Assembly: GCA_009784425.1 (NCBI GenBank)
Contig: WRBR01000010.1
Span: 1-32,757, forward strand
DNA from: Coriobacteriia bacterium
Lineage (GTDB): Bacteria; Actinomycetota; Coriobacteriia; Coriobacteriales; UBA8131
Direction: 5' to 3'
DNA: 32,757 nucleotides
Shown here: positions 1-32,757 of the stretch, in pieces
Layout of the letters: each line of letters opens with the position of its first letter
Position numbering within the stretch: position 1 is the stretch's first letter
The notes under the pieces: model-generated
Database searches by the model: none
Seen by the model: the letters and a program-made list of their open reading frames with translations, nothing else
What the model was told of the DNA's origin: nothing
Made by a program: the position numbers and the translations under genes

Positions 1-2
1 CT

Positions 3-449
3 GTTGAAAAAAGCATCGCAGAGTGGAATGAATTCTGTGCTGCAGGTTTTGATCCACAGTTTGGTTTGTCGCCAGAACACTTAAAGCCAATTAACTCACC
101 ACCTTTCTATGGCATTAGAAACCACCCACAGATTATTGCCCTCAGCGGCGGTTTGGAAGTAAACGATCATTATCAGGCACTTGATGTGGATAACAATCCC
201 ATTACAGGTCTTTATGCAGCAGGTACCGGTTGTGGTGGTAGCCTGGTGGGTTCTCTTGACTGGCAGATGCATACTTCAGTATCGATTGGTAATTGTCAGA
301 CGTCAGGTCGCTATGCAGCAATCCATGCAATAACGGGAGGGCATACACCATCAAATCCAGGTAAATGGGATGAAGTGAAGCACCTCTACTCGCATTTGCC
401 TGCGGATAAGACCTTCTGGGATGATGACGAAGACGAAGACGAATCATAA
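3..449 (+). CDS. FAD-dependent fumarate-reductase/urocanate-reductase-like flavoprotein, C-terminal part
   Basis: The gene enters from the left edge, and the frame is open from base 3. The visible 148 residues are the C-terminal end of a large FAD-binding reductase. The key stretch is ITGLYAAGTGCGG near window residues 67-79, which matches the closing FAD-contacting segment of flavocytochrome c/fumarate reductase family proteins (consensus GLYAAG...GG). It is followed by a small-residue helix region and an acidic tail (DDDEDEDES). The substrate cannot be told from this end. In Coriobacteriia, such flavoproteins reduce fumarate-like, urocanate-like or xenobiotic acceptors and take electrons from a membrane cytochrome. 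A multiheme cytochrome gene starts 62 bases downstream in the same direction, so the two probably form one reductase system. The family call is firm; the specific reaction is open. Confidence 0.85.
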   Translation, partial: VEKSIAEWNEFCAAGFDPQFGLSPEHLKPINSPPFYGIRNHPQIIALSGGLEVNDHYQALDVDNNPITGLYAAGTGCGGSLVGSLDWQMHTSVSIGNCQTSGRYAAIHAITGGHTPSNPGKWDEVKHLYSHLPADKTFWDDDEDEDES

Positions 450-511
450 GATCAAAAGAAGCTAGAGTTTTTATAGTATCACTCTGTTGGGCGTTGCGCG
501 AAAGGTTGACT

Positions 512-1240
512 ATGAGCAAGGAAGTTGAGAATGTAGAAAATGCCCCTGAGGAAACACCCGAAGAAGCAAAAGAATCTAGCAAAGCAACAGAAAAACCCAA
601 GAAGAAAGGTAAAGCTCGGTCAATCATTCTGGTCGTTGTGATTGTGTTGGTGCTCTTGTTCGGCGGAGCTGGTGTTGTGTATGCCACCCAGCACGATAAT
701 CCAGAATTCTGCAATGCCATCTGCCACACTCCAATGGATCCCTACGTCCACAGCTGGCAAGACGGAACCTCTGTTAATGCCCTGCAAGCGGATATTGAGC
801 ATCCTTTGAGCATAACCATTCATCGTAACAGCGAAGAGGCACTCGTCTGCGTTTCTTGCCATACCGATGGCCTGGATATTCAGATAAGTGAGGGACTTTC
901 CTGGATTACCAGCAGCTATCCTCAGCCGCTTAATCCGCTGGTTATGACGATTAGAGAGCCCAATGGCCCTCACCAGAGGAGCGGTGTTGAGACCTGCCTG
1001 AGCGGTGGATGTCACGAGGGCATTCTCACGCTTGAGGATTTGAAGAAGTCAACTGCGCATCACGAGCGTAACGTACACGACTCCCACATTGGAGCTCAGG
1101 ACTGCACAACCTGCCACCAGGTGCACAGACAGAGCGTTTCATTCTGCACCCAGTGTCACTCTGATGCCCCCCTGCCCAATGGCTGGCTGACCTATATTGA
1201 GCAGCAGAGGCAGATCAAGGAAGCTCAGAGCGCTGAGTAG
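512..1240 (+). CDS. membrane-anchored pentaheme c-type cytochrome, NrfH/NapC-like
   Basis: This 242-residue protein has a charged Lys/Glu-rich N-terminus (about residues 1-35), one strong membrane anchor (about 36-60, IILVVVIVLVLLFGG) and an extracytoplasmic domain with five haem-binding motifs. Three are canonical CXXCH (CVSCH, CTTCH, CTQCH). The first is CNAICH (CX3CH) and the third is CLSGGCH (CX4CH). The likely role is to pass electrons from menaquinol to the upstream flavoprotein, as in NrfH-type and Cgr1-type cytochromes. The ATG at 512 is chosen over a TTG at 494 because AAAGG lies six bases before it. Tandem hairpins follow the stop codon, closing a two-gene unit with the flavoprotein. 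The cytochrome assignment is firm; partnership with the upstream gene is inferred from adjacency. Confidence 0.85.
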   Translation: MSKEVENVENAPEETPEEAKESSKATEKPKKKGKARSIILVVVIVLVLLFGGAGVVYATQHDNPEFCNAICHTPMDPYVHSWQDGTSVNALQADIEHPLSITIHRNSEEALVCVSCHTDGLDIQISEGLSWITSSYPQPLNPLVMTIREPNGPHQRSGVETCLSGGCHEGILTLEDLKKSTAHHERNVHDSHIGAQDCTTCHQVHRQSVSFCTQCHSDAPLPNGWLTYIEQQRQIKEAQSAE

Positions 1241-1252
1241 CTGCATTGAGCT

Positions 1253-1310
1253 GTCTTAACTGTTAAGACTGGCATGCCGACGACTACCCTGAAGTCGTTG
1301 GCATGCTTTG
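1253..1310 (+). terminator. tandem hairpins, probable terminator after the cytochrome gene
   Basis: Two stems lie back to back. A short one pairs GTCTTAA (1253-1259) with TTAAGAC (1263-1269). A longer one pairs 1272-1285 with 1293-1306, 14 bp with one G-U pair, and is followed by TTTGTTCT. The position just after the cytochrome stop codon fits Rho-independent termination. Confidence 0.6.
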
Positions 1311-1403
1311 TTCTGTAGTAACACATGCAGCTCACCGTTCGTTGTTGTTTTCCGTCCCTTTTATTCTGTCTGCTCTCAGCAGACCAACTGCTATTTGTTG
1401 TGT

Positions 1404-1462
1404 GAGACGATACGTCTATCGTCTCAATACTTTGTGCTAAAGACTTGGAGTTTCGCTATACT
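1404..1462 (+). promoter_or_regulatory. 9-bp palindrome and -10-like box before the ion-channel gene
   Basis: GAGACGATA (1404-1412) and TATCGTCTC (1417-1425) form a perfect 9-bp inverted repeat with a four-base loop. A TATACT box lies at 1457-1462; the -35 is poor. The palindrome could be an operator or a hairpin in the leader. The -10 box lies downstream of a possible TTG start at 1445, which argues for the later start of the channel gene. Confidence 0.35.
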
Positions 1463-1489
1463 AATCTGGCTCAACACCTAAGAAAAGAA

Positions 1490-3397
1490 ATGATGACTAT
1501 CATGCAGAGAGAAAAAGTATCACTGAGAGCTCGTTGGAGCTATTGGTTTGATGGTTGGATGTCGCGCGGCACGGGCGCTATCATGGGCCTGCTGGCAATC
1601 ACCACAGCACTGTTTGTTGTTGTGCTTGGTGGAATTGCGTGGCTTGTTAAGTTGTTAATCGATCCAAACTCTGCGGCTCCGGATGCCGGACAAACACCTT
1701 GGGAGTATCTGTGGATTACCCTGATGCGCACGCTTGATGCCAGCAGTGTGGCTGGTGACGACGGCTGGTGGTTCCGCTTGCTGATGCTCCTGGCTACGAT
1801 AGGTGGCTTGGTAATTGTTGCCAGCCTCATCGGTATCATCGCGGGTGCTTTTAACGCCAAAGTTGCCCAGTTGCGCCTGGGGCGCTCAAAAGTTCTTGAG
1901 CGCGAGCATACACTTATCCTTGGTTGGAACAACAAGATATTCACCATTGTAAGAGAGCTTGCGGTTGCCAACGAATCGCGTGGGCGTACTGCTATTGTCA
2001 TCTTGGCCAATCAAGATAAGGTAGAGATGGAAGAAGCTATACATGCAGCAGTACCTCAGCTAGGAAACACAAAACTCGTCTGTAGAACTGGCGACCCAAA
2101 GCTTGCGCGCGACATAGAGATAGGAAACCCTCAATTTGCCCGAAGCATCATCTTGTTGGCTCCAAGTGAAGTGGATGAACCAGATAACGAAGTCATAAAG
2201 TCTGCCCTGGCGCTCACCAATCAAACTGAATGCTTGGCTTGCAACAAGAATATAGTTGCCGAGTTGCTGAATGAAGCAAACCTCAGTGTTGCACAGCTTG
2301 CGGGCCAAAACACTATCGACTGGATCACGGGGCAGGATTTTATCGATCGAATCATAGCTCAAAGCTGCAGGCAGTCAGGGCTCTCTGTTGTGTACCGGGA
2401 GCTGTTAGCGTTTGAAGGACACGAGTTCTACTTTACCAACCAGCCGTCGTTAGTTGGTAAAACCTTCTTTGAAGCACAGCTGGCTTTTGCCACATCCACT
2501 TTGGTTGGGATTGTCTCTGAGGGTGTTGTGCTCGTTAATCCTCCCGCCACAACCGTCATCAATGAAGGCGAGGATCTTATTGTCATTGCAGAAGATGACA
2601 GCACAATTTCTATTGCAGATCCTGCAGTATTTGACGATACAGGCATTAATATCCAAAAGCGAGCACCTCTGACCCCTGAGCATGTGGCAATCCTTGGAGG
2701 AAACCGTGGGCTCAACAGGATTCTCTCTGAGCTGAACGACTATGTGGCAGCTGGCTCGAGCGTTCGCCTGGTGACTGATGTCAAGATTCCGGATTTGCCC
2801 TCGCTAAATAATCTAGCCATTGAGATGATTTCTCTCGATCCAACACAACACAGCACGCTTGAACAGCTTGGTCTGGACAGCACGGAGCATATCATTGTAA
2901 TCCCTGACAAAGATACCTATCCGCCAGCAAAAGCAGACGACCGCACCCTTGTGATTCTGCTTATGCTGCGCGATTTAGAGCTGAAACAGGGAGTGCAGCT
3001 TGCTATTGTGAGCGAGATGCTCGATGACGCAAACCGCGAACTTGCAGAGATCACCGAAGCAGACGACTTCATTGTCAGCGACCAACTGGTTGCCCTAGCG
3101 CTAGCCCAGGTTTCTGAAGACCAACAGATTAAGAGGCTTTATGACGTGTTGTTTACTGCAGAGGGCAGCGAGATATATCTGCGCCCTGCCGAAAACTACG
3201 TCAAACTGGGTGTAGAAGTGAGCTTTGCCACCACTCTTGAGGCTGCGCGACGCTGCGAAGAAACAGCAATCGGATACCGCCTGGGCAAATATTCAAATCA
3301 AGCAGACAAACACTACGGAGTGCAAATCAATCCTCCCAAAGCAGAGCCACTGGTTTTTCAACCTGGGGACAGCATTATCGTCTTAGCAGAAGATTAG
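1490..3397 (+). CDS. CASTOR/POLLUX-type ion channel protein with RCK/TrkA-N-like domains
   Basis: About 635 residues. Two hydrophobic helices (about residues 26-55 and 95-125) flank a pore-helix-like segment (WEYLWITLMRTLD, about 65-85). This is followed by HTLILGWNNKIFTIVREL near residue 140, the opening of the first RCK-type nucleotide-binding fold and a hallmark of CASTOR/POLLUX/SYM8 channels. A second fold begins around LTPEHVAILGGNRG (near residue 405). In plants these are nuclear-envelope cation channels of symbiosis signalling; bacterial homologues are thought to be membrane cation channels gated by ligands of the RCK domains. Transported ion and ligand are not visible here. The ATG at 1490 is preferred to the TTG at 1445 because a TATACT box lies between them; ATGs at 1493 and 1502 are also possible. 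The gene stands alone. Confidence 0.8.
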   Translation: MMTIMQREKVSLRARWSYWFDGWMSRGTGAIMGLLAITTALFVVVLGGIAWLVKLLIDPNSAAPDAGQTPWEYLWITLMRTLDASSVAGDDGWWFRLLMLLATIGGLVIVASLIGIIAGAFNAKVAQLRLGRSKVLEREHTLILGWNNKIFTIVRELAVANESRGRTAIVILANQDKVEMEEAIHAAVPQLGNTKLVCRTGDPKLARDIEIGNPQFARSIILLAPSEVDEPDNEVIKSALALTNQTECLACNKNIVAELLNEANLSVAQLAGQNTIDWITGQDFIDRIIAQSCRQSGLSVVYRELLAFEGHEFYFTNQPSLVGKTFFEAQLAFATSTLVGIVSEGVVLVNPPATTVINEGEDLIVIAEDDSTISIADPAVFDDTGINIQKRAPLTPEHVAILGGNRGLNRILSELNDYVAAGSSVRLVTDVKIPDLPSLNNLAIEMISLDPTQHSTLEQLGLDSTEHIIVIPDKDTYPPAKADDRTLVILLMLRDLELKQGVQLAIVSEMLDDANRELAEITEADDFIVSDQLVALALAQVSEDQQIKRLYDVLFTAEGSEIYLRPAENYVKLGVEVSFATTLEAARRCEETAIGYRLGKYSNQADKHYGVQINPPKAEPLVFQPGDSIIVLAED

Positions 3398-3432
3398 ATG
3401 GTCTGTTTCAAGTAGAGCAGGAGAGTAGGACT

Positions 3433-3455
3433 AGGGGACAGTTCTCTTGTCCTCT
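3433..3455. repeat. short REP-like hairpin between convergent genes
   Basis: AGGGGACA and TGTCCTCT form an imperfect 8-bp inverted repeat around GTTCTCT. It sits between the channel gene and higA, which converge. The sequence resembles intergenic palindromes common in many anaerobes (GGGGACAG...TTGTCCC) and shares its GGGAC/GTCC signature with the larger repeats in this window. It may serve as a bidirectional terminator. Confidence 0.45.
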
Positions 3456-3467
3456 CAGCCCTGTAGA

Positions 3468-3773
3468 CTAGCTGGCAAGCGCCTCAATAAGGACGGGAAT
3501 ATCATCAATATGATGACCGTCTCTGTCAAAGGTTTTAAGTTGGTAAGTTGCTTCTAGTCTCAGCCAAAAATCAGGTGTTGTTCCGAGGGCTCTTGCCAAG
3601 AGAATTGCCATCTCTGGGCTAATCATTCGCTTTCCGTTAACTATTTCGGAGATAGCAGACTGGGGCTTGCCAATAGCCTTGGCCAGCCGATACTGCGATA
3701 TACCTAACGGTTCCAAAAACTCCTCTTTGAGAATCTCGCCGGGAGTTGAGATATATGAATTAGTGATAGTCAT
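3468..3773 (-). CDS. higA: HigA-family antitoxin (XRE helix-turn-helix)
   Basis: A 101-residue protein with the VapI/HigA pattern. TPGEILKEEFLEPLGISQYRLA is followed by a helix-turn-helix around KPQSAISEIVNGKR, then ISPEMAILLARALGTTPDFWLRLE, the family's standard C-terminal half. It should neutralise the HigB toxin and repress their shared promoter. The start at 3773 (MTITNSY) overlaps the last 14 bases of higB, as expected for a translationally coupled higBA operon with the toxin gene first. A longer reading from 3872 lies wholly inside higB and has no support. Confidence 0.88.
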   Translation of the reverse strand: MTITNSYISTPGEILKEEFLEPLGISQYRLAKAIGKPQSAISEIVNGKRMISPEMAILLARALGTTPDFWLRLEATYQLKTFDRDGHHIDDIPVLIEALAS

Positions 3774-4044
3774 CAAATTCAATCCTCTCTGCTCCGTTCG
3801 TAGTCCAAACAAAGCATAGCCGCCACTGCTTGTTAACTCGTATGCTGTGGCAACCTTTACGATTGCCTTCAAGCTTCTCTAAGCGATTGCCCGGAGGAAC
3901 TCTTAAATCGTTGATATCAGTAGCTGCATCGAGCAGTTGAAGCTTTCTGTACAGAGCCTTCCGTAAATCTGCCGGAACTCTTGAAGGTGTGTTGTTATCA
4001 GGATTATGCCAGAATAACTCAATGTCCTTGTCTTTAAATTCCAT
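3760..4044 (-). CDS. higB: HigB-family toxin (RelE-like mRNA interferase)
   Basis: A 94-residue protein of the HigB/RelE fold. The C-terminal half carries the family signature: a basic patch (RLEKLEGNRKGCHSIRVNKQWRLCFVW) followed by IEFDDYH. These toxins cleave mRNA at the ribosome when not bound by HigA. The gene is preceded by GAAAGG and transcribed from a near-consensus promoter in the 4074-4102 region. It is toxin-first and overlaps higA, the usual higBA order. The full length and intact signature suggest a functional toxin. Confidence 0.9.
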   Translation of the reverse strand: MEFKDKDIELFWHNPDNNTPSRVPADLRKALYRKLQLLDAATDINDLRVPPGNRLEKLEGNRKGCHSIRVNKQWRLCFVWTTNGAERIEFDDYH

Positions 4045-4072
4045 ATAAGCCTTTCATGCTTCCGTCAAGCAG

Positions 4073-4102
4073 AATACTACTGCGTAGCAGAAGTATTGTC
4101 AA
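4073..4102 (-). promoter_or_regulatory. higBA promoter with palindromic operator
   Basis: On the minus strand, TTGACA (4102-4097), a 17-base spacer and TAGTAT (4079-4074) form a strong sigma70-type promoter. The spacer and -10 coincide with an interrupted palindrome, on the plus strand AATACT-a-CTGC-gta-GCAG-a-AGTATT (4073-4097). That is a natural HigA operator for autorepression. Seen directly in sequence; binding is inferred. Confidence 0.65.
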
Positions 4103-4121
4103 GTGGGACAAGAGATGGGGG
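4080..4121. repeat. direct repeat, copy 1 (left of the PIN module)
   Basis: A 42-bp stretch starting CTGCGTAGCAGAAGT and ending GACAAGAGATGGGGG recurs at 5122-5163 with two mismatches. Copy 1 contains the -35 and most of the operator of higBA. Together the two copies bracket the RHH/PIN toxin-antitoxin genes. Confidence 0.85.
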
Positions 4122-4123
4122 GG

Positions 4124-4155
4124 TGAGACAGTGACCCATACGCCCCCATTGACTC
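4124..4155. repeat. REP-derived fragment before the RHH/PIN promoter
   Basis: After the G-run of the direct repeat come CCATACGCCCCCATTGACTC and flanking bases. TACGCCCCC adjoining TGACTC or its complement is also found just after the aquaporin gene, and AGTCAATGGGG appears at 5054-5064 and 5164-5174. It reads as debris of the window's repeat family. Confidence 0.4.
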
Positions 4156-4172
4156 AAGAGCTAAGACCACGG

Positions 4173-4230
4173 TTGACTTTTGAGAGCTTAGAGTAGATAA
4201 TACAGTAATACATAGAACAGTATTACAGTA
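4173..4230 (+). promoter_or_regulatory. promoter and likely operator of the RHH/PIN operon
   Basis: TTGACT (4173-4178), 17 bases, then GATAAT (4196-4201) gives a near-consensus promoter. Immediately downstream are three ACAGTA repeats (4202-4207, 4217-4222, 4225-4230) and an inverted pair GTAATA/TATTAC (4205-4210/4221-4226). Repeated short half-sites just after the -10 are typical of binding by ribbon-helix-helix antitoxins, so this is the likely autoregulatory operator. AGGAG at 4251-4255 sets the ATG at 4261. Confidence 0.6.
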
Positions 4231-4260
4231 TGGCACTGTTGTCAAGATAAAGGAGAAATA

Positions 4261-4587
4261 ATGGGGAGTTCTGATAGCATCGTAACAGCTAGAGTGCCCA
4301 GAGAAATCAGAGAGTTAGGGGATGCCGTCCTCAAGCGTATTGATTCAACCGTCACTGAGCTGGTTAATTCGGCTTTTGAATATGTAATCAAGACAGGTGA
4401 ATTGCCAAACAGCCAAGATCAATTCAACCCTGAAGAGAAGATAATTCGCAAGTTTTCCTCCTCAGACGAGAAAAGTATATTCTTGCTGAGTCTCAAGGAA
4501 ACAAGCCTGCCTGTATCCGAGGAGTATGTAAGCTTGTCAGCAAAAGACATCAAGTCTCTACGCCTTGCAGAAAGATACGAGGTGTAG
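4261..4587 (+). CDS. RelB/DinJ-like ribbon-helix-helix antitoxin
   Basis: A 108-residue protein with a short strand followed by two helices at the N-terminus (SIVTARVPREIRELGDAVLKRI, then TVTELVNSAFEYVIKTGELP). This is the pattern of RelB/DinJ-type DNA-binding antitoxins. The C-terminal half is charged and probably wraps around the toxin. It ends two bases before the PIN-domain gene, so the pair forms an operon behind a near-consensus promoter with repeated half-sites. The RHH assignment rests on pattern only; the partner gene strengthens it. Confidence 0.7.
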   Translation: MGSSDSIVTARVPREIRELGDAVLKRIDSTVTELVNSAFEYVIKTGELPNSQDQFNPEEKIIRKFSSSDEKSIFLLSLKETSLPVSEEYVSLSAKDIKSLRLAERYEV

Positions 4588-4589
4588 AT

Positions 4590-5081
4590 ATGAGGCTCCT
4601 GCTGGACACCAATATCTTGATTGACTACTTTGGCGAGCGACGTGAGTACTATCTTGACGCAGTAAGGCTTAGGATAGCCGTAAATTTTGGTGATGTGGAG
4701 CTCTGGGCAACCGCTAACTCCTTTACCGATGTGTTTTATATACTGCGCAAAGACCACGCAAGCAAATCTGTGCAAGATCTGTTTTTGGCTAACAAAGAAC
4801 TAATTAAAATCTGTTCAGTAACTTCGGATGATATTTTTGACTCGGCCGATGAAAAATGGCTTGACTATGAGGACTGCCTCATACATACCTGCGCCAAGAA
4901 AATCAAGGCAGATTACATCATCACCAGGGACATTGACGGGTTTTTGCAGTCTACTGTTTCTTGCGTAAGCCCAACGGAGTTCTTTATTGAACTAGAAGAA
5001 AAGCGCGGCATCAGCTACGCAGAGGTCTTCGCAGAAGTAGGTCATGCATTAGGAGTCAATGGGGGAGTCAAAGTGTCATAG
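4590..5081 (+). CDS. PIN-domain ribonuclease toxin (VapC-like)
   Basis: A 163-residue PIN-domain protein. Metal-binding acidic residues are recognisable: Asp6 in LLLDTNILIDYF, the acidic pair in DYEDCLIHTCAKK (about residues 92-104) and the Asp in IITRDIDGF (about 110-118). VapC-type toxins cut tRNA, rRNA or mRNA and are held inactive by the upstream antitoxin. The last residues (NGGVKVS) come from repeat DNA: the bases from 5049 onward read TTAGGAGTCAAT plus a G-run. The original 3' end may therefore have been replaced by a repeat insertion. Catalytic positions look intact, so the toxin is probably functional. Confidence 0.82.
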   Translation: MRLLLDTNILIDYFGERREYYLDAVRLRIAVNFGDVELWATANSFTDVFYILRKDHASKSVQDLFLANKELIKICSVTSDDIFDSADEKWLDYEDCLIHTCAKKIKADYIITRDIDGFLQSTVSCVSPTEFFIELEEKRGISYAEVFAEVGHALGVNGGVKVS

Positions 5082-5086
5082 TGGCC

Positions 5087-5119
5087 GGGTGTCAAAGGGG
5101 CCGTATAACTTTGACACCC
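5087..5119 (+). repeat. perfect 11-bp hairpin after the PIN toxin gene
   Basis: GGGTGTCAAAG (5087-5097) pairs perfectly with CTTTGACACCC (5109-5119) around an 11-base loop. It starts five bases after the PIN stop codon and may act as a terminator, though no T-run follows. The GTGTCAAA/TTTGACAC arms and nearby AGTCAATGGGG motifs suggest a member or fragment of the window's palindromic repeat family. Confidence 0.6.
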
Positions 5120-5121
5120 CT

Positions 5122-5163
5122 CTGCGTAGCAGAAGTGTTGTCATGTGGGACAAGAGATGGGGG
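5122..5163. repeat. direct repeat, copy 2 (right of the PIN module)
   Basis: This is the second copy of the 42-bp repeat at 4080-4121, with two mismatches. It keeps CTGC-GTA-GCAG of the higBA operator but lacks the left AATACT arm, so only part of the operator was duplicated. Confidence 0.85.
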
Positions 5164-5217
5164 AGTCAATGGGGATAGAGTCATTGTGCGGGTATCGCGA
5201 ATGGACATTACAGCGTT

Positions 5218-5260
5218 GTCTGCAAAATGCAGACCGTTGCGTATTACAGTGATTTATACT
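5218..5260 (+). promoter_or_regulatory. hairpin and -10-like box before the 5292 gene
   Basis: GTCTGCA (5218-5224) and TGCAGAC (5228-5234) form a perfect 7-bp stem with an AAA loop. TATACT follows at 5255-5260, about 30 bases before the GTG start. No clear -35 box is visible. The stem may be an operator for the downstream gene. Confidence 0.3.
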
Positions 5261-5291
5261 CTGTCTTTAACAAAGTCTTACAGGAGGTATC

Positions 5292-6074
5292 GTGATAGGG
5301 CTATTCAAACCTGCATGGATGAATAAGGATGAATTGAAAGCGCTAGAAGCTGTTCAGAAACTAAAGGACAAATCAAAACTAGCCGATGCAAGCGTCAAAG
5401 CACCACTTGAAAAAACACGGATTGCTGCGCGAGAGAAGCTGACGCAAATCGAGCAATCAGATCTGCTGGCAAGGCTGGCAACAGTCACAGATAACGCAAT
5501 CTACTCAGATTTCCTTAGCACAGCCTTTGTGGGACAGTCTGACCAGTTTCTTGGTGAGGTCTCAAAGAACATCTCATATGACTTTGCTGTTCGACGTTTT
5601 GCAATTAGAGAGATTGCAGACAAGACGGTCTTGAGAGAAGTTCAAACCTATTATGAGTCTTATCCGGACACTGCTCGCGCAAAGGATATTAGCAACAGTA
5701 TCAAGCTCAGGCAGCAGGAGTTGAAACGCCAAGCGAAAGAAAAGAGGGCCGAGGAGAGCCAACTTGTTTTTGAGGGAGTGCTGGATGCCTATTTAAACGA
5801 CCCCAACAACAAGCATGTTTGCGACCTGATCTACGCTTTAGATGATACACACGGCTTCAAAACTCGAAAAAGGGCGGCAACCGAGCTCATAGAAATCGCC
5901 AATACAACACCAGAGCTTATCATGCCAATCTGGGGTTGGATCAAAGCAAAGGTTGAAGCACCATGCCGGACATATGAAGCTCGACTTAATGAATTTGACC
6001 GCGAAGAAGCGGGCTTGCATGAAGAACAGAGCAGCGGGATTGGAATGTCGTTTCCTATGAAACCCAGAGCCTGA
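5292..6074 (+). CDS. hypothetical protein, helical, possibly with HEAT-like repeats
   Basis: This 260-residue protein is not recognised as a named family. It starts at GTG 5292, four bases after a perfect AGGAGG. It is rich in Lys, Glu and Ala and predicted almost entirely helical. The segment AVRRFAIREIADKTVLREV resembles the repeating AV..(A)V..I.D...L..I units of HEAT-like proteins, and a Lys/Glu-rich helix (QQELKRQAKEKRAEES) follows. No membrane segment, signal peptide or catalytic motif is seen. It lies directly after the toxin-antitoxin island and may belong to it. A distant relation to the HEAT-repeat protein at 30552 is possible but not shown by sequence identity. Confidence 0.6.
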   Translation: MIGLFKPAWMNKDELKALEAVQKLKDKSKLADASVKAPLEKTRIAAREKLTQIEQSDLLARLATVTDNAIYSDFLSTAFVGQSDQFLGEVSKNISYDFAVRRFAIREIADKTVLREVQTYYESYPDTARAKDISNSIKLRQQELKRQAKEKRAEESQLVFEGVLDAYLNDPNNKHVCDLIYALDDTHGFKTRKRAATELIEIANTTPELIMPIWGWIKAKVEAPCRTYEARLNEFDREEAGLHEEQSSGIGMSFPMKPRA

Positions 6075-6086
6075 TCTTGCTAAATT

Positions 6087-6102
6087 CGTCCCCAGTGACT
6101 CA
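6087..6102. repeat. REP remnant after the 5292 gene
   Basis: CGTCCCCAGTGACTCA matches CGTCCCCAGTGAGTCA at 23635-23650 in 15 of 16 positions. A second partial AGTGACTC follows at once. It is a degraded fragment of the repeat family between polA and pheS. Confidence 0.55.
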
Positions 6103-6134
6103 ACAGTGACTCCATGTGTCTTCTGCCTGAGAAC

Positions 6135-6184
6135 ACACCGTAACCCAACGGTGTCCATTCAAGTAGGCAAAACTGTGTTAGACT
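6135..6184 (+). promoter_or_regulatory. hairpin and -10-like box before the helicase gene
   Basis: ACACCGT (6135-6141) pairs with ACGGTGT (6148-6154). TAGACT at 6179-6184 lies only seven bases before the helicase ATG, and no Shine-Dalgarno sequence is present. This spacing is typical of leaderless actinobacterial transcripts, so translation may begin at the first base of the mRNA. The -35 region is not convincing. Confidence 0.35.
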
Positions 6185-6191
6185 CCTCTCT

Positions 6192-7424
6192 ATGAAAAAA
6201 TTTGAAGACTTAGGACTTGATCCTAAGCTAATGAAAGCTGTATCCAGACTCAACTACAAAAATCCAACCCCTGTACAAGAGCAAGCGATACCCCCCATAC
6301 TTGAGGGCAGGCATGTTGTTGCCTGTGCTCAAACAGGCACAGGCAAAACTGCGGCGTTTGCGCTGCCGCTTATTCAGCGTATTACGCGCGCTTCACGAAA
6401 GAAGGCTGTTCCCCATGCGTTGATCGTTACTCCCACGCGCGAACTTGCGGCTCAGGTGGAAAAAGTTGTGAGCATAGCAGCGCAGCCCTATGAGTACAAA
6501 GTACGCTTGGTTGTTGGCGGCATCAAATATAAACCACAGCTCGAAAGACTCAGGCGGGGAGTAGACATCTTGGTTGCTACGCCTGGGCGCCTGCTTGATC
6601 TTATCGATGACCAACACATTGATTTGTCTCAAGTGCAGGTTCTTGTGCTTGACGAAGCTGATCGCATGCTGGACATGGGCTTTTGGCCTCCCATAAAGAA
6701 GATTCTCGGCACGGTCTCTCCCGGCTGTCAAAAATTACTCTTTAGCGCTACCATCGGAAGTGAGATCAACAAAATGGTTGGCGTCCATATGCAAAATGCG
6801 GTGAAAATTGAGATAGCTCGCAAGGGTGAGACCGTTAGGCAGATAGATCAATCCTGCATGCCGGTGGAGCACAGCCAAAAAGCGGAGTTACTTCTTGCGC
6901 TTCTTGGCAGCAGCCCTGCCGGCAAAACGCTGATATTCACGCGCACCAAGCGACGAGCAGATGTGCTGGCAAAGATCCTGGGGAGAAACCAGATAAAGTG
7001 CCAGGCAATTCATGGCGATCGCAATCAATCTCAACGCACGAGAGCACTCAAAGACTTTACCACCGGCCGCATCAATATACTGGTTACTACTGATGTGATG
7101 GCGCGGGGCATTCACGTTGATAATATCGATTCCGTCATCAACTATGACACGCCCATCTCTCCAGAAGATTATATTCACCGCATCGGAAGAACAGGACGCG
7201 CCGGCAAGAGGGGTGACGCAACCACCTTTGTTTCCCCTGATGAGATCTCGGCGTTTCGCGACATTGAATTTCTGATGAAAAGTGTTATTCCTGTCAAAGA
7301 CATAGAGGGCTTTTCCTACAAAGAGTCTCGCATCGTCCCTCAAAAGGAACGAGCAGCAGTCAAGCAAAAGCCAAAGCCCTTTCAGCAGGGTAGACCCCAA
7401 AGATTAAGAGGGCGCCGCAGGTAG
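6192..7424 (+). CDS. DEAD-box ATP-dependent RNA helicase, RhlE-like
   Basis: A 410-residue helicase with all core motifs in order: Q motif (PTPVQEQAIPPIL), Walker A AQTGTGKT, PTRELAAQ, TPGRLLDL, DEAD, SAT, ARGIHVDNID and HRIGRTGRAG. Two RecA-like domains end near residue 370, followed by a short basic tail (KPFQQGRPQRLRGRRR) that probably binds RNA. The architecture and tail fit the RhlE/CsdA-like group acting in ribosome assembly and RNA turnover, often cold-induced. The gene is monocistronic, with a hairpin terminator overlapping its stop codon. A TANNNT box seven bases before the ATG suggests a leaderless mRNA. Confidence 0.93.
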   Translation: MKKFEDLGLDPKLMKAVSRLNYKNPTPVQEQAIPPILEGRHVVACAQTGTGKTAAFALPLIQRITRASRKKAVPHALIVTPTRELAAQVEKVVSIAAQPYEYKVRLVVGGIKYKPQLERLRRGVDILVATPGRLLDLIDDQHIDLSQVQVLVLDEADRMLDMGFWPPIKKILGTVSPGCQKLLFSATIGSEINKMVGVHMQNAVKIEIARKGETVRQIDQSCMPVEHSQKAELLLALLGSSPAGKTLIFTRTKRRADVLAKILGRNQIKCQAIHGDRNQSQRTRALKDFTTGRINILVTTDVMARGIHVDNIDSVINYDTPISPEDYIHRIGRTGRAGKRGDATTFVSPDEISAFRDIEFLMKSVIPVKDIEGFSYKESRIVPQKERAAVKQKPKPFQQGRPQRLRGRRR

Positions 7425-7450
7425 CACGGAGTGTGCTACCCACCAATTTT
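7420..7450 (+). terminator. Rho-independent terminator overlapping the helicase stop codon
   Basis: GGTAGCAC (7420-7427) pairs perfectly with GTGCTACC (7433-7440) around GGAGT. A TTTT run follows at 7447-7450, after CACCAA. The stop codon TAG (7422-7424) lies inside the left arm. Confidence 0.65.
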
Positions 7451-7714
7451 CTCCCTGCTCTTACACAGGGGTCTCAAACTGTGTCCATGACAGAGATTTC
7501 AATGTTGCGTTAAACTTAAGAAGATACGCCGCAAGTTCTGTGGTATCACCCCGTAGAGAGCTCTTTGCCGCTGTTATTGCCTGTCTGCGGACACACGGCA
7601 ACAAAATGCATCTGGAAACAGGAGCAAGGCATCAGATCTGCGGTGAGTAGGTTGAGTGGGCGTTGAGAACGGCGTTTTGCAGTCTGGTGAATCGAACAAT
7701 AGAGGTGGCAAAAA
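7451..7714. other. intergenic stretch without a recognised gene
   Basis: About 260 bases between the helicase terminator and the aquaporin gene. Only a weak 6-bp hairpin (ACACAG 7463-7468, CTGTGT 7479-7484) and the aquaporin ribosome site AGAGGTGG (about 7700-7707) stand out. No convincing promoter, riboswitch or small gene was found. Confidence 0.5.
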
Positions 7715-8467
7715 ATGGAAAAGCTTAAAAAGTATAGTGCGGAGTTTGTTGGAACCCTTGTATTGGTTTTCATGGGTTGCGGTAGCGCGGTAGTGTTAGG
7801 ATGCAGCATAGACGGGGGGCATCTCGCTGTGGCTCTCGCTTTTGGTCTCGCTATCGTTGCTATGGCCTATGTTATTGGCAACATATCTGGTTGTCATATC
7901 AACCCTGCTGTATCTCTCGCTATGCTTTTACGCAAGAAGATAAGCACTGTGGATTTCTTTGGATATATAGTTGCTCAAACTGCTGGAGCCATTGCTGCAG
8001 CCGGATTGCTGAGCCTGCTGCTGCTCTTTGGGATATCTGACCAGACTAGTGCATTGGGCTCAAACAGCATTGCCTATGCCGGCAGTGTGGGTGGCGCTTT
8101 GTTTGTTGAAGTAGTCCTGACTTTTATATTCGTCCTCGTTGTTTTGGGCGTCACCTCTGACGCAAGCAAAGGTGGCGTTGCTGGAATCGTCATTGGCTTG
8201 ACCTTGACCTTTGTGCACATAGTGGGTATTCCGCTAACCGGGACCTCCGTAAACCCGGCGCGCAGCATAGGTCCTGCCATTTTTGCTGGCGGCGACGCGC
8301 TGTCAGAGCTGTGGGTTTTCATCGTTGCACCACTAGCCGGCGCCCTGCTTGCGGTTTTGGTCTATTCACTGATAAACCCAAAAGTAAAAGCAGAAGCAAA
8401 AGAAGAAGCAAGACCAATAGCAAAACCAAAAGCTAAGCCAAGACCAAGACCAAAGGCTAAAGCTTAG
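7715..8467 (+). CDS. aqpZ: aquaporin (AqpZ-like MIP channel) with basic Ala/Lys/Pro tail
   Basis: A 250-residue six-helix MIP channel. Both half-helix motifs are present (GCHINPAVS and TSVNPARS). The His before the second motif (FVHIVGIPLTG) and the Arg after NPA are the narrow aromatic/arginine filter of water-selective aquaporins rather than glycerol facilitators. The first half follows AqpZ closely (FGLAIVAMAYVIG). The last 28 or so residues form an unusual cytoplasmic tail of repeated Lys/Ala/Pro/Arg blocks (KPKAKPRPRPKAKA), absent from E. coli AqpZ. The gene appears monocistronic. Its TAG stop is directly followed by GAGTCAATACGCCCCC, a fragment of the repeat family. Confidence 0.9.
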   Translation: MEKLKKYSAEFVGTLVLVFMGCGSAVVLGCSIDGGHLAVALAFGLAIVAMAYVIGNISGCHINPAVSLAMLLRKKISTVDFFGYIVAQTAGAIAAAGLLSLLLLFGISDQTSALGSNSIAYAGSVGGALFVEVVLTFIFVLVVLGVTSDASKGGVAGIVIGLTLTFVHIVGIPLTGTSVNPARSIGPAIFAGGDALSELWVFIVAPLAGALLAVLVYSLINPKVKAEAKEEARPIAKPKAKPRPRPKAKA

Positions 8468-8482
8468 GAGTCAATACGCCCC
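8464..8482. repeat. REP-derived fragment at the aquaporin stop codon
   Basis: TTAGGAGTCAAT (8464-8475) is identical to 5049-5060 at the 3' end of the PIN toxin gene, and is followed here by ACGCCCC. It includes the aquaporin stop codon. Confidence 0.45.
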
Positions 8483-8504
8483 CACCAGACGTTAGGTTGT
8501 ATGC

Positions 8505-9695
8505 CTACACTTCAATGAGTTGGTAGTTGCAGGATCCGAGTCCAATCTTTTGTGCGTGGTTAGTGGTGGTGCGCCAATCGGTTCTGGGCCAGACTGCGGC
8601 AAAGTAGTCTGCCTGTGAGTCTGCGGGGGTGCTTCCGCAGCAGGAATCTCCGGTTGATGCTGCGGATTGAGCGAGCTTTTCTGCCAGAACACTTCCTGGT
8701 ATAACAGGCTGTGCGTTGACCGCGTCTGCGCAGGCAACATCAAGGGCAACCGGATCAAACGATGCAAACATACCCACATCAGGAACCACCGGCACATCGT
8801 TGGTCTCGTAACAGTCACAATCGGGCGTTACATCGATGACCAGGCTCACGTGAAAATGGGGGCGACCACTGACTATTGCCTTGGTGTATTCTGCCACCTT
8901 GGCATCGAGGATGTCGTTTTGCCCGTCCCAGGCGGTGCTGATTGCATCGGTGGCGCAGGCTGAAATGCAATGCCCACATCCCGTGCAGAGATCCGGGTCA
9001 ATACGGGCTATTTTGTTATGGTAGCTGATGGCATCGCTCGCACAAAACCGCGAACACTTTGCGCAGCCGGTGCAATTTTTTGCTTTGACTACTGGCCCCG
9101 AGGCCGAATGCATCTCCAACTTTCCTGCCCTAGAAGAGCAGCCCATGCCGATATTCTTTAGCGTTCCGCCAAAACCCATTGCCATGTGCCCTTTAAAGTG
9201 GGTCAGCGTGATGAGTATGTCGGCATCCATGACTGCGCGGCCCACTCGTGCCTCTTTTAGCAGTATGCCGCCCTCAATGGGGACCAGAATCTCGTCAGAG
9301 CCCGTAAGGCCATCACCAATGATTATGTGGCAGCCCGTTGAGAAGGGAGAAAAGCCATGCTCGTAGGCAAGGTCGAGGTGCTCTAGAGCATTCTTGCGCC
9401 GCCCGGGGTAGAGCGTGTTGGAGTCGGTCAAAAAAGGCCAGCCTCCCTGCTCGCGCACCAAATCAACGAGAACCTTGGCATAGTTAGGCCGCAGATACGC
9501 TAGATTGCCCGCCTCACCAAAGTGCATCTTGATAGCGGTGAACTTGCGCTCAAAGTCTATCGTCTTCATGCCGGCAGCTTCAACCAGCTTGCTCAGCTTG
9601 CCTGCGTGGGTTTCGCCCGCCTCTAAACGCAGTGAGGTTTTGTAGACCAACGAGGCTTTGGCATCTGCAACAGCAGAAGTTGAAAAGTCATTCAT
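8505..9695 (-). CDS. DUF362 protein with two 4Fe-4S ferredoxin clusters
   Basis: A 396-residue DUF362-family protein. The N-terminal region carries family motifs such as KMHFGE and THFKGHMAMGFGGTLKNIGMG. Around residues 205-250 there are two CXXCXXCX3C clusters (CTGCAKCSRFC and CTGCGHCISAC) that bind [4Fe-4S] centres. The C-terminal domain contains DVGMFASFDPVALD. The role is probably electron transfer; the partner is unknown. The ATG at 9695 is chosen because AAGGAG lies six bases upstream; a longer frame to 9737 has no ribosome site. It is divergent from mttB, with about 256 bases between them, so shared regulation is possible. DUF2148, another cysteine-rich family, is encoded elsewhere in the window. 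Confidence 0.88.
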   Translation of the reverse strand: MNDFSTSAVADAKASLVYKTSLRLEAGETHAGKLSKLVEAAGMKTIDFERKFTAIKMHFGEAGNLAYLRPNYAKVLVDLVREQGGWPFLTDSNTLYPGRRKNALEHLDLAYEHGFSPFSTGCHIIIGDGLTGSDEILVPIEGGILLKEARVGRAVMDADILITLTHFKGHMAMGFGGTLKNIGMGCSSRAGKLEMHSASGPVVKAKNCTGCAKCSRFCASDAISYHNKIARIDPDLCTGCGHCISACATDAISTAWDGQNDILDAKVAEYTKAIVSGRPHFHVSLVIDVTPDCDCYETNDVPVVPDVGMFASFDPVALDVACADAVNAQPVIPGSVLAEKLAQSAASTGDSCCGSTPADSQADYFAAVWPRTDWRTTTNHAQKIGLGSCNYQLIEV

Positions 9696-9905
9696 GAAGA
9701 CTCCTTTGGAGTAGGTGAAAGCTGCCTCAGCAAGCATATCAGACTGAGGGACGAGCGCCAGGCTTCAGGACCCGATATATGTGTACGGCTGGGCTCAGGG
9801 ATCAGTGTCAGCTAATATGGATGCAGACAACTATGAGCATCTCTTCTGTTGCCAGCATTTTCCGATTTCTGTAGAGGCTTTTGGAAAATGGAAAGAAAAT
9901 CCGAG

Positions 9906-9936
9906 AGCTTGCACGGCGTTTTTAGCAAGCTTTTTG
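9906..9936 (+). promoter_or_regulatory. terminator-like hairpin in the mttB leader
   Basis: AGCTTGC (9906-9912) pairs with GCAAGCT (9925-9931) around a 12-base loop, and a T-run (about 9931-9935) follows immediately. This looks like an intrinsic terminator, yet it sits directly before the mttB ribosome site AAAGGAG (9937-9943) and ATG. Such a placement suggests transcription attenuation or translational control. The rest of the gap 9696-9905 shows no recognised riboswitch. Confidence 0.45.
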
Positions 9937-9951
9937 AAAGGAGTCACTAGT

Positions 9952-11373
9952 ATGAATGTAGCAGGACAATTACGAGTACTGACCAACGACCAGATGCAAA
10001 CGGTCCACGAAAAGGCCTGTGAACTACTCGAGAAAAAAGGAATCGTTTTTGAGACAGACGAATGCGTCGATATCTTCAAAAAACACGGCTGTAAGGTTGA
10101 GGGCAATACGGTATTTATCTCCAAGAACCTGGTGGATAAGAGTCTTGCTCAGGTTCCCAAAACCTTTACGCTTACCGCGCCCAATCCAGCGCGTTCAGTA
10201 GTTGTTGGAGAAGGCCTTTTGATTCATCCGGCCGGCGGCGAGGTGTTCATCCAGGATTACAACGGCCAACGTCGCATGCCAACACTCAAGGACTTTTCTG
10301 ATATCCAAAAGGTCTACCAAGCCTGCAAAAACATCGACATTGCTGGATACGCCCCCATAAGCCCCCATGATCTGGACCCGCGGAAAAGAAACCTCTGGAC
10401 CATGCTTGAGTCGCTCAAGGCTAGTGACAAGCCGATTCTCTCGCCTATGGAAATTGATACCATAGAAAAAAAAGAAGAGATATTCAAACTTTTTGAGGTT
10501 GGCTTTGGCAAGGACTGGGTTGCCAACAATTACTTTACCTGGCACGTGGTGTGCCCCAATTCTCCCTACCTTTACTCCGAGTTTGCCTGTGACGGCATCA
10601 AGGTCTACGCCGAGCGCAATCAGCCCATATGTATTGTGTCTGCCCCAATGTCCGGCATTACGAGCCCGGTTTTTTTGGTGTCCACGCTTATTCTTACCAT
10701 AGCCGAAGACCTGGCTGGTTTGGTGCTGGCCCAGTTAATCAAGCCCGGCGTGCCGGTGGTTTTGTCTGCTTCTTTGACCTATGGGTATATGCGCACCGCT
10801 TCATGGGAGTGCGCCAGCCCCGACACCTCGCTCATGTTGGCTTCGAGCATTCAGATGTTCAAGCACTTTTATAGGATTCCGGCGCGCGCCCAGACCGGCG
10901 TGACCTCGTCCAAGGCCATTGACTATCAGGCCGGCATGGAAGTTATGCAGAGCTTTTTGTATTCCGCGCTTGCGGGCGTTAATCTGACCAGTCAGACCGT
11001 GGGCACGTTGGCAAATCTCATGACCGTTTCGTTGGAAAAAACCGTATTAGACGACGAGCTTGTCAGCCGCGTGCGCCATATGGTCAACGGTCTGACCTTC
11101 AATGAAGAGCAGATGGGCATGGAGGACCTGTTTAACGCCGCTCCTGGTTCGGACTTTTTAACAAACGACTCTACGCTTGAATATTTTCGTGAGTATTGGG
11201 CTCCCACGGTTTCTGATTGGCGTTCAACCGAAGAGTGGGAGGCCGATGGCAGCAGGGATGTGGAAGCGGTTGCGCATGAAAAAGTTGTTAAGATACTGGA
11301 GGAGGCTCCGGAAAGCCTTTTAGACCCTGAGCAGGAAAAAGACATGATTGCCTACATCAACAGTATCGAGTAG
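9952..11373 (+). CDS. MttB-superfamily methyltransferase, non-pyrrolysine type
   Basis: This 473-residue protein belongs to the trimethylamine methyltransferase (MttB) superfamily. Typical features are VHEKACELLEKKGIVFE near the N-terminus and the glycine/alanine-rich barrel segments that follow. Classical MttB has pyrrolysine encoded by an in-frame TAG; here the frame contains no internal TAG. It therefore falls with non-Pyl members such as the glycine-betaine, proline-betaine and carnitine demethylases (MtgB, MtpB, MtcB), which pass a methyl group to a corrinoid protein. No corrinoid protein, reactivase or transporter gene is adjacent, so the substrate cannot be inferred. The ATG at 9952 has AAAGGAG eight bases upstream; the frame open back to 9781 contains the leader hairpin and is not coding. 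Confidence 0.87.
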   Translation: MNVAGQLRVLTNDQMQTVHEKACELLEKKGIVFETDECVDIFKKHGCKVEGNTVFISKNLVDKSLAQVPKTFTLTAPNPARSVVVGEGLLIHPAGGEVFIQDYNGQRRMPTLKDFSDIQKVYQACKNIDIAGYAPISPHDLDPRKRNLWTMLESLKASDKPILSPMEIDTIEKKEEIFKLFEVGFGKDWVANNYFTWHVVCPNSPYLYSEFACDGIKVYAERNQPICIVSAPMSGITSPVFLVSTLILTIAEDLAGLVLAQLIKPGVPVVLSASLTYGYMRTASWECASPDTSLMLASSIQMFKHFYRIPARAQTGVTSSKAIDYQAGMEVMQSFLYSALAGVNLTSQTVGTLANLMTVSLEKTVLDDELVSRVRHMVNGLTFNEEQMGMEDLFNAAPGSDFLTNDSTLEYFREYWAPTVSDWRSTEEWEADGSRDVEAVAHEKVVKILEEAPESLLDPEQEKDMIAYINSIE

Positions 11374-11420
11374 AGCTTTGTTCCTCTAGTGCCAATACTT
11401 ATAACAACTCGGTGACATAA

Positions 11421-11450
11421 CTTGACACGTAGGCACTTAGATTATATTCT
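11421..11450 (+). promoter_or_regulatory. dnaK operon promoter with HAIR-like HspR site
   Basis: TTGACA (11422-11427), 17 bases, then TATTCT (11445-11450) form a good sigma70-type promoter. Overlapping the -35 is CTTGACA-N7-ACTTAGA (11421-11441), which has the spacing of the HspR operator HAIR (CTTGAGT-N7-ACTCAAG) but matches fully only in CTTGA and partly in the right half. The final gene but one of the operon encodes HspR, so autoregulation here is plausible. Confidence 0.5.
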
Positions 11451-11541
11451 GGTTGCTGTTTGAAATAACGAGCTTCCCTGATTATTGGAAAAGGACTACA
11501 GGGGCGGAGTTTCCAGAGTAAAAGAAGTGAAAGGAACTAGC

Positions 11542-13452
11542 ATGGCAAAGATATTAGGAATCGACCTTGGTACCACCAACTCAGCTATGGCGGTTATGGA
11601 GGGCGGCGAGCCCACCATAATCGTTAACTCGGAAGGTGACCGCACTACTCCCAGTGTTGTGGGCTTTCGCAAAGATGGCGAGCGCGTGGTAGGCAAGGCC
11701 GCAAAGAATCAGGCAGTAACCAACCCAGAGAACACCATCTCCTCCATCAAGCGTTTTATTGGTCGCAAATTCTCTGAGGCCGCAAGCGAGCGCGAAACGG
11801 TTTCTTACAAGGTAATCAGCGGCAAAGATGGACGCGTTGAGATTGACATAGAAGGTAAGAAGTTCACACCGGAAGAGATAAGTGCCATGACACTGCAAAA
11901 GCTCAAAGCCGATGCAGAAAAGCACACAGGCAGCACTATCACGCAGGCGGTTATCACGGTGCCCGCGTATTTTAATGACTCCCAAAGGCAGGCCACCAAG
12001 GACGCCGGCAAGATTGCCGGTCTTGAGGTATTGCGTATCGTCAACGAGCCCACGGCAGCTGCTCTGGCCTACGGCCTGGACAAAGCCGGCAAGGATGAGA
12101 AGATCTTGATCTTTGATCTGGGCGGCGGAACCTTTGATGTTTCTATCCTGGAGCTTTCTGACGGCGTGTTTGAGGTGCTCTCCACCAACGGTGATAATCA
12201 CCTGGGTGGCGATGACTGGGATCACGTGGTTATCAACTGGCTGGCTGACAAGTTCAAAAGTGATAATCAGATAGACCTGCGCGCAGACAAAATGGCCCTG
12301 CAGCGTCTGAAAGAAGCCGCCGAGAAGGCCAAGATGGAGCTTTCTTCCACGCAACAGACCAACATCAATCTCCCCTTTATTACCGCAGATGCCAACGGCC
12401 CCAAGCACCTCGATTACACGCTCTCGCGTGCCGAGTTTGAGAAGATTACGGGCGACCTGTTGCAGCGCTGTAAAAAGCCGGTTGAAAACGCCATGAAGGA
12501 CGCCGGCATCGCTATGGGCGATGTTGCCGAGGTCATCCTCGTGGGTGGCTCCACTCGCATGCCAGCAGTGCAAGAGCTGGTCAAGCGTCTCACCGGCAAA
12601 GACCCCCACATGGGAGTCAACCCTGACGAAGTGGTGGCACTCGGTGCTGCCGTACAAGGTGGCGTGCTCGCCGGCGACGTTGAGGGCATTTTGCTCCTGG
12701 ACGTGACCCCGCTCTCCCTTGGTGTAGAGACTATGGGCGGCGTCATGACCAAGATGATTGAGCGCAACACCACCATTCCCACCAAGAAGACTGAGATTTA
12801 CTCCACGGCTGCAGACGGACAGACCTCCGTTGAGATTCACGTGCTGCAAGGCGAGCGCGAGATGGCCTTGGGTAACAAGACCCTGGGCAAGTTTCAGCTG
12901 GGCGACATTCCGCCGGCACCGCGCGGTATTCCGCAGATTGAGGTGACCTTTGATATCGACGCCAACGGCATTGTGAATGTTTCGGCCAAGGACAAGGGCA
13001 CGGGCAAAACGCAGAAGATCACCATCTCGGGCTCCACGGCGCTGAGTGATGACGAAGTCAACCGCATGGTCAAAGACGCAGAGCTCCATGCCGAAGAAGA
13101 CGCCGCCCGCAAGAGCGAGGTTGAGGTGCGCAATACGGCCGACTCGCTGGTGTATTCCACACAAAAGACGGTGGACGAGCTGGGCGACAAGGTCCCCGAA
13201 GACACCAAGAGCGCGGTAACCGCTGCTATTGAAGAGCTCAACACTGCCATTGCAGGCAGCGACGTTGATGAAATCAGAGCCAAGACCGAGGTACTGCAGC
13301 AAGCCGGCTACAAGCTCGCCGAGATTGTCTACGCTGACGCGCAGGCTGATGGTTCCGAGGGCGCAGCCGCTGCCGGCGAAAGCGTAAACAGCGATGGCGT
13401 CATTGATGCTGAGTACGAGGTTGTTGAGCCTGAAGCAACCGACGATAAGTAG
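11542..13452 (+). CDS. dnaK: chaperone DnaK (Hsp70)
   Basis: A 636-residue Hsp70. It begins with [12 protein letters not shown] and has the full ATPase domain, including [14 protein letters not shown], the phosphate-2 loop [13 protein letters not shown] and [10 protein letters not shown]. The substrate-binding domain ([26 protein letters not shown]) and an acidic C-terminal lid follow. It folds client proteins in ATP-driven cycles with DnaJ and GrpE, both encoded immediately downstream. The ATG at 11542 has AAGGA six bases upstream; a GC-poorer extension back to 11485 is not coding. It is the first gene of dnaK-grpE-dnaJ-hspR-clpB. Confidence 0.98.
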
Positions 13453-13464
13453 AGATGATGCCTT

Positions 13465-14076
13465 ATGGACAAGGATATCAAGAGTGGTTCCCCGCATGGC
13501 GGGGAACCCACCTCAAAGAAGCATAAGAAGAAGTTAGATTCTGAGGCGCGTGATGCTGCAGTGGAGTCAAGCTCTGCCGCAGCTGAGCAGGAGATTCAGG
13601 ACAACATCGATGCAGAGACCGAGCATCTGAGCGCACTGGCCAGCGCCTTGGCTGAGGCTGAGGAACTGCGCGACCGCCACTTGCGCCTCAAGGCTGAGTG
13701 GGACAATTACCGCAGACGCACCGAGGCCGAGCGAGCCGATGAGCGCAGCCGCGCAACTCAGCGCCTGGTAGAGAAGATTCTTCCCGTATTAGACGACATG
13801 GAGCGTGCCTTGGAGCACAGTAACTCCGCCGGGGACGAGTCTTTCAAAGAAGGCATAGTTCAGGTTCTGAGCAAACTCCAGAGCGTTTTAGAAAGCGAAG
13901 GAGTGAGCGTTATCAATCCAAAGGGCGAGCCCTTTGATGCCAACCTGCACTGCGCTCTCTCCAAGGTTGAGGATAAGAAAGTTCCTGACGAAACCGTGGT
14001 AGAGGTGTTCCAAAAAGGCTACCTCATGGGCAGCCGGGTACTACGCCCCGCAGCCGTAGTAGTGAGCCACAAGTAG
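13465..14076 (+). CDS. grpE: nucleotide exchange factor GrpE
   Basis: A 203-residue GrpE. The disordered basic/acidic N-terminus leads into a long coiled coil (LAEAEELRDRHLRLKAEWDNYRRRTEAER), then the four-helix and beta-wing domain that engages DnaK, ending with GYLMGSRVLRPAAVVVS, close to the family signature. It releases ADP from DnaK. It lies 12 bases after dnaK and 17 before dnaJ in one operon. The codons read SGSPHGGEP where CCCCGCATGGCGGGG forms a short palindrome (13491-13505), probably incidental. Confidence 0.96.
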   Translation: MDKDIKSGSPHGGEPTSKKHKKKLDSEARDAAVESSSAAAEQEIQDNIDAETEHLSALASALAEAEELRDRHLRLKAEWDNYRRRTEAERADERSRATQRLVEKILPVLDDMERALEHSNSAGDESFKEGIVQVLSKLQSVLESEGVSVINPKGEPFDANLHCALSKVEDKKVPDETVVEVFQKGYLMGSRVLRPAAVVVSHK

Positions 14077-14093
14077 AGAGGGGGTGGTAGCTA

Positions 14094-15059
14094 ATGGTAC
14101 AGACTACTGATAAGTCATATTATGAGGTTCTGGGGGTAGGCGAAAAGGCTACCACCGACGAGATCAAGAAAAGCTTTAAAAAGCTTGCTCGCAAGCATCA
14201 CCCCGATGCCGGCGGCGACGAAGCCATCTTCAAAGAGATCAGCGAGGCCTATGAGGTCCTCTCTGATGAAGAGAAGCGCAAGGAGTATGACACCATGCTC
14301 CGGTACGGTGCCTTTGCGGCAGCCGGAGGAGCCAGGGCAGCCGGCGGGCCCTATAACTGGGGCGGCGGCAGCCAGGGCGGCTACTCCTCGGTTGACTTTG
14401 GCGGCGGCGGGTTCAGCTCCATCGGAGACCTGTTCAGCCGCATGGCAGCTGGCGAGGGAGCCTTTGGCACTGACTGGGAATTTGGCCAGAAGAAGGTCAA
14501 CGGCCAGGATATACAAGTAACGCTTGAGGTGACTTTTGAAGAGGCCTTCAAGGGAACCGAGAAGCGCGTGACGGTGAAGAGCAGTGACGGCGGCAACCAA
14601 ACCATCGACGTCAAGGTGCCCGAAGGCGCTGTTGAAGGCGGCAAGTTGCGCTACAAAGGCAAGGGCGCTGCCGGCAGCAATGGGGGCAAAAACGGTGACC
14701 TGCTCATCGTGACCTCCATCAAGCCACATCAGCTCTATGCGCGCAGCGGCGCCGATGTTTTGATTGACCTGCCTCTCACCCTGGACGAGGCAGCCCTTGG
14801 CGCTTCGATAGTGGTGCCCGCCCCCGATGGATCGCAGGTCAAGCTCAGAGTGCCGGCCGGCACTCAAGAAGGCAAGGTCTTTCTCATCAAGGGCAAAGGT
14901 GCCAAGCGCGTGGGAGGCAAGCAGGGGAGCTCTGGGCACGGAGACCTCAAGGTTAAGGCCACCCTTGTTGTTCCCAGGGACCTTAATGACGCACAAAGAG
15001 AAGCGCTCGCTGCCTTTGCGGCAGCCGGCACAGAAGATATTCGAAAGGGGTGGGCGTGA
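14094..15059 (+). CDS. dnaJ: DnaJ-type co-chaperone without zinc finger (CbpA-like)
   Basis: A 321-residue class B J-protein. The J domain (about residues 5-72) has the HPD motif (HHPDAGG) that stimulates DnaK ATPase. A Gly/Ala-rich linker (about 80-125) and two beta-barrel substrate-binding domains follow (from about 145). The four CXXCXGXG zinc-finger repeats of classical DnaJ are absent; this is the CbpA/DnaJ2 architecture. It sits in the position of dnaJ in the operon. The stop codon TGA shares its A with the ATG of hspR (TGATG), implying translational coupling. Confidence 0.93.
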   Translation: MVQTTDKSYYEVLGVGEKATTDEIKKSFKKLARKHHPDAGGDEAIFKEISEAYEVLSDEEKRKEYDTMLRYGAFAAAGGARAAGGPYNWGGGSQGGYSSVDFGGGGFSSIGDLFSRMAAGEGAFGTDWEFGQKKVNGQDIQVTLEVTFEEAFKGTEKRVTVKSSDGGNQTIDVKVPEGAVEGGKLRYKGKGAAGSNGGKNGDLLIVTSIKPHQLYARSGADVLIDLPLTLDEAALGASIVVPAPDGSQVKLRVPAGTQEGKVFLIKGKGAKRVGGKQGSSGHGDLKVKATLVVPRDLNDAQREALAAFAAAGTEDIRKGWA

Positions 15060-15436
15060 TGGATGACAGACATCGCCCCTTGTACATGATTAGTGTGGCG
15101 GCAGAACTTGCCGGCATGCACCCACAGACGCTCCGCGTCTACGAAAGCAAAGGCCTGGTGACGCCCAAGCGCTCCGGCGGCAATACCCGCCTGTATTCGC
15201 AGGCAGACATTGAGCAGCTCGAGCTCATCAGCCAGCTGACCAACGAAGGTATTAATCTGGCCGGTGTGATTCGCATCATCGACCTAGAAAACCGCCTTGA
15301 AGAGCGAATAAAGCGTGTTGAGCGCCTGGAACACCGCATGCGCATCGTCACCAAGCGCCTGCACGAGCTGGAAGTACGCCACCGCGTAACCTCGCTGGTG
15401 CGCTATTCCCCCGGCGAACTGAGAATCAGGAGTTAA
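15059..15436 (+). CDS. hspR: heat-shock repressor HspR (MerR family)
   Basis: A 125-residue MerR-type regulator. The winged helix-turn-helix includes MISVAAELAGMHPQTLRVYE, SGGNTRLYSQADIEQL and the HspR-typical ISQLTNEGINLAGVIRIIDLE, followed by a coiled-coil helix. In Streptomyces and relatives HspR, with DnaK as co-repressor, binds HAIR sites before dnaK and clpB; here both genes are in one operon. The start at 15059 overlaps the dnaJ stop and has AAAGGGG about eight bases upstream. GTG codons at 15050 and 15056 are weaker alternatives. clpB begins three bases after its stop. Confidence 0.93.
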   Translation: MDDRHRPLYMISVAAELAGMHPQTLRVYESKGLVTPKRSGGNTRLYSQADIEQLELISQLTNEGINLAGVIRIIDLENRLEERIKRVERLEHRMRIVTKRLHELEVRHRVTSLVRYSPGELRIRS

Positions 15437-15439
15437 ACA

Positions 15440-18247
15440 ATGAGACCTGACAAATGGGCTGTATCAACCCAGGAAGTATTCCAAGAATCAATGGGCGTTG
15501 CAGCAGATGCCGAGAGTGCCTTCATAGAGCCTGAGCATCTGCTTAGGGCCTTACTGAGTGCCGGCGAGAGTAACATTAACGCCATTATTGAGCGCGTGGG
15601 CGCTTCTCCGGCAGCACTCAACGCTACGGTCACCTCTGAGATAGATTCCTCTCCCAAGGTGCAAAACCAAATGATGACCATGCCTTCGCAGGCAATGCTC
15701 TCCATCATGACCTCTGCCGAGAAGATTGCCGCAAAGATGGGGGACAGCTTTGTTACCACCGAGCACCTCCTGATTGCGCTTGCCGAGGACAAAGGCAAGG
15801 CTGGCAAGGCGCTTGCCGTGGCAGGCGTGACCCGCGAGCGCGTGGAGCAGGCCTATGAGGATCTGCGGGGAAGCACCCGCGTAACCGACCAATCATCCAA
15901 GCCCACCCTGGACGCCCTGGAGCAATTTGGGCGCAACCTCACCGAGGATGCCCGCGCCGGCAAGCTTGATCCGGTCATAGGCCGCAGCGAAGAGATTCGC
16001 CGCACCATACAGGTGCTGAGCCGCCGCACCAAGAATAATCCGGTGCTCATTGGCGAGCCGGGTACCGGCAAAACGGCCATCGTTGAAGGCCTCGCCCAGC
16101 GCATTGTTGCCGGCGACGTGCCCACCACGCTCAAAGACCGCGATGTGGTGGTTTTGGACATTGCCGCCATGCTGGCAGGCTCAAAATACCGCGGCGAGTT
16201 TGAAGACCGCTTTAAGGCGGTTCTGCGCGAGGTAGAGCAGGCCGCAGGGCAGGTCATCCTCTTTATCGACGAGCTCCATACCATTGTAGGGGCCGGTGCC
16301 GGCAGCGAGGGAAGCCTTGATGCAGGCAACATGCTTAAGCCGGCGCTTTCGCGCGGCGAGCTGCATGCTATTGGTGCCACCACCTTGGATGAGTATCGCA
16401 AGTATATCGAGAAGGACGCCGCCTTGGAGCGCCGCTTTCAGCCGGTTCTTGTCACTGAGCCCAGCGTTGAGGATACCATCTCCATTTTGCGCGGACTCAA
16501 AGAAAAGTATGAGATACATCACGGCGTGCGCATCACCGACGGTGCCATCGTGGCTGCGGCTGAGCTTTCTAACCGCTATATCTCCGAGCGCTTTTTGCCT
16601 GACAAGGCCATTGACCTCATGGACGAGGCGGCAAGCCGCCTGCGCATTGAGATTGATTCCATGCCTGAAGAGATTGACATCATCGAGCGCGATCTCATTC
16701 AAATGCAGATTGAGGAGCAGGCGCTTCTCAAAGAGAGCGATGATGCCTCGGCAGCACGCCTTGAGGCTCTCCGCCAGGACATGGCCAGTGTGCAGCAGCA
16801 ACTGGACGGCGTCAAGGCCGTCTGGGCCAACGAAAAAGATGCCATTACCCTGGTACAGCAGCTCAAGGCCGACCTTGACCAGGCGCAGATTGACTACGAG
16901 CGTTCCACACGCGAGGGCGATTTGCAGGCTGCAAGCGAGCTGCGCTACGGGCTCATCCCCGATTTAGAAGGCAAGCTTGTAGTGGCTACCGAGCAGCTGG
17001 AAAAGCGTGAAGCCGAGGACTCTCTGCTCAAAGAAGAGGTCACCGCAGAAGAGATTGCCATTGTGGTGAGCAGCTGGACAGGCATTCCCGTGACCAAGAT
17101 GATGCAGGGCGAAATCGAGAAGCTCGTGAACCTTGAAGAAGAGCTCCACAAGCGCGTTGTGGGACAAGACGAGGCCGTTGGGGCCGTGGCGGGAGCCATT
17201 CGGCGAAGCCGTGCTGGCTTGTCCGATCCCAGCAAGCCCATTGGTACCTTTCTCTTCTTGGGGCCCACCGGCGTAGGCAAAACCGAGCTGGCAAAGAGCC
17301 TGGCACAGTTTCTCTTTGATGACGAAAAGGCCCTCGTGCGCATAGACATGAGCGAGTACATGGAGAAGTTCTCCGTACAGCGGCTCATCGGCGCGCCTCC
17401 GGGTTATGTAGGCTACGACGAAGGCGGGCAGCTCACCGAGGCCGTGCGTCGCCGTCCGTACTGCGTGATCTTGCTCGACGAGATTGAAAAGGCACACCCC
17501 GATGTCTATAACATCTTGCTGCAGGTCTTTGACGACGGTCGCCTGACTGACGGGCAGGGTAGGGTGGTGAGCTTCAAAAATGCCATCATCATCATGACCT
17601 CCAACGTGGGCTCGCAGTTCATCCGCGATTTTTATCTGCTGGGCTCCGGCGGCTCCTCTACTTTGGGTAAGCTGAGCCCCACGTCGCAGGCCGACAAAGG
17701 CGATTTGGCTGCTTCTCTTGACGCAACCGGCGGCTTTGAAGGCATGGTGGATGACATGATGGAGTCCATCACTTCTCAGATGGATCCTTCAGACGCCGCA
17801 AGGCTCAGAGGAGGCAAAAAACCCAAACCCGCCGAGGTGCCCTTCGGAGATGACGATACCGAAAACAAGCGCAAGCTCGAGCGCGCCATCGACGAGGCCC
17901 TGCGCGCCACCTTCCGCCCTGAATTCATCAACCGCGTAGATGACGTCATCATCTTCCAAACCCTCGACATTGCCAATATCGATGCCATCGTGGCACTGCA
18001 ACTGCAAGAAGTGGGCAAGCGCCTTGCCGATAAGCGCATTGAGCTAGAAGTCAGCCCCGCAGCAGCCGAGCGCCTCGCCATAGACGGCTTTGACCCGGTC
18101 TACGGCGCCCGCCCCCTCAAGCGCCTCGTACAACGCAACGTTGTTGACACTATGGCCAACGCCCTGGTTGGCGGCGAAATCACCGAAGGCGATAGCATCA
18201 GAATCGACCTAGACGAAGACGGCAACTACTGCGTAATCAAGCAGTAG
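15440..18247 (+). CDS. clpB: disaggregase ClpB, with insertion in the second AAA+ domain
   Basis: A 935-residue Hsp100 disaggregase, longer than the usual 850-880. In order: N domain (Clp repeats, about 1-145); AAA1 with [13 protein letters not shown] and [14 protein letters not shown]; coiled-coil middle domain (about 400-530); AAA2 with [26 protein letters not shown] and [14 protein letters not shown]. Between IMTSNVGSQ (about residue 727) and [11 protein letters not shown] (about 824) lies a segment roughly 65-75 residues longer than in E. coli ClpB, low in complexity and rich in Gly, Asp, Met and Lys (about 735-805). Key Walker motifs and arginine fingers appear intact, so it should extract aggregated proteins with DnaK. 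AGGAG precedes the ATG. Confidence 0.96.
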
Positions 18248-18248
18248 T

Positions 18249-18785
18249 TCAGGATCTGTCAAACAGAATATTTTTGCCGCCTGAGTAAAGTGGCAGGCCC
18301 ATGATGATGTCGCTACCTTTAAGCAGACCCAGTTTCCTAGCTGCCATGCCGGCGGTGAAGAAGATGCGGTTGTCTGCACATTCGTTGGCAGCTCTCAGGG
18401 CGGCGCTCCCGAGTGCTATGCCCAGATCAAGCCCCGCGTACAGGCAGGTTGCTCCGGCTTGCTCGCTGGTAGAACAGTTCTCAAAACCGCAAAGCCCGCA
18501 AAGATTGTTGAGCCCGCGGGTCTTTTTGGCAATGCCAAACAGGACTATCACCTGAGCAGCATCCACATTGTCAGCATCGCGCAGGAAGAACTTGCCTCTA
18601 TCACCCAGCTCTTCTCCGATTGTGCGTTGCATGGCGGCAAGCTCGGCCTTTTCTTCTTCGGTCAGGATAAGCGTGTCAGTGTTGTCAACGCCACACGCCT
18701 TAGGCGCAGTGCGCGCTGCCACGCAAAGACTCTTTGCTAACGCAAGCAGGGCATCAAACTCAGCATCTTTAGATTCTATTCTCAT
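18249..18785 (-). CDS. DUF2148 cysteine-rich (ferredoxin-like) protein
   Basis: A 178-residue protein of the DUF2148 family. It has a central cysteine motif, NLCGLCGFENC, around residues 95-105, further Cys residues nearby (EQAGATCLYAG), and C-terminal GLLKGSDIIMGLPLYSGGKNILFDR, typical of the family. These proteins are thought to bind an iron-sulfur cluster; their function is not established. AGGGGAG lies just before the ATG at 18785. The stop codon is one base from the stop of clpB, which converges on it, so there is no room for a separate terminator. It is last in a three-gene minus-strand cluster. Confidence 0.82.
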   Translation of the reverse strand: MRIESKDAEFDALLALAKSLCVAARTAPKACGVDNTDTLILTEEEKAELAAMQRTIGEELGDRGKFFLRDADNVDAAQVIVLFGIAKKTRGLNNLCGLCGFENCSTSEQAGATCLYAGLDLGIALGSAALRAANECADNRIFFTAGMAARKLGLLKGSDIIMGLPLYSGGKNILFDRS

Positions 18786-18800
18786 GATACTCCCCTAAAG

Positions 18801-19022
18801 CTATGAGGCTGCTCGCAAGCGCTCAATTACGATGCTTGAGACATAATCATGCACGGTTTGCGAGTTTGAATCAGCGTTGTATCGTATCGTGTCGATTACC
18901 TCGGAAGGAAGATGAAGAGTCTTTAATAACAACTCATCCTGCGCAGCGTCAACAACGTGCTTAACATGCGCAGGCATCTCACCATCACCTCTTTGCCAAA
19001 TCTTTTCTACCTCAAGACTCAC
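18801..19022 (-). CDS. small ribbon-helix-helix-like protein
   Basis: A 73-residue protein starting at GTG 19022, seven bases after a perfect AGGAGG; longer starts up to 19067 overlap that ribosome site and are rejected. The C-terminal half (LHLPSEVIDTIRYNADSNSQTVHDYVSSIVIERL) has the strand-helix-helix pattern of RHH/CopG DNA-binding proteins. No toxin gene is adjacent, so it may be an orphan regulator. It lies 15 bases before the DUF2148 gene and 32 bases after the glycosylase gene, in the same operon direction. The RHH call is tentative. Confidence 0.6.
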   Translation of the reverse strand: MSLEVEKIWQRGDGEMPAHVKHVVDAAQDELLLKTLHLPSEVIDTIRYNADSNSQTVHDYVSSIVIERLRAAS

Positions 19023-19054
19023 TTCAACACCTCCTGAGGAAGTCATTATACACC

Positions 19055-19873
19055 TCAAACTGTCCACAACTTGCCGTTTTTGTTGATGAAGCCTTCTTGG
19101 GCGAGGTCGGTGAGGATGCTTTTGGTGAGGTCCAGGTCATAAGAGTAAAGCTCGGCGAGGTTCTCGGTGCTTTGCCCGGGGCTTGCGAGGATTGCTTCAA
19201 GAAGACGCGCCCGCTTTTGCCGTCTTGAGCCTTCGTAAGGAGACTGCCTTGTGTGATGCTTGCTGCGCCTTGAGGGGTTGGGATGGGTTTTCTTGAGGTG
19301 GGCGCCGTAGTCGAGCAGGGCGTAGTTCCAGCTTTTGGCGCTGATTTCGCGTGCCTCAGTGCGCTCATTGATTTGGGAGAGGAGCTCCTTGAGTTCGCGG
19401 TCGCTCACACCGTCTTCTGCAGGATAGAACTCATGCAGCAAAACCGCTCTCACGTTTGTTTCCAGATAGACGGCAAACTGGTCGTGCGCAAAAGAAAGCA
19501 CTCCCGCTGCCGTTGCCGCTCCAATGCTAGGCAAAGCCGTTAATTCCTGTGTGTTCGCAGGCAGGATACCGCCGTGCTTCTCACATACCTCATCAACGGC
19601 TCGCTTGAGCGCCAGGGCGCGCCTGTTGTAGCCAAGCCCCTGCCAGGCCTCCAGCACATCGTGCACCGAAGCAGCCGCCAGCGCATCAAGCACCGGAAAC
19701 TTCTCCATCCAAGCCTCAAAGTAGCGCTCAACCCGCGAGGTCTGCGTTTGCTGCAGCATGACCTCAGACACCAAAACAGCATAAGGGTCACTCGTACGCC
19801 GCCAGGCAAAGTCGCGATAGAGCCTAGCGCCTTCAGCAACCACGAGATCAATAAAATCATCAAAGTCTTTCAT
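19055..19873 (-). CDS. MutY/Nth-like HhH-GPD DNA glycosylase lacking the Fe-S cluster
   Basis: A 272-residue base-excision repair glycosylase. The catalytic-helix segment VSEVMLQQTQTSRV contains the Glu used by MutY (E. coli Glu37). A helix-hairpin-helix (LPSIGAATAAGVLSFA) follows. The Asp of the MutY DGNVKRV motif is replaced by Glu in ETNVRAVLL. The four cysteines of the C-terminal 4Fe-4S loop are missing: DYGAHLKKTHPNPSRRS appears instead, and there is no NUDIX domain. This matches a group of short, cluster-less MutY-like proteins often mis-annotated as HesB. The C-terminal 70 residues look like a winged helix. Substrate adenine opposite oxoguanine is plausible, not proven. Confidence 0.82.
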   Translation of the reverse strand: MKDFDDFIDLVVAEGARLYRDFAWRRTSDPYAVLVSEVMLQQTQTSRVERYFEAWMEKFPVLDALAAASVHDVLEAWQGLGYNRRALALKRAVDEVCEKHGGILPANTQELTALPSIGAATAAGVLSFAHDQFAVYLETNVRAVLLHEFYPAEDGVSDRELKELLSQINERTEAREISAKSWNYALLDYGAHLKKTHPNPSRRSKHHTRQSPYEGSRRQKRARLLEAILASPGQSTENLAELYSYDLDLTKSILTDLAQEGFINKNGKLWTV

Positions 19874-19898
19874 AGGCGTTATTCTACTTGAGTGTGGG

Positions 19899-19904
19899 TA
19901 TAAT
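19899..19904 (+). promoter_or_regulatory. consensus -10 box before the flavodoxin-fold gene
   Basis: TATAAT at 19899-19904 lies 34 bases before the ATG at 19938, and AAGGAG is at about 19927-19932. No good -35 is seen. The gap also holds the start of the divergent glycosylase gene. Confidence 0.45.
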
Positions 19905-19937
19905 CATGAGCCATAAGTAATTCCAATAAGGAGCAGC

Positions 19938-20561
19938 ATGCACGTCCACATAGTTTACTGTCATCCAAGCGAGCAATCGCTCACCGCTGAAATCCGCGAT
20001 GCGTTTATCAGGGGCCTTGAGAATTCAGGCAAGACCCATACGATAAGCGAACTATACAAGCAGAACTTCAAAACCGATATGACCGAGGAGGAGTACCTGC
20101 GCGATGCTTTCTATAACGCAGAGCCTCCCTTGGCGCCCGATGTGCTTGCTGAACAAGCGCTCATCAATGCCGCTGACGCGCTGGTATTTATCTACCCGGT
20201 GTTTTGGACGGAGGCACCAGCCAAGCTGGTAGGTTGGTTTAGCAGAGTGTGGAGCTTTGGGTTTGCGTATGGCGTTGCGGGTGACTTGGAGGGCACGCCT
20301 GAAAACCCAAGAGTCAAGCCGATGAAGACTCTCGACAAGGCTCTGGTTATCGCCTGTGCCGGAAACACCAAAGAAGCGCTGGAGGAGCAAGGGCGGCTAC
20401 AAGCCATGGAAAACGTCATGCTGGGCGATCGCATCTATGACCGAGCCTTACACAAGGAGTTCGTTCTGCTCGGCGGCACCGAGCGTAATAACGCCACCCT
20501 GCGCGTCCAGATGGAAGAACAACATCTCAAAACGGCGTACCAGCTCGGCTGCGAATTGTGA
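19938..20561 (+). CDS. NAD(P)H:quinone oxidoreductase-like flavodoxin-fold protein
   Basis: A 207-residue member of the Flavodoxin_2 family (MdaB/KefF/DT-diaphorase-like). The N-terminal strand and phosphate loop are MHVHIVYCHPSEQSLTAEIRDAF. The central ADALVFIYPVFWTEAPAKLVGWFSRVWSFGFAYG matches the typical P-x-W-x(S/E)-x-P-A-x-L-K-G-W-x-D-R-V flavin-binding segment. It probably reduces quinones or similar acceptors with two electrons from NAD(P)H using FMN or FAD. It is transcribed from its own promoter and a hairpin follows it, separating it from polA. Confidence 0.87.
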   Translation: MHVHIVYCHPSEQSLTAEIRDAFIRGLENSGKTHTISELYKQNFKTDMTEEEYLRDAFYNAEPPLAPDVLAEQALINAADALVFIYPVFWTEAPAKLVGWFSRVWSFGFAYGVAGDLEGTPENPRVKPMKTLDKALVIACAGNTKEALEEQGRLQAMENVMLGDRIYDRALHKEFVLLGGTERNNATLRVQMEEQHLKTAYQLGCEL

Positions 20562-20571
20562 CTCAATGCGT

Positions 20572-20589
20572 CAGGGGAAGCGACCCCTG
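20572..20589 (+). terminator. G/C hairpin between the oxidoreductase gene and polA
   Basis: CAGGGG (20572-20577) pairs with CCCCTG (20584-20589) around AAGCGA, with further partial pairing of the flanking GCG/CGC. No T-run follows, so termination efficiency is doubtful. The flanking GACTCAATGCG is reminiscent of the repeat family. Confidence 0.4.
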
Positions 20590-20645
20590 TGGCGCACTCT
20601 GCTAAAATCCTTGGGAGCCAGTAACAAAAGAAAGCGGTACATCTC

Positions 20646-23489
20646 ATGAGCGAGCGAGTCATTGCGGTTATTGACGGCAATTCATTAATGCATCGAGCCT
20701 TCCATGCGGTGCAACACCCCATGAATGCACCGGATGGGCGTCCCACCAATGCCTGCTTTGGGTTTATTGCCATGCTGCTCAAACTCGTGGGCGACTTTAA
20801 GCCCTCGGGGGTCATCGCCGCCTTTGACGCGGGCATTCCGGCCTCTCGCTTTGAGGCAATTCAGGAGTACAAGGCACAGCGGCCGCCAACCGATCCTGAG
20901 CTCAAGGCGCAGTTTCCGATGATCGAAGAGCTGCTCAAGTCGCTCAATATCCCGGTTGTGCGGGTGCAGGACTTTGAGGGAGACGACATCCTCGGCACGC
21001 TCTCTCTCATGGCTGAGGAGCAGGGCAACATCAAGACCCTCCTGATTACCGGTGACAAGGACGCCCTGCAGCTTGCCTCGGACAAAACCGTCATCGTCAC
21101 CAATCGAACCGGTATGAGCGAGGTCACGATTTATGATCCCGCCGGGGTCTATGAGCGCTTTGGCGTGGAGCCCGTGCAGGTGCCGGATTTTCTGGGGCTG
21201 ATGGGCGACAGCTCGGATAACATCCCCGGTATCCCCGGCGTGGGGCCTAAAACCGCCACCAAGCTTTTGCAGGATTACGGAAGTCTCGAGAACGTCCTTG
21301 CGCATGCAGGTGACCTCAAGGGCAAGCTGGCCGAGAAGGTGGCCGAGGGAGCCCAGAAAGCTCTTGACTCAAGACAGGTGGCCACGATTATCCGCGATGT
21401 GCCCCTCACTATAGATTTTGATACCGTTGAGTTCCCCAACTTTGACAGCACCGAGGTCAAGCGCGCCTTTGGGGAGCTGGGCATGATGAGCCAACTGCGC
21501 AAGCTGCTGAGATTGACAGGGAAGAATGCTGATGACATTCCCGCGCCCACCATCTCAAGACCACCTTTGGTAGTTGTGCAGGGAGAAAGTGGTACAGGGG
21601 GGACGGGGTTTGGTGTACCACTTTCCATAGAAAGTGGTACACCAAACCCCGTCCCCCCTGTACCACCAAACCCCGTCCCTCCTGTACCACTTTCTCCGTT
21701 CCCGGTGACACACTCTTTAGAGAAACTAGGCGAATCAGAACAACTGGGGCTCTATCTCAATGCCTCAGACGCCAACGCCTCGGCAAAAACCAAGAGCGCG
21801 CAGCAAAGTCTGCTGCTGGATGATGTTGAGGAGCAAGAAAAGGCCCTCTATATTGCTACAGAAAATAGCACAATAGTGGTTTCAGGCGAAGAAGTGCCTG
21901 GGGCTCTCAAGTCGCTACTGCTGAGTAAGCACAGCCTGGCGTGTTACAACCTCAAGGGACTACTGGCCTTACTCGCGCCACCTGACACCAGCGAAGATGC
22001 TCTCCTGACCAGCGCGGAACTTCTGAACTGCAAAGCCTTTGACCTGAGTGTGGCCAGCTATTTGCTTGATTCGGACAGACCCATGAACGATCCGGCAGCC
22101 TTTGTTGAGCGGTTCTTTCCCGAGGTTGACCTCGAAAAGCTCCAGCAAGAAGAGGCAGAGAGCAAGGATAAAGGCTCGCGCTACGCAGCCACGCTTGCCG
22201 CCGCCGCGAGGGCAATTGCCCCTCACCTCAAAGATGAATTGACAGCCACTGAGGCGCTCAATTGCTACGAGCAGATTGAGCAGCCACTCACCTCCGTGCT
22301 CGTGCAGATGGAGCGCAGCGGGGTGCTGGTAGACACCAAGGTCCTTGCTGAGCAGGGCAAGACCCTCACAGCACGCATCGAGGAACTACAAAAACAAGCG
22401 CTCGAGATGGCCGGCACAGAATTCAACCTTGATTCTCCCAAGCAGGTAGGGGAGATACTGTTTGAAAAACTGCAGCTGCCCACGGGCAAAAAAACCAAGA
22501 GCGGCTACTCCACTGATGCGAGCGTGCTTGCAGATCTTAAGTCGCACTCTCCACTACCGGGCATCATTTTAGATTACCGTGAGCTGGCAAAGCTCCGCTC
22601 AACTTACATAGAGGCACTGCCCAGGCTGGTTGCAGAAGACGGCCTCATCCACACCAGCTTCAATCAAACGGTAACCGCAACAGGAAGGCTCTCGTCTTCT
22701 GACCCCAACCTCCAAAACATTCCCGTGCGCACCGACATTGGCAAGCACATACGCACGGCCTTTGTGGCTGACCCCCAAGCCTTGGGCGTGGAGCAGGCAG
22801 TTTTTGTCTCTGCCGATTATTCGCAGATTGAACTGAGGCTTTTAGCGCACCTCTCCGGTGATGAGCACCTCATCGCCGCCTTTGTTCACGGCGAGGATTT
22901 TCACCGAGAAACAGCCGCTCGCGTCTTTGGGATTAAGTCTGAAGATGTAACGCCGCAGATGCGCGGCAGAGCCAAGGCAGTGAACTTTGGCATTGTGTAT
23001 GGGCAGCAGGCCTTTGGGCTCGCACAAAGTTTGGGAATCGGCTTTGCAGAGGCAGGCCAGATGATTAAGCGCTACTTTGAGGCCTATCCTCAAGTGCACG
23101 AGTACCTCGAGAGCCTCAAGGCACAGGCACATACCCAGGGCTGGGTTGAGACGATTTTTGGCCGCCGCCGCCAGATTCGCGAGATAGCCTCGAGAATCCC
23201 CGCCCGCCGCAATTTTGCCGAGCGCACTGCCATGAATCACCCCATGCAGGGCTCCGCTGCTGACATCGTCAAGCTGGCCATGAACCGCATTGCCCTCAAA
23301 CTGGAAGAAGAGGGCTACCGCTCCAAGATGGTGCTACAGGTACACGACGAGCTAGACTTCAACTGCGACACAAGCGAGCTGGAGAAACTCTCATCTATGG
23401 TTACCGCCACCATGCAAGACGTTGTGACCCTCAAGGTTCCCTTGATGGTTGAGGTTTCCAGCGGCCCCAATTGGGCCGAAGCCCACTGA
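20646..23489 (+). CDS. polA: DNA polymerase I, with a repeat-encoded linker insert
   Basis: A 947-residue family A polymerase. The 5'-nuclease domain occupies about residues 1-300 (IDGNSLMHRAFHAV, GVIAAFDAG, LLITGDKDALQL, GLMGDSSDNIPGIPGVGPKTA). A proline-rich insert follows at about 313-350 (NPVPPVPPNPVPPVP), encoded by a REP-like palindrome. The 3'-exonuclease-like domain (about 380-560) lacks the catalytic acidic residues, so proofreading is probably lost. The polymerase domain follows, with TGRLSSSDPNLQNIPVRT, SADYSQIELRLLAHLS, RGRAKAVNFGIVYG and MVLQVHDELDF. Roles are Okazaki fragment maturation and repair synthesis. Its TGA stop is the first part of another repeat (TGACTCACTGGGGACGGGG). 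Confidence 0.97.
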   Translation: MSERVIAVIDGNSLMHRAFHAVQHPMNAPDGRPTNACFGFIAMLLKLVGDFKPSGVIAAFDAGIPASRFEAIQEYKAQRPPTDPELKAQFPMIEELLKSLNIPVVRVQDFEGDDILGTLSLMAEEQGNIKTLLITGDKDALQLASDKTVIVTNRTGMSEVTIYDPAGVYERFGVEPVQVPDFLGLMGDSSDNIPGIPGVGPKTATKLLQDYGSLENVLAHAGDLKGKLAEKVAEGAQKALDSRQVATIIRDVPLTIDFDTVEFPNFDSTEVKRAFGELGMMSQLRKLLRLTGKNADDIPAPTISRPPLVVVQGESGTGGTGFGVPLSIESGTPNPVPPVPPNPVPPVPLSPFPVTHSLEKLGESEQLGLYLNASDANASAKTKSAQQSLLLDDVEEQEKALYIATENSTIVVSGEEVPGALKSLLLSKHSLACYNLKGLLALLAPPDTSEDALLTSAELLNCKAFDLSVASYLLDSDRPMNDPAAFVERFFPEVDLEKLQQEEAESKDKGSRYAATLAAAARAIAPHLKDELTATEALNCYEQIEQPLTSVLVQMERSGVLVDTKVLAEQGKTLTARIEELQKQALEMAGTEFNLDSPKQVGEILFEKLQLPTGKKTKSGYSTDASVLADLKSHSPLPGIILDYRELAKLRSTYIEALPRLVAEDGLIHTSFNQTVTATGRLSSSDPNLQNIPVRTDIGKHIRTAFVADPQALGVEQAVFVSADYSQIELRLLAHLSGDEHLIAAFVHGEDFHRETAARVFGIKSEDVTPQMRGRAKAVNFGIVYGQQAFGLAQSLGIGFAEAGQMIKRYFEAYPQVHEYLESLKAQAHTQGWVETIFGRRRQIREIASRIPARRNFAERTAMNHPMQGSAADIVKLAMNRIALKLEEEGYRSKMVLQVHDELDFNCDTSELEKLSSMVTATMQDVVTLKVPLMVEVSSGPNWAEAH
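21585..21695. repeat. REP-like inverted pair inserted in frame in polA
   Basis: A perfect 36-bp inverted repeat (21589-21624 and 21631-21666) with a six-base loop, plus a third partial copy of the right arm at 21665-21694. Each arm is itself a palindromic unit: GAAAGTGGTAC (21585-21595) and GTACCACTTTC (21615-21625) flank a G-rich core containing GGGACGGGG. The element is 111 bp, 37 codons, and the frame stays open through it. It is the same family as the elements at 23490-23670 and 29593-29728. Confidence 0.92.
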
Positions 23490-23670
23490 CTCACTGGGGA
23501 CGGGGCTGGTGTCCCAGATTGGAACAGGGGGACGGGGTTAGTGTTCCAATTTGACCTTGGTCAAATTGGAACACTAACCCCGTCCCCCTGTTCCAATCCC
23601 AAACAGCTGAGCCTGCCGAGTGAGTCAGTTTCCCCGTCCCCAGTGAGTCAGCCCCGTCCCTCTGTCCCAG
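23490..23670. repeat. REP-like repeat cluster between polA and pheS
   Basis: The centre is a perfect 40-bp inverted repeat (23517-23556 and 23559-23598) with a two-base loop. Each arm is a unit with stem ATTGGAAC/GTTCCAAT around AGGGGGACGGGGTTAGT. It is flanked on the left by TGACTCACTGGGGACGGGGC with GTGTCCCAG, starting at the polA stop codon, and on the right by two inverted copies of that outer unit (about 23621-23670). The whole polA-pheS gap up to about 23670 is therefore repeat DNA. Confidence 0.92.
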
Positions 23671-23742
23671 TGGTATACTGCTACACGGTGTTTCCTAAGG
23701 GAAGCCCCGTTTGTTTTATGTGTAAGCTGAAAGGTAATAGAC

Positions 23743-24801
23743 GTGCAAACGATAGAAATTGAAGCACTGCAAGAGACGGCACTGCAAAGCATCGCCGCAG
23801 CTAGCTCCAGCAAGGAGCTGGAGCAGGTGCGTATTGCTGTTTTGGGCAAGAAGGGCTCGCTCACCCAGGTGCTTAGAAGCATGGGTAGCGTTCCTCAAGA
23901 GGAGCGTGCCAGCTTAGGGGCATCGGTCAACACCGCCCGCGTGCAGCTCGAAGAGGCATTGGAACTGCGCGCAAGTGAACTCAAGGCACTTGAGCAGAGC
24001 GCGGCAATCAAGGCAGAGTCCGTGGACGTGACCCTGCCGGGCAGGAGCCAGCCCATTGGATCCGAGCATCTCATCAGCCGTCTCACGCGTGAGATTGTTG
24101 AGGTGTTCAGGGGCATAGGCTACCGCGTGGTGGAAGGCCCTGAGGTTGAGACGGAGTACTACAACTTTACCGCCCTCAACGCTCCGGCAGATCATCCTTC
24201 ACGGAGCCAACAAGACACCTTTTATGTGCACGACCGCTCAGGCACTGAGAGCAGGGTGTTTGGCGAGAGCGAAGTGTTGCTTCGCCCCCAGACCTCGCCG
24301 GCACAGGTGCGTGTTATGGAAAACGACGAACTGCCCATCTACATACTGGCGCCGGGACGCGTGTACCGTAGAGATACGGCCGACCCCTCCCATCTGCCTC
24401 AGTTCACTCAGATTGAAGGCCTGGTAGTAGACAAGGGCATCAGCTTTGCGCACCTCAAGGGCACCTTGGAATACTTCTGCAAGGAGATCTTTGGGCCGGA
24501 GCGCAAAACGAGGTTCCGTCCGCACTTTTTTCCCTTTACCGAACCCAGCGCCGAAGTGGACGTGAGCTGCGGCATCTGTGGCGGCAGCGGCTGTCGTTTT
24601 TGCGGCGGCACCGGATGGCTTGAGATCCTCGGCTGCGGCATGGTTGACCCCAATGTCTTTGGCTTTGTGGACATCAACCCGGAGGAGTACAGCGGCTTTG
24701 CCTTTGGCATGGGCGTTGAGCGCATCGCCTGCCTTAAGTATGATGTACCGGATCTACGCATGCTGCTGGAGGGCGACATGCGGTTCTTGCGTCAGTTCTA
24801 G
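23743..24801 (+). CDS. pheS: phenylalanyl-tRNA synthetase alpha subunit
   Basis: A 352-residue alpha subunit. The N-terminal coiled coil binds tRNA (about 1-85). The class II catalytic core follows: GSEHLISRLTREIVEVFRGIGY, EYYNFTALNAPADHPSR, VLLRPQTSPAQVRVM (motif 2 region), YRRDTADPSHLPQFTQIEGLVVD and the motif 3 region GFAFGMGVERIACLKY. A cysteine-rich insert (CGICGGSGCRFCGGTGW, about residues 277-293) may bind zinc; such an insert is known in other actinobacterial PheS proteins. The gene uses GTG at 23743 with GAAAGG eight bases before. No T-box leader is visible upstream; that gap is occupied by repeats. pheT follows after 77 bases. Confidence 0.97.
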   Translation: MQTIEIEALQETALQSIAAASSSKELEQVRIAVLGKKGSLTQVLRSMGSVPQEERASLGASVNTARVQLEEALELRASELKALEQSAAIKAESVDVTLPGRSQPIGSEHLISRLTREIVEVFRGIGYRVVEGPEVETEYYNFTALNAPADHPSRSQQDTFYVHDRSGTESRVFGESEVLLRPQTSPAQVRVMENDELPIYILAPGRVYRRDTADPSHLPQFTQIEGLVVDKGISFAHLKGTLEYFCKEIFGPERKTRFRPHFFPFTEPSAEVDVSCGICGGSGCRFCGGTGWLEILGCGMVDPNVFGFVDINPEEYSGFAFGMGVERIACLKYDVPDLRMLLEGDMRFLRQF

Positions 24802-24878
24802 CTGCGTTAACCCTAGATAACCCTTATTACCCTTATGTATCATTACCGTTTCAATAAATTGCTAAATGGAGTAACAAT

Positions 24879-27362
24879 ATGAAAGTCAGTTTAAAGTGGT
24901 TGCAGACTATGGTAGAGGTGCCAAAGGATTTAGACGCCTTTGTAGAGAAGCTGGATCTCACCGGAACCGCGGTGGACTCAGTGCACTACACAGGAGCCCG
25001 CTTTGAGGATATCTTCGTTGGCCAGATACTCGTGAAAGAGCAACACCCCAATGCCGACTCGCTCTGGGTCACGTCTGTTGACGTGGGCGAGAACAATCTG
25101 GGCGAGGACGGCAAGCCCAAACCTCTCCAGATTGTCTGCGGAGCCCAAAACTTTGCCCAAGGCGACAAGGTAGTAGTTGCCCTGGAGGGGGCCGAGCTGC
25201 CCGGAGGCATCAAGATCAAAAAAACCAAACTGCGCGGCGTAGAAAGCAGGGGCATGAACTGCTCAAACCGCGAGCTGGGTCTGGGCACCGACCACGAAGG
25301 AATCATGGTGCTCCCCGCAGATGCACCGGTAGGTATCGCGTTTTCAGACTACGCCGCCACGGGCGACACAATACTCGACCTTGAAATCACCACCAACCGC
25401 CCCGACTGCATGAGCATGCTGGGAGTAGCCCGAGAGGTTGCTGCCATCTACACCACTTCGTATGACCTGGGCCGCGCCATGCCCGAGCCGCCCACCCAGG
25501 GCAAGGCGGAGGATTTTGTGCGTGTGAGCATCGATGAAAGCACCCGCTGCGCCCGCTACACGGCGCGCATCATCAAGGGTATTACCGTTGGCCCGAGCCC
25601 CGAGTGGCTCGCCGAGCGAATCACCGCCGCCGGTGCCCGCCCCATCAACAACATCGTTGATGCCACCAATTACATCATGTTTGAGACGGGCCAGCCGCTG
25701 CACGCCTTTGACCTGGACACCCTCGCAAAAGATGCAGAGGGCAAGGCATCGATAATCGTTAGAGCAGCGGGGCAGGGCGAGAAGTTCACCACCTTAGACG
25801 AGGTGGAGCGCACGCTTTCAACAGACGCCACCGTCATTGTTGACGGGAACGCAGCCAGCGGGACAGGTGCCTCCATAGCTCTCGCGGGAGTCATGGGCGG
25901 GCTGGAGTCAGAGGTCACCGACAAAACGGTTAACATCCTCCTGGAGTCTGCCTCCTTCAACCAGGGGCACACCAGCCGCACCAGCCGCAATCTCAAACTC
26001 CTTTCGGAGTCTTCAAGCAGGTTTGACAAAGGCGTAGACGATGCCACCTGCGATGAATTCAGCGCGCGCGCCGCGGCACTCATGGCAGAGATAGCCGGCG
26101 GCACCGTTGCCGAGGGCGTGGTGGACTGTTATCCGGTGCCGCGGAAATTACCGGCGCTTACCTTGAACCTGACCAAGCTCCGCGAGATCCTTGGCGCGGA
26201 TATCCCTCGATCTATCGTAGTGAACATTCTGCGCCACCTGGGCTGTACTTTGGAGTCCGCAGAAGAAGACATGGAGTCCTTCAGAGTTCATCCACCCACC
26301 TATCGCCCCGACCTAGAGCGCGAGATTGATCTCTACGAAGAGATTCTGCGCCTGTGGGGCATGGACAGGGTTGAGTCAAAACTGCCGGGAGGCGCAGAGC
26401 GTATAGGCTCGCGCACCCGCGAGCAAGTGCTCACCGACAAGATTGGCGCAACGCTGAGAGCACTCGGGCTCAATGAAACGATGACCTACGCCTTTGCCTC
26501 CGCAGAAGACATGAGGCTCTTGGGCATGCAGATTCCTGAGGGCGCAGAGGCAGTTGAGCTCATCAACCCCATCAACACTGAGCAGTCGCAGATGCGTATG
26601 ACTATCATCCCCGGGCTTTTGCGCTCGGTAGCATTTAACCAAAGCCACGGCGTGCCTAACGTGCAGCTTTACGAGCTGGGCGCCGTCTTCACCACCAGCG
26701 AGGGCCGCAAGCAGCCCAAGGAAAAGCCCCTGTTGGCTGGCGTTTTGGCCGGCTCCTGGAACCGTCAGGCCTGGAATGAGCCGGCGCGCACGCTTGATTT
26801 CTTTGATGCCAAAGGTGTCATTGAGAGCCTCGCGCGCGAGCTCTGCATCGCTGACCTGCGCTTTGTTGCCCTAGACGAAGCCGATGCGCCCTGGCTGGCA
26901 AACGGTCAGGCTGCCTTGATTCGCAGCGGATCTGCGGTTATCGGCTGGATGGGCGCCATTCACCCCCGCGCTGCCGAGGCCTTTGAGGCCGGCTCGCCAG
27001 TGTTTGCCTTTGAGCTTGAGGTCAAGGCGCTGCTTGGCGCGGCAAAAGAGGCGCGAGAATTTGTGCCGGTGCCCGTGTATCCCGCTGTGGAGCTGGATCT
27101 TGCTCTGGTAGTAGATGCGGATGTTACCGCAGAAACACTGCTCAGAGTGGCGCGCTCAGGCGGCGGCGCCCTGCTCAGCGAAGTGCACATCTTTGACGTG
27201 TTTGCCGATGCAAACAAGCTGGGAGAGGGCAAAAAGTCAGTTGCCCTGTCGTTTACGTATCGCTCACCCGATCGAACGCTTACTTCAGAAGAAGTTGAAA
27301 AACTGCACAGTAGGATTGTTCGCAAACTAGAAGGCGCCACCGGCGGCACCGTGAGATCATAA
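24879..27362 (+). CDS. pheT: phenylalanyl-tRNA synthetase beta subunit
   Basis: An 827-residue beta subunit with the standard domain order. An EMAP-II-like tRNA-binding OB fold (about 40-150, LQIVCGAQNFAQGDKVVVAL) is followed by the B3/B4 editing domain (about 215-400, RPINNIVDATNYIMFETGQPLHAFD). Next come the B5 domain (about 420-500) and a catalytic-like core (YELGAVFT region). The C-terminal FDX-ACB anticodon-binding domain (about 730-827) includes PVYPAVELDLALVVD and LSFTYRSPDRTLTSEEVEKLH. It forms the alpha2-beta2 enzyme with PheS and edits mischarged Tyr-tRNA. The initiation region is ATGGAGTAACAATATG. It ends nine bases before prfA, so pheST-prfA-prmC is probably cotranscribed. Confidence 0.97.
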   Translation: MKVSLKWLQTMVEVPKDLDAFVEKLDLTGTAVDSVHYTGARFEDIFVGQILVKEQHPNADSLWVTSVDVGENNLGEDGKPKPLQIVCGAQNFAQGDKVVVALEGAELPGGIKIKKTKLRGVESRGMNCSNRELGLGTDHEGIMVLPADAPVGIAFSDYAATGDTILDLEITTNRPDCMSMLGVAREVAAIYTTSYDLGRAMPEPPTQGKAEDFVRVSIDESTRCARYTARIIKGITVGPSPEWLAERITAAGARPINNIVDATNYIMFETGQPLHAFDLDTLAKDAEGKASIIVRAAGQGEKFTTLDEVERTLSTDATVIVDGNAASGTGASIALAGVMGGLESEVTDKTVNILLESASFNQGHTSRTSRNLKLLSESSSRFDKGVDDATCDEFSARAAALMAEIAGGTVAEGVVDCYPVPRKLPALTLNLTKLREILGADIPRSIVVNILRHLGCTLESAEEDMESFRVHPPTYRPDLEREIDLYEEILRLWGMDRVESKLPGGAERIGSRTREQVLTDKIGATLRALGLNETMTYAFASAEDMRLLGMQIPEGAEAVELINPINTEQSQMRMTIIPGLLRSVAFNQSHGVPNVQLYELGAVFTTSEGRKQPKEKPLLAGVLAGSWNRQAWNEPARTLDFFDAKGVIESLARELCIADLRFVALDEADAPWLANGQAALIRSGSAVIGWMGAIHPRAAEAFEAGSPVFAFELEVKALLGAAKEAREFVPVPVYPAVELDLALVVDADVTAETLLRVARSGGGALLSEVHIFDVFADANKLGEGKKSVALSFTYRSPDRTLTSEEVEKLHSRIVRKLEGATGGTVRS

Positions 27363-27371
27363 GGAAGAAAA

Positions 27372-28448
27372 GTGTACGAGAAACTAAAAGAAATCATCGA
27401 AACTTATCAAGAGCTGGAGGCCAAGCTGGGCGATCCGGAGGTGTTGGCCGACCAAAAGGAATACACGCGCCTTGCCAAGGAACATTCTTCGCAAGGTGAG
27501 CTGGCTAAAGCTGCTCGTGCCTTTATCAACGCAACAGACAACATCACCAGCGCCAAGGAGTTGCTGAAAGAAGAAAGCGACGCAGCCTTCAAGGATTTGG
27601 CCGCACTTGAGATTGAGGAGAACACCGAAGAGCTCGCCAGGCTTGAGCAGGAGATTAAGGTCATGCTGATTCCCGGTGACCCCAACGACGACAAAGACAT
27701 CATAGTAGAGATTCGCGCCGGCGCCGGAGGCGACGAGGCAGCCATCTTTGCCGGTGACCTCTACCGGATGTACACGCGGTTTGCCGACTCAAAGGGCTGG
27801 AAAGTAGAGCAGCTGGATGCCAACGTCTCCGAAGCAGGGGGTTTCTCGCAAATAGAATTCAAGGTCACGGGAAACAAAGTGTACTCAGTCATGAAGTATG
27901 AGAGCGGCGTTCACCGCATTCAGCGGGTTCCTGAAACCGAGAGTCAGGGCCGCGTTCACACCTCAACGGCTACGGTAGCGGTGCTGCCTGAGGCTGACGA
28001 GGTAGAAGTTGAGATCAACCCCAACGACCTCCGCGTGGACATCTACCGCTCCAGCGGACCAGGCGGCCAGAGCGTCAACACCACGGACTCTGCGGTGAGG
28101 ATTACCCACCTCCCCACGGGGCTGGTGGTGCAGAGCCAAGACCAAAAGTCGCAAATACAAAACCGCGAGGCTGCCATGCAGGTTTTACGCGCGCGCCTCT
28201 ACGACAAGATGCTCTCCGAGCAGCAGGCCGCACTCGGCGCCGAGCGTCGCTCACAGATAGGCTCGGGCGACCGCTCAGAGAAGATTCGCACCTACAATAG
28301 CCAGCAAGACAGGGTCACTGATCACCGCATTGGTTACAACAGTACTTACAACGGTGTCCTTCTCAGTAAGGGCGGCGCTGGCCTGGAAGATATTACCTCA
28401 GCACTTATTACCGCTGACAGAGCCAAGAAACTCGAAGAAGCCATCTAA
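27372..28448 (+). CDS. prfA: peptide chain release factor 1
   Basis: A 358-residue class I release factor. The GGQ loop ([24 protein letters not shown]) triggers peptide release and carries the RF1-type continuation [12 protein letters not shown]. The anticodon-like tripeptide region reads [16 protein letters not shown]1 has P-x-T here, against SPF in RF2, so recognition of UAA and UAG is expected. It starts at GTG 27372 with AAGGAAG four bases upstream. prmC, which methylates the GGQ glutamine, begins one base after the stop. Confidence 0.96.
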
Positions 28449-28449
28449 A

Positions 28450-29589
28450 GTGGCTGACCAGTGGACAATCTTAGAAGCGCTTAATTGGATTGAGCAGCGC
28501 CTGACTCGCGAAGGCGAAGAGAATCCGCGGCTGGCGGCACAAATGCTCGCCGGACACGCCACCGGCCTTTCTCGCATAGAGCTCTACACCAGCTTTGACA
28601 AACCCCTCGACGAGGATGAACGAGCCGTTCTCAGAGAGTCCATTCAACGCAGACTCACAGGCGAGCCCCTGCAATACATCATAGGCAGCGTTGGCTTCCG
28701 ACACATCGAGCTGAAAGTACGCCCTCCCGTACTCATCCCCCGCCCAGAAACCGAACAGTTAGTTGAGTGCGTTTTGGGACAGAGGGACGAGGCTGTGGAA
28801 CAGGGGGTCAGGGCTGGCTCAGGATCTGGCGCAGCGGAGGCGTGCACAAAAAACACGCTTTTTTGTGCAGAAATTGCGTTTGTGCGTGATTTTAAGGCCA
28901 AAAAAGACCAAATTGGGCATGAGAAAGACAAAAAAGGGGATATTTCAGGTCATTTTGGGGCTAAAAGACACCCGGAGCCACGCACAAACGCAATTTCTGC
29001 ACATTATTTAGAGAATTCCTGCACAACGCTCTCTCGCAATCCCGAATACTTCCTCGACATTGGCACCGGCACGGGTGCGATTGCACTTTCGCTGCTTGCA
29101 GAGCTGCCCAACTGCCATGTCTATGCAACCGACATCGACGAGGCAGCAATTGCCCTCGCAAACGAAAACGCGAGAGAGCTTAAGCTCGATGAAGACGGTC
29201 GCTTGCATATACGCAAGGATGACCTGGCCAGCTCGTTTGTTGCCGATGAAGCCTATCATGGCTACTTCGACCTAGTGCTATCCAACCCGCCCTACATTCC
29301 TACCGCCGAGTATGAACAACTGCCCATAGAGATCCTGCAGTATGAAAGCAAACTGGCGCTCGATGGCGGCACCGACGGGCTTGATGTCTTCAGACGCATC
29401 GCCAAGCAAGCAGAAGTCCTACTCAAACCTGGCGGTATCCTCGCTGTTGAACTCCACGAGAATTCACTCGAAGAAGCCGCAGCCTATACGCAAGAACTGT
29501 CATACTCCCAAGTACAGATTCACAAGGACCTAACAGAGCGCAACCGCTTCCTCACCGCAATAAAAACCTCAAGGAGGAGAGAAGAGTGA
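28450..29589 (+). CDS. prmC: release factor glutamine methyltransferase PrmC with a large repeat-derived insertion
   Basis: This 379-residue protein is about 90 residues longer than typical PrmC. The N-terminal helical RF-binding domain (about 1-105, ending LIPRPETEQLVE) and the SAM-dependent Rossmann domain (from about 198, DIGTGTGAIALSLL, with VLSNPPYIP near 275) are both intact. Between them, residues about 108-195 have no counterpart in the family and coincide with REP remnants and a nested inverted-repeat element. The normal product methylates the glutamine of the GGQ motif in RF1/RF2. GTG at 28450, one base after prfA, is the start; the frame open further upstream lies inside prfA. Activity with the insert is untested, but the frame has been kept. 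Confidence 0.93.
   Translation: MADQWTILEALNWIEQRLTREGEENPRLAAQMLAGHATGLSRIELYTSFDKPLDEDERAVLRESIQRRLTGEPLQYIIGSVGFRHIELKVRPPVLIPRPETEQLVECVLGQRDEAVEQGVRAGSGSGAAEACTKNTLFCAEIAFVRDFKAKKDQIGHEKDKKGDISGHFGAKRHPEPRTNAISAHYLENSCTTLSRNPEYFLDIGTGTGAIALSLLAELPNCHVYATDIDEAAIALANENARELKLDEDGRLHIRKDDLASSFVADEAYHGYFDLVLSNPPYIPTAEYEQLPIEILQYESKLALDGGTDGLDVFRRIAKQAEVLLKPGGILAVELHENSLEEAAAYTQELSYSQVQIHKDLTERNRFLTAIKTSRRREE
28775..29003. repeat. composite repeat insertion inside prmC
   Basis: Three parts are visible. First, 28775-28795 matches the complement of 23649-23669 (outer unit of the polA-pheS repeats) in 20 of 21 positions, and 28796-28813 matches the TGGAAC-type unit in 16 of 18. Second, TGCACAAAAAA (28843-28853) and TTTTTTGTGCA (28859-28869) form an 11-bp hairpin. 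Third, a perfect 25-bp inverted repeat (28864-28888 and 28979-29003) encloses a 90-bp spacer, as in a MITE. All of it is translated in frame as part of PrmC. Confidence 0.88.
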
Positions 29590-29592
29590 AGA

Positions 29593-29728
29593 GTGGTACA
29601 GGAGGGACGGGGTTAGTGTACCAATTTGGCCCAAGTGGTACAGGAGGGACGGGGTTAGTGTACCAATTTGGCACTTGGGCCAAATTGGTACACTAACCCC
29701 GTCCCTCCTGTACCACCTCCTGTACCAC
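29593..29728. repeat. REP-like triple repeat between prmC and tsaC
   Basis: Two identical direct units (29593-29629 and 29635-29671, stem GTGGTAC/GTACCA around AGGAGGGACGGGGTTAGT) are followed by an inverted one. The right arm 29672-29716 is a perfect 45-bp complement of 29593-29637, and 29680-29716 also pairs perfectly with 29635-29671. A further CTCCTGTACCAC fragment follows (29717-29728). The cluster begins four bases after the prmC stop codon and ends 16 bases before tsaC. Confidence 0.93.
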
Positions 29729-29744
29729 AGAAACGAGAGACAGC

Positions 29745-30362
29745 ATGAGCGCACCAACACTCAGAATAAACCCAGTATCACCTGAGCCAGAACTCATCAA
29801 GCAAGCGGCTGAGGCGCTAACCCTCGGCCAGATTGTGGTGATACCAACAGACACGGTGTACGGCATCGCACAGTTAGCGAGCCCCACGGCAGACCCCGAG
29901 GAGCTCAAGAAAATCAAGGAAAGGCCAGGCGAGAAAAACATCCCCCTACTGGTAGCAAGTCTCGCCGACCTGGAGCACTACAGCACCGAGCTACCCGCCT
30001 ACGCCAAGGAGCTGGCAGCCCAGCACTGGCCGGGAGGATTAACCCTGGTGGTGCGCGCCAGCAAGGCCATGCCGCCGCAATTCATCGGAGAAGACGGCAG
30101 CGTTGCCCTGCGTATGCCGGCCTGCAACATCGCACTCGCCTTAATGGAGGCCGCCGAGGCCCCGCTGGCCTGCAGCAGCGCCAATATTTCCGGCAAACCC
30201 CCGGCTACAGCTTTTGCGGAGCTAGACCCCCTGCTTGCCGAGCGCGTCTCACTTATCGTGGACGGAGGAGGCCTTTCAGGAGGCGTGCCCTCAACCGTGA
30301 TATGCTGTCTGAACAAACAACCAAAACTCCTACGCCCAGGAGCGGTAAGAGTTAAGAGTTAA
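29745..30362 (+). CDS. tsaC: threonylcarbamoyl-AMP synthase (TsaC/YwlC/Sua5 family)
   Basis: A 205-residue YrdC-fold enzyme. It has GQIVVIPTDTVYGIAQLA, the lysine-rich loop (KKIKERPGEKNIPLLV), HWPGGLTLVV, VALRMPAC and the signature CSSANISGKPPA. It makes threonylcarbamoyl-AMP from threonine, bicarbonate and ATP for the t6A modification of ANN-decoding tRNAs. The prfA-prmC-tsaC order is common in Gram-positive bacteria. It lacks the Sua5 C-terminal domain. The last codons (VRVKS, then TAA) are read from the first units of a heptamer array, so the natural C-terminus may have been altered slightly. Confidence 0.94.
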   Translation: MSAPTLRINPVSPEPELIKQAAEALTLGQIVVIPTDTVYGIAQLASPTADPEELKKIKERPGEKNIPLLVASLADLEHYSTELPAYAKELAAQHWPGGLTLVVRASKAMPPQFIGEDGSVALRMPACNIALALMEAAEAPLACSSANISGKPPATAFAELDPLLAERVSLIVDGGGLSGGVPSTVICCLNKQPKLLRPGAVRVKS

Positions 30363-30418
30363 GAGTTAAGAGTTAAGAGTTAAGAGAGAAGAGAGAAGAG
30401 AGAAGAGAGAAGAGTTAA
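30349..30418. repeat. ten-unit heptamer tandem repeat at the tsaC stop codon
   Basis: Five GAGTTAA units (30349-30383), four GAGAGAA units (30384-30411) and one GAGTTAA (30412-30418) run without interruption, 70 bp in all. The tsaC stop TAA (30360-30362) lies in unit 2. Such an array is prone to slippage in copy number. Confidence 0.95.
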
Positions 30419-30429
30419 TAAACACCTGT

Positions 30430-30472
30430 CATTCTGAGCGTAGCGAAGAATCTAGGCATTGAATGAATCTAG
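30430..30472. repeat. dispersed-repeat motif CATTCTGAGCGTAGCGAAGAAT
   Basis: At 30430-30453 the sequence CATTCTGAGCG-TAGCGAAGAATCT has imperfect dyad symmetry (ATTCT/AGAAT). From general knowledge, this motif recurs as a dispersed repeat in many unrelated bacterial genomes. An 8-bp direct repeat, GAATCTAG, lies at 30448-30455 and 30465-30472. The rest of the gap to 30551 is A-rich, and GGTGAGG (30541-30547) serves as the ribosome site of the next gene. Confidence 0.6.
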
Positions 30473-30551
30473 CACGCAAGACGTGGTCAAAATAAAGAAG
30501 AAATAAAAACTAAAGGATGTGCTGGTTTTCAATAGGTAAGGGTGAGGTTTT

Positions 30552-32757
30552 ATGTTTGAGAAGATTAAAAAGGCAGTTTCCGTAAAGAGTGTTCCTTCCG
30601 AAATCGCACAATTCTTTAAGGAACTGAGAAAGGAAAACAGCGCTCTTGCTGACATCCTGGCCACCTACGTTGCTTATGGCAAGGATCCTATGGAATTAAT
30701 GAACTTGAGTCCAGGGATGCAAGGCGATTTTAACTTTTTTGCTGGAAACACATGGGGATATTGGTTTGCAGCACTTCAGCCACTCGCAAATAAACCTGGC
30801 AAGCTCACGCTTGAACAGTGGCTGCGACTGGGGCAGGTGTTTATGCTAAAGCCTGTCTTTGCTGACAACAAGAAGCAAAAAGTCAGCACTGCACCGCCTT
30901 GGTTTGTAGAATTACAGGGACGACGCCAGCTTACCTGTGAAGACTCCGCGCTCTATCGGTCTGTGTGGAATCTCTCCTCTCTCCACCCCCTTCTTGTCGC
31001 TGCCGGGATAGAAAATAACCATGTGCCACGCGTAATCGTCGAGGCTTTTTTACTGAACCTTAATGGTAGACACTACGATTGGGATAAGCCCATTCGTGTC
31101 TTTACCAAAATCGAAGAGGTTCATGCCAGGCCATTGGTGGCCCTCATAAACAGAGAGAGCTCAATTATTCCTGAGATCATGGCTTTAGCTGATGCCCCAA
31201 CCAAGGTTGGGGTTTCAACGTGGCTTACCCTGTTTCCTGAGTTGCTCCCGCCTTTATCTCCCATGATTAGCGATTGGGCTTGCGACTCAGCAAAGACTGT
31301 GCGAAAAGCGGCAATAGGGCTGATAGGTCTTATGAGAAATGAGCAACGAGATTTTGCGCTGAAAACAGCTCTAGAAAAGGGGAGTGCCTCCAGGCTCGAC
31401 AACGTAATCAGTTACGCTGGCCTCTTAGGGTCAGAAGGACGCACTCTCTTAGAAGAGGTTCTCGCCCGAGGCGAGGGCGGCAAACGTGACGAGATGATTA
31501 GTGTTGCCCTCCGGCAAAGTGAGGCAGTGGCAGAAATGCCACAGGCAGAGTTGAGTGTCTTGCCTGCCCCGCCCCTAAACACCACCCCGCTCGATGAAAC
31601 CTACGTAACCCAGCTGGAAGAAGTGGCAGCAAAGTGGACCGCTAGTCTTGCAAAAAACGAGGACAAGTGGGCAAAGAATTCCCTTAGGGCTGTGAGCCAA
31701 TTGAGCCGTACAGACTATAGAGCAGTAGTAGACTGGCTCAATGGCACGCGCTCCAAGCCAGCAGCGGTAAAAGCGCTTCATCATCTTCTCTTATCTAACA
31801 CTAAACTTCCTCTGTTGCCCGCGCTCAGAGTGGCTGTTGAATTGACATCCCATAGAAATAAGTCTGGTGTACAAGAGTTGAATTTTTATTACCTCGATAA
31901 TATCCTCGGCAGAGACTACGATCTGCGCAGCTTGCTTCAAGCAGCCCAGCTGCTTGGGGTGGGCGATGCCGTCAACCAGATAGCACAATCGGCATTTAGA
32001 TGGCAGGGGCTTGCTGGACGCAACCCAGAGCATATCTGGCCATTTTTTGTTGAACACCCCGTACGTCTTGATGAGGCGCTTGGGCTGAGGCAAAAAACTA
32101 AGCAGCAAAACTATTACTGGGGCCCCGACGAGCTTGGGGTTGCCATAGCCATCCTTGAGATGTATCCGGTTCTTCCTACTCAATACATTCCGCTACTCGC
32201 GCAAATGGCAACGTCTGAGCGCAAGTCAAACCGTAAACAGGCTCAAGAGCTCTTAGAGGCGCGGCAGAGTGTTTTGCCAATAGCCACCCAGGCGCTCTCG
32301 GATTCAAAGTCAGAAATCCGCGCAACTGCCGCCGCCTGGATTGGTCGCATTGCAAACACAGACGGCATAGAACCTTTGCAAAAAGCTCTGGCAAAAGAAA
32401 AGCAAGAGAAGGCACAAGCTGCGATGCTTAACGCCCTGCATCGATTGGGTGACGATATTTCGGCCTACCTGACCCCAGAGGTACTGCAAGCTGCCGCAAC
32501 CAAGGGATTGAGCGCTAAGATACCGGCGGCTATGGATTGGGTTCCACTTGAAGCCCTGCCAGGCTGCCGTTTTGCTGATGGGAGCCAAGTTGATCCGAGC
32601 ATCTTACGCTGGTGGGCAATCCTGGCGGTGAAGCTCAAGGATCCCCAGGGTGCCGGCCTTATCCCTCTGTACGTCTCTTTGCTGGACAAAGACAGCAGGG
32701 AGACCTTGGGACGGTTCATTTTGGATTTATGGATAGCCTACGACACTACGGGCCCAA
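30552..32757 (+). CDS. large HEAT-repeat protein, DUF4132-like, cut by the window end
   Basis: I read 735 codons from ATG 30552 without a stop, so the gene runs past the window edge. The start has GGTGAGG four bases upstream. The N-terminus is a Lys-rich helix (FEKIKKAVSVK). HEAT-like helical pairs follow, for example around SDWACDSAKTVRKAAIGLIGLM (about residues 240-260) and SDSKSEIRATAAAWIGRIAN (about 580-600). The final part (ILRWWAILAVKLKDPQGAGLIPLYVSLLDKDSRETLG) resembles the region before or in the DUF4132 domain of MolR/YehI-like proteins, whose function is poorly known. No enzyme motif is seen. A long array gap precedes it, so it is probably transcribed alone. Confidence 0.75.
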   Translation, partial: MFEKIKKAVSVKSVPSEIAQFFKELRKENSALADILATYVAYGKDPMELMNLSPGMQGDFNFFAGNTWGYWFAALQPLANKPGKLTLEQWLRLGQVFMLKPVFADNKKQKVSTAPPWFVELQGRRQLTCEDSALYRSVWNLSSLHPLLVAAGIENNHVPRVIVEAFLLNLNGRHYDWDKPIRVFTKIEEVHARPLVALINRESSIIPEIMALADAPTKVGVSTWLTLFPELLPPLSPMISDWACDSAKTVRKAAIGLIGLMRNEQRDFALKTALEKGSASRLDNVISYAGLLGSEGRTLLEEVLARGEGGKRDEMISVALRQSEAVAEMPQAELSVLPAPPLNTTPLDETYVTQLEEVAAKWTASLAKNEDKWAKNSLRAVSQLSRTDYRAVVDWLNGTRSKPAAVKALHHLLLSNTKLPLLPALRVAVELTSHRNKSGVQELNFYYLDNILGRDYDLRSLLQAAQLLGVGDAVNQIAQSAFRWQGLAGRNPEHIWPFFVEHPVRLDEALGLRQKTKQQNYYWGPDELGVAIAILEMYPVLPTQYIPLLAQMATSERKSNRKQAQELLEARQSVLPIATQALSDSKSEIRATAAAWIGRIANTDGIEPLQKALAKEKQEKAQAAMLNALHRLGDDISAYLTPEVLQAAATKGLSAKIPAAMDWVPLEALPGCRFADGSQVDPSILRWWAILAVKLKDPQGAGLIPLYVSLLDKDSRETLGRFILDLWIAYDTTGP

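Follow-up and report, generated by a model that had tools for sequence, protein, structure and literature searches.

The stretch of DNA analysed here (the window; 32,757 nt, positions 1 to 32,757 of contig WRBR01000010.1 from a Coriobacteriia bacterium) carries on its forward strand polA, the gene for DNA polymerase I, as an open reading frame at 20646-23489 that runs for 947 uninterrupted codons, with no stop across the palindrome that lies within it. Its product matches two NCBIfam equivalogs, TIGR00593 (889.5 bits against a cut-off of 600, with residues 7-947 covered) and NF004397 (968.8, cut-off 720), and Pfam profiles place the 5'-3' exonuclease domain at residues 6-267 (20661-21446; PF02739 and PF01367) and the polymerase family A domain at residues 565-945 (22338-23480; PF00476). 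Between the two, in frame on the same strand and as part of the interdomain linker, sits a REP cluster of three units at 21582-21697. A first-pass annotation had described a REP-like palindrome translated in frame between the domains, and this was borne out in both respects: the stretch it named, 21585-21695, encodes residues 314-350 (ESGTGGTGFGVPLSIESGTPNPVPPVPPNPVPPVPLS), and the arms of the inverted repeat are 37 nt where it had given 36 bp. The left arm (21589-21625, with the core GGGACGGGG at 21600-21608) and the right arm (21630-21666, with the core CCCCGTCCC at 21647-21655) are 100% complementary around a 4-nt loop. A third, tandem unit at 21664-21697 (core 21671-21679) stands 24 nt, or 8 codons, from the second, and this partial arm also pairs with 21582-21615 (34 nt, 97%), such that the element holds three core units in all, at 21600 (+), 21647 (-) and 21671 (-). 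As single-stranded DNA it folds at -53.6 kcal/mol (z = -14.9, equalled by 0 of 200 shuffles) and as RNA at -85.6 kcal/mol (z = -14.2). A low-confidence AlphaFold2 model of PolA built from a 6-sequence alignment (mean pLDDT 49) predicts no secondary structure in residues 290-366.

The first reading of the sequence had also placed members of the same family between genes of the window, and we find them at 23485-23669, on the 3' side of the polA stop (40-nt arms 23517-23556 and 23559-23598, perfect), and at 29592-29721 (45-nt arms 29593-29637 and 29672-29716, 100%). Congeners G004 and G003 likewise have REP cores immediately 3' of polA (L090 near 1456 and L092 near 4395, respectively), and the 3' side of polA is thus a REP site common to these two and the source genome. 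Read by eye, the unit consists of the conserved core GGGACGGGG between short, co-varying stem arms, of which we distinguish the types GGTACA..TGTACC, GGAACA..TGTTCC and GTCAC..GTGAC. A 16-mer from the core region, allowing at most one mismatch, has 541 matches in the source genome (2.0 Mb), where its reversed control has 0; it matches four congeners 34, 6, 4 and 15 times, and most of another 95 genomes from the order not once. The closest named relatives of the source genome are the MAGs Emb289P3bin142 and Jx357_bin18, which, to judge by their isolate names, probably come from termite guts.

A census over 94 contigs (1.73 of 2.00 Mb, and hence a lower bound) gave 253 REP clusters, 178 of them with two or more cores, in which the prevailing spacings are 44-51 nt for inverted pairs and 24 nt for tandem units. 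The family therefore consists of short, high-copy palindromic repeats whose inverted doublets fold into a hairpin, as the z of -14.9 for the polA element illustrates, and it is mostly extragenic, with about 28 of the 253 clusters inside reading frames that have coding signal on both sides. The source genome is a fragmented draft of 146 contigs, about 86% complete. Of the 253 clusters, 56 are no more than about 215 bp away from the end of a contig, and the REP family ranks among the main reasons why this assembly breaks.

One intact Y1_Tnp gene was found in the source genome, with a HUH motif (DNHVHLLLK) and a tyrosine region (YIHQNPLLAG) as in RAYTs, and REP units of the form TGACAAGGGGACGGGGCGTTTGTCA flank it. 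A congener RAYT that is 87% identical is bounded on either side by a TGACAAGGGGACGGGGCGTTTGTCA unit, the two being inverted relative to each other. Other RAYTs from the order are flanked by REPs built to this plan but with different stems, and in the source genome and its relatives the REPs flanking RAYTs carry a related GGGGACGG core. These units share the GGGGACGGGG core with the polA unit but have a different stem (TGACAA/TTTGTCA). A RAYT flanked by a REP with the exact GGTACA-type stem of polA was not found in this genome, which is about 86% complete and has contigs that end in RAYT or REP copies, so that such a gene may yet exist. The polA-type subfamily is presumably mobilised by a RAYT. 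The C-terminal 110 codons of the RAYT also occur alone in several copies (86-95% identical), three or more of them on contig C31; C31, C48 and C49 end in RAYT or REP sequence, and the RAYT loci are L192 (G000:C48), L315 (C49) and L320, L323 and L326 (C31).

The polA element is one of a set. Across the 1.73 Mb we count 23 REP clusters that lie in frame with coding signal in one frame on both sides, to which a second method adds 5; 24 of these hold two or more cores and 4 a single core, the latter being weaker cases because chance should yield about 13 such 9-mers over this length of DNA. They lie in frame and without a stop inside many unrelated genes. NCBIfam names, over the cut-off in at least one model, cover DnaX, RsgA, YbeY, MtaB, CysS and PriA among the products, and a TatD-family nuclease has a match below the cut-off; by eye, UvrD/PcrA, ABC-F, a copper ATPase, GlyQS, a FolK-RsmI fusion, SelB and AroE-AroK would also be hosts. 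The gene at C41:5219 has no NCBIfam name at the threshold used, and its product resembles RimM, an unconfirmed likeness. The GlyQ-GlyS and FolK-RsmI fusions are also present in congeners and were therefore not created by the REP. At the ends of reading frames we counted about 9 C-terminal tails and 18 N-terminal cases; among the former, the reading frames at C43:11641 and C15:18961 of the source genome (G000), which resemble MiaA and an ABC ATPase respectively, have C-terminal tails that run into a REP.

The intragenic copies are distinguished from the others by their codon phase. Where neighbouring units face the same way, the distance between them is divisible by 3 in 29 of 31 instances inside genes versus 55 of 135 others (Fisher p = 3.6e-8), a result less exposed than the next to the choice of copies in open frames, yet not wholly independent of it. 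REP units with TTAG bring a stop in one frame, and TTAGT cores are depleted inside genes, at 6 of 70 versus 207 of about 530 elsewhere (p = 9e-8), where the 530 is a lower bound taken from the listed types and where stop avoidance is partly built in, the intragenic set having been chosen for open frame. Selected spacing together with stop depletion is the pattern expected of translated copies and not of assembly error, and the intragenic REPs are, to judge from their sequence, probably translated. Statistics of this kind provide an internal control that parts translated from untranslated copies without proteomics.

The comparison with orthologues gave a less simple picture for polA itself. It had been proposed that the element is read as about 37 extra residues, and relatives lacking exactly residues 313-350 had been named as the sign of a recent insertion. 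Neither held: between conserved anchors the linker of the window PolA measures about 73-76 aa and those of four congeners 91, 57, 83 and 66 aa, the congener linkers at the REP site are unrelated in sequence, length-variable and of low complexity, and we found no clean empty site in their polA orthologues. Just downstream, all four congeners share a helix of about 20 residues (SLQxIIxGxxALxxLQxLL), followed by EQLGLYL, and this helix is absent from the window PolA. Since the linker of the window PolA is not longer than those of the congeners and the helix is missing, an insertion would have been accompanied or followed by loss, and the event in polA appears to be a replacement, or an insertion plus loss, with no clean gain of 37 residues. 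The finding named beforehand as one that would speak against insertion, the same proline-rich segment free of the palindrome in most relatives, was seen in 0 of 105 PolA linkers. In the 19 genes whose congener orthologues could be used, the source genome has on average 16 residues more at the REP site, and RsgA and PriA come nearly clean, with congener lengths that are steady or short and a REP that adds about 30 and 40 residues, respectively. REP sites are indel hot spots in the congeners: an indel of at least 5 aa falls at the REP site in 106 of 130 congener pairs (82%), versus 9.9% for same-size windows elsewhere in the same genes, in keeping with the earlier suggestion that the linker tolerates inserts. 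We also considered that the linkers of relatives might all still be palindromic and rejected it, as they are no more strongly folded than the genes around them (MFE per nt -0.327 versus a background of -0.310, p = 0.31).

Traces of REPs at orthologous sites in the sister species are few. Exact cores remain in pcrA and the copper ATPase gene of G002 and in dnaX of G003, none with a full palindrome, that is at 3 of 54 orthologous sites, with no recognisable core remnant at the other 51. The sites, which together span 8.0 kb, hold these 3 cores, compared with 3 in 86 kb of the remaining reading frames (binomial p = 0.01), two of which lie upstream of a likely start. In addition, cysS of congener G001 has an in-frame REP of G001's own subtype at another place. 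The remnants fit insertion followed by decay, and equally repeated hits on tolerant sites, and the numbers are small. A broader proposal, that the hypervariable interdomain linkers in housekeeping proteins of this genus derive largely from decaying REP insertions, so that new disordered segments come chiefly from mobile palindromes, is one we put forward tentatively and consider doubtful. The idea raised at first pass, that intergenic repeats can become protein sequence, therefore stands as far as at least 24 in-frame multi-unit clusters, their frame-selected spacing and the core remnants carry it, and falls short in the clean gain for polA and in the novelty of the kind of event.

We think it very probable that the polA element is a tolerated REP of the RAYT type, a selfish passenger in a variable PolA linker that is translated in frame. 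According to this model, an inverted doublet with one tandem unit would have landed in an already variable and unstructured linker between the 5'-nuclease and the exonuclease-like and polymerase part of PolA, and with the frame kept the element would be read as a proline/glycine-rich linker and persist. Insertions at random coding places would mostly be purged, the survivors being those that are in frame, have no in-frame stop and sit in a linker tolerant of length; these would then gain or lose 8 codons at a time and by decay become ordinary linker sequence. In this account the intragenic REPs are probably neutral and probably decay. An adaptive reading, in which REP-coded linkers alter the activity of PolA and other replication and repair proteins, for instance to give mutator states, draws on the several REP-bearing genes of that class (polA, priA, pcrA/uvrD, dnaX and the TatD-family nuclease) and on the adaptive role proposed for other species with REPs in such genes (PMC3733652). 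Judged by the gene list such a role is possible, but most REP-bearing genes are unrelated housekeeping genes (cysS, glyQS, rsgA, ybeY, mtaB, folK-rsmI and selB) and the REP sites coincide with length-variable linkers, as neutral tolerance predicts, and we regard it as unlikely.

It is more unlikely still that the hairpin acts as RNA by slowing ribosomes at the domain boundary, to aid cotranslational folding or set expression. The strong RNA fold given above and the interdomain position are what such a role would call for, yet congeners have no hairpin there, the linkers of relatives fold like the rest of their genes (p = 0.31), and elements of the REP family all fold strongly wherever they are located. 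That repeat collapse or a false join in the metagenome assembly produced the polA palindrome we consider very improbable: the draft of 146 contigs, with 56 of 253 clusters near contig ends, does indicate that the repeat breaks assemblies, but polA is in the same frame on both flanks, two dozen copies inside genes stay in codon phase and free of stops, as errors would not, and an independent in-frame REP is present in cysS of a congener assembly. Finally, the low-complexity linker found at this site in all congeners might suggest an old, conserved proline-rich PolA linker with a palindromic look by chance, to which we attach almost no weight; inverted repeats in the other 104 PolA linkers reach at most 11 nt, as against 37 in the window polA, and the DNA of the element matches hundreds of dispersed copies, and the comparison of inverted repeats and the genome-wide 16-mer matches refute it.

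With the tolerated passenger as the preferred reading, the polA REP has several known counterparts. Earlier examples of protein-coding palindromes come mainly from Rickettsia and Wolbachia. REPs in frame inside reading frames of several species, many of them in genes for replication and repair and with DNA polymerase I named explicitly, were described by Di Nocera et al. (2013), who also discussed the tolerance of flexible linkers and the decay of intragenic REPs (PMC3733652). As in that work, units, dimers and clusters lie in frame inside reading frames, DNA polymerase I included; the difference is that here the core GGGGACGGGG comes with interchangeable stems and not with GTAG/CGTC end tags (PMC3733652). 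REPs of the CGTC-tagged class have an unpaired CGTC at one end, a stem of 8-9 bp and a loop of 4-5 nt (PMC3733652). We considered this class for the present family and rejected it on structure: here the CGTC is central in the unit (CCCCGTCCC), with the stem arms GTGGTACA and TGTACCAC to either side of it and separated by about 17 nt. In Rickettsia conorii about half of the 44 RPEs lie inside reading frames (PMC10969869), and WPE-like insertions are reported in priA (PMC4224334). The family described here shares with the Rickettsia RPEs and Wolbachia WPEs the occurrence of palindromes in frame in many unrelated genes, with priA hit here as by the WPE-like elements, but differs in that about 90% of copies are outside reading frames, that short REPs stack in 24-nt steps and that RAYTs are present; the likeness is one of the way of working, and we set the family beside them by description, with no membership claimed. 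Similar to REPINs and their RAYTs (PMC3116915), inverted REP doublets form hairpins and REPs of the same plan flank RAYTs in the same genomes, whereas REPINs are described as extragenic and here a tenth of the clusters are coding.

As far as PMC3733652, PMC10969869 and PMC4224334 show, what is new is the density of REPs within reading frames in Coriobacteriia and the evidence from codon phase; the word 'Actinobacteria' is absent from the text of PMC3733652. The phenomenon known from Rickettsia and Wolbachia is thereby extended to Coriobacteriia, in a genome that also has RAYT genes, and the congeners, standing at several stages (perfect palindrome, remnant and unrelated linker), make a selfish-repeat origin of disordered segments testable within one genus. 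Three other repeats were noted in the window: a 45-nt direct repeat (93% identical; 4080-4124 and 5122-5166, about 1 kb apart) that lies outside the REP family, a perfect 25-nt inverted repeat unrelated to it (28864-28888 and 28979-29003, with 90 nt between the arms), and a tandem heptamer-like repeat (AGAGTTA/AGAGAGA) at 30341-30417, at the 3' end of the reading frame 29745-30362.

Follow-up and report, generated by a model that had tools for sequence, protein, structure and literature searches.

The window, the whole 32,757-nt stretch of DNA analyzed here, is contig 10 of a metagenome-assembled genome (146 contigs, 2.0 Mb, 86% complete). Among public genomes, the named relatives with the nearest polA are Coriobacteriia/Coriobacteriales MAGs, whose isolate names suggest a termite-gut habitat. 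The polA gene (DNA polymerase I, 947 amino acids; positions 20646 to 23489, forward strand) was recognized from its ORF and its Pfam DNA_pol_A and 5'-3' exonuclease domains, and it is followed on the same strand by pheS (phenylalanyl-tRNA synthetase alpha, Pfam PF01409; 23743 to 24801). No Rfam family reached the gathering threshold in a scan of the whole window. We observed that the gap between the two genes is filled by layered inverted repeats. The inner one has 40-nt arms at 23517 to 23556 and 23559 to 23598, which are 100% complementary and enclose a 2-nt loop, TT. It lies inside an outer pair of 20-nt arms, also 100% complementary, at 23486 to 23505 and 23632 to 23651 (126 nt apart), and there are further partial inverted pairs. 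Both features that an earlier note on this DNA had described, the perfect 40-bp inverted repeat with a two-base loop and its nesting within REP-type pairs, are therefore present.

The layers are built from units that share a common design: a short stem, a GGGGACGGGG-type loop, and the complementary stem. We named the unit types in the present analysis by their stems: a, TGGAACA; b, TGGGACA; c, TGGTACA; d, GTGACTCAC; and e, TTGACAA. The outer layer is not a simple single pair but a mosaic of a d unit and a b unit. Its left arm (23486 to 23505, forward strand), the perfect inverted match to 23632 to 23651, is the 5' part of a d unit (CTGACTCACTGGGGACGGGG). The polA stop codon, TGA at 23487 to 23489, is the TGA of this unit and also forms the first bases of TGACTCACTGGGG. 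At the common GGGGACGGGG, the d half is joined to the 3' half of a b unit (CTGGTGTCCCA; 23506 to 23516, forward strand), recognized by its sequence and by other b units; here, d and b units were apparently cut and then fused. The inner element is an a-type REPIN-like palindrome of 76 bp (37 + 2 + 37 nt, loop TT; 23520 to 23595), with its boundary set from 50 copies. In the window copy, the consecutive flank match ends after 3 bases, and the outer layers pair out of register. To the right lie a complete d unit (CTGACTCACTGGGGACGGGGAAACTGACTCACTCGG; 23616 to 23651, reverse strand), identified by sequence, by its inverted match, and by comparison with un-nested d palindromes, and the 5' part of a b unit (TGGGACAGAGGGACGGGGCTG; 23649 to 23669, reverse strand).

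Three measurements confirmed that the repeats in the gap are real and beyond chance. The 221-nt region folds as RNA at -144.2 kcal/mol, whereas shuffled sequences average -76.6 (z, -14.3), and the window has 11 occurrences of GGGGACGGGG (at most 1 mismatch) where 1.37 would be expected. In the genome as a whole, the half-unit GGGGACGGGGYTRGTGTYCCA (at most 2 mismatches) has 215 + 193 = 408 matches, and a reversed control has 0. Single units fold weakly (z, -1.0 to -3.6). The a unit has 133 + 120 = 253 matches in its own genome, and the center of the a palindrome has 64. When 32 other genomes of the family were searched for the a unit, one gave a single match (3 mismatches) and 31 gave none; shorter core matches to the unit occur within the same genus. 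Among the genomes searched, the a layer is private to the window's species.

The layers also differ in divergence. Among 125 a units, 95 are exact and the mean divergence is 0.017 per site, compared with 0.099 for b (n = 23), 0.085 for c (n = 38), and 0.075 for d (n = 40); each unit was placed in the class it matched best, and some hits counted as c differ from a by one base. By divergence, the a units are young, a species-specific burst spread across the genome. The repeat layers can be dated relative to one another. With hundreds of units in 2 Mb, they represent a REPIN-type population of very high density in a genome of uncultured gut Coriobacteriia.

Other arrays were found in the window. 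One, of c units (21582 to 21697, forward strand), is in frame within polA, in the linker that joins the 5' nuclease part to the polymerase part. It adds about 38 Pro/Gly-rich residues (amino acids 313 to 351) that were not seen in ten aligned relatives, some of which have other insertions. Another, of triple c units (29593 to 29716), begins 3 nt past the prmC stop codon (29587 to 29589). The prmC ORF itself contains, in frame and between its N-terminal and methyltransferase domains, a perfect inverted pair of 25 nt (TGTGCAGAAATTGCGTTTGTGCGTG; 28864 to 29003); the arm recurs at two other loci of our set (L127 and L238), which makes a further dispersed family probable.

Comparison with relatives revealed an empty junction. 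In a genome of the same genus (G001), polA ends with GPNWAEAH and TGA, GGTATACTG follows, and pheS begins about 50 bp past the stop. In the window, 182 bases (23490 to 23671) separate the polA TGA from GGTATACTG (23672 to 23680, forward strand), which is retained in the window, in G001, and in the closest named relative (L029). The empty site is defined to the exact base by one relative, G001, which is 76% identical over the end of polA. L029 (72% over polA) has a longer polA-pheS gap with a b-like remnant similar to that at 23649 to 23669; because of this remnant, the b unit is possibly older than the split between the window and L029. A third relative, L030, has a different gap without such units, and all three retain the polA-pheS adjacency. 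Upstream of pheS, the insertion left TGGTATACT (23670 to 23679) where G001 and L029 have AGGTATACT. We take TGGTATACT to resemble an extended -10 promoter. It is possible that GGTATACTG is the pheS -10 element; a sigma-70 consensus promoter scan found none there or in the array.

The earlier note had also proposed that the element took over the end of polA. This was correct insofar as the terminal TGA of the unit is the polA stop codon. However, the protein end is unchanged relative to other species: the window polA ends with NWAEAH and a stop, and W-A-x-A-H closes the protein in 10 of 10 aligned relatives, with and without repeats. Therefore, the polA end is native, and since the edge of the d unit coincides with the native TGA, the polA protein is unchanged. 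The note had named a shared C-terminus together with shared transcript ends in repeat-free relatives as evidence against its proposal; for the C-terminus, this is what we found (e.g., G001, which has TGA without the repeat). A new polA end made by the element, whether shorter or longer, was ruled out by the C-terminal alignment. At L176 (of G016) and L034, another GGGGAC-type array (TTGACAAAGGGGACGGTCCCTTTTGTCAA) lies 3 bases past the polA stop codon of a Coriobacteriia relative, apparently an independent colonization of the polA 3' site.

We then considered how the units spread. A search with PF01797 gave matches in 14 of 30 genomes, including one in the window's own genome (Y1_Tnp; E value, 6.7e-13). 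In this RAYT protein, Pfam reports Y1_Tnp alone at E ≤ 0.1; an HTH-like end was read by eye, a C-terminal helix-turn-helix domain being a mark of TnpA-REP subclass 2.1. Eleven RAYT loci were inspected, 8 of them with flanks displayed (L195 to L197 are the other three); loci L192, L193, L194, L199, and L200 were left out of the analysis. By eye, inverted stem-loop units of like design with a GGGG(A/C/T)-type loop are present in all 8, the weakest at L022. The RAYT gene of the window's genome has TTGACAA-stem (e) units on both sides rather than a, b, or d units, the downstream side being cut by a contig end, and one RAYT locus of a relative (L017, in G004) has b-like units near the gene. Since units of this shared architecture stand on either side of RAYT genes in the window's genome and in related ones, the spread of the repeats is best explained as driven by RAYT. 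No RAYT gene flanked by a or d units was found among the 11 loci inspected, so mobilization by a cognate enzyme is what we infer; the cognate RAYT may be missing because the genome is 86% complete. At another locus (L020, in G002), the RAYT ORF appears to start within its own upstream repeats, the units of which encode the first residues.

We consider it probable that the gap is a stack of REP-like units, probably nonautonomous and once moved by RAYT (Y1/HUH) transposases, and that an a palindrome landed in a b/d layer lying after the polA stop codon. In this sequence of events, two units placed head to head would have formed a REPIN-like palindrome. An older b-type unit and a d-type unit would have come to lie directly past the polA stop, with the d edge coinciding with the native TGA so that the polA protein was kept. 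The species-specific a-type palindrome would then have inserted within the b and d layers, giving nested pairs. Both the RAYT movement and this order of insertion are inferred. The array would be near neutral for the host, tolerated since it starts where the gene ends.

Nesting is not peculiar to this locus. Of the 50 a copies, 12 were dropped because their flanks were cut off at contig ends. For the remaining 38, whose flanks are complete, the two flanks of the same locus formed inverted repeats beyond all 5,000 shuffles at every length tried. At least 19 consecutive flank bases match in 11 of the 38, some of them near contig ends, where the symmetry may be artificial. The genome also contains simple palindromes, of c, d, and further types, that have no a element at their center. 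By eye, no target-site duplications were seen in the flanks of a palindromes. Our literature search found no report of nested REPs, and the word "nested" is absent from the available text of PMC3733652 and PMC3116915.

It is possible, although we favor insertion, that the nesting arose mainly from hairpin-templated DNA copying, in which template switching lengthened or mended the arms. Hairpins made and kept by template switching have been described (in the available part of PMC8794818), and the arms of the a palindrome are well matched: among 47 full copies in the fetched stretches (5 more, cut by contig ends, are outside this count), 34 have the consensus in both arms, 9 have the same variant in both arms, and 4 have arms that differ. 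However, some of the matched-arm variants are common to several copies and may be subfamilies. In the 50 copies viewed, the inner layer is one and the same defined element of 76 bp, with varying outer layers around it, and copying alone does not carry an element to unrelated loci. Insertion at hairpin tips and hairpin-templated copying are both possible.

We asked where the d units lie relative to genes. The d edge TGACTCACTGGGGACGGGG (at most 2 mismatches) has 48 matches in the genome. From 47 distinct sites in the fetched stretches, 3 with another unit less than 70 nt upstream were dropped, leaving 44. The first triplet of the d edge is the in-frame stop codon of a neighboring ORF (at least 120 codons) in 17 of these 44 (13 TGA, 3 TAA, and 1 TAG). 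At 25 d edges, such an ORF ends within 60 nt, and in 17 of the 25 the offset is zero (binomial P = 4e-25 versus a uniform spread). Two further d edges begin on the base following the 3' end of a tRNA, tRNA-Ser (L225) and tRNA-Thr (L232). In addition, a d-type palindrome at L228 lies between two convergent genes, with both ORF stop codons in its two edges.

To compare these gene ends with those of homologues, we used 19 genes, including two with degenerate d edges (L127 and L142); 12 of the 19 could be set beside relatives. In 8 of the 12 (polA, L123, L133, L142, L144, L236, L243, and L246), the position of the last codon is shared with one or more relatives. The ends differ from relatives by 1 to 6 residues in the other 4 (L127, L149, L157, and the minus-strand gene at L228), and the L157 gene is 6 amino acids shorter than both of its relatives. 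Thus, apart from the L157 gene, the homologue comparison mostly rejects the idea that all d-edge stops were supplied by the element and changed the protein. TGA accounts for 13 of 17 stops at the d edges of this genome versus 6 of 27 stops in relatives (11 genes, with polA left out) and 4 of 23 array-adjacent ends without a shared d stop (Fisher P = 3e-4 versus d edges). The gene ends at d edges are therefore mostly native, yet their triplet tends to TGA. Insertion after the stop triplet with later matching to the TCA of the unit would do this, as would take-over by the TGA of the unit.

A more specific proposal is that stop codons as such are where the d family inserts or becomes fixed: the transposition machinery would cleave or target the trinucleotide, which would pair with the TCA of the unit's 3' stem, and the a family would home into the tips of hairpins already present. 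We regard this as speculative and somewhat unlikely. If it were true, a stop-codon-targeted element would have a built-in address for harmless sites, leaving proteins unaltered and producing Russian-doll palindromes. The match of d edges to native stop codons and tRNA 3' ends poses a testable question, how repeats find harmless sites.

The placement of the arrays also bears on whether the gap is an RNA element selected by the host, in which the hairpin protects the polA 3' end or stops transcription, or in which cutting by RNase III separates polA from pheS. We consider such a role doubtful. By mechanical ORF calls, 24 of 47 arrays lie between co-directional genes, 8 between convergent genes, and 2 between divergent genes; 7 are inside ORFs, and 6 could not be assigned. 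The arrays cluster past stop codons, as an RNA element might: the median of 45 distances from array to gene 3' end is 8 nt, with 29 within 20 nt, versus a median of 82 nt and 3 within 20 nt for 29 distances to gene 5' ends. The fold is very stable (-144 kcal/mol; z, -14.3). RNase III is encoded in the genome, so the perfect 40-bp duplex, if transcribed, would be a plausible substrate and might be cut. However, the array is without a U-tract; a search for intrinsic terminators (a GC-rich hairpin plus a U-tract) found none in it and one weak site downstream, at 23690 to 23705. The same-genus junction in G001 is without the array altogether. The a unit is missing from nearly all relatives searched and is widely dispersed in its own genome, and 7 of 47 arrays lie inside ORFs. 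On present evidence, the gap structure is a mobile repeat tolerated at the end of a gene, not a gene-specific regulator.

Two other explanations fared worse. It is very unlikely that the units belong to the CGTC-tagged REP family, which is without a dedicated transposase, instead of being linked to RAYT. The complement CCCCGTCCCC does contain CGTC, but here the motif sits in the loop between short stems, while CGTC REPs, as described in the available part of PMC3733652, have it as a terminal tag on a stem of 8 to 9 bp with a loop of 4 to 5 nt; we rejected membership on this basis. An assembly artefact, with palindromes misfolded or misjoined in metagenome assembly, is even less credible. Twelve of the 50 copies do have flanks cut off at contig ends, where their perfect symmetry may not be genuine, but the copy in the window lies in the interior of its contig, its outer layers are asymmetric, and the polA-pheS adjacency is the same in G001, L029, and L030.

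We compared the repeats with known systems as these are described in the available portions of the cited papers. For GTAG REPs and BIMEs, PMC3733652 describes location 3' of genes, stop codons supplied by REP ends, and REPs inside repair genes, including that for DNA polymerase I. The present units are likewise extragenic and 3' of genes, with ends that can supply or share a stop codon and some copies inside DNA-repair genes. They differ in having no GTAG head, and the TGA of the d unit is the main stop supplied or shared here. Membership among GTAG REPs was rejected because the consensus units of types a, b, c, and d have neither GTAG nor GTGG at the hairpin foot.

The a palindrome resembles the REPINs of Pseudomonas fluorescens (PMC3116915), in which two inverted units and a spacer form a dispersed hairpin with paired changes in the arms; here too, an inverted REP-type doublet is dispersed as one hairpin (76 bp, 64 center matches). 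Unlike those REPINs, it is a perfect palindrome with a 2-nt loop and no GTAG tag, and it is nested in other unit types. The RAYT loci resemble TIRYT/TIRtron elements, in which RAYT-like genes carry terminal inverted repeats of the GGGGWSAS type (Di Nocera 2013, PMC3733652), and the TnpA-REP subclass 2.1; for the latter, the available text of PMC6006769 reports that no REP-like sequences were found near the genes. In these systems as here, a Y1 transposase gene lies between GGGG(A)C inverted repeats, as we saw by eye in the 8 loci with displayed flanks, and copies are dispersed as dimers and clusters. Unlike in TIRYT, the units here are stem-loops with the motif in the loop, with hundreds of matches and perfect palindromes. 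Their motif is GGGGACGG, which fits 7 of the 8 positions of GGGGWSAS, the seventh base being G and not A, so the full motif was not found in the units of this genome; in one relative (L018), the unit motif is GGGGACAG. The GGGGAC inverted repeats that accompany RAYT genes are poorly understood, and these observations link them to a stem-loop unit that spreads alone as well. The repeats are thus of a known kind, REPIN/RAYT, in which nesting and stop-codon anchoring are unusually clear.
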